From contig NW_026516219.1 of assembly GCF_025602895.1 (NCBI RefSeq), forward strand, positions 310,001-374,000: DNA of 64,000 nt, read 5' to 3'. Below, in pieces: positions 1 to 64,000 of the stretch (the stretch's first letter is position 1; each line of letters begins with the position of its first letter). Position numbers and translations under genes: made by a program. This stretch comes from Polychytrium aggregatum (lineage: Eukaryota > Chytridiomycota > Chytridiomycetes > Polychytriales). The notes under the pieces were generated by a model, which was not told the DNA's origin, did no database searches, and saw nothing but the letters and a program-made list of their open reading frames with translations.

Positions 1-1616
1 CTCGGCTTAATTTTGAGCCAAAGGCACTCTAGGGTCGGGGTGTTGCCGCCAGACTGTCAGAAGTGGATGATATCCTTCGTGCCAATCTCGATGCTGCCGC
101 CAAAGTGGGCATCAAGTGTGGGTCGATGATGCACATGTCCGCTCAACATACTCTGACATCGGAATTTGCGGCTGCGGGGGCAATCGCTGTGTCGATCTGG
201 TAGCCAAAGCGGCTTGCAAACCGGATCACGCGGAGGATCCTAAGCGGATCATCGAGGAACGTTTGAATGGGATCCAGAGGCGTGCGGACGAGCCCACTGC
301 GAAGATCCGAGAGGCCCTGGGTCAAAAAAAGGCAGCATATCCAGTGATGAGCACCTCCTGCAGGTTGAGACTGCTGTGATAAGCGCGAGAGTATGCCGAG
401 CCAAGCGACAGCCCACAAACCGAACCTGGCCAGTATAATCCTCGACTTGTTTGCTCTGGATGTTGTAAAAGAGCGCGTTGATGGTAATGTCACGCCGCTG
501 AGCGTCTTCGAGAGGAGTGCCGAATCGCTGGGGGGGGGATTCATCCAAAAGCATGATTTAATGAGCGACCGCAAGGAAGCTGGCTGCACTCAACATGGGG
601 ACTCATCGATGCAGAGGCGAACCGATGGCCCTGTAACCGAGGCGGAACCATGGCCTCAACGCACATTCGAAGCCATCCGCTGCCGGCGAGTCCAACAGCA
701 CTATCCAAAGGACCTAGATTTCTCACCACAATGGGGATACGGCTATCCTCCCGATAAGATTCGGTTCGTAGATTGACAAAGTCGATAAAGTTGCCCATGA
801 CTTTGGTTGTCGCTGTTTCAAGATGCTTGGACTTTTCGGGATTCGAGTCAATCTTGCCAAGGGTGTGGGTTTCGAAGCCGTTCTCGGCCAGGTAGCGATT
901 GACCTGGAGCGCAAAGTCGTACCCCATCATGGTATCGAGGGCAATATCGATGTCATGGGACTCCATTCCGAGAAGCTGAAACAGCCACGAGAAACATCCA
1001 AAGGACTCGTCAGCCCTGGGTAGCGGCAGCTGCGGCCGAAATAGCAATCTGACAGATGCACAGATCATCGAGCGACAGGCTCATCTGTGTCCGTGTGAGC
1101 TGCATGGTGCCAGCGGTCGCCTGGTTCATTACGCTCATTTCCTCCACGGCTTCTGCTACCGTGTTCTTCGAGTAGCCACTTTTGTTGTGGCTCTATCCGC
1201 ATCCTCTGCCACCGCATGCATTCGACGGCATCCATCAACCGTGGTCGCCCGCGACCGGAGGCTGGAGCCCAAGGCCAACACCAACCAGCCCATCGTCCTG
1301 GAACTTGATTGTGCCGACTCACCTTATCGCGGACCCAACCCCCCGCAACACGCAGGGTGACGTCCTTTGGCGGTTGTTGATGGTGCAGGTGTTCGGCGCA
1401 TTTGGAGAGAATATCGAAAATCTTGCTCTCTTGCTCCGTCAGGGTTATGCAGCCGATCTGCGTCAATGGGGGAGTGTCGGGCGACATGGCTGGGCTTGGT
1501 GTTGAGCTGGCGGACAGATGGTTATGGAAACGTCGAAGGCTGGGCCGAAAGCGCCAGATTGGCCGAGTATGGGCTGCAAGTCGTAACCAAAGGCAGTTGG
1601 ATGCACCACCATGCAT
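1..1616 (-). CDS. CCA1: tRNA CCA-adding enzyme (tRNA nucleotidyltransferase), C-terminus off the window
   Basis: The protein adds or repairs the 3' CCA of nuclear and mitochondrial tRNAs. Four exons join in phase: 1323-1616, 727-975, 426-527 and 152-316. A fifth, unseen, lies beyond the donor at about 146-151. The first 45 residues are rich in Arg, Ser and Ala without acids and resemble a mitochondrial presequence; a second Met at about residue 44 could start the cytosolic form, as in the yeast enzyme. Class II nucleotidyltransferase signatures are clear: AGGWVRDK (91-98), then HDIDIALD with the two metal-binding aspartates (about 106 and 108), a TxxEDxxxRDxTINALFYN-type block, and the DPLRILRVIRFASRFGY RNA-binding helix region. 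No catalytic residue is missing in the visible part. The family identification is firm; the C-terminal half cannot be judged. Confidence 0.93.
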
Positions 1617-2084
1617 TTATTGGGCAGGCGGGTCTGCAATGATCAAGAGCAGAGTGAGAGATCGTTGGGTAGACGCAGCCAGACCATTCCGGTCGAATGC
1701 GGCGCGGCTGTGGCCGAGTCACTTGGCAGCGGTGAGTGGGATGAGTATACCTTGGTTTCCAGCGACGGCACTGGTGGATTTATCACTACCAATCCGTTCA
1801 AACGTTCCAGATGGCTGGTTTGGCTGGCCGAGGCAGTTGCAGTCGGTCGCAGTCGATGTTGAGTGCCCGACACAAACCCGAACAACAGCCGATCTGGCCA
1901 GAGAGCAATATCACGTGCCTTCATCGTGATGCCGACGTGACTGTCGACGGCCCGCGTTGATCTGGTTGTCGGTTCGCTGCCGCCGGATCAACCCAGATCA
2001 ACCCAGATCAACCCAGATCAGCCCAGATCAACCCAGATGCGCCCAAATCTGCTCGCCGTTCTTCAAAGGACACAACCACGGGCG
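1617..2084. other. divergent intergenic region with a 10-bp minisatellite
   Basis: This lies between the divergent CCA1 and TMEM-like genes and should hold both promoters. From about 1986 to 2036 a ten-base unit (AGATCAACCC) repeats about five times, the fourth copy with one change. I see no convincing TATA box or conserved reading frame. Confidence 0.55.
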
Positions 2085-2902
2085 ATGCTCCGCTTCGTCC
2101 GCCCGGCCATTTCGATCAGCAGGCTGTTGTCAACGCGGCCAGGCGGAGCAAGGCCTCCAACGATCGTCCAGGGCTCGAGCCCAGCATCCCCAGGCGTCGC
2201 CGAAATGGCCAGATACCGTCATCGCGAGGTGATCTACACAGGGCCGCAGCTCTCGATGATCAAGTCGCTGGTGTGGCCGACGCTGGCCATCACTCTCTCC
2301 TCGCCGGTCATTGCGCTTTACAAGTTTGACGGCATCCTTGATAGCCCATGGACGCTTGCAAAACGTACGGCCGTGCAGAGCTGAGTTTGCCCTCTGCTCC
2401 GTCTCGCCTCCAACTGCGGGTGGACATCGCAGCCTTGTTGCAGATTCGCTAATATCTCGCTCGGCATGCGGCTCGAGCAGTTGGCATCGCCATGACGCTC
2501 CCACCTCTGGCCATCTGGGCTGTGACCCGGAACTATGTCCGGCACATCTTCCAGTACGCCGTTTCCCCCAAACACCTGGTGGTTCCGCCTCCTTCGTCAC
2601 CCGAACAGCTGTCAATCGGATCGGCCCCGGTCGCCGATATGGTCTTGGCCTTTGAAAAGTCGCAGCATCTGTTTGGCAAGAAGGAATACCTCGTTCGAGT
2701 CTCGGATCTGCGGCACCACCGCACCAAGCTGGTTCCGTTGGGTGTTTTGGCCTCGCAATCGACCCGGGAGAAGTTTCGAGTTGACCCGGACCTATTCCAA
2801 GCACACCCGACCTTGAATCTCGTCTGGCACCAGATTTCGCTCCAAACGCCAGGGCATACCGATGCCGAGGCAACGACCGACAGCAAGCCCAAGACGCAAT
2901 AA
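2085..2902 (+). CDS. mitochondrial inner-membrane protein, TMEM70/TMEM186/TMEM223-like
   Basis: Two exons, 2085-2364 and 2481-2902, join in phase (one base plus two) around an intron with GTACGG donor, CTAAT branch point and CAG acceptor, giving 233 residues. The chosen Met starts MLRFVRPAISISRLLSTR, a typical mitochondrial presequence; an in-frame ATG 16 codons upstream (2037) is possible. Two hydrophobic segments follow, separated by a short loop (LVWPTLAITLSSPVIALY, and GIAMTLPPLAIWAV across the splice), then a soluble C-terminal part containing a YLVRVSDLRHHRTKLVP stretch. This double-hairpin layout and the basic C-terminal strand fit the TMEM70/186/223 family, whose members help assemble respiratory complexes. 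That assignment is from topology and general resemblance, so it is only moderately sure. Confidence 0.6.
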
Positions 2903-3751
2903 AGCAATCCGCTACGCTTGCCAGGCACCTGGGCAGCCGGCCAAGCCATTTGTTGTCGATCAGCAGCTTCAGTGACCCAGTTCTGGATCCAGTTCTGGAT
3001 CCTGGTCTGGATCATGGTCTGGATCTTGACCCGGCCCACACGGTCTCTGTGAGCGTTGTTGTAGTGATCAGCCCTGACCCAAAGCGACGTTGGCAAGTGT
3101 GTCTACATTCCGACAAGCTGTCTCCCGGCTGTGTATTGCCCTGCGCAATATTGTTTTGCACTGGGGTTAAATTCTGGGAGGACATCGACTCTCTCTGGCC
3201 GAGCAGGCTTGGTTGCCAGTTTGCCGCAATGCCAGCGCCTGGGTCGGCCGACTCCTCGGCTGCTCCTGTCGAGTCGACTCGGCCACTCGGGCGACGCTTA
3301 TCGGCAAGCTGTTCACACAAGCCGCTACGAGTCCAAGGAGAACCGATACCATTAGAGCGCCACCAGACTCAGAACTGCTGGTGGTGTTAGATGCATCGGA
3401 CAGGCGACAGATTAGAGGAAGGCTTCGAGGGAGGAAGCGGCGCCTGCTGCTGGCGATCGACCTGAGAGCGGGTTTCGGGATTAGTGCACCCCGGCTGGGC
3501 ACTGGGGGCGAGTGAGTCGAAATCGATAGGCAAGAGTGGGCAGAGATATTGGCTGCATCCTCCCTCATCCTTTGTCGAATGGCGATGGCGCCGTTCTCTC
3601 CAGACCAAGAATGGCTGTGGGATGGTCTGGGGTCGCATGGATCGCTCGGCTGCTCCGCCGCGCCATCAAGGGTGCTCTTGGCTGCCCGATCGCTCAACCT
3701 GCCCAGCAACCCGTCTCCTCCTCCATCTGCGCATCACCCGCCATCCAAGCG
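2903..3751. other. intergenic region between TMEM-like and F-box genes
   Basis: About 850 bp that should hold the 3' end of the upstream gene and the promoter of the F-box gene. Near 2978-3025 a short unit (TTCTGGATC / GTCTGGATC) repeats about five times. No conserved reading frame was recognised. Confidence 0.4.
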
Positions 3752-6199
3752 ATGGAGGCCCCGCTTTCGCCTGAACGTCCGCCCGGCGGCTATTACTTTA
3801 CGGACGACGGCCCTGTCTATCACGAGCGGCCACGGGACATCCACGACCTCCCCGACGACGTCCTCCTGAAGATCTTCAAGCTGCTACAGCCCGACATCAT
3901 CGACAGGCTGAACTATGCCGACCGTCTGCCGAAGCTACCGCCCAGCCAGCGGGCAAATCGGGTTGCCTGGAGCCCCCACGCCTCTCTCCCGTGCGAGCTC
4001 GTCCTGTCCGCCGTATGTCGGCGATGGAGAAAGACTGCTCTGCGGCTGTTCTTTGCATCGTCGCTCAACCTGGCTGGATATCTGAGTCCCTATCGGCTCG
4101 TACGCTTGGCAAGAATGGAGTATGGGTTCGAAAAGCCCCTGGCCCTCTATTCATCCGACCGAACCCGACTAGAGAACCTGCGATCGCTGATGGTCCTTGT
4201 GCCGGGTATCTCGGAGACGGCCTTTGTGAATCTCCTGAACCTGATCCACTCGCTCGAGTCGGTTCCGCTCTTGGAAAGGCTCGACATTTGCATCCGCAAG
4301 GGCGAATGGGGGGCAACCACGACCTCCTCCGACAACTTCATGGTAGATTGCACTGGCCTTGCCCGGAGCATACTTGGGGCCCTCACGTCGTTTCTGGAAG
4401 CCAACCGAGGATCAGAAAAGTATGGACCGAGGACATGCATGCGCTGCTGATGATCATGGTGGCTCGCTGCGTTTTCCTGGAGATGACCAAGAGCTTAGGC
4501 CGAGATTACATGACACTGCTGTTGCTTCAATTTCCTCGTTGCACCTGTCTCGATCTCCCTGTTCGCACCCCCGCTTGGCTCGGCCCTTGCGCCCGTACCT
4601 CCCTGGGCCGTCGGGCATAATGTCGAGATCCATGGCTTTGAGTTGGCTGCTGATTGATTTCGTCTGCGTCTTCCTGGCCTTCTCTAGGAACCCATTCCGA
4701 CAGCTCACGACCTTCTCGCTTTCAATATCGACAAACGAGCCCATGGCGATTCCATCGCAGTTCTTTACAGCCTTGAAGGCCTCTTGTCCTGCGATCCACA
4801 CCTTCAGCCTTCGAGGATGCCACGAGCTTGACGAAGAACCCAGTGCTCTCATCGGAAAAAGTCATCTGGTCGAGACGATCGCTCTACTGAGCCCGACAAC
4901 CCTGTGGCTCGAAAATATGATGGTCCAGCTGGATGAGTTTGCCGCCGAACCGCAGGTCGCCAGCCGCATCCAAAGCCTGACGCTCACCAACTTGATGTTC
5001 ATCTCCGGCGATCTGGAGAAGTTTACTGGACTGACGGAGCTCTTTTTGGGACCTGTGATGGATCGGTGTATACTCGGGGCTCGCCGAATCCGCCCACTCA
5101 GCAAGCCGACGATTCGTGCAGCCAAGCAGCAACTCCAGGTGTGGTTGGATGAGCCATGGTTGATGCCAACGACTCTACTTTTGGAGGTGAGTCACGAGCA
5201 GCAGACAGCTTCCTGGATAGCCCGAACATGTCCAGCTGTCGTTTGATAGAGCGCAGCGGCCGTCCTTCGGCAGAGCAGCTTGCCCGCGGCCGAGCCGGGC
5301 CATGATGCCTAACATATGAACTCTGTCGGACTAATCCACGAACCGTCCTATCAACTTGCATCTACCGTCTATTCACTCGCCGCTTGCAATACTGGCTTGA
5401 CTCTCACGCCGTGTTCGGCGTGGCATATGGCACTGGTCCCGTTCCAATCCAACTCGTTTTCGTGGAGCAGCAAAACGACGAGCATGTTTCGGGCAAGCTT
5501 TTGAACTCGCTTAATCGGGCAACAGTCGCGAATCTTCAAATCCTCACCGTCGGCGCAATCCTGCCCCTCGACATTTATGCATTTTTTTCGCGCTGTGTCC
5601 CGATGGACTCCCTCTCGATATTGTCGCTACGACCGACGCCGCTACTGGAGTTTCCCGAGTTTGAGATCATTATGGGCAAGTGCCCCAACTTGAAGGTCGT
5701 CGACATTGGCATCGGCGGCCGCTTTCCGATATCGAGACTGGGGAAGATTCTCAAGGGAGCCGCGTGGCGCGGCCTCCGGTGGGCTATTTTCTGGGTGGAA
5801 GTCGACGTTTGGAAGGAATGCATCATTAATCAGGACAAGATTGCTCTGCAGAGCATGATGCCCACCGAGCAGGAAATCAGCGCGCAGTCAGCTGGTCCGT
5901 CCGCAGCCCTGCTGCCCAGCAACTCCAATGTGCCGCTCGCCCCCAAGGATGCAAGGGCCGCTGATGTCGTCCCCGTGGACAAGTATGGGATGGCGCTTCC
6001 TCCATCGCCGACACCGCGTTCAGCTGGTGTCGGGTCCCCTGCAAGGAGTAGCTCTGCGCGCTCTCCGAGCATTCAGTCAGCATCCCTGTCACCGCTCTCG
6101 TCTCGAGCTGGCTCAATCGCGCGGCTGATGAACCCCGACAATGCGCAAGCACGACCAAGCTGCATCATCGACTTTTTGTGTTTGTTCCGCGGCCCATGA
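3752..6199 (+). CDS. F-box protein with leucine-rich-repeat-like C-terminal part
   Basis: Probably a substrate adaptor of an SCF ubiquitin ligase. The F-box begins near residue 30 (DIHDLPDDVLLKIFKLLQ), is interrupted by an insert of about 30 residues, and resumes at LPCELVLSAVCRRWRKTALR. The rest has spaced Leu-rich strands such as NLKVVDIGIG and SLSILSLRP, which suggest degenerate LRRs, then a Ser/Pro-rich tail. Exon 1 (3752-4419) and exon 2 (4688-5186) join exactly in phase around a GTATGG..CTCTAG intron. Exon 3 is less certain: the stretch 5384-5467 reads like protein, but no AG dinucleotide lies between about 5296 and 5466, so the nearest usable acceptors are at 5466-5470, discarding that apparently coding piece. 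The start ATG at 3752 lies just before the F-box. The substrate is unknown. Confidence 0.7.
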
Positions 6200-6604
6200 G
6201 CCGCCATGGTCGCCAGGTGCTGCAGTTTTTCTGCTGGGCTGTGGCTATGGGCAGAGGTTTTATGGATCCTTAATACAAGAGGAGATCCCTCCCCCGAACG
6301 AGCACTGTGGGCATCCAGAATCCAAGAACGGCCGCCACTCTCTGAGGCACACCGCTCCCTGCTTCACTGCGGGATCTCAGCCGCCCGCACTCGTTTCATG
6401 ATCGGGAGGCACAAGAGGACAAGGCGCCGCCAAATCAGTATGTGGCGCAGCCATTTCCAATTCGGGGCACTCCATCGCCGTTTTTGTTCCAGACCCTCAG
6501 CCTGCTCTGCTCTCTCCCACTCGACTCGCCCCTGCTCTGCCCTCCCTCCGTTTCGACCCATCTGATCCAGTTCCGCCGTCTCTTGCCTTCCCCAAGCCCG
6601 TCCA
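6200..6604. promoter_or_regulatory. intergenic region upstream of the kinase gene
   Basis: About 400 bp between two genes on the same strand. A strongly pyrimidine-rich tract (about 6480-6600, with many CTCTC and CCCTCC runs) directly precedes the kinase ATG. No clear TATA box was seen. Confidence 0.35.
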
Positions 6605-8803
6605 ATGCCCACCGCTCCCACAGCAACGGTCGGCGACGACCCCGCTGCCAACAGGCCGTCGTGGTACGTCTCGCCAAAGGACATCACCGATCGCTCAGCC
6701 AACCCCATCGGCCGTGGTGGGTTTGGTGAGGTGTACACTGGATCGTACTACGGCTCCAAAGTCGCCATCAAGCAGCTTATGGGCACATACAACAAGAGAG
6801 AGCTTGTCGAGTACCATCATGAAATCAACATCTGGCACAAGCTCAGCCATCCCCATATTCTCCCCCTGCTTGGTGCCTGCGACAAGGACGAAAGCGGCAA
6901 CCAAATTTCGCCGTTTATGATCTCGCCGTTCATGCCCAACGGCACTCTCCGCGATTTTGTCTCCGACCCCGACAAACCCTGCTCGCTCGGCGGCAAACTG
7001 GCGCTGTTGTATCAAGTGGCCTCTGGCATATCCTATCTCCACGCCAGACGAATCATCCACGGCGACCTCAAGGCAGCAAACGTTCTTCTGGACCAGTCTC
7101 TCCGTGCTGTGGTATCCGATTTCGGTCTCTCTCGCACTAAGCACACGTCGGCCTCGTTGGAGCGGAACAGGTCTAGCCTGCTCATCGGCGGCACCCAGGG
7201 CTATTTAGCACCTGAGATGCTACACGAAGAGAATCCCAGTGGCAATAGCATGAAAACCGATGTGTATGCCTTTGCTATCACCATGTACGAGGTACTGAAC
7301 GATGCAAAGCCCGTCTGGGTCACCACCGATGGGCAGCCGATGCGTGATCGAGTTATCGAGACGCAGGTTTGTAAAGGAAATCGCCCGAAGCGCATCGACA
7401 ACATCCCCGACGACATATGGACCATGGTGGAGCGATGCTGGCATCAAGTGCCCGATCAGCGCCCCACCTTTGTCGAGATCCTTGGCTGGCTAGAGCCATT
7501 CAAGGCGCTGCACTCGCCCCCTGAACCGAAACCTCGATCGACGCAAGGAGCCGACTCTCACCCGTCGGCGAGTTCGCAAGATGCCCGCACTCCAACGCCT
7601 CGACAGAGGGAATCAGAGTCCTATCCTGGTGTCTCGCGCCTCATGCTGCAGCGCGCTCGGAAAGGCGACCCAGACGCCTGTTTACTGGTGGCCAAGACCA
7701 TAACGAGCAGCAAGGACACCACCAGCACCGGTTGGGCCGAAGCCGCAACGTTCCTCCAGACCGCCGCGGACCACGAGTCTCTTGATGCCTATTTCTACCT
7801 CGGATGGATGTACTTTCTCGGCCTCGGTGTGCAGCAAAGCGACCTCGACGCACTCGAATACTGGCGAGAGGTTAGCACAAGGAGTACCGACCCTATTTCG
7901 AAGCCGATTGCCACCCATATGCTCGGGTGGCTCCTCTACCTTGGCCGAGGAACAGCTCCCGACATCGGCAAGGGAATCATGCTGATCCGGCAGAGCAAGA
8001 CCAGCGAATTTGGGCTCGGAGAAGATGAATTGATGTCCTCTGACACACTGATTTCATCCGACTCGGCCACTGCTGCTCATTTCTTCCATCTGTGCCAGTT
8101 GGGCCTGGAGCATCAGTGGCTCTGCAAGCATCTCGTTGGTGTGTGTTATGTCCACGGATTCGGCTCTGCGCAAGACCAACAGAGAGCTGCGGATCTGTTC
8201 GAGGAGCTCGCAGGTCAAGGACATGATACCAGCCAGTACTGGCTCGGAAAGTGCCTCGACCGAGGATGGGGGCGACCAATCGATGTGCCCGCCAAGTACA
8301 AGTGGTACCTGGCGGCGGCCGAAGGCGGCAACTCGTACGCCCAGAACATGATCGGGCGGATGCATGAGGTCGGAAGCCACGTTTCCAAAGACGACTCCTG
8401 TGCAGCAAAGTGGTACCGCAAATCGGCCGAGCAGGGCAACAAGTTTGGCCAAAACAACCTCGGCTGGTGCTACCAGGCTGGATGCGGGGTCGGGCAGGAT
8501 CCATCCGTCGCCATAGAGTGGTACCGCAAGTCGGCCGAGCAAGGGCATTCGTCCGGCCAAAACAACCTCGGCGCCTGTTTCTTCAACGGATGCGGGGTCG
8601 CCTCCGACCTCCCCAAGGCAATCGAGTGGTATCAAAAATCGGCTGAGCAAGGGAATGTGTACGCCCAGTGGAACCTCGCTCTCAACTACGAGTATGGAAA
8701 CGGCATTGAGAAGGATATGGCGACTGCTCTGTCGTGGTACCGCAAAGCCGCGGAGAACGGACACAGTTCTGCGAGTGACAGGCTCCAGGTTCTTTCTCCG
8801 TAG
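6605..8803 (+). CDS. TKL-type protein kinase fused to Sel1-like repeats
   Basis: Single exon, 732 residues. An N-terminal kinase domain (about 22-300) has a Gly-rich loop GRGGFGEVY (36-44), the VAIK lysine (Lys56), a catalytic loop with HGDLKAANVLL (His152, Asp154; Gly replaces the usual Arg), DFG at 172-174, and APE at 202-204. All residues needed for catalysis are present; the missing HRD arginine makes it a non-RD kinase, less dependent on activation-loop phosphorylation. After a Pro/Ser-rich linker (about 305-345) come Sel1-like repeats to the C-terminus, with blocks of AxxWYRKSAEQGxxxGQNNLG. The layout resembles TKL kinase-Sel1 fusions that are expanded in Mucoromycota and zoosporic fungi. 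Substrates are unknown; the repeats probably act as a scaffold. No signal peptide or membrane segment is seen. Confidence 0.9.
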   Translation: MPTAPTATVGDDPAANRPSWYVSPKDITDRSANPIGRGGFGEVYTGSYYGSKVAIKQLMGTYNKRELVEYHHEINIWHKLSHPHILPLLGACDKDESGNQISPFMISPFMPNGTLRDFVSDPDKPCSLGGKLALLYQVASGISYLHARRIIHGDLKAANVLLDQSLRAVVSDFGLSRTKHTSASLERNRSSLLIGGTQGYLAPEMLHEENPSGNSMKTDVYAFAITMYEVLNDAKPVWVTTDGQPMRDRVIETQVCKGNRPKRIDNIPDDIWTMVERCWHQVPDQRPTFVEILGWLEPFKALHSPPEPKPRSTQGADSHPSASSQDARTPTPRQRESESYPGVSRLMLQRARKGDPDACLLVAKTITSSKDTTSTGWAEAATFLQTAADHESLDAYFYLGWMYFLGLGVQQSDLDALEYWREVSTRSTDPISKPIATHMLGWLLYLGRGTAPDIGKGIMLIRQSKTSEFGLGEDELMSSDTLISSDSATAAHFFHLCQLGLEHQWLCKHLVGVCYVHGFGSAQDQQRAADLFEELAGQGHDTSQYWLGKCLDRGWGRPIDVPAKYKWYLAAAEGGNSYAQNMIGRMHEVGSHVSKDDSCAAKWYRKSAEQGNKFGQNNLGWCYQAGCGVGQDPSVAIEWYRKSAEQGHSSGQNNLGACFFNGCGVASDLPKAIEWYQKSAEQGNVYAQWNLALNYEYGNGIEKDMATALSWYRKAAENGHSSASDRLQVLSP

Positions 8804-9653
8804 CCATCGGCGCTCTCCAAGCAGCGATCTCAGTGTTGCTGTGCTTGAATGCTCTCTGCTGTGCTGGCGTGTTTTGAGTGGGTACCTTTCTGTTCATCCG
8901 CACCTTGCCACTCGGAGCATATCTTGAAGACGATCGCACGTAATCACAATCGCAGCAGCCCCCGGGCTGGTCATGCATCTGCTCCGACGACACACATGCA
9001 AACAGCATTTTCCACGATATTGGACGGTTGTGGTATGCTGTTTCTAGACCGGCTTGTTGGACGGGCGGTGGCGCCGGCCCAGTGGAATGGTCCACGGAGT
9101 GCATCATCCACCGGCGCGATCGGCACCAGCCCGCTATATCCGTTGCTCGTGGATGGACGCATCCTGGCTGTGGCCTCGTGTCCGCACCAGCCCTGGCGAC
9201 TGAGCCGCGATGACAACACCGTGCCACCAAGTCTAGCGATCGCCAGGGCGACGCGTTTCCTTGGCTCTCACGGTGATTGGCGCAAGGGGAGGCAGAATCC
9301 TGCCATCCGTTCCACAAACAATCCCATCCGTTCCACAAACCATCAAGCCCAAGTCAAGCCCATGTCAAGCCCAAGTCAAGCCCAAGCACCGCGCATCGTG
9401 CTCGACGCATGTCGAAGCATGCCGAGATCGCCAGGGCGAACCGGCCACCACGTTCGGCAGCTCGCGTCGTTGTCGACCAAGCGTGTTCGAATACATGAGA
9501 TATGTTCTGGTTACATTTGAATCATAGCCGGCAGTAATTTGGACAATCAAGGGAGTAATAGCAAAGAGTTTTCAAAAGAAAAGAAAGGCAAAGCGGGCGT
9601 TCTGGCTATGAGCGATTGATGCAAGATGTGTCGCAAGTGGGAGGGGGTTTCAT
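8804..9653. other. convergent intergenic region with short repeats
   Basis: This lies between the 3' ends of the kinase and phosphate transporter genes. A 15-bp unit (ATCCGTTCCACAAAC) is repeated at about 9305-9340, directly followed by about four copies of a 10-11 bp unit (AAGTCAAGCCC) up to about 9392. I see no gene. Confidence 0.5.
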
Positions 9654-11195
9654 TCAAGCCTCGGAGTGAAAGACATTGTCTTCGCCAGAGAGCTCCTCGA
9701 GAGTCTTGCCCTTGGTCTCGGGAATGAGGAAGGTGGCGGCAGCACCGACAATCATCACGCCAGCAAAGATGAAAATGATGACGGTGGGGCTGCTGGCCCA
9801 GAGGGTAGTGAGGGTCTGGGTGCCGACGATGGCACCGAGCTTGCCGAGGCCGGCAGAGATGCCGTGGGCAGTGGAACGGAAGCGAGTGGGGAAGACCTCA
9901 CCGGGAACAATGAAGGTGGTGGTGTTGGGGCCAAACTGGAAGAAGAACTGGGCAATGGTGTAGACGATGGCGAAGAAGACGGTGTTGTTCTTGATGGTGT
10001 CCCAGGCCGCACCGATGATGATCAGGCAGATGGCAATAACAATGAAACCGACGAGCTGGATGGGCTTGCGACCGATCTTGTCAATCAGGGCAATGGCGAC
10101 AATGAAACCGGGGAGAGTGCCCATGCAAACAATGATGATCTGTCCGATGGTTTTTTTCCAGTAGTTGTCGTACGGAGGGAGCGAGTTGGAGCCGTTCCAG
10201 TTGATCAGCGTCAGGATCGTGCTGGCGTTGAGCGAGAGGCCGTACCAGGCGACATCGAGACAGAACCAGGCAACGGAGGTACCGAGGAGGACCTTGCCGT
10301 GCTTCCACTGGCCAAAGTGGGCCCAGAAGCCACCCTTCTTGACGTTGGCGCGGGTCTCGGCGACCTCCTCACCCTTCCAGTTGGAGGAGACATCGGCGGT
10401 GGAGTTGAGGGCGAGGACCTTCTCGACATCGGCGGCGGCCTGGTCGACAGCACCAATGACATCAACGGTGTAGCGGGGAGTCTCGGGGATGGTGAGACGG
10501 AAGTACACGGCAGAGATAGCGGGGATGACACCGAAACCGATCATGATACGCCAGACAAGGTCGAGGTAGGCGGGGTCGGCAACAATGTAGGACTGGAGGG
10601 CGGCGAGGGTGGCGAGGGTGACGAGGGCACCGACGAGGATACCAACACCTTGCATGGAGAAGACGGCGGCCATGAGCATACCACGCCACTTGACGTTGGC
10701 GAACTCGGAGGTGATGATGGCAGAGAGAGGATAATCACCACCGATACCGATACCGAGGAAGAAACGCCAGACGGCAAGGACCTGGAGGATGTTGGCACCG
10801 CGAATAGCGCTGGCAGAGAAGGCGGAACCGATGGTCGAGACGATGATGACGATCAGCTCGATACCGTACATGTTCTTGCGGCCGAGCTTGTCACCGAGGT
10901 AACCGAAGCCAATCTGGCCGACAAAGTTGCCCCAGGAGGTGGCAGCCTTCATCCAGGCATCGTAGTTGGGGAACTGCGAAGTGAAGCTGGACTTGGTCAT
11001 GGTACTGTCGGTGGGGTAGTAGACCTGGTAGACCATGGGCAGGGCCAAGCTGATGATGAAGTTGTCATACTGGTCGGTGAAGAAACCGGCACCAGAGACG
11101 AGGACGGCTCTCAAGTGGAACCAGCCGAGCTTGGCCTCATCGAGATGGGCGTAGGCCTTGGCACGCTTTTGCTTGACGGCTTCGACGGCAGACAT
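9654..11195 (-). CDS. PHO84-like H+/phosphate symporter (MFS, PHS family)
   Basis: A high-affinity inorganic phosphate importer of the plasma membrane. Single exon, 513 residues, ATG at 11193-11195. About twelve membrane spans are visible. Family marks include GWFHLRAVLVSGAGFFTDQYD in the first span, GDKLGRK (101-107), the phosphate-permease motif GIGIGGDYPLSA (148-159, Asp154 expected to bind phosphate/proton), and FGPNTTTFIVPGEVFPTRFR in the second half. It is somewhat shorter than yeast Pho84 (587), mostly from shorter tails. Codon use is strongly biased to C/G at third positions, as in highly expressed genes, which also leaves a long open frame on the opposite strand (9666-11225). Phosphate specificity is inferred from the motifs. 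Confidence 0.93.
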   Translation of the reverse strand: MSAVEAVKQKRAKAYAHLDEAKLGWFHLRAVLVSGAGFFTDQYDNFIISLALPMVYQVYYPTDSTMTKSSFTSQFPNYDAWMKAATSWGNFVGQIGFGYLGDKLGRKNMYGIELIVIIVSTIGSAFSASAIRGANILQVLAVWRFFLGIGIGGDYPLSAIITSEFANVKWRGMLMAAVFSMQGVGILVGALVTLATLAALQSYIVADPAYLDLVWRIMIGFGVIPAISAVYFRLTIPETPRYTVDVIGAVDQAAADVEKVLALNSTADVSSNWKGEEVAETRANVKKGGFWAHFGQWKHGKVLLGTSVAWFCLDVAWYGLSLNASTILTLINWNGSNSLPPYDNYWKKTIGQIIIVCMGTLPGFIVAIALIDKIGRKPIQLVGFIVIAICLIIIGAAWDTIKNNTVFFAIVYTIAQFFFQFGPNTTTFIVPGEVFPTRFRSTAHGISAGLGKLGAIVGTQTLTTLWASSPTVIIFIFAGVMIVGAAATFLIPETKGKTLEELSGEDNVFHSEA

Positions 11196-11989
11196 TTCCG
11201 GACAGTGTGCGGGAAGCTGGAGTGAGGTGGTGAAGAAGCGGGAAGGGGAGGCGGGAGCGAGAGCGATTTATATGGAAAATTCTATCGACGGAACCCGCCA
11301 GGATCATGCCGGTGAGGTGGGTCATGACGACCGGGATAGCACGCAGCGAAGATAGGAAGGAGAACTCGTGCGAGGCAGGGCTGATGGAATGGACGATTTG
11401 GATTCGCCGGGGTGGAAAGCACGCGCCGTCAAAGGCCAGGGGGAACCGAATATCCAGCCCCACCGCCGGAGGACAACAGCACCAGCCCAGGAGGATCTAT
11501 GATCCGCACGGCCGATTAACGAGAGAGGCGGCGGGCTGGTGTTGCGCATGCTCGATGCTCAAAGCGATGCCATGCTCGTCGGCGGAAAGCAAGGAAGAGC
11601 GCTCGCAGCCTGGGTCCCGAGTCTGCTTGGCAGCGAGTCGCAGCACGGCGACGTTGGTCCAGCGGCGATATCAAAGCACTGAGATAAGCCTCGAGTCTAC
11701 CCATAGGCTTCATCGAGCAGTTCTGTAGCTGTCCGCAAGCGTCGAGCGAGCGCCAGGGGATGGCATCCATAGCATCGCCTTCCTTCCCTCGCTCCCTCTT
11801 GGCGATTGTGTCTGGGACGCATGGATAGACAGCAGCGCTGCCGAGGAAGGAGCATCGACTTTGAAGGATGGGCGGGGACACTCTGTTGTGCAGTCGGTCC
11901 AGAAAGAAACGGGACAATCACTTCCTGGTTTCAGATGTCTGAAGCCCGCTGACTGACTGTAGGCCCCAGTGAGCAAGCCATGGCACTGC
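11196..11989. promoter_or_regulatory. promoter side of the phosphate transporter gene
   Basis: About 800 bp upstream of the transporter ATG (transcribed leftward). An AT-rich block, GATTTATATGGAAAATTC, lies near 11265-11282, about 70-85 bp upstream of the ATG; its complement carries a TATA-like CATATAAAT. No other recognised gene; the right end grades into the Fanzor remnant. Confidence 0.4.
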
Positions 11990-12578
11990 ACTCCTGTCTT
12001 CGTTGGTAATCGAGTGGTTTTGGTTGGTTTGGGAAGCACAGCCTTGAATACACATGGCCGATCTCCTGTGGCGATGATCGACTGGCATACCGAGATCATG
12101 TTCCTTGAGGCATTGATGTCTCGATGTGGGAGTGTGGTGGATGCATTCGACCCTCTGCACAGCTTCATGGTTTCTCGATATCAAGATGCTCGACCTTCTC
12201 GAGTCGCTTGGCTTCCCGACAATGCGAGCACACCTGGGATGTGTTGAACTCGTTCACCGAGCACACATGGATCTTGGAGACGGATCGGTCTGGTGGTCGT
12301 CTCTGGTGGTGGATGAATTGCTCGAAATACCGAGCGAACCAGAGTCTCCTGGGACTGGAAGCATATCTCTTCCCTTGCTTCCAGGAGGCATTCCCAAAGG
12401 CAATCACCACTTCGGTCTCCCTTGGACACACTTGCTTGGCCATGAATGCGATGAGTGGGTGTGTATTCAGGATCCAGAAAACAACACAGTCAAAGCTCAA
12501 AACGGGGGTGTCCCATTTCATTTTGGAAACGCTGTAAGTTGTCATTGATGTCCGGGTTTTGAACAGACTCCGACCCAT
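11990..12578 (-). pseudogene. Fanzor/TnpB-like RuvC nuclease remnant (C-terminal part)
   Basis: On the minus strand, a frame from 12578 to 12165 contains a RuvC-like strand VVIAFGNASW, then GKRYASSPRR and KIHVCSVNEFNTSQVCSHC. The latter holds the conserved Glu of RuvC motif II (NEF) and the first CxxC of the zinc ribbon, with the TS(Q/K)xCSxC signature of TnpB/OrfB and Fanzor proteins. After a stop and a frameshift, the sequence continues in another frame with HRDINASRNM at about 12100-12126, the RuvC motif III with its catalytic Asp. Downstream residues (ATGDRP..VF) match C-terminal Fanzor tails as I know them. The N-terminal wedge and RuvC motif I are absent, so this is a broken, inactive copy. 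The family call rests on motif order; sequence search would settle it. Confidence 0.72.
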
Positions 12579-12591
12579 TGCTACCGTGCCG

Positions 12592-12716
12592 AAACGGTGT
12601 GTTCAGTGTGTCTGCGAGCCGAGCGACCTGAGATGGTCGAGTATCTTGATACCGAGAAACTGTGGGGCTGTCCGGGGGATCGAATGCATCCGCCACACCC
12701 CCGTAAAGCCTGGGTG
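12592..12716 (+). pseudogene. inverted duplicate of the Fanzor zinc-ribbon segment
   Basis: The reverse complement of this stretch aligns with about 12120-12245. Both encode CSxC followed by a stretch ending EYLDTEKLWGC (here) or EHLDIEKP (other copy), then RMHPPH. Identity is high but not perfect, so the copies are old. The pair forms inverted arms around about 345 bp (12250-12590) containing the RuvC remnant. It may come from two element copies inserted tail to tail, or from an inverted duplication. Confidence 0.6.
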
Positions 12717-12980
12717 TGGCAGTCCGCTTGCTTTCCCCTGGGCGTCCGCAGCGGCCGCTCTGCCGCACACCTGTTCCTCCAGAGCGGCGTGCGGCGCATG
12801 GCGACGGGTTTGTTGGTGCGGCAGAGCAGGGCAGGGCGAGGCAGGGCAGCGCACATCCAAACTCGCCAGTGTTGTTTTGAATCCAAACTTGCTGGCGTTG
12901 TTTCAGAGTCAAAAATACCGGTGTTGTTTAGGATCCGAGTCTGCTGGTGTTGTTCTGCATCCGAGGCAAAAAGCACCGTT

Positions 12981-13054
12981 GTTTCGCCAACACAACCAGC
13001 ACAGCCAACACAACCAGCACAACCAACACAACCAGCACAACCAACACAACCATC
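12981..13054 (+). repeat. 9-bp-based minisatellite (ACAACCAGC / ACAACCAAC)
   Basis: Alternating CAACACAAC and CAGCACAAC units repeat about eight times. The array lies about 390 bp upstream of the SH3 membrane-protein gene. Confidence 0.7.
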
Positions 13055-13445
13055 GCACATCAAATGGCCACCGCCGCATGCACAATCGCAACTCTGGCTT
13101 GCCCTGCATCGGACTGTTGCCCAACACCGGACGGCGGCCCACTCATCATCACGCTGTTCTCGAGTGTCGCCCCCACACATCGTGCTCGTCAAATGTCCAG
13201 GCTGTGCAGGATGGACATTGTTCCCGAGCCGTCGAAACGCAGCGATTTCAGCCGGGCAGGCTCGGGTCCGCTCGCCCTCTTCCTCTCTCCCTTACTTTCC
13301 TCGACCGGTCGACTTTGGTCGCCTCGACGTCTGGCCCATCGAGCTCGGTCCAGAGTGCATCTGTCTCTGTCTCTGCTCGCTCGCTCGCAGATTCGCACCC
13401 TCCACGCCGCACCGGCACGCTGCAGCATCTCGGTGATCCTTCGCC

Positions 13446-15638
13446 ATGTCAAGCTGGTTCGTCATCTACAGCTCCAAGCTCAACTCGACGCTGCCCCAGT
13501 GTCTGAGCAGCGCCATTGCGCCCTCGACCCTCGTTGCCCAGCTCGGCGACCTTATCCAGCCTCTGCAGCGATGCGGCTCGATCGACGGCGACACCACGTA
13601 CCATTCCTACTCGCTCGATCCCTCGCAGACCACCGTGACCGACAGGGCCTGCTCGGACCCGGGCTGCAGCAAGTCCTGCCAGACCTCGTCGTTCACGCTG
13701 TCGCCCACGGCATCCAGATGTTCCAGCGACCAGTTGACCTTGGCTCCTGCTGGCTTCAGCTTCCAGAGCTCAGGGTACGTCCTCTCCTCGCTCGGCGTGT
13801 GATCGTATGCAACTCGCCGAAGGTGTCGGAGCATCCAGCCATCCTGGAGCACTGGAATCGTCCGGCAGGATCACTCGCTCGCTTGCATTTCCAGCCATGT
13901 CCGATCCGCTCCATCGCCCTGCATCCGTGCTCACCCGCCGCACCATGTCCCTGTCCTCTGTTACAGGTCCATGGATCCGTCCTTCAACACCGATAGCTTC
14001 ATGTACCAGCCCAACTACCTCGACGCCACCTGCACCACCGTCAGCTCGGTGTGTCGCAGTCCCGTCTACACCGCCTGCACTATGATCAACTCCGGCTTCT
14101 ATGCGTACTCGATCCTGCTCCAGAACGGCAACAGCAAGTTCATCCAGCCCTTTGGCTGTCTCGATGCCAACTGCAACCAGTGCCAGCTCGATGCCAGCAT
14201 TCTGCCCAATGCCTTGGCCAAGAGCCCAACCGACTGCTTCTCCGATACAGGCTCGACCTCCTACCAGCTCTATTTCCTTGCCAACAAGACCGCCATCCCA
14301 ACCGTCTTCCCGAACGGCAGTGCCCCGTTTGCCTCGAACCAGGTGGTCACCCGCAAGCCCTCCGCAACTGTAGCGCCAATGGACCCATCCGCTTCGCCCC
14401 CAGCGGGCCCTGTCAGCACAAGCAGCTCCTCCAGCAACACCGTCATCATCGGGGCAGTCGTTGGCGCTGGTAAGTCAGCTTTCTGCCTGGCCTTTGTTTC
14501 TCGCCCATCGGGCTCAACATGTTGTTGTTCCATGTCACATCCTCCGAACCCCGTTGCGCCGCATTCTTTGCGAGCCGTTTTCGGTGCCGTGCACTCACGA
14601 TTGCTCTGTTCGTCTGCCAGTGGCTCTCTGTCTCTGTGTCGTCGGCTTTCTCACATACCGCAGATACAAGAACAAGCCCGTCGCTACTCCCGCCGATCTC
14701 GATCGCAGTCTTGCTCCAGGCGAACAGCCCTCTTCGACATCCAACACGAACCCGTCCTCGGCCACCACGACTACCTACGTGCCTGTCCAGCGGACTCCAA
14801 ACTCGTTCGTTCCCCCGATGAGCCCATCGGCGCCTCTGTACAAGCCCGTGTCCGCGGTCTCGCCTGAGCTGATGCCAGCACCGTTTGTCGATCCGAGATC
14901 CATGCCCATGCCCATGCCCATGGCGACACCGTATACAGCCTTTCCGGACAACACTTCGTACTATGTCCACCCGGGCATGCAAACGACCGCCACGTTGCCG
15001 TCGTATGTTCCCAGCGGTAGTCCTAACGCAGCATCGTTCACGCCTCCCACTGGCGAGATCGGTGTCTATTCAGCGATTCCACCATATGTTCCCACGACTG
15101 CTGTCCCATCCCACAGCGCCGAGATGCGCTCCGCCTTTACCAACAGCAGCAGCAACACTCACAGCAGCGGCAAGGATAGTAGCTATCGCAACAGCATCAT
15201 GTCTTCGCGTGCCGGCCAGATCATCGGTGTCTCCATGTCCCAGGCTTCCGGGCCCGTCGCTCATTACGTCGCCATCCAAGACCACAACGGCGACCGTGAC
15301 CAAGCCGAGCTGTCGTTCTTGGCTGGCCAGACGATCGCAGTCTCGCAGGTTTTCCCAAACGGATGGGCCATGGTGAGCGTGCGCATTCCTTGCTGCTGGT
15401 GCCATCCAATCGAAGCGACGATTCGCTTGTGGTATACTCACTCTAACCCTTTGTTTCCGTTTGCGCCTCCATCGCCTGCATCATTGTCGCGGGGGCTATA
15501 TGGGTTCAGTCGCAAAACAACGCAACGCTGGCCATTGGCTTCGCTCCTATGGACAAGCTGCGTGTGATTGAGCCTGCCCCCAGCAGCTTTGAGCGCACCC
15601 AGCCCCCAGCAAGCTACCCTCCCAAATACTCCGTGTAA
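13446..15638 (+). CDS. single-pass membrane protein with cytoplasmic SH3 domain
   Basis: Four exons join in phase: 13446-13774, 13967-14469, 14621-15372 and 15510-15638 (570 residues). The N-terminal part (about 1-270) is Cys-, Ser- and Thr-rich with paired motifs such as CxxxxCxxC and should be outside the cell. A Ser/Thr/Pro linker precedes one membrane span built across a splice junction (VIIGAVVGA + VALCLCVVGFLTY), followed by RRYK, which marks the cytoplasmic side. The tail is Pro/Tyr-rich, then carries an SH3 domain near the end (HYVAIQDHNGDRDQAELSFL, then GWAM, and GFAPMDKLRVIE). The acidic RT loop and the final strand are intact. No classical signal peptide is obvious at the N-terminus. 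The architecture suggests a surface sensor feeding an SH3-bound signalling partner, comparable in logic to Sho1 but with a different topology. The ligand is unknown. Confidence 0.82.
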
Positions 15639-16828
15639 CTCGCCCAGCACGATCGGACGGGCGGCCAGTGCTGTTGTTGCCAAGAGTCGTAGTTCACAAT
15701 CATGGTCCACAACCGCGGCGACGACCATCGTCATTATCATTATCATTATCACTATCATTTCTAAAACTCTCCAAACCCGTGAATGTGCACATTGCTATGA
15801 TGTCTGCCGGTGACCCTCAGACCCGTGCTGGGTTCTCAAGAGGTACCTTGAGACGCCTTCCTTCCTCTTGCGTGTTCACAGCCCCACGCCCTTTCAGCTC
15901 CTCCGTTCCTTCACTCCCTTTTCTTTCTCATCTTGCGATTTTGGAAACTGAGCCAGGTGGTTGAAAATATACAACTGTTGCTGGGCCAAAGCCGCGATAG
16001 ACCACAGGCTCCATGATGCGACTCGACGACAGATGCAACTCTGGCTCGGCTTGAGCAGCAAGGGATGGGGGAATTCGATGTTTCCGCTCACCATTTATAG
16101 CCAATCCAATACAAACGGGACACCCCGGATTTTGGTCGTTGGTGAATGGTATCACTCAACACATCGTGTGCTGGGTATGACCATCCAGTGATGTGTTTCT
16201 GGATCTGAATCAAGGACGCTTTCTCGCCCAGATGGTTCACCGCAAGCGAAAGGCACTACCCTCTGATGCCAGAAAGTGACTGTCTCGTTTCTCTCTGGAT
16301 CGACTACGCAGTGCTCCATATTCACTTGGATTGTGGCTGCTGGGTGGGGCTGGTACCGTGCGATTCATTCGAGCAGCATGGGTTTTGGCTTTCGTAAATG
16401 GGGCTATATTGCAAAATGCTGTATCAAAATCAAAAATTTGAACTATGGGCACATGGGGGGGGGGCCAGGAAGTGCAAATCCGCAACATGGCAGACAAAGA
16501 CAACAGACACGAGGCTTGAGGGCAGACTTGTTTGGACGCCAAAGCAGGAGAGACAGACTGGTAATGCAGGCAAGACAAGCAAGCGACGATCTGGCGGCAC
16601 ACACTTGGTGGTTGATGCCATCTATGGGGCGAGTGGGGGTGGGGGAATCATCGAGCGGGCGGGGCGGCGACAGAGCTCGAGCCTCGGGCAAGCGGATCGT
16701 ATGTGTGGCCAGAGGCGAAGGGCAAGGGAGAAGGCACAGTGGTGGGAGAATGGATGGGGAGGAGAGGGATGGCTACAGGGCAGGCTGATTAGGGGCTATG
16801 TGGCGTCGAGCCGTCGGACGGGTCGTCG
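15639..16828. other. convergent intergenic region
   Basis: About 1.2 kb between the 3' ends of the SH3 and CCC1 genes. A short ATTATC repeat (about 15732-15757) lies just past the SH3 gene stop. No conserved protein was recognised. Confidence 0.4.
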
Positions 16829-18373
16829 TTATGAAGCTGCGACATCGTTGCCGTTGACGGTGGTGAAGACCACACCGATACCATAGGTGCCGATCATTGC
16901 AATCTGCATGGAGCGACGAGCGACCGAGTCAGTTCATGGCTGCAAATTTGGTCGGGGCAATCCCCCATTGTACCGTGCGGCGAAACGAGCCAGGAGCAGA
17001 GCATGGCGGGCGAAAAGAGGACACTCACCAAACCACCGATCATAACTCGGATGGCAGCGGGAAGCTGCGGGGCACCGCCAACCTTGGCACCAATCATGCC
17101 GAACGCGCCGAGGCTGATGGTGGCAATGGCGACGACATAGACGATTCGGGTCTTGGGGTCTTGTGCAATCAAGGCGCCTGCGAGATCGGATACGGAAACG
17201 GAGTGAGTGTGGTGTCGCCGAGCCTGCCAGACAAGAATGGTGCCTCTGCCGATTGAGGGAGCCATCACGGCGATGGATGGCTGGGACATCGTACCAAGGA
17301 GCGGTAGCAGAGCACCCATCGAGAAGGAAAGCGCCGAGACAATCGCCGCCAGCCAGGGGTTGGACAGATCGTCGGTGTCGATGGCGAGCTCGTCTCGCAT
17401 GTGGATTTTGACGATTCCATCGAGGTCGTTCTTCTCGTGGAGCTCCTTGGCGACCTCCATGGCCAGCCGCGAGGACAAGCCTCGTGCTTCGTAGATTCCT
17501 GTTGGTCGGATGGACACGGAAGGCGACGGAAGGCGATGGGCGTGCCGAGGAAACGATGGACAAGTAGAGATGAGCGGATGGACGAAGCATAAAACGACAG
17601 AGATGCGGCTGGGATCCTGCAGTCGGACCAGTCGAGCACGACACGACAGGATACGACAGGAAACGACAGGACACGACACATACCTGCAAGCTCCTCAAGC
17701 TCCCGTTGGGCATACTCTTCGCCCTTGAGGAATTCGGCCTTCTCTCGTCGCATATCGGCTACTTCAGCGTCGCGTTGACCCGCAATCGACACAAACTCGC
17801 CACATGCCATCGAGAGGGCGCCGGCAACGAGACCAGCCAGGCCGGTCAGCAAGATGACGTTGCGTGTGCTATCGGCTCCGGCAGCGCCTGGAAGAAGCAG
17901 TTTGGGAGGAAGCAGTGGGCCACGGATGTTAGCAGAATGCCAGAGTTCAAGACAACCCCCGCAGGTCAAGGAAGGCCTGTAGCCCAAGACAGGCACCGGG
18001 GTCTGATGAGCAACGAGGGTGCGGCGCTGTGCTTGCCGAGCCAGAGCAAAGAATAGCAGGAGCTCGCATTACCCATGATAAGGGAGGCTGTCGAGATGAG
18101 GCCGTCGTTGGCGCCCAAGAGAGCCGCCCGGAGCCACGGACCACGCTGGGAGTAGTGCTCATGGCCAAACTCGGGCTTGTCGCTGCGATCGTCGTCTGCC
18201 TCGAGGAATACGACCTGGTCGTCTTTGTCGTCGACGCTCGACTTGAGCGGGAGAAACTGCTGCTGGCTGCCAAACAACGACGGGGACATGGCTGAGGGCG
18301 AGCTGCTGTCGAAGTAGAAGGACAAGAACCCGGCGATGCCGCGGCGGACGGGGGTTTTATGGGGGATGGGCAT
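16829..18373 (-). CDS. CCC1/VIT family vacuolar iron-manganese transporter
   Basis: Moves Fe2+/Mn2+ into the vacuole. Five exons join in phase: 18073-18373, 17684-17887, 17295-17498, 17029-17177 and 16829-16903, giving 310 residues. Family marks: span 1 LLGANDGLISTASLIMGAAG (formed across the first splice), then GLVAGALSMACGEFVSI, a cytoplasmic helical region with RDAEVADMRREKAEFLKGEE and ELHEKNDLDGIVKIH (metal-binding glutamates in the family), and a C-terminal half with SALSFSMGALLPLLGAL, then AIATISLGAFGMIG and RVMIGGL. Five spans are expected and seen. The start at 18373 was chosen because the residues upstream in the open frame are not membrane-like; a second Met at about 18293 is possible. 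Intron 2 carries an ACGACAGGA-type minisatellite. Confidence 0.92.
17635..17682 (+). repeat. 10-bp minisatellite inside a CCC1 intron
   Basis: The unit ACGACAGGAA/ACGACAGGAT repeats about four and a half times, ending right at the splice donor on the minus strand. Confidence 0.7.
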
Positions 18374-18566
18374 GTCGCAGGAACCAGGGAGCCGCTTTGC
18401 GAGTGGGGAGGGCAAGAGAAAAAGCGCAGATCGAATGGAAGGCCGTCGGACAGAGGAGCAGAGCAAGAGGACACCTTGAGCAGCAGCCCGCCACAACGTG
18501 CGCGGACACAAGCCGCGCAAACAGTGCGACGCACGCTGCTGGGCACTGATCGGGAGGCTGCGGGTG

Positions 18567-18692
18567 TGCTATTGCGGGTGCTATTGCGGGTGCTATTGCG
18601 GGTGTGCTATTGGGATGTGATGTTCAGGTGTGATGTTCAGGTGTGATGTTCAGGTGTGATGTTCAGGTGTGATGTTCAGGTGTGATGTTGAG
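18567..18692 (+). repeat. two adjacent minisatellites (12 bp and 13 bp units)
   Basis: First, about three copies of TGCTATTGCGGG (12 bp). Then, from about 18616, six copies of TGTGATGTTCAGG (13 bp), nearly identical. This is in the CCC1 upstream region. Confidence 0.8.
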
Positions 18693-19705
18693 AGTACTAT
18701 TGCAGGCATCGTTGTGGGTGCGTCGGATCCGAGTTACTTTCAGCGCCTCTGTGTCGATCGCAGTGTGGCCAGAGTACTCGCACGCCGAGCTGTTGCTCGT
18801 TGCTGCTGTTCATTGCTGTTCATTGCTGTTCATTGCTGTTCATTGCTGTTCGTTGCTGCTGTTGCTCGTTGCTCCTTGCCAACTGCCCCACACTCGTCGG
18901 CATTTTCAGCAGCATCAGCACCAGCGTCAGCACTAGCGGCCCGCGTGCGAATGCGCTCTCGCCAGCGAGGCCGAGAGCGGCTGAAACGCAGTGGCCAACG
19001 TGGCCGAGAGCGCGCCGAGGACCCGCCGAGAGCACCAGCCAATGCACGCACTCCCAGCCACCCGGCGTGCTGCGTGGGAAACCTCTCTTCTTCGGCGCAT
19101 GCACTTGCCTTGTGCCCATGTACAGCCAGCCGCAGGTGGATCCAAGACAAGCGCCTCCTCGTCCTTCGCCGGCCTGTTCTGGAACGGCCCTTGGACGCAC
19201 GCGCTGGCCGTGGTCCTGCTGCGAGGCCGTCGCATGCAGTCGCGCATGCTGATGCTCCCACGACCCCCGCTCGTCTGCGATTCGATCGGAAGCGCTGCCA
19301 ATCGCCGCAGGTGGTTCTTCTTCCATGGATCGAGCAGCCCCCCTGGCGCGTGCGCTTGGGGTTCGTGTATGGCTCGCTGCAAGCCGCCAGAACAGCCACG
19401 GCCGGTCGACGAAAAGCTTCCACCATCCCCGAAGGAGCACCGGTCGTGCACCAAGTGATGCATTCTTGCGTCAGAGAAACTGGTTCGGAAGCTGGCTCCG
19501 GGATTCTGCCGATCGCTTGGGAACAAGCCCGCCGATCTCAAAGCCGCCAGCGAATCTGGGAACGTGTGGGGTCGATCTCGCCGATCACGGACTGCTCGCC
19601 CCGGCTGCGTGGCCTGCATCATCGACTCGGCTTGGCTCGGCTCGGCTCGGTTCGGTTCGGTTCGGTTCGGTTCGGATGACTGTATTCAGATCCGCTCTTG
19701 GCGCT
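18693..19705. other. intergenic region with further simple repeats
   Basis: Between the CCC1 promoter side and the CDKAL1 3' end. It holds about four copies of CATTGCTGTT at 18808-18850 and a pentamer array (GGCTC passing into GGTTC) at about 19625-19676. I recognise no gene; long open frames on both strands here look like by-products of high GC. Confidence 0.5.
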
Positions 19706-22173
19706 TCATCGCTTTTGCCGTTTCATCGCCAGCAGCATCTCCCACCCTGTCCAGGCGCAAGCGAGAATGCCCACCGTTCGCACGCTCCATCGCACTTGTC
19801 GCTGCACCGAGGATGGGCCAAACACGACCCAGAGACCGGCCAATGACACCAGAGACCAGTATCCGACTCCCATCGGCGTTGCCAGCACCGCAAGCGACCC
19901 CGACGATCGCAAGAGCGAGCGCCGGCTCTCAACGTCTTGCAATGGCTCGGACTGGGTCGGGACCTCTGTGCTTTGGGATCCGAGACTCAGCTCAGCTCCG
20001 TCGATGGCGCTGTCGTCCGCTTGCTCGTCGCCATAGTCTTCGCCGCTTCGACCGGGATCGAGCCGGACCATCTTGCGAGTCATCCGCACCAACTTGGGTG
20101 TCTTTTTCTTGTTGACAATCGCCACTCGGCCCGAGCTGTCCAGCTTCTGAAGCTCTGCATCTTCTTGCTCAAGCCGCTCGTATTCGCCTTCGCACACTTG
20201 CCCGATCATGTAGAACTTGCCCACCTGGGTGATGCGCACCTCGAACGACCGACCCATCAGCCGTGGATCGTTGGGCACCAGGATCTGTGCATAGGACTTG
20301 TCGTGACTGACAAAGTGGACGCCGTCGGCACTCAGTTCCGTCGCAAGAACCTTGCGAATGCTGCCGAGCTTGTCGCCGTAGTTGGGATACGAGTTGAAGT
20401 ATGCCGTGGCCTCTCGGCTGCGAGCCTTGACAATGTCGGTCCGGATGCGTGTCATGCGGGCTGCAGGGGTACCCGGACGAGGGTAGAACTGGGAGCAATC
20501 CCAGCGCATCCGATCCAAGCGCATCCGATTCAGATCCCACGCAGGCGGATCCGGCACGACAGGAACGGGCAATTGGTTAGCCCTGGCCTCATTTGCAAGT
20601 GCGATTCGGATGGATTCGCAGCCAGGAACAACGTTGCCGAGGGGCACCGGCCGTGACTCACCTGGGATATGTGCAGAACCGAAAAGTTGTACTCGCGCAA
20701 CAAGTCCATCGTCTGCTGCCAATCCTGCTCGGACTCTGTCGGAAACCCGCAGATAATGTCTGTGGCAATGGTGACGTCGGGCACTCGCTCCCGCAGAATA
20801 TGGCAGACCTGTCGAAAGTCGTGGACGGTGTAGAGCCGTCTCATGTCGTCCAGGACCTTGTCAGACCCCGACTGAACGGGAACATGCAGGAACGAGTAAA
20901 CTCGCGGGTGGCTGAGAACCTTGGCGACCTCGGGCAGATGCTCCAGGATGTACGGCGGGTTGGTCATGCCGACGCGCAGCATTGCCGTCTGGTTCGGATG
21001 TTCCTCCATCGCATCGACGATGCCCCAGAGCAGCTCGACAATGTCGGTGCCAATGTCGCGGCCGTAGGCACCAGTGTCCTCCGAAGTCAGCCAGATCTCC
21101 ATGACGCCCTCGGACAGCACGGTCTTGACTCGCTCGACAATCTCCTCGGGTGCATAGGATCCGAGGTCGCCGCGGGCATGCTTGGTTTTGCAGTATGTGC
21201 ATTGGTTCAGGCATCTGGAGACGGTGTCGGGAGCCAGAAGTAACCCGGAGAGACAGCGTCAGCAATCCAGAGTGCATGCGGCGCTTGACTGGTCCAGCCC
21301 GCTCGACATGGTCGGGATAGCCTACCCCGTGTTGATCGGGATGATCTCGATGTATGGGTTCTTGCGAACCTTGGGCAAGTCCAGCTTCGCTCCGCCGGCT
21401 TTCCGCTTGGATGTCTCGTCCTTCTTCTCCTTGAGCAGCCGCACGCTGCCGCCCTTGAGCGTTTCTTCGACGACTTCAACGACCCGATCGATCTGCTGGA
21501 CCTGTCGGCCGAGATCCATGCAAGCACAGTTGTAGACGAGGGAAAGAGGCATTCGCAGGCCGAAAGATGCACCCACTGCCGCACAGCCTGTGGCTGCGAG
21601 CGGGTTCGATCATAGAAGAACAGTGTCGCTGACCAAGATGCTGCCGGCTCAGGCATCGGCAATACTTACTCCAATGACGCTCAGTCCCTCCCAAGCGGCG
21701 CCGCTCGGGTTGCCCTGAGGCACGCAGCCTGCGACGACAACCTTCTTGCCGCTGTCCTTCCCGCGGTTGATTTCGTTGACAAAGGTCTGCTCGGACGGGC
21801 CCTTGACGGTGCAAGAGTTCAGAAGCCACAGGTCGGCCTCGCCGCGCTTTGAGTCTTCGAGCACGATCCGGTATCCTTGGGCAGCCAGCATGCCAGCCAT
21901 GTATTCGCCATCCGAGTTGTTGTGGCCGCAACCCCAGGTTTTGACCCAGACCGTGGCCGTCCCCGGCAGAAACGGGGTGCACGAGTCTCGAGAGCCAGCA
22001 CCAGATCCGACGATAGGCTCGGGCTGGGGCTCTGCTGGGGCGGAACTGTGGTTTGTGGCCGAGCGCCGGGTGAACGACCTGACGGCGACCTGGTGGACGG
22101 ATTTGCGGTTTGCGGCCGACGTCGGGTCGTCGGATGGAAGGGTGAGCTCTTCGATGTCTTCGATATCGGCCAT
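19706..22173 (-). CDS. CDKAL1: CDKAL1-type tRNA methylthiotransferase (ms2t6A37)
   Basis: A radical-SAM enzyme that adds a methylthio group to t6A37 of ANN-decoding tRNAs. Four exons join in phase: 21670-22173, 21326-21501, 20662-21214 and 19706-20488 (671 residues). The N-terminal UPF0004 domain has cluster cysteines at about 82 ([10 protein letters not shown]), 121 ([10 protein letters not shown]) and 150 (AGCVPQG). The radical-SAM motif CLNQCTYC (228-235) lies just after the second splice. A TRAM domain follows the [12 protein letters not shown] segment. The C-terminus has two hydrophobic stretches, matching the ER tail anchor of animal CDKAL1 and absent from bacterial MiaB/MtaB. All six cluster cysteines are present. 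Budding yeast lacks this enzyme. It is divergently paired with TRMT2A. Confidence 0.95.
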
Positions 22174-22562
22174 GTGGGGAGACGCTGCTGGAGACAAACA
22201 GGCAGAGACAGCTCGATGGGAGCGAGCCGATGGAGACGGGTCGATGGAGCAAGATGATCGAGACTGGTCGATGGAGCTGCAGATCAGCCCGTCGCACAAG
22301 CGTTTGTGGAACACATTTTTTCTGAGCGAGAGCCGAGCGAGAGCGCGCTATGGGCGAGAGCCGCCGAGAGCCGCCGAGAGCCCCTTGCGGGACCCCGGCG
22401 AGACCGGCCACACACACACACAGCACCCCGAAAAAAAGTCCAGTCCCGAGACACAACCTGATCGCCGAGACGCAGAAGGCAGCAGCACCGTCCATCCGTC
22501 TGTCTGCCCACCTCCATCGCAGCGAACGCATCCGATCCGATCCGATCCGATCCCCACCAGCC
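22174..22562. promoter_or_regulatory. bidirectional promoter between CDKAL1 and TRMT2A
   Basis: The 389 bp between two divergent start codons must serve both tRNA-modification genes. It holds a GAGAGCCGCC repeat (about 22356-22383), a CACACACACA run near 22410, and a short ATCCG repeat (about 22530-22550). No TATA box is obvious. Confidence 0.6.
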
Positions 22563-25500
22563 ATGTCTCTGGAAGCCAGCACGGGCCCCGCCAAGCGACG
22601 ACTCAGCAGCGAGCAGCACGAGGACGAGCCCAAGAAGCTCAAGCACGACGATGGCCACGCCGAGTCCGACGACCAGCCCAGGCCCGGCGACACCGACCGC
22701 GACGGCGACGGCAATCGCAGAGAACCCTACCCTCGTCTCCGGGTCTCCGAGCTGCCACAGCACACCAACGCCGAAACCCTCGCAAAGTATCTGGTCGAGT
22801 GGGGGTAAGCCAGAGCATTGGTGCCGTCGCACCGGCTTGGGTACCCGGACAGAATCAGTCCCTTTAATCCGCCCCCCGAATCGAATCGGACGGACGCCGT
22901 TTTGCATTACGGGAGCCTCACGTCCGCCAGCCCCCTGGGTCTCCTCCAAGTGCCGATGGCATCGGTCCAGGAGCCACCCCTCTCTTCACAGAGAGCAGCG
23001 CTGGGACAGAGAATGCAAGAGCGAGTGCGCACGACACTGTCATGCAACTGAACACGCCATCTATCCTCTGCCATCCCAGGGTCAAGCACCACAAAATCAA
23101 AAAGGCCCCCGGATGGAGCTACGCCTTCGTGAGCTTTGAGGTATATACACCGGCCGTCTGGCTGATGCCAGTGCCAATGCAGTTGTCGCTGTTGCTTTGG
23201 TGTCAGCGATATGCCCAGTCCGCTGCAGGCCAGGACAGCTTCGGCCCAACCCAGGCAGCTGCATACAAACGGACACACACCGTCCTCCGGATTCTCATAC
23301 CCCAAACGTGTACCTGCCTGATCCTCTCGACAGAGTACTGCGCTCAGGGATGCCTCCATCAAGCTGATCGACGGCCAGGAGATCAAGGGCAACATCGTCA
23401 GGGCTACCGAGACGGTTTTGCGCGATGACCGGGTGGGTTCTCATTCCCGGCATGCACTTCCACAGCAGCAGATACGGTCGAGTCCCGCCACATCCATGCG
23501 AACGGCGTCTCTCTCCCGCCCCGCCCCCTCGCTGCTATCGCATGCCTGAGCTAACGTTCGCGAGGGCGGAAATCGTTTGTTGATAGCGGCCCGCAAGAGA
23601 GAGCAACATTCAAGACGACAGAACTCCCGCAGAGGTCCTGGCCGACCAGGTCACACCGCTTTGGCGAAAGAGCTACCCGGTCCAGCTGGACGAGAAGGCT
23701 CAAGAGATGGGTCGGGCCCTGGGCAAGTTCAAGCGCAAGATGCAGGACTATGTCTATGCCAAGGACAGCTCGCCGCGCGCCCAGAACAGCATTGCCTGGG
23801 TCAAGTCGGCGTGAGTATCGCGGAGCCGCATCGTCGCTTTCGCATCAGGATGCAGTGCTCAAAGGTCCCCGATTCCAGCACCACTCGCCACGCGCAGTGC
23901 TCAAAGGTCCTCGATTCCAGCACCACTCGCCACGCTGCGGGGCGACTCGATGCTTCTTTTTCTGACTGACTGGCCGACACAACGCAAACCGTGTTATGCA
24001 GCATCCAGACACACAAGAACCTCTGCCCGATCCTGCCGATCATCCCGTCGCCAGTCGAGCGCGACTACAGAACCAAGTGCGAGTTCTCCATGGGCAGAAA
24101 CCAGGAGGGCGAAGCCGTCGTTGGTTTCCTGACTGGTCTCTTCAAGAAGGGCTGCACTACCGTCCTGGTGCGTAACGATGTCATCGACTAAATGCAGCCG
24201 CACAGTGCCATCGGGCCTCATCGCTTGACTGTCCCCGTCGTATCTTGCCTCTCTGCATTCGCCGCGCCACGTCATCTTTCCTCATCCATGCTCGCTTCCC
24301 CGACGGGCTCTCTCGGCACTGGCTTGCATCTCACAGGAGCCCGCCGAGAGCCTGCACATTTCGCTGCCCGCCAAGCACATCGCCAGCGAGACTCAAGCAT
24401 ACATCCGCAAGTCGCAGCTCCCGATTTACGATCGCGTGGAGCACACCGGGTTCTGGCGAGCCCTCTTGGTCAGAACGCACTCTACCGGAGAGAGTATGTA
24501 TTGCCACAATGGACGGGCTGGACGAGCTTCTCTCAACGTGGCAGCATGCATGAGAGAGCCTGGGCTGGACAAGAATGGCTCGTGCTCGTGCTCGCCTCTC
24601 CAAACGATAAGGTGGCTCAGATCAACCCCATCACTAACCAAACGTCTCCCAGACATGGTTGTCGTCCAGGTGAACCCTGTCGGAGTCACCCCCGATAACA
24701 TCCAAAAGGAACTTGAGGCCTACAAGCAACATCTACTTGGAAGCGCAGCAACCGGTGACGTTGAGATTACTACAATCTTGGCTCAGGTGCGAGCCCAAGC
24801 TCTTCGTGAAAGTGGTCGTCTCGCCTCCCGCCCCGCCCCTCCAGAATGAAATGCGATTCCCCGGAATCCTTGACCACGCAGATTGCGAAGCTGACCCGCC
24901 AGCCTTGCTTTTGCTTCCACGCTTGCCCACACAGCAATCGGCCGAGTCCTTCAACGGCTTCCATGAAAAGACTCCTTATGAAGTGCTCCATGGTCCTGGT
25001 GTTGTGCACGAGAAGCTCCTCGGAACGAGGTATGTCGTCTCGCCATCGAGTCGTTGAACTCGTCTCCCCCCCCCCGACAACGCAAGCTTACATTCCCTGC
25101 CCCCTCCCCCTGGTCGTCGCGGCTGCAGCTTCCGCATTTCCCCCACGGCTTTCTTCCAGATCAACACTCTGGCAACCGAGCAGCTCTTCAGCCTCGTTCG
25201 AAAATGGTGCAGGCTCGAGGGGACCGGCACCTCGGCCCAGAACAACAATACCGTCTTGCTCGATCTGTGCTGCGGAACCGGAACGATCGGACTGACCATG
25301 GCCCGCCAGGTCAAGAAGGTCATTGGTGTCGAGATTGTCCAGCAAGCTGTGGAGGATGCCAAGGCGAATGCCGCCGAGAACGGTAAGAGCGCCGCCGGGA
25401 CGCAAGGGAACGATACGATAGCCCTGCGAGATGCGGGGGTTGCTGTGTCGACGAAAGCGAGCGGGATCTGCGGAATACCGCTGCATTGTCTCAACGCATC

Positions 25501-26462
25501 GCCGAGTGTCATGGATTATATCGAGTGGCCGCTGACGAGTACGTGTCATTTGTGCAGGAATCGAGAATGTCGTTTACATCGCCAAACCCGCCGAGGAAGC
25601 CATGAGCGAGGTGTTTGCCGAGCACGTCAGCCCCGGCGACAATGTCGTTGCCGTCTTGGACCCGCCTCGTGCTGGCATGCACGCCAAGGTCATCAAGGCG
25701 ATCCGTGAGTGCAAAGCGCTCAAGCGACTGATCTATATTTCGTGCGATGCCAACGCCGTCACCCAGAACTTTGCAGAGTGAGTACTCGAGTAGCCCGCGC
25801 ATCAACGGAGGCGGGATCGATGTCATCGATGTCGTCGATGCCGCCACTCCTGCTGCGATGGCTATGGCTGTCCCTGTTCCGATCCCCTCAGTTGGGATGG
25901 CGGCGATAGTGGAGACCTGGCTTTCGGATGCTTGGGCAGGGAGTGGCATGGTAGGTCAGCCTCGACACAATGCCTCTGACCCTGTGGACGTGAACCTGCA
26001 TCTTCCTCCTTCCTCCGCCCGAGCAGCCTGTGCCGCCCTATCTCGAACAAGTTCCCCGATGCGCCCTTCCGTCCCGTGCGAGCCCAGCCAGTGGATCTCT
26101 TCCCCCACACCAAGCACTGCGAGCTCGTTGTTGAGTTTGAGCGCGTCGATTTGGCTGCAGGAGGCGTGGCTACCGACGAAGGCGCCGCAGAGGAGTCGCA
26201 CAGCAACCCCAAGCGCTCCAACAACGAGGACGCCGAAGAGGCAAGCAAGAACGATGGCGATGCCGAGGCTGAGGTCGAGGGCGATGAACTTGTCAAGGAA
26301 GAAGCCAAGGATGAGACGGGAAACGGCGATGGAAATGAAGCAAATGGCGATAACGAGGGCGGGGACAACGATGATGTGGAAGATGAGGAGGATGGAGATG
26401 AGGAGCAAAACGAGAAGGTGGTCAAGGCTCGTTCATCCCGCACATCGTGTGTTGCCCAGTGA
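22563..26462 (+). CDS. TRMT2A: TRMT2A-type tRNA (uracil-5-)-methyltransferase
   Basis: Makes m5U54 in the T loop of tRNA. Eleven exons join in phase: 22563-22804, 23080-23140, 23334-23432, 23602-23810, 24002-24167, 24337-24493, 24653-24786, 24935-25029, 25129-25382, 25558-25777 and 26027-26462 (690 residues). The fourth acceptor (AGAG/AGC) is the least sure. A charged N-terminus precedes an RRM ([10 protein letters not shown], then WSYAFVSFE, then IKGNIVRA), characteristic of the animal enzyme and not of yeast Trm2. The methyltransferase half has [13 protein letters not shown], the SAM-binding [27 protein letters not shown], and the catalytic cysteine in [13 protein letters not shown], then LCRPISN and [14 protein letters not shown] very acidic Glu/Asp/Asn tail of about 80 residues ends the protein. 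All catalytic elements are intact. Confidence 0.94.
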
Positions 26463-27536
26463 ACGAGGCGATGTCGAGGCATTCAAACGCCGCGCCATGT
26501 CAGCCAGCAACCGGGGGACTCGTCGGTGTTTGCTGAACAGGCATCTCTCCTGCATCGACCGGCGACCTTGCGTTCTGCTTGTCTCTTTCTTGAGATTGTC
26601 CGCTCTCGTCCTTCCGCTATCCCCTCTCCCCTCTCCCTACCCTCATTCCCTCCGATGATTTGTTGTTGTGCAATATAGAGATGTGTCTTGTCTGGCCGCG
26701 TCCGTGCTGCATCCGCACTCGCTCTCCTCCCGCTCTGGTGAAGGCAAGGATTGGGTGACATTCATGTCAACGAGCGGGGGTGTATTTTTGGCGGAAGGGT
26801 CCAGAAGCGTGGGAGAAGGTGCAAGGGGCAGGAAAGAGATCGATCGCTGTGTTCAGCGCACACTGCTGCACAGCAACCGAGTCTCGGGGTGTGAACCAAG
26901 TACGGCCCCTCTCTATCCGACATTCTCCCCCGCGAAATGGGTTCACTCGCTGCTTGGCATGAGTCAATATGAGGAATGGTTGGGTCTAGAGCCAAGAAGA
27001 GGTCAAAACGAAGCCGGCACGGCGGCAACTGGAGTAAACAGGACTGAAAGAATCGAGAAGGAATCGAGAAGGAATCGAGAAGGAGGAGGAGGAGTTGGAG
27101 GAGAGGCCCGTCGGTCCAAGGCAAGCCAAGAGACACGCAAAACAAAGACATGATCAAGGGGATGAGCATTGATGTATGCGTGCGCATGCGCATGTGCATG
27201 TGCGTGGTGTGTGACTGCATTGTGGTAATTTCGTTTTGGGTTTTGGTTTTTTCAAAAATGAAAGGGGCGCGAGGGGGGGGGAGATGAACATCGAAGGCGG
27301 TCGAAGGATCACGCCAAAGGACAATGACGACGACGATGGCAACCTGCAAGAGATAGGAAAAAGTCGCATTCGATGGTTCAAAATACCGCACCAAATCCGA
27401 TCGGGTCTGATGAATATTTCTCAAAAGTGGGAAAATGTTCATTTTGTTTGCCTGTCCAGAATACGAAGTATATGAAGAAGAGAGAAAAAAAAGCAAAGCC
27501 AAACAACTACATCAGGACATTGGAGAGAAGGAAAAC

Positions 27537-27577
<41 letters not shown>

Positions 27578-28528
27578 GAAGCTGAAACGGGTTGAGAAAG
27601 GGCGGCAAAACAAACACGATGACACAAGGGCAGAAAAGAGACACTGGAATGACAGCATCCAGGAGAGGATGGAGGAGGAGGAGGAGGAGGGGGGGGACAA
27701 AAGTGAATCGAAGGTTGTTCTTACACTCGCACACACACCTCGACACACGAACGGCAGACCAATTGAACAGAGCTGATGGGGTGGTGGTGGTGGTTTGGAA
27801 GAGGGAAAAGGAGGGGGGGAGGGAAAGCAAAAATGGATCGGTGAAAGCATGACCACTCTCTCCCAAAAGCCAGGGTTTCATTTGCAGGACGACCCCCCAC
27901 CTGATCTCTGTCGACACAAGAGGGGCCGTGAATCGCTGTGGTCGTTCGTCGTTCGTCGTGGTCGCGCCAAAGTGCCTCTTTTTTTTTTTCGGTCAGGCGA
28001 AGCTTCCAATTGATGGTGGTGATGGGCGACGGTCATGGAAGGGTCACCCGACAGCGGAACGGATACGAGATCTCCCTCACGAGATGAGTGGAGATTAGGA
28101 TTCATTGAAGGAGGAGGGGATGCACATGAACCCTGGCAGGGCAGGGCAAGGCAAGGCAAAGCTGACACGGAGAATATTATGCAGAGAGGGCGGGCGGAGC
28201 AAAAAGCACAGGGCCGGAAGAAAGAAAGAAAGAAAAAAGGGGATGGGCGGAGGAAGAGATGAAAGAAAAAGGATGGACAACGACAGATGTGAGATAAATA
28301 ATGGAAGAGAGCGAGAAAACTGAGAGGGTGACGGGTGCGACTTAGGAGAAGAGAGAGCGAAGAGGCCGAGTGAAGGGATGAGATAGAGGTGTGGCTACGC
28401 CAGAGAAGATAAAAGCAAGGACGACCTCGAGGAGGGAGGGTGTGTGGTGGAGTGAAAGAGTCGGATGACGATGATGATGATGATGATGATGGGCGATGGG
28501 GGGGGGCCAAAACTTCAGTTGGGAATTT
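26463..28528. other. 2-kb convergent intergenic region with long strand-asymmetric purine tracts
   Basis: Between the 3' ends of TRMT2A and the modular membrane-protein gene. From about 26990 to 28480 the plus strand is strongly purine-rich, with a GA dinucleotide array (about 27545-27572), GGA/GAG runs (27660-27700, 27800-27830), AGAAAGAAAG (28217-28240), several G or A homopolymers, and a (GAT)n tract at 28466-28492. On the sense strand of the leftward gene this would be a pyrimidine-rich 3' region. I see no protein gene. Confidence 0.6.
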
Positions 28529-31500
28529 TTAGACCTGGGCGCCATCAACGACCTCGACAACGGTGCCGTCGGACCTCTTGATGAGCTTCTTGACCTGGGT
28601 GTTGTACTTGACGTCGTTGCCAACGCCCTCGCTAGTGACCTCGTTTTCAGTGATGGTCTGGGTGCCATCAGGGTTGGTGACGATGGTCTTGCGGACAGCC
28701 TTGCCGTTGGCGCCGTTGCGGATCAGGTCGCGGAACTTGGCATCGTCAGCATCAACCACGTCCTGGGTGACGGTCTGGGTGCCGTCGGCGTTGGTGACGA
28801 TCCTGGGGGCGGGTAATGGCACGGGTTTATAACGTTAGTGCGACGCAGACGTCGATGGCTCGCTTATGGGAGGGGGTGCACATGATTGTTTGAAATAATG
28901 CGCCGACGGCGAACGGCACTTACTTCTTGCGGATGACCTGAGTGGTGCCAACCTTCTGGGTGGTGTTGGTCGTGGTCGTGGTGACGGTCTGGGGCGGAAG
29001 GCGGGGATAGAGCCGCAGGCGAATTAGAAACGGACTCGGTCTAGGCTCGGACACAGCTGCAGTGTACGCGGGCCAAAGGATATTCGCGCAGGTAGATTGC
29101 TGCCGAAGGAGCGAGCCCTTCCCCGGCGATGAATGAAAGATAGCCAAGCCCTCCTAGTCGCAACACACACTCACCTCCTCCTCCTCGGGGGTGTTCTGGG
29201 TGGTGACATAGCTCTTCCACTCGTCGTCGTGGAGGATGTCACGGCCATCGGTCGAGATGGTCTCCTCGGTGGTGGTCTCCGAGCCGTCGGCCTTCTTGAC
29301 GATACGCTTCTTGATGACATTGCTGACCGAGGCGACAGCCGACTGTTGCTCGTGCTCGGGCACCTCTTCCTCCTCAACGGTCTGGGTACCATCGGGGTTG
29401 GTGATGATACGCTTTCGAATGACCTTGCGAAGAAGGGAAGAGTTGGTGACGGTGGTGGGCTGGCGGGAGCTTTCGTCGTCCTCGACAACCTCGACACCGT
29501 TGACAAGGCGGCGCACGGTAGTGACACTGCCGGCGGGAGGCTCGGCGCCCTCAGGGAGCTCCTCTTCAACGACAACCTCGGTGCCGTCGGGCTGGCGGAT
29601 CACACGACTGCGAGGTAGATGAGCGTAATATGCATTGTTAGCGGAAGGCTCAAGAGCGACAGTGGGCACGTCTCTCCCATGGCCACGGTTATCAAAAAAG
29701 CGTACCGAACAATGCGCTTGGTCTTCTGGAGGATGGACTCGTTGGTAGTGGGGACGGCGACGACGTTGGTCTTGCGGGTAGTGGTGGTGGTGGTGCTGTT
29801 GCCGTTGGTCTCGGGGAGTTCGACGCCCTCAGGGAGCTCCTCCTCGACAACAACTTCAGTACCATCGGGCTGGCGGATCACACGACTGGAAGGGGTTGAA
29901 AATGAGCAAGTCACGTTTGATAAGTGTCGGGCCCATAATTGCACAGTGATCCCGATGCCTCATTCGCTGCAGTGGGCACGTCCCTCCCATGGTCACGGTT
30001 ATCAAAAAAGCGTACCGAACAATGCGCTTGGTCTTCTGGAGGATGGACTCGTTGGTAGTGGGGACGGCGACGACGTTGGTCTTGCGGGTAGTGGTGGTGG
30101 TGGTGCTGTTGCCGTTGGTCTCGGGGAGTTCGACGCCCTCAGGGAGCTCCTCCTCGACAACAACTTCAGTGCCATCGGGCTGGCGGATCACGCGTCTGTT
30201 CGGGTTCACCCCGCAAAGCGATGTGGCGTTAGACAACGTCGATTAAAGTGGCGCCGGTGGAACGCAATCCCGTGTCCGTGGCCTGCGCCCCCTCCGATTC
30301 CACCAGTAGATTCCAGAAGGCCAAGCATAGGAGCTTACCTGACAATGCGCTTAGACTTTTGGATGGTCTGGGACTGCGAAGGCTGCGGAGAACGAAACAG
30401 ACGCGAATCGAATAAGTTAGTTTGATCTTATGCAACCACAGATGGGGGAGGCCTAGGGAAAGGCTGCCACCCAAGAGAAGGGCCTGTCGCCGACAGCTTA
30501 CCTGAACAGTGGTGGTCTGGTCCTTGGATTTGCCGGTGACGAGGGTGGTGGCGGAGGCAACGGCGCCGGTAACGACGTTGGTGAAGCGCTGGGTCCAGCT
30601 GGACTCGGTGGTGGTGGGGGCGGGGGCAGGGCCTTCGGCAATCTCAACGGTGGGGATTTCGGGGAGATCTTGCTCTTCGTCGACGGGGGCAGCGGGGATC
30701 TCTTCCTCAACCTCGACACCGTTGCGGACGACTCGGCGACGAGTGACAACCTTAGAGGTCTGGGTGGTGGTCTGAGGACCGGGAACGGGAACGGGAACAG
30801 GGACAATGGTGTCGTCCTGGACGACTTGGACGACTTCGGTGGCGGTGTGCTCATGAGGATGATCGTGGTCGTGGTCGTGGCCGGTGCAGGTGCCAAGGTG
30901 GTCGTAGGTGTGCTCGGGAATGACCTCGTGGATGGGGTGGGGGACGTGGTGCTCCTCGACAACCTCCTCGACAATCTCCTCCTCGGTCGTGGGAACAAAG
31001 GTGATCTCGGACTCCTCGGTCTTAGTCTTGGGGTGTCTGATGCGCTTGATGGTCTTGGAGACGGCCGTGGTGGTCGCGGCGGCGGCACCGGCAACACCGA
31101 GGAGAACCTTCTCGGACCACTTCTTGCCGGACGACTCGGTGCCGACGGGGGACACGGGGACATCGAGGGTCTCATCGGCGCCGGGGACGGGGACAGAGTT
31201 GTATTCGGTGGTGGTGGTTTCGGTGGGGCCCTTGGCGGGGACTTCGGGAGGAATCTCATCGGTACCATAGATGGGCTGAGAGGGGATCTCGGGCAGGATC
31301 TTGTCTTCTTCGGTGGGAGCGGCAGGAACCGCCTCCTCTTCGACATCGTGGTGCTTGCGGCGACGGGTCTTGGTGACGACAGCAGCGACGGTAGCGGCGG
31401 CAGCGGCGGTGACACCGGCCAGGATGCCCAGCTTTTCGCCAGTGTGAGGTGCAGGGGCGGGGGTCTCGTAGCCAGAACCCGAGGCAACAGGGGGCACATT

Positions 31501-33666
31501 GGCAAGGGTGGTGTCCTCAACAGGGGCGCCGGGCAGGGGCTTTTCTTCCTCGACAACGGCGCCGACTTCGCTGAACGACAAGCGAGAGCCAACGGTGGCG
31601 ACAGCGGGCAGGATAGGGGCTTCCGAGGGCTGGGTCTCGACAGGGACAGCGACGTCGGTGTCTTCGCCACCACCAAGGACAACGGGGGCAATGTAGGGAA
31701 TCTCCTCGACGTTGGTGCCGACAGGGACCTCCGCAGCGTAGCCGCCAGTCTCGAGGTCGTCGACGATTCTGGCAGCGCCGGCCGTCTTGGGCTTGCGCTT
31801 GACCAGACCGGCGATGAGGAGGAGAGCCTGGAAGGTGAGGTAGCATGTTAGGTGATATATACAACGATGGCATGTACAGAGCGGCATGAGTGTTGCTGCA
31901 CATGCGCATGGCCTCCTCTCGATTCATCACCACATGCGGCATCACGGAATTACCAGGAAGAGGAGGGTGAGACCGCCACCGACACCGATCGCAACGTTGT
32001 TGGTAGAGTTGGGCGGGTAGATCAGGCCACCGCCGGGGATGCCAGGGACAATAGGTCCGTTGGGGCCGAAGGGAGCTGGGGAGTGGAAATGCAATGGGAA
32101 AGAACGAGCAGCGGCAGGGAGGATCGTCAGTTACCAGGGTCGCCAGGGATCATCCGTCGCTATGGGTAACGCGCGAGGCTTTGGGCCAGCACCTCCGACT
32201 GCTCATGCATGGAGACGACGGCCATACTTTCGGGGACGTTGCCACCGGGGATAACGGTTCCGGGGGTGGGGGTGATTGAGGCTGGTTGGAGGAGCAAGAG
32301 AGAGCAAAAATTAGTTGGGTGTTAAGCCCACCAAGTGGGTGAGAGACACGACACGGCGGCGTTTAAAGGGAGATCCAAGAAGCAGCGATTGACAGGGCAT
32401 GGCTCTATCGAACGGTTATAGGGCTATGATATAGCCGGAGGGAATACGTACTGCCGCCGGAAACCGAGCCAGAGACAGCGCCTGAGAAAGATGGGGGGGG
32501 AATCGATCGTCAGAAACAGAAAGGCCAGAAACACGACCATTGGTCGAGACACACGGCTGGACAGCAGACATTACCACTCGGGACGGGGCCGCCAGGAACA
32601 GTGGCGCTCACGACGCTGCCACCAGAGGCTCCGCTGGGAGAGCCAGGGACGTTAGTGGCACCTGGAAGCAATACGGAGGGATGGTCAGGAAAGTGCCAGG
32701 GCCAGGGCCAGGGCCAGGGTCAGGAAAGGGACATGGACATGGACGCGACCATTCGTGGCTGGGACGAGTTTCGCGAGGACCATGCGCCGCTGCAAACGTA
32801 CCACTAACAGCGGGGCCGGCAGGGACGGTACCGCTGACAACGCTGCCGCCAGAGGCTCCACTGGGACCGTTCGGACCGTTCGGGCCGCCACTGGGGCCGT
32901 TGGGGCCGATCGATCCACCGCTGGGACCGTTGGGACCATTGGGTCCGCCACTAGGGCCGTTGGGACCATTGGGTCCACCGCTGGGGCCGTTGGGGCCATT
33001 GGGGCCGTTGGTGGGGCCTGGACATGATCGAGGAAGGATGTAAGGTCAGAAAATGTCCGGTTGGGTGGCAAAGGAGGCTCAGCTCAATTGGGCAGGATTT
33101 GCAGCTGGATCGAGGCTTGGATCTGCTGTCTGGCGATGCAGGCACAGAGTCGGCAAGGGCTTACCTCCAGGAACGCTACCGGTCAGGGTGACAACGACTG
33201 ATAAAACAGCACAGAGCGAGCAAGGGAGGGAGAGAGGTGTCAGCGAGGACCATGCACACTTGGATCGCGTCGGGGAGATCGTGCCCGGGCCTGGTCGGGG
33301 GATCTGCCGGCCTGAACCCAGCCAGACAGCGCTGCAGAAGAACAACAGGACACCAAGCCAAGCCACATATCTCTGGTCTCATCAGCAAGAGCAGTCAAAG
33401 AACGCACCACCGCCAGAGCTGCCACCGCCGGGGGCGGTGGTCTGAGTGCCGATGTAGGTGGTGTAGCCATTGATGACGGTCGGGGTGCCGACGTAGACAG
33501 GGGTGCCGGTGGGGGTGTAGTTCGGGACGGCGGTGGGAGTGCCGGTGCTGGTCAGGCAGTCGATGTTGACGGAAGGAGCGCGAGCATAGACGGGAGCGGC
33601 GGTAATGGTGGTAGTCGGGGTGGGAGTGAGAGAACGCTTCTCAAGATGGGGTGGCATGGCGACCAT
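28529..33666 (-). CDS. modular membrane protein: collagen-like outer region, one span, DGT-repeat tail
   Basis: No known ortholog recognised. Fourteen exons join in phase (33408-33666, 33165-33197, 32802-33017, 32575-32661, 32452-32481, 32228-32281, 31954-32075, 30502-31827, 30339-30373, 30016-30195, 29706-29885, 29175-29607, 28924-28988, 28529-28802), 1,097 residues. Residues 1-86 are Thr/Pro-rich; about 98-170 are collagen-like (GPNGPNGPSGG repeated); Gly/Ser/Pro exons follow, then one span (about 253-277) built across a splice junction (VAIGVGGGLTLLFL + ALLLIAGLVKRKPK). The 800-residue tail has VPVPVP, an HDHDHDHPHEH cluster, a second Ala-rich stretch, and at least seven copies of a motif (R or N)xxDGTxxxxEE, for example VIRQPDGTEVVVEEELPEG. 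The first ATG is at 33666; a signal-peptide-like frame runs upstream without an ATG to 33738. Probably a surface/wall-to-cytoplasm linker; that role is inference. Confidence 0.8.
29661..30195 (-). repeat. tandem 310-bp-period duplication containing a whole exon
   Basis: A block of about 225 bp at 29661-29885 recurs at 29971-30195 with only a few differences, including in intron sequence (for example CACGTCTCTCCCATGG versus CACGTCCCTCCCATGG). Each block holds a 180-nt exon coding an identical 60-residue unit. Identity in non-coding bases points to a recent duplication. Confidence 0.93.
32802..33017 (-). repeat. collagen-like GPN/GPS coding repeat
   Basis: This exon encodes about 70 residues dominated by Gly-Pro-Asn and Gly-Pro-Ser triplets in a ten-residue (30-bp) super-repeat. 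It is flanked by introns of the same phase (1-1), so copy-number change or skipping would keep the frame. Confidence 0.85.
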
Positions 33667-35649
33667 GGTGGGAAGGAACTGAGGGGGAAGGAGCACAGCA
33701 GCAGAAACGGCAGCCAGCAGAGATGGTTGCAAAGACAAGCGCTTTCAGATTAAGGCTTGGACGAGCGAGAAGACCAGGGCCAGCAGATGGCGATATTCTC
33801 GAGGCAGAGACAGGGCAAGGGCTGAAGACTCGTTCGATTCGGCAGCCGTCCAGAGAGGCGGGAAGCGCGAGGAGCGAGATAGATAAATAAATAAGCGTCG
33901 CGGGAGATGCGGGCCGGGAAAGCAGAAGGCGACCAAGGGCAAGGCCGAGCGACCAGCAGGATGATATATCGGCCACGAGCCGGACGGATGGAGAGCCGGC
34001 AAGAGGCGCCAGGGTGGATGCGGCGAGAAGAGAAGCGCGGCGCGGCGAGACGGTCCCCGAGCAGCGCAAGAGAGAGCAACAAAGAGCGGCGACAGTCTTA
34101 TTATTTTTCTGATTTTTTTTTTCTCTCTGGCGGACGAGAGCGGCGAGAGCGGCCGCGCAGTGGGGCTTGCTGTTGCGGATGTGGTTGTGGCGGTTGTGGT
34201 GGTTGCTGTGTGGTGGTGGTTACTGTGTGGTGGCGGTTACTGTGTGGTGGTGGTTGCTATGGTGATCGCAGACCGTGGCAGAAGCATCGATAGCAGCATC
34301 GATAGCAGCATCGATCGCTCTATCGATCGCTCTATCGATATCGACAGCAGCCGCTGGTGTGTCCGCGGCCGGAATTGTCGCAATCGCCCGCGGTGTCGGC
34401 GCTGCTGGTGGCGAGATGCCCGAGTGGAGCAATCGACTCTCATCCACCACCACGTCTCCCGCAAGCGCCCTCTCTGTCCCTTGCAGGCGGGGGAGCTACA
34501 CCCTTGCCTGACGCAAGCCTCGCGCTGCACAGGTCGATGGTGCGGGGGGGGAGGGCAAATGGAGCTGCACAGCAGAGCAGACACCCGGCGGCATGCACCA
34601 GGCAGGACAAGCCAGAACATGCCAGGACCACCCAGGTCAAGACGACCCAGGTCAAGACAAGACGCATAGAGCCTGGTGGGACGCACCGCACCATGATGGG
34701 CATATCGCGCCGGAAGAGCTCTCCCGCGACAGACATGGGCTGCGGCAAAGTGTCCTGCCGGCTGGCACAAAGGCCGGGAGACAGCCAGCGGCGCGGCCCT
34801 GCCGTGCGACGGAGGCGTGTGTACACCACGCGTCGCGCGTCTGTGGCGGTGCGCTGTGCGCGCCGGTGCAGTGTCTGTTGGCGTTCCAGGAATCAACAGG
34901 AAACAATAGGAATCAATAGGAAGCAATAGGAATCAATAGGAAGCAATGGGAAGCAATGGGAATCAATGACCGGCTGCGACTGTTTCTCCAGCAACATCCA
35001 CCAGCAACATCCACCAGCAACATCCACCACCACTCGGGCTGCACCCGCCCATGTGCCGATCCATGACTCAGTCCAAATGCGTCGCACGCCATTCCCGCAC
35101 GCCGCTGAGTCAATCCCGTTCGCCGCCGTCCTCTGCTGTGCGTGCCACCGACCTCGCACAGGCCTGACCCTTCCTCAGCACCATCCGTCGCCGTCGCCGT
35201 CGTCGCATGACGGAGGGTCCTTGCGCGTCTCGCTGCCGCCATGCCCCGTCCTCCACCACCGCGAGCTCATGCAGCCGGTCCCATGGTCATCTCTGTCAAT
35301 GGATCCGCCAGCGCTTCCTTTCCGTCACATCCCAGTCGCCATCCGGCTTGCTACCTTCTCGGGCTGCGCCTCGCATGGCTTTCGAACCATCGGCCAGAAT
35401 CAAAGGAGCCTCCCCCCTCGCCGGTGCCCCCTGCTCCTGAGATGGCGCATTCGGACAGCGGCAAGGGCGCTCGAAGAACGGTCGACCGAGAACGGCAGCG
35501 TCGCACCACAGCATCACCAAGAATGGAGCTGGCTGCAAGTTCAAAATACTCCAGCGCATTCTTGGACGAGGTCTGCAATTTCTTCACGTGTTGCTGCAGG
35601 GGTGGCAGGCCAAACAACATGGGTGGTTTCTGCATCGGCCACCGCGTCT
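33667..35649. other. intergenic region upstream of the modular membrane gene, with minisatellites
   Basis: On the minus strand no ATG occurs from 33667 to beyond 34080, so the leftward gene has either a long ATG-free leader or a non-ATG start. AT-rich blocks (ATAAATAAATAAG near 33883-33896, TTATTATTTTTC near 34098) could be core-promoter elements. Repeats: GATAGCAGCATC (34287-34320), GTCAAGACGACCCAG (34637-34660), a 10-bp GGAATCAATA/GGAAGCAATA array (about 34888-34968), and CATCCACCAGCAA (34995-35030). No gene recognised. Confidence 0.5.
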
Positions 35650-38600
35650 CTATACAACCAAAGTATTCCACTCCTCATCGCTGAACTCGTCATCGACCCG
35701 CTCATCGTCGTCATCACGTCCGTCGTTGTGGCTGTCCAGGTCGGCGTCTGTAAACGACCTGGCCTTCTTGGAGGATGCACCGCCGTCGCTCATCGCCCCG
35801 GACTCGGTCTCGCTTTCCGAGGAACCTTGGCGGCTCGAGGCTTGGGCTTCGGCTCCGCTGGACACACCCGCCTGTTGCGGATCCAGATCCGCAAACGGAT
35901 CCACCGCCGCCATGGCAGGAGCTGCGAGGTCCAGGCTTTGTTCCATCTCGAGCAGATTGAACGGATTGTCGCTCACCGTTTTCTTGTGCCGACCTTGCAT
36001 CTGCTTGTACAGCGCGACGCCCGGCAACTCCGAGCTGCCGGTGTGCTGAGCCGTCCTGGGATCATTCAGAGCCTCGTCGCCGTGGAGCCCGCCGAGCCGG
36101 ATCTCGCCTTCAAGCGTGACCCAACAGCACTTGACGTCGCGCACCCAGTTGTTCTCGACAAACTTTTGCTTGACGGCGACGAGTCGATCGATGAGGATCT
36201 CTTCCACCGCCTCGGAGGTCAGCCGCGTCGTCTGCGACCCCAGCATCAGAACGCAGTCGTCGTCCGAGATCCACTTGATCGACAGCACAATGTCGGACCC
36301 AAATATGGGCTCCAGCAGGATCTTGACGTCGCGCGAGTCCATGCCAAACTGCAGCCCTTCGAGGTACAGCGCGTTCATGCTGACCTGTCGGGTGTTCACG
36401 ACCTCCAACGGCTTCAGCGCATTCGTCGACGCCGCCGCTGCTTGGGCGCCAACAGTACCAGGTCGGTAGCTCACCGCCGCCGTCGAGAGCAGCGGGGCTG
36501 GGACCGCCGGCATGCGGTTGGCCTGCTTGCGGACAATCACCGAGCCGACTCCGCGCTCCGCATCGACAATCTCGGGCGACAGGGAGTAGAATGACGCCAG
36601 CTCGTAGAGAAAGTTCATGGCCGTGCGTTTGCCGTGAGGAAAGTGCAGCATGCGTTTGGATTCGTCGCGGACAAAGGCCTCGAGCTGCGACTCGATGCCC
36701 TTGACCCACGTCATGTTGCCCTTGGCAAACTTGAGCAGCGTCTCCGTAAACTCGGTACCGGTGTCGTGTCCTTCGATCGTGATCCGCGAGGTGGGCGTGA
36801 TCTCCAGGGCCGCCGCCAGGCGACGGTTGCGCTCCAGCAGCGCACATGAATCGTCGCAGAGCAGCGTTTGTGGCGCCTGGCCGAGAGTGTGCTTGCTGCC
36901 CCCGCACACAACCTGGGAAATCCGGTTGCCGCACTTGCACGACTGTGCAATCTTGAACAGACAAGGTCGGTCCTCGAGACACTCCTTAGAGCCATGGCAG
37001 TTGAATCCGCATCTGCATATACAGCGAGCCGCGATGGTGAGCACGGAGTGTCAGAGTTGAGACGCAAAACAAAAGCCCATCGAGTCGCAGAGAACACAGG
37101 TCACGGCATAAATGGCGGCACCACACCATGGGCTGCACAACGACACTCTCTCCCACCCGGAAGCAGCCGCAAGGAGCTCTTCAGCGTCATCCGCGACGAC
37201 TATTCGCCGCCGCCACCCACCAGCACGCCCATACACCCACCAAGCCCGCTACAGCCTCGCAGCTCTCCCAGCAGTCATTTGCTCGTCGTACGCACCTGTG
37301 CCCACACGACGGGCGGATCTTGCCGCACTTGTCGAGACACTTGAAGGCTTCGCCGTCGACGCACGCGCCGCTGTGGCAGAAGCGCCGGCACGTATGACCG
37401 CAGGGCGAAATCACCTTGCCGCATACCTGGCCACACGACGGCACCACTTTACTGGAGCATCGGACGTTGTTCATTTTCTTCTTTCCGCAGGCGCTGGTGG
37501 AATGCAAAGACACGGGATGAGGAATACTGCGCGGCAGGGATGCAGGCCGAAAGCAGCACAGCGCAGGCCGAAGTATACTAAGGTGTGATACACTAGGATG
37601 GGCTATACTGGGTGCAAACCCCTGCGGGCCATAAAGTGGCGCTGGCAGGCTACCTCAACCAGCGACATCGCCTCAATCGGCTTACATACCAGTCTCGCTC
37701 CACAAACAGGACGCACGGCGGACAAGTCTCCGTATCGGGGTGGCAGTTGTGTCGGCTCATGGTCGGATGGCCGCAGGGAAGCGGACGGATGCAAGGATGC
37801 GAGCATTTTGGAGGAGGAGTGTTGCACGGTATCGGCGGGAAGACGACCGTGCGTCCGCAGTGGCATGATAGCTCATCAAACGAGACGCCTTCGAAGCAGT
37901 CGTGGCAGCGGCCGTTGTGTCCACAGGTAAAGGTGCACTGGTGGAGTCCGCACTGAGGGCATAACAGCCGAGCGTGATGGATTCGAAAACAAGACCACGA
38001 AGATAAACGGCGGGTGAATACAGCAGCATTTGGCTTGCACCGACCCAGTCCAGGATGAGAGCCGGCCAGCAGCCGATCTGCTGTATCCATCACCCGAAAG
38101 ACACAAAATGCATCGACCACCAGACCCCCACAAGCGATCGACGGCGATGGACCCTGCCGCCTGCTCCTCCCGACACCCACTGTATCTTTCCGCACGTCTC
38201 AGAGTCACGGCTTTGGACCACGAAGCCCTACCTTGAGGGTCTTGCCGCAGACCTCTTCACAGATATGATGTTCGAGTGGACAGCACCGTGACCCGCACTG
38301 ATGTCGCTTGCAGTGCTTCTTTGCCGTGCAGACACGGCTACAGACCGGGAGCTCAATGTCGCCGTTTGGCAGCTTCTTCAGAGTATTGCACTCAATCACG
38401 AACTCGGTCCGGCCGCAACGGCATGGCAACGACACGCTCTGACCACAGGGCTCACTGAGTGAAGAATGGCCGTGCAAGAATCGAGGGACACATTGGTTAG
38501 TATTGAGTATCTGCGACAGGATCTGAAAGAGTGGCAACGCTCCCCCCCCCCCGAGCTCGCTGATTCTCCCCGTGGGAGAGGGAGCCCAGATCGAAGCAGG

Positions 38601-41097
38601 ATCGGGCTGCGCTTTGCATCGGAGAGGCATCGAGGACTCACCACTCGCCAGCGTGGCATCGGAACCGACAACGGTGCCCGCACGGCAAGACCTTGCCACA
38701 TGTGTTATCGCAGGTTACGACGGGGTCGGCACAGCTGGTGCGGACGACTCCGGTTCGCTTGCAGATCGCCTCGACCGTTTCCGACCCGCACGGGCACCTG
38801 AACAGCACCGACGGATCGAGCGGGCAAACGGAGGAATGTCCGCCGCCATGACAAGGGCGAGGGCAGGTGTGAATCCCGCATGGATACTCGTGATCGCACT
38901 TGGTGTCGCAGCTCCAAGACACGCACGGCGTTCCGCATTTGAGCTGCTTGGTCGATCGGCCGCACAGACACGGGTGGTCGATATTGACGGTGCAGGGGGG
39001 ACACTGGCCCTGGTGGCACTTCCATTCGCAGGTATGTAGGCCACAATTCAGCTCCTTGCCACAGACCTGGAAAGGACACATCGACAGAAGTAGTGGGGAG
39101 AGCAGCGATCAGCGGACAAAATCAGCAGCGAGGACAACTCAATAACAGGATGAGTGCAGGAACGTAGCCACCCAGACGGCGGGTACAAGTACACTCGGCA
39201 GAAAGAACGCTACGAACCTCGCCACAGCTCTTCTCAAATGTCATGTTCAAGATTTCGGTGCATCGAACCACAAAGGAGCTGCGTCCGCAGTAGCAGGACA
39301 CGGGTGGCGCCATGAGTTCGCACGGTTTGCATGGGCCAGGATGGCACGGGAGACTGGACGATGCAGCAAATGAGGGGTCGTGTCGCATGGCCGAGTTGAC
39401 GTTTGCAGCGCAAGAACCATGTGTCCAGATTGAGTTTCATGACGGACATTGGATTGCAGGGTAAAGATGCATCGAGAAATCAGCAAACCGGAGCGAGGGG
39501 AGAATGCTCATGGGTCCGCCGAGCCAGCGGGGCCACGGAACAAATCCAATGGACCGAACCGGACCAGGCGAAACCATACGGACCCGCACAGTCACCAGCC
39601 CACCAGAGCTGCCAGCCACCTACGTGCACTTGTGCGGACATCCTCGCTCGCGGGAGCATGTCTGTCCGCATGAATGCGGTGTGATAAATCGATTGAAGGG
39701 CGGATCCTCGATCTTGCCACAGAAGCACCGATACTCGGAGGGAACCTCGGCAACGACAGACTGGCAGCCGGGACACCGCCAGCCTGGATTGGACGCCGAT
39801 GACGACGACGATGGAGCGGGCTGTTGGGCCGCCTCGTTGCTGGCCGAGGAACGGCTCCATTTTCCGATACACTAAGACGCCAAGCATGTGTGCATGTTAG
39901 TGGAACGAAGTTGGGTTGGGGAGCTGCACACACTTTCAGCATCGTTGTCGATCGAGGAGGGTACAGGATTTGCTCGGCAGGCTCTCGAACCCACTTTCAG
40001 ATGGAAGACGTGGCTGCAGGTGCTGCAAGACCACACTGCGTCCCTCGGTCGGACGTTCTCGTAGCAGATCATGCACTCGTCTGAAATAGAAAAAGGAATC
40101 GAGTAGGCGGGGGAGGGGAAACGACATCAATAGAGTGGCTCGGGAGGCAGTGGGCCGCACGACATGGGAGCGCTTCACACACAGATAGAAAGCACATTGC
40201 CGATCACGATTTGATTCGGAGGAGACTTGACTTACAGTCGCCGTTGGTCAGTCCTCTGGCCAAGCTGCCGAGCTGGTCATCCTCATCGACGATATCGCCG
40301 AGGTTGTGGTGGATCTTTCGCCGTGGGCCACTCGACCGGGCGGATGCGTTGGCCAAGGTCTCTGGGTCGCTGGTCGACGAGACCGCATCTGGCCCATGGA
40401 AGGTGCTTCGTGAAGCAAGCATGGAAGAGCGGGCCGCGGCCACTTGTGGCTGCGGCTGATGCTGATGCTGATGGGGATGAGGATGGTGGTGTGGATGGTG
40501 GTGATGTTGGTGGTCTCGCTGAGGAGTACCAGGAGCAGCCGGTCGGCCCTTTCCCTTTCCACGCGATTGCGGTTTTCGGGATCCTTCCGAGACAGGGGTG
40601 CTCGGGGCCGAGGCTGAGGCTGAGGCCGAGGCCGATGAAGCTGGTTGGGATGCTGAGATACCCTGCGACGATGACGGGGGCTCCGCTCGAGACGGGTTTG
40701 AAGGCCGCGATCGCCGGCTTTGCTTGGAAGGGGTCGATGAAGGGGCATCGCCTGGACGAGGGAACGCCCGCGGCTTGGAGCGAGTGCCGCTCACAGAGGT
40801 ATCAACGGCGATATGGCCTTGCTGCGGAGACTCGGATGCGGGTGCGAGTGCGGGTGCGGGTGCGGGTGCGGGTGCGCTCTCTTGACGGGGGGGATTCGAG
40901 GATGAGGGTTTTGGGTTGGATCGATGTCGGCGTCGCCTGGACGACGAGGCAGAAGGCTCGGCACTGCCGGAGGACGCAGCGGGAGCGACAGAGCCCGGGA
41001 CGAACGGCGAGCTGTTCGGCGAGAGCGTCGACTGCATGACGACAGCAGCAACGGCGGGTGCAGCAGATGCAGGCAAGAGCGCAGTGGAATCAAGCAT
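35650..41097 (-). CDS. NFX1-type zinc-finger protein with RING and R3H domains
   Basis: Homolog of human NFX1 and yeast Fap1: transcription/RNA-binding factor with a ubiquitin-ligase-type RING. Nine exons join in phase: 40236-41097, 39995-40080, 39624-39871, 39218-39353, 38642-39066, 38232-38454, 37690-37952, 37296-37493 and 35650-37012 (1,267 residues). The first 287 residues are low-complexity (Ser/Pro/Ala, with a His/Pro/Gln tract). A PHD/RING-like finger (YECMICYENV to WRCPGC) leads into NF-X1 repeats of the form CGxHxCxxxCHxGxCxPC (for example LPCHPGPCKPC, LHTCEWKCHQGQCPPC, CGHTCRRFCHSGAC). An R3H domain lies at about 912-975 (LEAFVRDESKRMLHFPHGKRTAMNF region), and the tail is acidic. 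No finger is visibly broken. A start 36 codons earlier (in-frame Met near 41205) is possible. Confidence 0.94.
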
Positions 41098-41399
41098 GGT
41101 TGTCGGTGGGGATCTTTTGGGTAGTCGCCGGCAGTCAAATACCCCCGTGCGTGAGTGGCCAAGCCGCGATTTGCGACTGCGGCGTGCGGCTTTTGCCATC
41201 GTCATCGGCTGCTGGGCCATCGGCGGATCCAGACAAGGCAGAGAGCGGCCTGCGGCTCCAGCGGGAACATGGCAGGCCTTGATTGCAGCGGCATTGCGGC
41301 GTCTGCCGAGAGCGATATCAAGCGACAGCGTCCTCCAGCTCCTGCCGATAAGCTGGAGAGAAACGATGTGCGGAGCACCACGCAGGAGCCCACGATTGG

Positions 41400-41575
41400 T
41401 ACTGAGCCGTGCGAGTGGCAGAACACACCGCACCACACTCCCGCATCGCAGTGTCAATGTCAGAGGATCGTCGCCACAGGCGACCGACAGGGTGTATTCG
41501 AGATACTGTTCTCTAGGAAACTGGGATTGCCAACCAAGACGGGGAGCAATCACACGGGTGGAAATCATGCGGCCA
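41400..41575 (+). pseudogene. second Fanzor/TnpB-like C-terminal fragment
   Basis: This plus-strand stretch aligns with the minus-strand remnant near 12000-12126. It carries PHRSVNV where the other copy has PHRDINA, then IVATGDRQGVFE (other copy: IIATGDRPCVFK) and LPTKTG (identical in both). The catalytic Asp of RuvC motif III is replaced by Ser and bases are missing, so the copy is dead. It sits in the gap between the NFX1 start and the OXA1 stop. Confidence 0.6.
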
Positions 41576-41628
41576 ACGAATGACCGGACTTGAGGTCAGG
41601 AATCGCTGCAGCATCCGTTCCTTCTGCT

Positions 41629-43115
41629 TTAGCTGCGCTTTCGGGGCTGTGCGGCCTGCGACGAAGCTTTGATGCGCTTGGCAGCCTCGATGTTCTTTTG
41701 CTGGGCCTTGGCCGACTGGAGGAGCTTTACAGAGCCGAGGGTGCTCAGACTCCCCGAGGTTGTGGTTGAGGAACTTGCCGGGCGGGTGATGGGAGGAATG
41801 TTGAGCACGGCACGGATAGCATTGTTCTGAAGCACCAGGGTCTGGATGATCGTGAGGACGCTGGAGGTGACCCAGTAAATGAAGATGCCCTGAGTAGACG
41901 GAGAGTGGCGTTGGTTGGTGAACGAGGTACAGAGCAGCAGCAGTGGGCAGTGCGCCAGACGGCAAACATCGCATCGCAAAGACTGCCGGACAGGCATAGT
42001 AATAGAGCATATTCGCAGCGGCTTGCAAAGAGAACGCAGTGCTCGGGCAGGTGTGCAACCACATACCATGGGAAAGCTCTTGGTGACGCCATAGGCCAGC
42101 AGCGACACGACAGAGATACCGATGATGAGCGGGGTCGAGACGGGCGTGGCGCCGGTCGCCGAGGCAGCCTGTGGATAGCGATCGCAGATCATAGATGGTC
42201 AGCACAGCGAGCCAAAGCGCCATGGCAGATACGACCCGCGAACATCAGAGCCAGCGCCATCGACAGACAAGACTTACGCCAAAGCTAGTGATGATACCCG
42301 CAGTAGCCAGCATGGGCAGTATCTGAGTCGGATCCTCAACAGTCAGATCGGTAAACCAGTAGGCGCCGCCGGTGCGGAAGCTGGGGACCGGCAGATTGCA
42401 CATGTCGCGAATGCCAAGGAAAAACGAGATGAAGACGGGCACTTGGGCAAGACCCAGGAGCGACGTCAGCGGGTTGATGCCGTGGTCCTTGTAGATCTTT
42501 TGCAGCCTGCGAGTGGCCTCCATCTGCTTGGCCATGTTCTTGTCGGCGCGGGCCTCTGTGATCTCGGCGTTGACTGGGTCGGTCAGATGCTTGATGTTTT
42601 GCATGCGTGCCGCGAAGCGCTGGGTTTTGACGACCAGCGGGAAGAAGGCTACTCGGATAGCGACCGTGGCGCAGATGATCGAGGCATACCAGGGCATACC
42701 CGTTGTGACAGCGATGGCCTCGATGCCGGACTGGACGAGGCCGGGGGGAAACAGGCTACTGAGGCCTAGCTCCTTGAGATACCCAATGTAGATGGGTGCG
42801 TTCTCGGCCACGGCTGCGACAGTCTCGGAAGCAGTAGCAGCAGAGGTCACCTCGGACGTAGCAGGTGCTTCGCCGGCGAGCAAGTCGAGATCCACCGGCG
42901 GCGGCGGCGCCGCATCGGCAATGATGCCCTCGAACTTGGGTGTTGATGTGAGTTCCTCGACATCTACCGGTGCAGCGGCCTTGGCTGGCGCGGGGCTGGA
43001 GCCGAATCCGAAAAACGTCCGGTGTTGTTGAAATGTGAACGTCGCCGGGCCAGCGAAGGCAAACTGGCGAGGACGGACGACAGCGGCAATCGTGCGCGAG
43101 GGGGTGTGCGCAAAT
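41629..43115 (-). CDS. OXA1: OXA1/YidC mitochondrial membrane insertase (first exon not located)
   Basis: Inserts mitochondrially made and conservatively sorted proteins into the inner membrane. Exons 42278-43115, 42067-42168 and 41629-41889 join in phase. The first visible exon opens after a CAG acceptor with a presequence (RTIAAVVRPRQFAFAG and HRTFFGFG), and an in-frame stop lies just upstream, so the ATG must be in an exon further right that I could not fix. Family marks: MPWYASIICATVAIRVAFFPLVVK in span 1, the matrix loop NAEITEARADKNMAKQMEATRR, the TSLLGLAQVPVFISFFLGIR span, then WFTDLTVEDPTQILPML and three more hydrophobic segments. A basic, Ala/Gln-rich tail (AAKRIKASSQAAQPRKR) fits the ribosome-binding C-terminus of Oxa1. 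All five spans are present. Confidence 0.9.
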
Positions 43116-43979
43116 CTGGATATGCCCAGTCAAGGACAGTCCGATGAGCAGCCGCATCGGATCAAAAGCACATCAGCCGCGTCGCATTTCATGGGTACGA
43201 TTCATGGGTTGCAATTCATGGGTTGCAATTCATGGGTTCCAGGAAGAGACATGTGTCGGAAGCGTCGAGTCGGCCGTATTGGATCGATTGGACGGAAACG
43301 GGACGCCAGTGGTTGACGTCAAACCACAGCATCGCGCCATGAATCCAACAGATGCGACAGATCGACAGGTGGAGAGTGATGTTGACGAAGAATGTGCCGT
43401 CGCATTGAAAGAAATTTGGCAGAGTCGAGCGATCGGTGGTCGAGACGAAGATCGCCCCCCCCCATTGAGCCGACCGGTTGGAGACGGAATAGCAAACGAG
43501 AAGACATGATGGAATCATGGGGGTGAGGAACATGCAGCGAGCACAGCCAGCACAGATACCGTGGGATACACCAATCTGGCCATGGCTCCCTGTGTGTGCC
43601 GCTGGCAAGCTTGAGCGCATACATGCGTCAGATGCTTTGGTCGCCATCGAGATCGCCGACGAAAGAGCGGGCTGCATCGACGACCAGGGCTCTGTCGGCG
43701 GCTGAGCGATGCAAGTGCCATGGCTGCCTGTGGCCTCTCAAAGTCATTGCCAAGATCGCTCGGTCGCGGCAGCGGTACATACCCGGTGACGATCCGCGGG
43801 GATAGCCGCAGGCCCAAGGGCCGAGCAGCAGCAGCAGCAGCAGCAGCAGCCATGGGTGGTTGTTCAGGGGCACTTGCTGCACGGCGACGGCGATCGCAGG
43901 TCTTGGGCGTGCGCAACATGGCCCGCATATCCCTCCCGACGACGCAAACGCAAAACCGCTGCGCAATGCTGCGCGCGGC
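43116..43979. other. intergenic region upstream of OXA1
   Basis: It should contain the OXA1 first exon and promoter. Three copies of a 14-bp unit (ATTCATGGGTTGCA) lie at 43199-43240, and a CAG trinucleotide run at about 43826-43851. An open frame on the minus strand (43515-44198) is Ala/Arg-rich without family features and is not called. Confidence 0.4.
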
Positions 43980-44279
43980 TGCTCTGGCTGCGCACTTCAT
44001 TAGCCGCGCCCAATCAGCCGCAGCGGCCGAGCTAATTCGCCCATTGGCCGCGGCAGCGCGCACGTGTGTGCAACAAGCCCCTGTGCGACCGCCTCCGATC
44101 ACACTTTTCTTCCTCCCACATCCCACGTGATGCTGGCGAGGGCCGACGCCGTGGGTATAAATTGCGGGCCTCGGCCGCATCCCTCTCTTTTTCCCCATCG
44201 ACCAACTCTAAAGGATCATATTTATAGTTAGTCGTCTAGTCTTCGTTTTCCAAACGAGACACACACATCACCGTAGAAG
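43980..44279 (+). promoter_or_regulatory. well-formed core promoter with CCAAT, E-box and TATA elements
   Basis: In order: CCAAT at 44009-44013 (CGCCCAATCAGC), an inverted CCAAT (ATTGG) at 44043-44047, CACGTG at 44124-44129, TATAAAT at 44156-44162, a pyrimidine tract CCCTCTCTTTTTCCCC at about 44180-44195, an A/T-rich leader, and ATG at 44280. Spacing fits a strong RNA polymerase II promoter pointing right. Confidence 0.55.
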
Positions 44280-44363
44280 ATGAGCCGTTACGCCACCATC
44301 ATAGCGGGAAGTGCGAAGTTTCAGTGTCTGGTCTCTTCTCTGAAGGACCCCTGCTTCGGTTGA
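44280..44363 (+). CDS. possible 27-residue small protein or orphan first exon
   Basis: The first ATG after the promoter opens a 27-codon frame (MSRYATIIAGSAKF...) ending at TGA 44361-44363. No family is recognised. It could be a small protein, the 5' end of a gene whose remainder is lost, the leader of a non-coding RNA, or chance. The strong promoter context is the only support. Confidence 0.25.
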   Translation: MSRYATIIAGSAKFQCLVSSLKDPCFG

Positions 44364-44617
44364 AGACTGCTCTCGTTCCTGCATCCACAGGACGAGAACG
44401 ATGGTTGGCGTGGTCTGATACGGTCGACTGTGTGTGTTCTCGGCTGCTGCCTGGTCGCTGTGGATTGAGTACGAGCAGGTTGTCCTCGTCCAACCAGCAT
44501 CGCTGATGCGCTCGCATGATGCACAAAATGGGGATGGGTGTATTCGCCATGACAGGAAACAAATTGCATGTGGACAGACAATAAGGCGGGTGTGAAGGGT
44601 CAGAAGTAGTAGGGGCG

Positions 44618-47600
44618 TTACTGCGAGAAGTGCATGCTGGTCTTGGACCGCAGCGGCTGCGCCGATCGGGTTCTCCTGGGCGGCGACTGCGAGCGGCTCT
44701 CCGGTAGCGACACCCCGGCTTCGTCGCCAACATCGATGAAGACGAGTTGTGCTGATTTCTTCCGCAGCCGCTGGGCGAGGATGCTGTCGCGGACATCGAG
44801 GATGTCGGAGCCGATCTGGCATGGAGAATCGCAGAGCGGTGTGTGAGAGATGAGTGCGCATCGACTGCGAACGGCCATGGCAGGCATGATGTGTATGTAA
44901 TCGCTGCGACGGCCCTACCATCCTGATGCGCCCCAGTATCCCACCCGTCGGTAGACTGCCCGGCCCAGACAGCACATCTTCTTGCATCGCCTCAACTTGC
45001 TCGTTCTGGAGCTCAAAAGCCCGTCTCGTGGATCTTGTGTGGTACACTGAACTTGGGGGACTCGTTGCCACCCATTCACTATTGCTTTCGTATCGGCCCG
45101 AGCGGCCGCGGCCATCCGGCGAGGCTGTCCGGCAACGATCAATGGGGCCGCTGACAATCGCGGTGTTAGAGAAGGCAGTCGGTGGGGGCATGAATGGCGG
45201 GGGCATGAATGGCGAGGGCACGACGTCTGTCGCAGCATCGGCAAAGGAACACACCTGCTCCGGCTTCTGTCCGCCGAGGTGCTCCATGTCCGAGCCCGCC
45301 AAGGACCATGGGGGCGACATGGTCCGGGTGCCTGCAGCGCGACCTGGATCGGAAGCAGCTGGGTGCTCGGGGTCGGTGTCAGGAGAGAGTGCCCGGAACG
45401 GTCGCTGGTGAGCCGGGTCGGAGTGGCCCGCATGCGGGGCAGCGGAGCGGCCGGCACCGGATTCAGCCAGACTCTGCTCCCGGCGCTTCAGAGCCCTCTG
45501 CAGAGTCTCCAGGTCGGTGTCATAGCCCGTTTTCTGCTTGAAGGCCAGCAAAAGCGACACCACGAGGTTCGTGTACTGCTCGCGCTTGGCCTCGATATCC
45601 TCGGCTGGGGCATTGCCGCGCTTCATCACCGCTGTCTCGGACTTGAGAATCTTCATCTTGCGGAGCTTGTCGCTCACCTCGGGAAGGGCCAGGAACAGGG
45701 TATACAGCTCCGATGCCGCAGGAGGGGGAGGATGGCTGGGAGCCGGGGTCGGAGCTGGCCTGGTGGTGGACCTGCTGCTTGGCTGGCTCTCGGATGCGCC
45801 CGCTGGGTGTGGTGGGCGAATGGTCCTACTGACGATCCGGAGCACCTCGCGGATGCTGTAGAGCGCCCGCTCGATAATGGCAATGCCCGTCGATGCATGG
45901 ATTCGAATCTCGTCCGCAGTGAGGGTGTCCTGGAGATGCACCGATATCCGGGTTTGCTGGATAGCAGAGAGGTCCCGGTAGCTCGGCTCAGAACCAAAGT
46001 TTGGTACGGCTGCCTCGAAAGTCCGCTGCACCAGATCGAGAATGCTGGTTCCGGTGGGTCGGGCTGATGCCTCGGCAGTGTCGCCCGGAGACTCGAACGT
46101 CACTCCCGACGTGATGAGGTTGGCACACTGGAAGATGGACCGGATTTCCTTGCGAGCAAACTCGTAAGCGCGATTGATGTCGCTCTCAGCCTGGCGCGCC
46201 CGTCGCTGGGAGCGAGTGAGGTCGTTGCGCAGGGAGTCGTTCTCTGCCTCCAGAGCACGAATACGCTGCTCGAGCTGCCGGCGGGTCTCTTCGTCGATTC
46301 TAGCCGAGCGCTGCGGTGAAAGTTCCGAGGAGGCGTCCGGGATAGAGAGCCGAGCAATGGCAGCTTGCGGGGGCTGAGGCGAGAGTTTAGCGTCCGAGTA
46401 GTTGGCGCTGGTGCGGGCTGCGGCGGAAGCGTCAAGCGAGCCAGAGTCGTCGGCGTTGCCGTCGTCGATGTCGACACCGGTGGCGCCGAGGATGTACTGC
46501 CGGATCTCCCTGGTTGCCGCGACGCCCGCAGGCGACTTGCGCTTGTTGTTCATGGCCGTCATATCAACTTGGCCCTCCGTCACCAGGAGTTTGACCAAGC
46601 CGAGATCACCGCTGCGAGCGGCAAAGTGGGCAGGCGTGTTGCCATCAAAATCGGCAACGTTGGGATCAAATCCCTGTTCGATGAAGAAGGCCACCAAGTC
46701 GTATAGGGCCTCTCGTGCCGAAGCCGGGGCTCCCGAGTCGCTTCGCTTTGCTGTGTCTTCTTCCAGTACCGAGGCCTCGGCAGCAGTATCGGTGTCAGCC
46801 TTGGACTTGTAGGGCTCCTGGAAAAGGCACAAACAGTTAACAATCCGCACACCAGCGCCTGCGCGATCGGCTCTACAGGCAGTAGGGAGACACTTGCCCG
46901 AAGGAGGTAGTGCAGGCAAGTCTTGCCGCTTTTGATGTTGCGAACGCTGATGTCGACGCCCTTCTCGACCAGCTTGCGGATGACCGCCGGGCTGGCGGGG
47001 CTCTGCAGGGGACGGACTCGGCAGGCAACATGAATTGGGGCCAGGCCGGTACTTGGGTCGATGTGGTTGAGGTTGGCGCTGGAGATGACATGGAGCAGCG
47101 ACTCTAGATTGTGGAGATCCTGGCGCTTGATGGCGCTGATGAGCGTGATGTGGTTCTGCGAGAAATCTGGGGGGCCAAAGGGCGAGAGCTCAAGCTCGTT
47201 TGATGAGCCCGCCAGGGATGGAGCCGATTGGTCAGGCCGGGACCCACCCTGGTTGGCAATCATAAAGACATAGTTCTTGAGCAGCAGCTTGAAGTTTTTG
47301 AAGAACGTTGGATGCTGGTTGCCGATCTCGACAAGGGCGCTTTCAGGGAAGAGCGCCTAATGAAAATGAAAGCAAGTGCGATCAGCATAGGGACAGATCG
47401 CGGCAGCGAAGGAGCTGCCAGGATGACACATGGCAAGAAAAGCAGTTCAACCCAAAGGACACCGACGAGCCCATGCAGCTCAGATGAGAACTTGGACTGG
47501 ACATAAGGAGCTGCACAGAGAGTGGCCGAAGCAGGAAAGACCACAGGCAAAACCGCAACAAACCAAGCAACAGCTACAGCTTCGTTCATTCTAAGGAGAC

Positions 47601-48949
47601 ACAGCAACGCAGATCGCCGCCCGAGCTGGAGAGCCGCGGTCGATGCTGTCGCTGATGGTCCGTGAGCAGTCGTACTGGATACACACCTGGATGCCGCTCT
47701 GGGCGAGTGTCACTTCTTCAAAGGCTTGGAGGACGTCAGGGTGCGTCTGTCCGTACTGCAAGGCAGTCCAGCCGTGGTTGTCCGTGAGCATGTAGTTGGC
47801 ATTGAACTGGAGGAGAGTGCGGACGACCTGGGCATGCCCATCGCGCGCTGGCGAAGGGAAGGACGAGGGACGCATATTCATGTTAGCGCCAGCAACATGG
47901 CCGCTGTCCAGGATGCTGCGGGGACAGTCGACAGGAACTTCCCCCCCCCGGACAACCGTCGAAGCATCCAGACAACCGTCGAAGCATCCAGACAAGCGCC
48001 GAACCATCCAGACAAGTGTCGGACAACCGGCGATATTGACAAAATGCAAGAGTCAGAGGGGGTGTTGGCTGCTTACCGGCATACATCAGCGCCGTCGCTC
48101 CGTTCTTGTCCTGTCGGTCCGGATCCAGGCCCGCCTCCATCAGAATGCGGACGAGGATTTCCTTGCCCAGATAGGACACCAAGCAGAGCGGCGTGATGCC
48201 CCGGAGGAACGGTCCGTCCTGGGGCTTGTTCCAGATGTCTTCGAAACTGATGCGCTGCTTCGATGTGTGGTTGAGAAGGAGACGGATGCAGTCGATGTGG
48301 ACCGGCTGGCATTCGGTGATCTCGTTGTAGTTGGTGCGGGTGATCAGCATTACATCGCTGGAGCCGTATATGGCGCAGACGACTGCCGTTCTGGAGTTGC
48401 AGGCAGGAAAGTGGCCCCGAGCAGGGCAAATGTCAACGGCCGGTTAGTTGGATGCCAGTCGGGGGAGTCGCTGCGGCCTCTGGAGCCGCATTGCAGCGAG
48501 CGCAAATTCTCAAGGCTGGCTCGGGTTTGCAGAGGGATATCTGCCTGATCGCTTGGCTGATGAAGCAAGAAACGGGCCACTCGACGATCCACTGCTGCAG
48601 TCAGCCGATCGCAAGTAGCCGAGTCCAACCCTGCCCCAGCTTACCTGCCCTTGGAGTCTCGGCGGTTGACCTGGGCGCCGTTTTCCAGCAGCAGCTGGAC
48701 CATCTCCAGATGGCCCCGCATCACAGCGATGTTGAGGGGAAGGGCTCCGTAGACCTCGGGCTCGGCCAAGGACTGCGTGGGAGTGGAAGTTGCGGATGGA
48801 GAGAGCTGGGCGATCGAGCACCGTTGAACGGACGACCAGGGAACTCTTGAATTCGGATGCAGTCCCGACTGGAGCAGCTCGGAGGCTGCTGCCACGTCGT
48901 TGCGGAAGGCTGCATCGCAGAGGGTAGTGCATGGGGCGTCTGCGAGCAT
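44618..48949 (-). CDS. large ankyrin-repeat protein with coiled coil
   Basis: Six exons join in phase: 48645-48949, 48077-48390, 47687-47847, 46898-47356, 44919-46817 and 44618-44815 (1,111 residues). Residues about 1-480 hold at least seven ankyrin repeats, for example PLNIAVMRGHLEMVQLLLENGA, GATALMYAARDGHAQVV and GNTPAHFAARSGDLGLVKLL. A coiled coil follows (DEETRRQLEQRIRALEAEND...RQAESDINRAYEFARKEI), then a helical, Pro-punctuated region and a Ser/Pro-rich tail. The intron at 46818-46897 begins GCAAGT instead of GT. Start: the Met at 48949 directly precedes the first repeat; an in-frame ATG at 49351 would add an Arg/Ser/Pro-rich leader of 134 residues. No APSES or other DNA-binding domain is seen. 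Role unknown; probably a scaffold. Confidence 0.85.
47953..48025 (+). repeat. 20-bp repeat in an intron of the ankyrin gene
   Basis: A unit like GACAACCGTCGAAGCATCCA occurs about three and a half times with a few changes (GACAAGCGCCGAACCATCCA), just after a run of nine C. It is within intron 47848-48076. Confidence 0.75.
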
Positions 48950-49684
48950 GACTGGAGCCTGGGCTGCGACTGACGCTGAAGCAAGAGTAGTGGAGGCGAT
49001 GGGGGACAAGCACCGGATGGAAGCAGAGCCTCGGAGACAGGACGGTTCAGGACGTCGGGGCCGCGAGAGCAGGATGTCTGGCCAAGGCGAGACGGCGAGA
49101 CGGCGGCGCTTTCGGGGCCAAGGGAGCGATGGCAGAAAAAGAAAACCTCGGGCAGCGGCATCGCTGGTGGAGCGAGTTGTGTTCAGGCCCGAGATGGACA
49201 AAGCGCTGGGCCCACCGCTGCGAGACAGCAGTGCCGGACAGCGGCCGAGACCACCGACACAGTCCGCACAGCAGGACGCCGTCAACGGAGCCGGTGCGAT
49301 AGTCAGAGGAGCCCGGCGATCGTTGCCGAGCAGGACTTCGGCGGACCGCATATGTTAAGCGAGGGGTGCGCCTGGGTTGATGGGCGGTCCCATCCCGCTG
49401 CAACGGCCCTTGCCAAACAAGGTTGGTTGCTGCTGCACTGGGATGCAGGGTCCTGGCTGTGGGTGGGGCGAGTACCGTGGGGCGAAGCTGCTGGTGCAAC
49501 TGCCCTCCCACACACCCGCCTGCCGGCCTGAATCGCAGCCTCGCGGGCGGATGAGCATGTTGAATATGTTTTGCCAGCCCAGGTGTTCGCACTGAAACGG
49601 GCTGGATGAATGCGTGTGTATTCCCCCATCAAAATGACGCTGCGGCGCCCTGTTTCATCTGGGCCCCAGCCTGCACATCAGCAC
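48950..49684. other. intergenic region between ankyrin and RING genes
   Basis: Upstream side of the ankyrin gene (leftward) and 3' side of the RING gene. If the upstream ATG at 49351 is used, 48950-49351 is coding. Nothing else recognised. Confidence 0.4.
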
Positions 49685-50929
49685 CTAGCCAAAGTAAAGC
49701 CGAATGCACTGCTTCTGCTTGAAGGCCGAGCGACAGCAGGGGCAGAATCGCGTGCTCCCGCTTCCGACAGTGAAGAGGTAGTCGACGCACTCGACGCAGA
49801 GAACATGTCCACAAGGCAGTGCCTTGTTCATGCCGAGCTGCTTCTCGCCAAAGCAGATGGGGCAAAATATGTGGGGGGTCTGTCTGTCCGAGCAGTCGAC
49901 GATACTCCTGCGCGGCGATTCGGGGGCAGGCAAACCCTCGCCCTCAACGACCGGGATTTGAGATTCGTTCAGTACTTGGGCAATATCAGTCTCGGCGAGG
50001 CTGTGGTGAACCGACGGCGGTGTGTGATCGTCGGAATCATCCGTCAACTCCGTCGCACGCTGGCCAGAGGGGCTCAAGGAGTCTGAGGATTCAGAGGGAT
50101 CGGAAACGTTAGGAAGGCCCGATGGATTGCGGGCAAAGCTCGCGTGGTGGGGGCTTGAGAGCGACTCTCCATTCGCATTGGTCCACGCCGCCGAGACGTT
50201 CGACAGCGTCCGAGAGAACGAGAGAGCGACGGTATCGAGGGCCAGCGAGAATCCCAGAGCGATCGAGCGAAGTGTCGACTCGGCGGGTGGCTCGGCATCG
50301 CCAGCATTCTCACGGAGGTGTTGAGGGAGGGAGGATACGCGCGGCGGGATGTACGGCGGACGCTGTGACATTCGGATGGACGGTCTCTGCGAGCCCGGAT
50401 CCGCTTGCGGAGCGGCGTGCGATACGGTTCTCACGGACAGGGGCGGTGCCGATTTCGTGCCGGAGGAGCAGCGATGGGTTTGGGCCGTGCTTTCATGAAC
50501 ATGGGATTCCGACATACTTGACTGGCGCCGCTCGGGGCAGGGGCTGGACAAACGACGCTCGGCAGGCCAGCTGGATCGACAGCGAGACGGCCCGGGCTGT
50601 AGAGAAGGGCTTTCGGTATTACCGCGTTCGTGCGGATGTTGCTCTAGCTGCCCCGGCTTGACCAAGGCCTGATCATGATGGGCAGTGGTCCTGCGATCCA
50701 GAGGCGGCCCTGCTGTTTCGGTGAGCCGGTGCTCATGTTGGCCCCGGCCAGAGGTGCTGCAGCTGGAACTGTGATCAGCAAAAGCCGATTCGACCACGGA
50801 CGGAATGGCCATATCCTCGACGATCGCCAAGTTTGAACCGCGGTCACAGTGCAGGGCTTGATCCATTTTGCTGTTCCGGGCGAGCCATATGCCAGAGGGC
50901 GAACCAATGTCAGACGACCACAACCACAT
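49685..50929 (-). CDS. RING-finger protein (C-terminal C3HC4 RING)
   Basis: Likely E3 ubiquitin ligase. A continuous frame ends in a RING within the last 60 residues: CPIC, then ALPCGHVLCVEC, then FCPCC, with all eight metal ligands in C3HC4 spacing, ending KQKQCIRLYFG. The first 350 residues are Ser/Pro/Arg-rich and look disordered except for a short helix (about ALGFSLALDTVALSFSRTLSNV). The start is uncertain: ATG at 50929 (MWLWSSD) or at 50866 (MDQALHC). No membrane span. The substrate is unknown. The RING-at-C-terminus layout is common in fungi and does not identify a subfamily. Confidence 0.8.
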   Translation of the reverse strand: MWLWSSDIGSPSGIWLARNSKMDQALHCDRGSNLAIVEDMAIPSVVESAFADHSSSCSTSGRGQHEHRLTETAGPPLDRRTTAHHDQALVKPGQLEQHPHERGNTESPSLQPGPSRCRSSWPAERRLSSPCPERRQSSMSESHVHESTAQTHRCSSGTKSAPPLSVRTVSHAAPQADPGSQRPSIRMSQRPPYIPPRVSSLPQHLRENAGDAEPPAESTLRSIALGFSLALDTVALSFSRTLSNVSAAWTNANGESLSSPHHASFARNPSGLPNVSDPSESSDSLSPSGQRATELTDDSDDHTPPSVHHSLAETDIAQVLNESQIPVVEGEGLPAPESPRRSIVDCSDRQTPHIFCPICFGEKQLGMNKALPCGHVLCVECVDYLFTVGSGSTRFCPCCRSAFKQKQCIRLYFG

Positions 50930-51898
50930 AATCGAGATCCGAATGGGATCACGCACCCCTCAAAGCCACGCATCAAGCGATCGGGCATGGCACGAGATCA
51001 ATAGTCGACTGCTTCAAATGCAGAGTCGTCACCTGCGGTATATGGGTATGCACTTCGGACAGCCCGATCAAACGAAGCACACCGGAGGAGTCGACAGCCG
51101 GGCTAGCTAGAAGTTGTGGGTCAGTCCCAAGAGTTGCGGTCTCGACGCATCCAGCCGAGCCTGGGTTTTATGTCGATCTGGCCGAGCCATGAGGGCAGTC
51201 TCCGACCATGGCCCCGGAGCAGCGCTTCCCTTCGTCCCCGAGCCGTGAGAAAGGGGCAAGGCGGAGTGCCTTCCGACCCACGCAAACGAGCTGGCTGCGA
51301 CGGATACCGCGGATGAGGTGTGCGAGTCGTATGGTCGTCTGTCACTGCGACATGAAGCCAACGGCGGCTTGGCGACGGCAGTGGCATAGATGTAGGCGGT
51401 GTGGAGGTGTGGTCCCTCAAAACCATGATCCGATCGCAGTGATGCGATCCTGCGAGCTGCAAGCTGTGACCGGGTGCAAGCTGCGTCTGATCATGTCAGC
51501 TGGGGTCCCAGCCGGCCCAAGTGTGATCCGATGAAGCGGGGGAGGGCGGCATGATGCCACCTCAGCACCTGTCGACAATACAGTTTTGGCGATTTCGCCA
51601 TTGATGCAGTTGTTTGGAAGCCGAGCGACACCAGTTCACACCAGTCGATACAGCCTGACTGCTCTTGCGTAGCGATAGCCGTTGCCGCCGGTGTAATATT
51701 CTATTGCCCATTGCAAGGATGCAGCCGGCAGTACGGATATCCGGCATGGCATACCACACAGATCTCACACTTGCAAAGCTGACGAGCTGTCTTGCTTTCG
51801 CTTTGATAGACGATATCTTGAACACCCGAGCGAAGGATCGCCATGGGAGCTGGAGTGCGACTACCCTCCACACACAATTCTGCAACAAAGGTGCTCTA
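50930..51898. other. intergenic region between RING and MICOS genes
   Basis: About 970 bp on the promoter side of the RING gene and the 3' side of the MICOS gene. Nothing recognised on either strand; no tandem repeat of note. Confidence 0.4.
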
Positions 51899-53447
51899 TC
51901 ACTTGTCCTTTCCAATGCCGAGCCATTCGTAGGCGTTCGACAGGGATTGTGAGAACTGCTCCGTTGTCTTGGATAGAGAAATGTTGGGAAGCTGGATGCC
52001 GCCCTTGGCGAAAATGTTGCGTGTCGTCAAGGGATACCAGTAGACGAACGATCCGGCTGCCAAAGCAAGGGGCGCGGCGATGCGAACGCCGAGAGATCCT
52101 AGAGAGGAGAAACAAGCGCACAATACGACGGGATAGCCGCCCGCCCCACAATAAGAAGATAGAGCAGGCAGAAGGTGAACGCAGATCGATGTGAGAAATC
52201 AGGACCGTGTGAGGATTTGGACAACGGGGATGGCGCTGACTGGCTTGAGCCTGTCGAAGCGACGGCAATCCTTGTCCCAGACAGTGCAGAAAGGGAAGGG
52301 GCTTACTCTTGTTGGCGATGATCGATCCCGCGAATGTCGATATAGTCACGTAGAGAGCACCAGGAAGAAACTTTTCGTCCGGATGCACAAAGGTGGCCAG
52401 ATTGTCTGGGGGTGGGCAAGGTCGGTGGATCGGGAGAAGGTCGTCAGCCATGCCAACACGAATAGGGACCAGCGGCACTATGAATCGATGGGAAGCTGAA
52501 ATATGCAGCAAGATGCACCATAGGAATACAGGGCTTGGTGAGGGCACAGAGACAACGAGGGGGTCGTGCTTACTTCTCACAGATCGCTCAACCTGGATCC
52601 ACTCATCAACGCCCGTCTGGATAGCTGCGCGGGATGTCTTGAATTGGTCCGTGACAAAGAAGCGAGCCTGGGGGGCGAAAAGAACGAAAGGATCTCAGAT
52701 TAGGCTCGGAAAACGAACCAGGGGATGGAATATCGGTGGAGGGATACGCAGTCCTCGCATGTTCCGGGTTGTAAGTGGATCTTGATGAGGGACCAGGAGA
52801 CCGAAGGCGGACACAGCAAGAGAATCCTCACCCACCTCGCGAATGGAGAGCTCGATCGACGTGGGTTCATCCACGATTTCGTATCGAGCCTCAGGCTCAT
52901 CGTATATGGAGAGCACCTGGGAGACGGAGCGATTGCAGAGAGGGTTGGAAAGCCATCCACGAAGGACTCTGCAGTCTGATCTGAGGGGAGCGAGACGCCA
53001 AGCACGGGAGCAGCAATACAGCCCGTCGAAGGACATGTGTCGCCGGTCCGATAGATGACTTCTTTGCCCGCAGTCATGAAGGGGGCCCAGCCTACTTTTT
53101 TCGCAGGAACAAACGAGGCACTCGAAGGAGAATCGGCGGGGGCCGAGGTGGCGGAGGACTCGGCATAGATTCCTGCGGAGGGGTACAGGGCGTAGAGGGA
53201 TGCCGATCCGACGAGCAGAGCCGAGACAGGGATGGCGACCGAGCGCGAGGCAAGCTGATTGTTAGGAAAAGAGAGCGTGAGAGAGGAGTAAGTGCATGCG
53301 CAGATCATGCCAGAAGGCAGACCCAGAGCCTGGTTTGGCTGTGAATGGATACGCAGCCACAGATTGCACCGAGAGAATATGAGGGCAGAACGACATTGTG
53401 ATGAAATGCAGCGAGCAAAGCCCTACTCTAGCGGCCGACGATGCCAT
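51899..53447 (-). CDS. MICOS complex subunit MIC26/MIC27 (apolipoprotein O-like)
   Basis: A cristae-junction protein of the mitochondrial inner membrane. Six exons join in phase: 53427-53447, 53096-53254, 52836-52916, 52574-52667, 52307-52405 and 51899-52098 (217 residues). The first exon is only seven codons (MASSAAR); the next intron has a perfect CTAAC branch point next to its acceptor. Features: an N-terminal hydrophobic stretch (VAIPVSALLVGSASLYALYP), YDEPEARYEIVDEPTSIEL, an amphipathic region VTDQFKTSRAAIQTGVDEWIQ, then the family core DEKFLPGALYVTISTFAGSI and VRIAAPLALAAGSFVYWYPL, the two-span hairpin with Gly motifs. The C-terminus is a short helix. Length and order agree with fungal Mic26/27; which of the two cannot be decided. 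Confidence 0.88.
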
Positions 53448-53949
53448 GACGATCGGTGGACGGGAGATGGGCTTGGTCTGGATGTTCGACAGCGACAGCT
53501 TGATGCAGCGACAGAGGCCAAAAGACGAGCCGGCTGTTTTGCGCTCTGCTGGACGCGAAACGTGACTGGCTCGGTGTGGCTTGTGCGGGCGAGTTGCTGG
53601 TGTGATGCTGGAACTGATGGGATGCGGGGACGATCCTGCCGGAAGTGCTGGGATGGTGCTGGGATGGTGCTGGGATGCCCAATGTCGTCACTGGGATGCG
53701 GCAGATCCATGCCCGAACTCGCCTCCTCCATGTTCATCGAGGATGAGGGATGCAACGATGAGCTAAACGACCCCCCAATGTCCGCCCATACCCAGCATCC
53801 CGCAGACAGCCCCCGCACGGAAGGGGCTGCAAACTGCCCAAAGGCAGAGAAAGTATTTGATGTATCTGGCGATCATGGTCGATCGAGCCTCTTTATTCTT
53901 CACACATGGATACACCAAGTAGCACGCACGCACGGAGCGCGGGATCGAT
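53448..53949. other. intergenic region between MIC26/27 and L5
   Basis: 500 bp holding the MICOS promoter and the L5 3' end. A GATGGTGCTG repeat (three copies) lies at about 53650-53676. A second, shorter repeat was not found; no gene recognised. Confidence 0.4.
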
Positions 53950-55499
53950 TTACTCGTCGTCCTCGGCAGAGGCAAGCTTGCGGTGGAAGGCAGCCAGCTT
54001 CTGCTTGACGGTGTCGCGGCGCTGCTTGAGGTTGCGGCGGTGGGACTTGAAGGACTTGGAGCGCTTCTTCTCCTGCTCGCTGAGAACGTAGTCGGACTTC
54101 TTGGGGGTGGGATCCTCACGGATCTTCTCGTGGGCCTCGGTGTACATGTCCTCGATGTCCTCGGCGGTGACACCCTTCTCGATGAAGCGAGAGAACTGCT
54201 TGTTGTAGGCCTCCTCATCTTCCTCAAGGAGGTACTCCATGTACTCCGAGACGTGGATACCGAAGATGTAGTTGCGGAGAACCTCGGCATCGAGGGACTT
54301 GGCGTCCTTGTCGTAGCCGGGGAAGCGCTGCTCGGAGTGGGGAATGGCGAGGCCACCATCGACAGCACCCTTCAGAGCACCAAAGATACGAGAGCCGGTG
54401 GTGGTGGGGCGGAGACCGACATCGAGGAAGGCCCTGAAGGGCTTGGGTCCGTCGTCGACGGGCTCAACCTCGTACTTCTCACCGTTGATCTCCTCGTTAC
54501 CGGGGTAGTGCTTGTCAAGACCAAGCTTCTGCAGGACACGGCGAGCCAGGAGCAGGCCAGTGGCGTAGGCAGCAGCGTAGTTGGTCAGACCGACCTCGAC
54601 GCCGTAGTTGGGGAGCTCGTGGGAGTAAGCGGCAGCAAGGACGACATCGCCGGTGATCTTGGCGTAGACGATCTGGGTGATGATGTCCTTGTTGGTGAGA
54701 CGGACAACCATGCGGTACTTGGGCGAGTTGTACTTGTTCTTGGCCTGGGTCACGAGGCGCTTGCGGGCATAGTAGTCAGTCTTGCCCTCTGTTCCGGCGG
54801 ATGGATCGCGTTAGATTTGATTGCGCCATGACGGGCCGCCGCCAGCACCCGCACACGCTCAACGATCAGATAGGGGCGAAATGTAGTCTACACGATGTTT
54901 CAGATGAACTAAGACTAATAAATTGGTAGCATCATGTTGTGAGCTCGGGGCCAGGATCGGCGCCAGACGAAGCAACGTACCACGGCGTCTGCGGTACTTG
55001 GTCTGGTAACGCTTGTAGTAAGCCTTGTTCTTGACAACCTTGACGAAGGGCTGTGGACATCGGCACGAAACATTAGGAGGGACGCGAGAGAATCGGGCTG
55101 CACGTCTCTGGGTCGCTGATGCATCCGCCCATCCGTCCATCCGTCCATGGCTATTGGCGGGGATTCAGTGGAATTGATGTGTGTTCATCACAAGAATCAG
55201 GTGAACTAAGCTTTGTTTCCGCATCATCATCGCTGCCTGTGTCGACCGAGCCATGTCCGCAGATCGAAATAGCTTCGACTGGCGTGCTTGGCTCGCACGA
55301 GCCAAGCCAGACGCGCGCTGTCCAGTTGCGAGGAATCGAGTCCAAGTTCTGCAGCCATTGGGACGGGCGGATGGATGGATGGGATGGACGCATCGATGCA
55401 CGGAAAGATAGATAGATAGATGGATGGATGGATGCACGGATAGATGGATGGATGGATGGATGGATGCGCATCCGATCATGTCGCGGCTTCACCTACCAT
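53950..55499 (-). CDS. RPL5: 60S ribosomal protein L5 (uL18)
   Basis: Binds 5S rRNA and enters the 60S subunit as part of the 5S RNP. Three exons: 55497-55499 (only the ATG), 54981-55050 and 53950-54788, 303 residues. The ATG-only exon is supported by the ACCATG/GTAGGT donor and by the next exon beginning with CCC TTC GTC AAG, which restores [17 protein letters not shown], the conserved N-terminus. Other marks: [16 protein letters not shown] across the second splice, [38 protein letters not shown] and a basic C-terminal region ending in an acidic patch. Length is normal for eukaryotes. Intron 1 (55051-55496, 446 bp) carries a GGAT repeat. It is divergent from the L14 gene. Confidence 0.97.
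55381..55467 (+). repeat. GGAT/GATA tetranucleotide array in L5 intron 1
   Basis: Runs of GATG, interrupted by a few GATA and CACG units, fill most of this stretch near the 5' end of the L5 intron. The complement motif (ATCC) occurs in the first intron of the neighbouring L14 gene. Confidence 0.85.
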
Positions 55500-55785
55500 G
55501 GCGGCGGCTTAAACCCTGAAGAGGATTTGTGTGAAAGTGGAGAGAGGAAGAGGAGGATCCGACATGGCGCATTCCTGGGGCTGCCGATATCGAGCGAGAG
55601 CAGGTCAGCAGCGCTGCTGGGGGAAGGGTTGCGTGCGACGCGCTTGCGCCACGCGCCCTGTCGCGGCGCCTTGCCCGCCTGGGGGCATACGGGGCGTGCG
55701 AGTCGGCAGCACATGTCGAATTCCCTCCTCTCACTATTCGGGTCATATCTGTAATCTACGGGTCCCAACACACCACCAAGCCATA
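55500..55785. promoter_or_regulatory. divergent promoter of L5 and L14 genes
   Basis: 286 bp separate the two ATG codons, so both ribosomal protein genes are driven from here. The middle (about 55640-55710) is GC-rich with GCGACGCGCTTGCGCCACGC. A TCACTATT and AT-rich stretch precedes the L14 ATG. No TATA box is clear. Confidence 0.7.
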
Positions 55786-57057
55786 ATGGTCAGTACCGCG
55801 ATGCACACTGCGGCATCCATCCATCCATTCATCCATCCATCCATCCATTCATCCATCCATCCATCTATCCGTGCATCCATCTATCCATCCGTGCATCCAT
55901 CTATCCATCGGTCCGCCCGCCGGTCCATCCAAGCTGCCGCCGTCCCAAGCACCACCTGCCTATCAGCTTTCAACCCAGTTCGCCAACGGCGACTTCAGGA
56001 TCGACCGACTCGGCAAATGCGGCCCTCTCCGGCTGTGGCTGCATCCGGAACAGGACTTTGTAGCGGCACCCGATCTGTCTCAACCTCTAGACTGCAGCCG
56101 TCGTGCGTTCGAATCTTGCCGGTCGGCTTGTCATGCAGCGCCGTGAATTGAGGAAATAAGCGCACCGAGCGCGCTCGCATCACTGTCGGTTGCTGGATCA
56201 TCCGAATGGCATGGACTCTTGCGGGTTGGAATCGATGGCAGGGACCTATCGGATGGACCGAGGCGCTTGGACACGAGAATCGGATTCCCGTCCAAGGGCC
56301 GAACGGATGGACAGGAAAGGACAGGAAAGGACAGGACTGGACTGGCTGGCGACCTTCCAACTCGACACTCTTGCTCTCTGGCTGCGTCCAGCGTATCGGA
56401 TGCTAATCGGTGTGCCTGGTTCTGCATCCACAGTCTCGCAGATACGTTGAAGTCGGCCGTGTCCTCCTGGTCAACACCGGCAAGGAGGCCGGCAACCTCG
56501 CCGTTATTGTCGACATCATCGACCACGGCCGTGTAAGTAGCTCGGCATCGCATCGCATCTGGATATCAATTACGGCCCGAAGCCTGTCGCCGTCAAGCAT
56601 ATGACAAGCCTGTGCTGATTCCCAACTCGCCTGTGCATCGGATCTCGGACAGGTCCTCGTCGAAGGCCCCACCGTCAGCCGCCGCGCCCTCGCCCTCAAG
56701 CGTGCCAACCTCACCGACATTGTCGTCGCTGACCTGGCCCGTGGTGCCAGCTCTGGTGTCCTCGCCGCTGCCTTGGAGGCTCAGGATATCGAGTCCAAGT
56801 GGAAGGAGACTGCTTGGGCCAAGAAGATCGCCAAGCGCGAGGTCCGCGCCAACCTGTCTGACTTTGATCGCTTCAAGCTCCAGCTCGCCCGCAAGGAGGT
56901 AAGGCCATCCCAATGCACCTATGCGACGCTGGCCCCGGTCGGCTGAATTGGGTATTCGATCGATATTGACCCCTTTCCTCGTTCCGCCGCAATGCAGAGA
57001 CGCACCATCGTCAACAAGGAGTTTGCCAAGCTCAAGAAGGCCCAGGCCAAGCAATAA
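55786..57057 (+). CDS. RPL14: 60S ribosomal protein L14 (eL14)
   Basis: Four exons join in phase: 55786-55788 (only the ATG, followed by a GTCAGT donor), 56434-56532, 56653-56898 and 56998-57057, giving 135 residues. Exon 2 begins after CCACAG with [13 protein letters not shown], the conserved eL14 start (KOW-type fold: [32 protein letters not shown]). Later marks are [23 protein letters not shown] and the basic tail [19 protein letters not shown]. Length is as expected. Intron 1 (55789-56433, 645 bp) contains an ATCC array, mirroring the L5 intron. An ATG continuing into the intron reading frame hits unrelated His/Pro repeat sequence, so the split start is preferred. Confidence 0.95.
55814..55920 (+). 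repeat. ATCC tetranucleotide array in L14 intron 1
   Basis: About 25 units of ATCC with scattered changes (ATTC, ATCT, GTGC) soon after the ATG-only exon. It is the reverse-complement motif of the array in the divergent L5 intron. Confidence 0.88.
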
Positions 57058-57457
57058 ATGCTCTCTTGGTTGATATCTTGTACATTGTGGACGACCCGTG
57101 AATACGACTCAATTTAGCGTCATGGACGTTTGGTGTCATCCCCGCTTGCCCGGCTCTGTCCCGCGGAACTCCAATCGTGGTGCGATTTTGGAAAGTGGGC
57201 GATTCAGGCAGGCAGGCGTCTGGACTGGTCATTGTCCAGTGCTCATCGTGATCGTTCCTGCGCCAGGATTGGTCTCGGCTCTGGACCCTGTGTGGATGGG
57301 GTTGCTGGGCATTTTTCGGGTTGGCAACTGGCCACGATCGAGCCAGTGGCCGTTCAGACATTTGGCGGCTCTTGCATCCATCCCACATTGCGATGTATTG
57401 GGGCAATCCGATATGTTGTGGGATGTGGGCTGCTGCCTCCACGGTCCATCTACTCAT

Positions 57458-60400
57458 CTACACATCCACACCCAAGCTCTTCTTGTACTGGCGCACGATG
57501 CCATCCTGCACGCCCTCCTTGCCCTCGAATCGGGACAGGGTGCCTCCCTGGCACACCCACACCTCGTTGCAAACGGCGTCCAGGAATCGCTCGTCGTGGG
57601 AGACAACGGCAACACCGCCGTTGAAGGCGCGCAGGGCCGAGGCCAGGGCATCGATCGAGTCCATATCCAAATGGTCTGCGGCGATCACAACGACAAATCA
57701 AACCGGTGAATCTCACGGAAGCGCCATTTGGGCCATCAACGCAGTCCATGCAATCAACGCAGCCCATGCAGTCAACAACCGCTGTCCGGTTGGGAGCGAT
57801 ACTTACTCGTAGGTTCATCCAGGATCAAAACATGAGGGTTCTGCATCGACATCCAGGCGAATACAACACGGCTCTTTTGGCCGCCAGACAACGTGCCGAT
57901 TGGCTGCAGCGCAGTCGTGCCCGTCAGCCCATATCGGCCCAGGATGCGCCGGTACTCTTCTTCCGTGAAACCGGGGAACTTTTTCTGCAGGAACTGCACC
58001 GAGGAGGCACCGAGCTCGAGCTGATCGACGTGGTGCTGGGAGAACAGAGCGATTCTCAAGCGTCCGTGGCGATGGCAGCGTCCCGATGTGGGCTGAGTCT
58101 GGTTGGTCAAGAGGTAAATCATGGTCGATTTACCTACAGCCGATGGTTGACAGAGCAAGCCGGTGAGTTACAAGCTGAGCAAAAACGTGTCCAGACTTGC
58201 CAAATGAACATGGAGCCGAGCAGCCGATTGCTCAAGTGCTCGGTAGCAGGTGGCACACCAAACAAATACTGTTGGATCTCTCCGCCCTCCTGGGGTGCGA
58301 CAGACCTGCGCCGTTGGGGCCGACAATCGCAATCTTCGAGTCCATGCGCAAGTCGAATGAAATGCCCTTGAGAATCGTGCGCGACGAGTTGTATCCAAAG
58401 GTGACGTTGTCCATCTGCAGGATGGGCGGAGAAAGCTTCTCGGCCTCGTTGAAGCGGAAGTAGACACTTCCTTCTTCGCCAAGACCCTCCATCTCGTCCT
58501 TGGGCGGAGGCTCGAGCGGAGGCAGCTTCTCCAGAATCTTGATTTTGCTCTGCGCCTGGGCTGTGTCGAGCATCCGGCAACGAGTATGATCAGTCAAAAT
58601 GCCTTTGCAAACTGCAATAGTTGCGGCACCGAGGCGGCGTGCTTGGGATGATTCCACAATCAGCCCAGGCCACCGAGCAGGAGCCAAAACACATTCATCG
58701 ATCAAACAGGCCACATTCATCGGTCGAACCGGAGCACGTTGATTGGTCAAGCAGGACCATCGCACCGACCTGCTCTCTTGGCATTGTACCGCCAGCGATC
58801 GATAAAGTCTTGCAGATGCTTGCGGTACTGAACCTGGGCCTCGTATTCGCGGAGCTGGTTCTTGACACGCTCGGCTCGAGTCGAGACAAACGACGAGAAA
58901 TTACCGCGGTAAGGCTCCAGGATGCAGCTTGTCAGGTGAATGACGTCCGTAGCCACTGCATCCAGGAACGATCGATCGTGCGAGACCACCAGGAGCGTGG
59001 CGTTCCAGTTCTGGAAATAGTTCTCGAGCCACACAACGGCAGGGAAACTGATACGACGCAGCCGTCAGTCAACTCGGTCTCTCCACACGATGAGCAATCG
59101 CCCCTGCCCTGCTGCAATTCATCGGTCACGGGCAGTGTGCACGCGAAAGCGACTGACTTACTCCAAAAAGTTGGTGACTTCATCGGCAAGCAGCAAGTCC
59201 GGGCGACAGAAGAGCGCGCGGGCGAGGGCAAGTCGCTGTATTCAAACAATATAGTGTTAAATAACGTCGGCCCGCATCGTTCCAGTTGCGAGCGAATATG
59301 GGCGGCGACAATCTCCTCGGGAACAGCAGCGGCGCGTCTATTTCGCCCTGTCCTCACCATTCTCCAGCCACCACTAAAGGTTTTGGTGGCTGCTTTCTGT
59401 TGATCTGGGCTGAACCCTAATCCGTTCAAGATCGCCGCGGCCCTGTGAGCGCGACATGGTTCCAGTATGAGTCAATCAGCTGGTGGCGATGGGGCAGCAT
59501 TTAGCCATTCCCCGGTCCTCGCCGGCAGTCGGGATGCTAAGGGCCCGTGACTGCTAAGAAACAATCTGCCGGCTGTCCGAGCAGAGAGAAAGCACGGCTT
59601 GGAAGTGTTCAGCGACAGTGCGTACTTTGACTCGGCCTTGTCGGACTCAATCTCCTCGAGCTTGGCATAGACCGACTTGAGGCGCGACGAGATGAGGGAC
59701 GATTCCTCTGCAGACAATCCGGGTTTGTTGATCGCCGCCGAGAGCTCCCTCTCCTCCTCCAGAAGCGATTCGCGCTCGACATCAGCCTGCAAGACGGAAA
59801 GCAGCGCAGGAGTGCCGTCGCCGTGGATCTAGGATACCGAGGCGGGTACGGTGATTGCGGATGAGCAGAGAGCCGTTAGCGATAGACTGTGTCTGGCAAT
59901 GCCGTTGTATCTGGTGTCGCCGGACTATCCAGATGCAAGCCGCAACTGCAGCCGCACTCCCGGTAGCTTGCTGTCGCTGCAGCTTTGTCCTTGGTGGCAG
60001 ACGCAGCGCCGAACACAACCTGTGCCAGCATCATCAACGACCCGATGGCCCAGCATGAAGCGACTACCCACGCGGGAGCCTTGCTCAGCCTACCTCCTGC
60101 TCGACGTGCAGCACTCGGATGTGCGACGGAATGAGGAGCTCCTTGTGGGCAATCGCTCGTAGCAGTGTGGATTTACCGGCACCGTTCTTGCCAACGAGGC
60201 CGTAGCGCTTGCCACTGGACATGGTCAAGGTGGCATTCAGCAAGATCTTTCGGCCGGCGTAGCTGATGTCAAAGTTCTCGATCTTGATGTCCTTGCTCTT
60301 GCTCTCGGACGAGAGCTTCTGCTGGTTGACGATGATCTGCGGCTTGACATCCGGGTTCCACTCGGGAATGGCATCGGGATCATACTGGCCCTTGGCGGCC

Positions 60401-60816
60401 TTCTTTTTGGCCAGCTTGGCCTCGGCTTTGTTGAGCTTGTCCTGGTCGACGGTGCTCTTGGTCGGGCCCTTGCTGCTCATGGTGTGGCGAATGTCCCCGA
60501 CTCTGGCCCCGCCCGCGAGTCCAAGTGTGGCCGAGTGCTCGACATTCATGTGGAGGGGAGCATCGCGATCAAGCTTCTGGGGGCCGTGGCTGCTGGTGTC
60601 GAGCGAGTGCACCGCCAGGGAGGCGCACAGCTCCTGGATGTCTTCGTCGGAGGCACCCATCTCGGACAGGAGGGGCTCCAGAAAGTCGAGGAGTCCGTCT
60701 TCGCCAAGGTCGTTCGTGGGCTCCTGGAAGTAGCCCAGGACGAATTCCAGCAGATCCGACTCGATGCCGGGGGCGGCCTTCTTGATCCGCTTGGAGATGG
60801 TGTCAATGTCGGTCAT
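57458..60816 (-). CDS. GCN20/ABCF3-type ABC-F ATPase
   Basis: Soluble twin-ATPase that works with Gcn1 on ribosomes to activate the Gcn2 kinase under amino-acid starvation. Eight exons join in phase: 60094-60816, 59626-59786, 59358-59442, 59162-59235, 58770-59047, 58306-58560, 57807-58133 and 57458-57675 (706 residues, normal for ABCF3). The 150-residue N-terminal region (helical, SDLLEFVLGYF) is the Gcn1-binding type. NBD1: Walker A GKNGAGKST (209-217), signature TFSGGWRMRLALARALF, Walker B LLLADEVTNFLD, which departs from the usual LLLLDEPTNHLD, and a SHDRSFLDAV switch. NBD2: GPNGAGKST split by an intron after GAG, signature TLSGGQKSR, LILDEPTNHLD. The linker FIDRWRYNAKRA is typical of the family. 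Which of GCN20 or ABCF3 is the best name depends on lineage. Confidence 0.94.
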
Positions 60817-62794
60817 CGTTGTCGCGGGCCACTCTGTGCAGCGCAGGCTGGAGGGGAGGGATTCGGGGACCAGAGCGATGCAGATCGATCCGGAGCCAGA
60901 GGCTGCGCCTGTCGCCAGCGAGAAAAAAAGACACGGCTCGCGACGAATGGCGATTGGCCCATTTGTCGCCGCACCCACACCAATGCAGCCATGAGCAAGG
61001 GTTGAGTGCACAGGGACCACTCCGGGTCAGTGGGAATCGCATTTCTTGGTCGCATTACTTGGTCGCTGCCCTGGGACTACATCAAGAACAAAAAATCGGT
61101 GGGCCGGCTGGGCTCGTTGCCGCCGGCCGGACTGAGGCATGTGCCTGGTGTGAGTGGAGCAGCATCCCACACAGCACCATCGTCTGTCTGCCAAAGCCAC
61201 GGCCGAGGAGTTACATAGCCAGAGGACAGAGAGTCGTCTGGCCATAGCGCTTGATGCGGTGAGCACTCCGAAGCTCCTCGCAGGTAGGCAAAGTCAGATC
61301 GGGCAGTCGTCGGAACCCAGCGGTCTACATTCAACGGACCGCGCGAGCGATCCAACAGTCGCTTCGGGTGCTCGCTCCTTGCCAGATCAAGATCGGCGAC
61401 ATGACGACCAATGCGAATCGCCGTTGTATCAGGCGTCCAGGCCTGAGCCGGGCTGACGGGGCGTTGGCTGTTGTCTCTGGGCCAGCATTGGCGGTCTTGC
61501 GTGTCAGCCCAAGTTCCCATGCCATCGCCGAGGGCCGAGGCTGGCGTCGACTGAGCAATGTAGTGGACCAACGCTGGCTGTACCAACATTTGCTGATCAA
61601 GGACGGCTGAAACATGCTCGTCAGCGGCCGTAGATGCGCCGGTCATGAGCAAGTGGTTCATTTGACACTGAAAGCAAATATGGAATCGTCAGGGAAGCTA
61701 GCCTGGGTATGGGCCGTGTCAGAAACAATCCCACACTTTCTCCCGTGCCAGTATCTACCGCCGACAAGCCGTACATGCATCTCGGTCATTTTCGCCCCGA
61801 TGCGACCTCTTGAACGTCCAATGTGCTTCTCCGTTCTCCATATCGATTTGTCCGAACGACGAATTCTGGATCGTCTCTGTGGTACCGTCTGAGCTTGATA
61901 TTCGTCCGAAGGACAGCCTATTGTCTCGATCGTCGCTGACGATCTGTCGACCTCATGTGCAATGAGTCACTTGCCGCTGACACGGGCGCAGCATGGACCG
62001 AAGAACTCGCCTGGAATGCGGGATGTGTCTCAGCTCGTGTGCAATATGGCCGTCGCGAGAGTAACCGTGAATGTCCGTGAGCGGCGCAACCCATGAGCTG
62101 CGGGCCGATGCCCGGAATGGTGGTTGGATATGGCGATCGTCTGTCATTGAGCGGAATAGATCATGCACAAGCCCGTTTCATGAGCGCCATCGATTAGGGT
62201 CATGAAGTACTTGGCACACATCGCCCTTGGCTCGCACCCTGCCACCTGATCGACCACGGGCTCAAACCGTACTCGAGGCCTCGAGGCGACGAGAGGAAGT
62301 GGATATCCGCACGCCCAAGTACATCGGGGGTGCATCCTGACACATCACAATGGAGATACTACCGTTGCTCTTCTAGTCTCAGAGCGGACCAAACAAAGAT
62401 GGCCCTGGACAAACCCATCGCTCACCAGGGGCGAGACGCTGGAATCTCCACTCAGTCTCATGCGCATCACCGCTCCCGATGAGCCTTTCCCGCAGCAACC
62501 CTCTGATCCTGCTATGGGTCGGTAGCGGTCTCAGCACTGAAAGACCCTGAACCAAGACAAGCACCGCATAGATGTACTCAAATATGCTGCAACTTGTAGT
62601 TCATAGGCGAGGCAGCGCCGTTCGGCTCCTAGTCTGTTGCCAGATCATCGGGGACAGATGTAGGAACTGGCTCCATCGGGTTGAAGCAGCGAAACGGAGC
62701 AAAGGCAGATAGCACGAACAGAGATACAAATTCGCGCACACTCAACGCCGCGGGCTGTGATGGTGGGTGCAAGATTGAGCACGTTGTATTCGGT
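60817..62794. other. 2-kb intergenic region upstream of the ABCF gene
   Basis: Contains the ABCF promoter and the bL17m 3' end. A 194-codon ATG frame on the minus strand (61077-61661) has ordinary composition but no family marks and no neighbouring promoter, so it is not called as a gene. Nothing else recognised; no tandem array. Confidence 0.4.
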
Positions 62795-63945
62795 CTACTC
62801 CGAGGATGTCCCAGCCTCCTGGGAGCGTCGCAGGGCAGATGCCAGTTTGCGCCCAAGCGCAGCTTCTTGGTAGGCAGCAGCTTCATCGAGATCGGCCTGC
62901 AGCTTCTGCTGCTGCTGTCGGACGGCATCCTCCTCGAGTTTCTCGCTCAGGGCCTTTGCACTTTCTTCCTCGGCCACGCGGCCAGCTTGCCACTGTCGTT
63001 CCGAATGAAGAAAGTTGTTGAGGATACTCCGAAAGTAGGTCAGCTTTCTCTCCAAATGCCGAATCTCGGACGCCGTCAGATCCTCCCTGGGCGTCAGCTT
63101 GGCAAACTCGGTCGGCTCGCCCGTGACAGGATCTCGGATCGAAACCACGGTGCGGTTGTAGCGCTTCAGCTCCAGTTCGCTGATTTGTTCCTGAATCTTC
63201 TCCTTGTGCTCTAGCGAGAGCTTGTACACGATGTCGTTGTAGTGCCCAGGGAGCTCCAAGACGGCCAATGGCGCTACGTCGGAGCCCTTGCTTCGGTGCC
63301 CGCTTCGCAGGATGCGGCAGTAGTCTCCATCTTGGCTCTGGAAACGGAAAGCGATCGATCCCATCACCTTGGAGACAGTTTGGTCGGGGTCCTGATCGTC
63401 GTGTGATGGTTAGCAGGAGCGGAGAGGATGGGGACCGCCAGAGGTCACGATCACTTCGCCCGTGCGAGTGCCGGATGCCGAAGCCGAGAGCGCGGGAACT
63501 TACAAACAGAAACTCGCGCAGCTTGGTCTCTTCGCCCTGCTTGGCCCAATCTATACACTAAGAGGCAACAGGCAAGTAGGGTCAGGGTCAGATCGAGGAG
63601 CAATGTAAGGTCATGGCTGGGGCAGCCAGTGCCATACGAGATCACTGAATGGGTGCTCTTTTCTTTGAGGGGGGGGGGAGATGGTGATGACGATGGCCAT
63701 GGCGATGGCGATGAAGATGGCGATGGCAATGAAGATGGCGATGGCAGTGAAGTTGGCGATGGCGATGATGGATTGCAGCGTATACTCACTTGGTCGGCAT
63801 AGTGTTTGATGAACTTGGCCTTGGCGACGGTGGTCTGGATGCGCTCGTTCAGGAACAGCTGGCTCGTCATGTTGCGGGCGAGACTGGCCCGATGCGAGGG
63901 CGTCCGATTCAGCTTCTTTTGCCAGCTCCGGATTCCGTGCTTCAT
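62795..63945 (-). CDS. mitochondrial large-subunit ribosomal protein bL17m
   Basis: Three exons join in phase: 63790-63945, 63504-63557 and 62795-63391 (268 residues). The N-terminal domain is bacterial L17: KLNRTPSHRASLARNMTSQL and ERIQTTVAKAKFIKHYADQ (rRNA-binding, near the exit tunnel), then a spliced 18-codon exon, then GDYCRILRSGHRSKGSDVAPLAVLELPG, which corresponds to the family's GGYTRI...R.GD.A...EL block. A C-terminal extension of about 140 residues is charged and mostly coiled coil (SEIRHLERKLTYFRSI, EEESAKALSEKLEEDAVRQQQQKLQ), a feature of fungal Mrpl8-like proteins. The N-terminal ATG lies right before the L17 core, so the import signal must overlap it. Intron 1 has a GATGGC hexamer array. 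Confidence 0.92.
63680..63775 (+). repeat. GATGGCGATGGC hexamer array in bL17m intron 1
   Basis: About 15 imperfect hexamers (GATGGC, AATGAA, GATGAC variants) fill the middle of the first intron of the bL17m gene, shortly before its splice donor (minus strand). Confidence 0.8.
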
Positions 63946-64000
63946 TTCGGCGGCTGCTTGCTGCGATTGCTCGTGTGGTGAGGTGAGGTGTGGTGCTGTC

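Follow-up and report, generated by a model that had tools for sequence, protein, structure and literature searches.

A 14-exon gene on the reverse strand of Polychytrium aggregatum contig NW_026516219.1, at positions 28529-33666 of the 64,000-nucleotide window analysed here, encodes a protein whose C-terminal part repeats a short unit with a basic stretch before a DG or NG turn and an acidic stretch after it. We are highly confident that the gene is real and encodes about this protein. Sequence analysis supports a modular protein with one clear membrane span and no family match as a whole, and the charge pattern suggests that the units are charge-complementary β-hairpins.

Gene model and exon duplication

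Rebuilding the gene model reproduced the in-phase splicing of 14 exons proposed in the original prediction: all 13 introns are GT-AG, and the exons join into a single open frame of 3303 nt, corresponding to 1,100 amino acids and a stop. In window positions, the exons are:

33408..33666 (-), exon 1: N-terminal Thr/Pro-rich region, aa 1-86; Cys 37 as its only Cys; LEKR close to the N-terminus; signal peptide not visible
33165..33197 (-), exon 2: 33 nt, phase 1-1
32802..33017 (-), exon 3: 216 nt, phase 1-1; GGPNGPNGPS decapeptide minisatellite
32575..32661 (-), exon 4: 87 nt, phase 1-1; 73% DNA identity with the end of exon 3 (repeat D7)
32452..32481 (-), exon 5: 30 nt, phase 1-1
32228..32281 (-), exon 6: 54 nt, phase 1-1
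31954..32075 (-), exon 7: phase 1-0; juxtamembrane region, then the start of the transmembrane span (31954-31998)
30502..31827 (-), exon 8: 442 aa; remainder of the span (31804-31827), followed by KRKPK and much of the tail
30339..30382 (-), exon 9
30016..30195 (-), exon 10: 180 nt, phase 2-2; one DGT turn and linker
29706..29885 (-), exon 11: phase 2-2; tandem copy of exon 10, 3/180 nt different
29175..29607 (-), exon 12: three DGT/DGS turns, with the first unit starting in exon 11, plus an NGV turn
28924..28988 (-), exon 13
28529..28802 (-), exon 14: final three DGT turns, the first of these units starting in exon 13, and stop; Pfam Fibrinogen_aC above cut-off

A CTRAY branch-point-like site is present in 12 of the 13 introns, including all six that flank exons 2-6, compared with 322 of 3316 YAG sites (9.7%) in the window (binomial P = 8e-12). 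Four allelic differences fall inside the gene, and all are intronic (0/4 coding; chance 0.016). The phase 1-1 borders predicted for the exons from 33165-33197 through 32228-32281 were confirmed for each of exons 2-6, and given this symmetry the reading frame is unable to prove these five exons. This leaves room for a gene-model artefact, in which some of exons 2-6 are left out of the transcript or the locus is a repeat gene in decay: the frame is uninformative here, and in exons 2-5 the model frame is not the one with the highest third-position GC. Such an artefact seems highly improbable, however, given the branch-point-like sites in all of the surrounding introns, alleles without a coding difference, and 1,100 codons uninterrupted by a stop.

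Overlooked in the original prediction was a tandem duplication covering exons 10 and 11 (245 nt, 95% identical, spacing 310), which extends into the introns; both exons are phase 2-2.

Stalk, membrane span and topology

The stalk preceding the span is dominated by four residues (G 23, P 18, T 13 and S 11 percent) and begins with the Thr/Pro region noted previously. A collagen-like exterior had also been proposed, and the likeness to collagen and collagen-like proteins consists in G-P-N and G-P-S triplets arranged in blocks of three. The stretch proves to be a 30-nt, 10-aa GGPNGPNGPS minisatellite (repeat D2), and the extra Gly of each decapeptide breaks the triplet register every ten residues, unlike in collagen. 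With a longest Gly-X-Y run of five triplets and no Pfam Collagen match for the full length or for fragments, the reading as a triple helix finds no support.

Hydropathy identifies one strong span, its best 19-residue window lying at residues 254-272 (Kyte-Doolittle 2.53). To this extent the predicted single span stands, but a second hydrophobic segment at 400-418 (2.16) had been missed. On a scale that is not position-dependent, the summed insertion score is -2.29 for 254-272 and +0.46 for 400-418, the next best. The 252 residues that precede the span contain only three K/R, none of them past residue 29, and KRKPK follows directly after it; Cys is found at 37 and 581 only in the whole protein.

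Should residues 400-418 also cross the membrane, the DGT repeats would lie outside, in the wall or coat, and could be adhesive like bacterial surface repeats or fibrinogen. The hydropathy of the segment is compatible with such a two-span protein, as is the distribution of N-glycosylation sequons, six after the span versus two before, although the duplicated exons account for four of the six. Two weak Pfam matches point the same way: the bacterial LPXTG anchor (Gram_pos_anchor, PF00746) at 400-418, at 13.5 and 15 bits against a cut-off of 20 (E 0.07 and 0.024), and the Collagen-flanked surface repeat (CFSR, PF19079), to which the DGT-type units align weakly, at 14.0-17.3 bits in four fragments against a cut-off of 27. 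These matches are at chance level, however, since among four shuffles one matched an unrelated family at E 0.0083, a score level equal to that of CFSR. The TKTRRRKHH after 400-418 opposes export of the downstream part, and the insertion score of this segment is far from that of the main span; we regard a second crossing as very unlikely.

The start codon at 33666 stands in a Kozak-like context (CCCACCATGG), and neither sequence nor hydropathy makes a hydrophobic leader visible after it (MVAMPPHLEKRSLTP), which leaves export of the 252-residue N-terminus unexplained. The protein might then be no surface protein, but an internal-membrane or soluble low-complexity protein without a signal peptide, the "exterior" being cytosolic. 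In line with this, a CTRAY site is absent 10-65 nt before both of the two upstream frame-keeping AG sites, tested one base off the exact acceptor. On the other hand, an upstream exon is possible, as one of these AG sites would add a hydrophobic leader-like stretch, and the strong span with positive residues on its C-terminal side speaks against this reading. A non-surface location appears improbable. The only two candidates listed for an upstream signal-peptide exon, with ATG 34703 and 34736 (one frame), were rejected: their only donor matching the search pattern precedes the hydrophobic part.

DG-turn units of the tail

The original prediction described a tail of about 800 residues with a recurring DGT motif. 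The motif does recur, with eight DGT or DGS occurrences compared with a mean of 0.47 and a maximum of 4 in 2,000 shuffles, but these units occur only within residues 719-1100; positions 636 and 880 carry degenerate NGV units. A unit profile gave eight matches of 23-46 bits, as expected by construction because it was built from seven of the same eight units; the best shuffle reached 7.9 bits, and 11 of 500 shuffles scored positive.

The 12 residues before the turn contain no D/E in any of the ten units, and the 13 residues after it contain no K/R in nine of the ten and at most one in any. The mean net-charge drop across the turn is 8.5, a value that none of 10,000 draws made at random from the tail reached, for units that were chosen by motif and share ancestry. 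The pattern is kept among units down to 18% identity with the first unit, and would fit hairpins with one basic and one acidic strand. Two structure models, both of low confidence (mean pLDDT 39.2 and 43.5), flank all three DG turns of exon 12 with strands, fold the NGV turn in exon 8 into a hairpin and give each of the three Ala-rich repeats a helical form; at 880, by contrast, a single unbroken strand runs through the NGV turn in place of a hairpin. Further features of the exon-8 part of the tail are:

31348..31437 (-), predicted Ala-rich helix A: aa 398-427; contains the hydrophobic segment 400-418; low-confidence model
31036..31128 (-), predicted Ala-rich helix B: aa 501-531; repeat of A; low-confidence model
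30847..30882 (-), His/Asp cluster GHDHDHDHPHEH
30781..30804 (-), VPVPVPVP
30700..30741 (-), predicted degenerate NGV hairpin: aa 630-643
30532..30600 (-), predicted Ala-rich helix C: aa 677-699; weakly related to B

The His/Asp cluster and the VPVPVP stretch were thus both found as reported, the latter as VPVPVPVP. For the Ala-rich helices we considered a synuclein-like reading; exon 8 gave only a His-rich match in PDB by sequence.

The C-terminal 230 residues exceed the Pfam cut-off for Fibrinogen_aC (PF12160), which we read as a resemblance and not membership. Three C-terminal fragments scored 24.1, 28.0 and 28.2 bits (cut-off 22), and none of four shuffles nor the one reversal of exon 14 matched; two exon-12 fragments remained under the cut-off (12.8 and 12.7 bits), and the family was absent from the Pfam matches of exon 8, an exon-10-type fragment, a 401-residue tail and the full length. 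Common to these residues and fibrinogen αC (PDB 2baf, 2jor) are a short V/T-rich stretch, an N-x-DG turn and a T/E-rich stretch, although the PDB sequence matches are not significant (E 0.12-0.46). The aligned 2baf stretch contains two Cys around the hairpin, which we take to form a disulphide, whereas the chytrid hairpins lack a bracketing Cys pair, no Cys occurring past residue 581. The chytrid protein also differs in its many tandem copies, its predicted intracellular location and its fungal origin. Passages of PMC7186824 place a β-hairpin in the fibrinogen αC region, and the title of that paper states that the αC regions have no direct involvement in polymerisation, which makes fibrinogen a weaker precedent for self-association.

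A possible surface-to-cytoplasm link and its relatives

We tentatively favour, at somewhat less than even confidence for the mechanism as a whole, a surface stalk, one span and a multivalent self-associating tail. The single-locus gene of a zoosporic fungus would encode a bitopic plasma-membrane (or other surface-facing) protein, whose exterior of about 252 residues would be a Gly/Pro/Thr/Ser-rich stalk, probably unstructured and O-glycosylated, and either set in the wall or coat or in contact with it. A single span would lead to a cytoplasmic tail of 825 residues, for the most part acidic and flexible, that carries three Ala-rich helices and ten β-hairpins, all of them short and nine of the hairpins lying toward the C-terminus. 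As each hairpin would pair a basic strand before the DG/NG turn with an acidic strand after it, hairpins could stack within one molecule or between molecules, so that the tail would act as a multivalent sticker chain, clustering the protein or tying it to the cortex upon stalk engagement. The bolder proposal, that Ala-rich helices and charge-complementary DG-turn hairpins form a new repeat module, convergent with fibrinogen αC, serving as an intracellular multivalent sticker from wall stalk to cortex and grown by recent tandem duplication of a phase 2-2 exon, we consider unlikely.

A more conventional candidate is a fungal wall stress sensor, or signalling mucin, of the Wsc/Mid2/Mtl type, whose stalk would sense wall strain and whose tail would recruit a signalling exchange factor, the hairpin repeats being a fast-evolving spacer. 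In passages of PMC6685044, the yeast sensors Wsc1, Mid2 and Mtl1 have a long wall-anchored extracellular part, a single span and a C-terminal cytoplasmic tail, the plan also seen here. A single span and a Ser/Thr-rich stalk are both found in the chytrid protein, with some doubt on "single" from segment 400-418, and WSC domains are present at other loci of its own genome. By contrast, a Pfam scan of the full length (E up to 1) detected neither WSC nor any other sensor family, a signal peptide is not visible, and the tail, far longer and repeat-built at 825 residues, differs from the yeast tails that the same passages call short (PMC6685044). Persistence of the charge pattern at 18% unit identity is likewise unlike a neutral spacer. 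A sensor of this type remains a minority reading.

The host is apparently a flagellated fungus, and a zoospore link for the surface-stalk protein is plausible solely through the radial-spoke protein and chitin synthases in the genome; the role in zoospore or rhizoid adhesion suggested in the original prediction would be speculative. Chytrid cell biology is described as poorly understood in the abstract of PMC7341943, and the gap includes the coupling of surface and cytoplasm. A stalk, span and self-complementary hairpin tail would, if true, provide a concrete candidate for this coupling, as well as a case of module growth through exon duplication. If homologues are widespread in chytrids, the units would define a new repeat family; otherwise the gene would be an orphan of low complexity.

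As originally predicted, the whole protein matched no family in its own genome, Pfam or PDB (by sequence, nothing below E 0.05), and four fragments gave nothing over the NCBIfam cut-offs. Pattern matches were confirmed in 0/96 and 0/20 cases in viral contigs and in 0/294 in genome contigs. Literature searches with the motif strings and with "collagen-flanked surface repeat" returned no paper, and no such protein is named in the titles or abstract openings of the best-ranked matches. A search of the genome with PF12160 found nothing, and is too blunt to count because the locus itself was also missed. The tail has no paralogue in the genome (E up to 1) apart from the allele on contig C30, and 14 of the 16 matches of the N-terminal part (E up to 10) are its own locus and allele. 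The other two, on contigs C46 and C391 (E 0.86), fall where an ORF resembles an ARF-type GTPase by eye.

The gene model and its two alleles

28529-33666, minus strand: 14-exon gene for a putative membrane protein

All 13 introns of the predicted 14-exon model are GT-AG, and the exons join in a single 3303-nt frame encoding 1,100 residues. Exons 2-6 do all have phase 1-1 borders, as the original prediction claimed, so that frame alone is weak evidence for these short exons, and third-position GC does not peak in the model frame in exons 2-5. Beyond the frame, the model gains support from branch-point-like sites and from allele comparison. Of the 13 acceptors, 12 have a CTRAY site 10-65 nt upstream, the exception being that of the intron preceding exon 11; among YAG sites of the whole window the figure is 322 of 3316. 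The four differences between the allele in the window and that in contig C30 of the same assembly are all intronic, with none in the 3303 coding nt (chance of no coding difference among four, 0.016).

Judged by sequence, contig C30 is the second haplotype kept in the assembly, with 99.3-99.96% identity to the window across four large aligned blocks. Window 3855-53608 pairs with G000:C30:40001-90000. Many loci of the host genome (64.7 Mb, 418 contigs) are likewise present as pairs, and the two haplotypes bear on any copy-number claim from this genome. The host is taken for a flagellated fungus from its radial-spoke protein (family matched in 0 of 14 control genomes), 71 chitin-synthase matches (family also matched in 4 of the 14) and WSC domains.

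Repeated units of the tail

Eight DG[T/S] units lie within residues 719-1100, together with two degenerate NGV units, at 636 and 880. The 12 residues preceding the turn are free of Asp and Glu in all ten units, and the 13 following it are free of Lys and Arg in nine, with a single Arg in the other. The net-charge step across the turn averages 8.5, a value reached by none of 10,000 random tail draws, though the units were selected for their motif and share common descent. Exons 10 and 11 are identical but for 3 of 180 nt, and their downstream introns begin alike, so the unit was duplicated along with part of its introns, and fairly recently; both alleles carry both copies.

The 825-residue tail also contains a second hydrophobic segment (400-418, then TKTRRRKHH). 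Self-comparison identifies it and segment 509-527 as one repeat (Smith-Waterman score 77; top score in 1,000 shuffles, 48). At about 677-700 lies a third copy, similar to the second (score 46, reached by 4 of 1,000 shuffles) but with no significant likeness to the first (183 of 1,000). The stretch EEEAVPAAP...LPEIP, downstream of the first helix, recurs downstream of the NGV turn at 636. Because both the helix and this stretch recur, we infer that the tail was built from an ancestral composite unit in which a helix, a basic stretch, a hairpin and an acidic stretch were followed by a Pro-rich linker. AlphaFold2 models, both of low confidence, offer no more than hints of strands and helices: exon 8 alone (mean pLDDT 43.5) is drawn with a helix at each of the three Ala-rich copies and with the NGV turn at 636 as a hairpin, and exon 12 with a four-row alignment (39.2) with strands flanking each of its three DG turns and one continuous strand through the NGV turn at 880.

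Stalk, span and family placement

Residues 1-252 are 23 percent Gly, 18 percent Pro, 13 percent Thr and 11 percent Ser, with three Lys/Arg, all before residue 30; the hydrophobic span follows (best window 254-272), with KRKPK directly after. The GPN/GPS triplets described as collagen-like are present, but they belong to a 10-residue repeat, GGPNGPNGPS, for which a 30-nt minisatellite codes, and with at most four or five Gly-X-Y triplets in a row they would not be expected to form a collagen triple helix. No signal peptide is visible on inspection of the gene model. In frame just upstream of the ATG, at 33667-33741 (minus strand), lies a leader-like stretch without an ATG, RLSLQPSLLAAVSAAVLLPPQFLPT, which may have arisen by chance in a pyrimidine-rich leader, or may be where an upstream exon, missing from the model, ends.

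The protein would most likely join a surface stalk to a multivalent tail; this proposal is weakest in export, given that no signal peptide is visible, and in the predicted hairpin fold. Yeast wall sensors, as described in PMC6685044, serve as a working analogy rather than a family to which the protein would belong.

Pfam gives nothing above cut-off for the full-length protein. Three C-terminal fragments exceed the cut-off of 22 bits for Fibrinogen_aC: exon 14 alone (24.1 bits), the last 230 residues of the protein (28.0) and a 70-residue piece spanning the two units at 1016 and 1055 (28.2). Exon 12 (12.8) falls below it, as does a 71-residue part of that exon (12.7), and the family is absent from the Pfam matches of exon 8, an exon-10-type unit, a 401-residue tail and the full protein. 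Neither four shuffles nor one reversal of exon 14 matched Fibrinogen_aC; one shuffle matched an unrelated family at E 0.0083. PDB sequence searches point weakly to fibrinogen (2baf, E 0.39 and 0.46; 2jor, E 0.12). Because fibrinogen's Cys pair is absent from the protein and we know of no intermediate, the resemblance is probably that of a similar hairpin reached by convergence. Eukaryotic relatives were sought in the host's own genome, Pfam and PDB, a scope on which orphan status cannot be claimed; searches of viral and prokaryotic contigs found no relative, which bears little on fungi.

Neighbourhood of the gene

44197-44423, plus strand: U3 small nucleolar RNA (69.8 bits)
12168-12602, minus strand: ORF with a sub-threshold Cas12f1-like_TNB match (PF07282)

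The neighbouring genes look ordinary, and include ribosomal protein L5 and ORFs named by eye as phosphate-transporter-like, MiaB-like and ABC-F-like. The alleles differ in length upstream of the gene, at 34629, by one 15-nt tandem-repeat unit, and downstream, at 28217, by a GAAA tract longer in the contig C30 allele, just where the compared sequence runs out. Fanzor/TnpB-type elements are carried by chytrids, and the ORF at 12168-12602 (E 0.0014, 19.2 bits against a cut-off of 26.3), with a C-x2-C close to its end, is possibly a remnant of this type.
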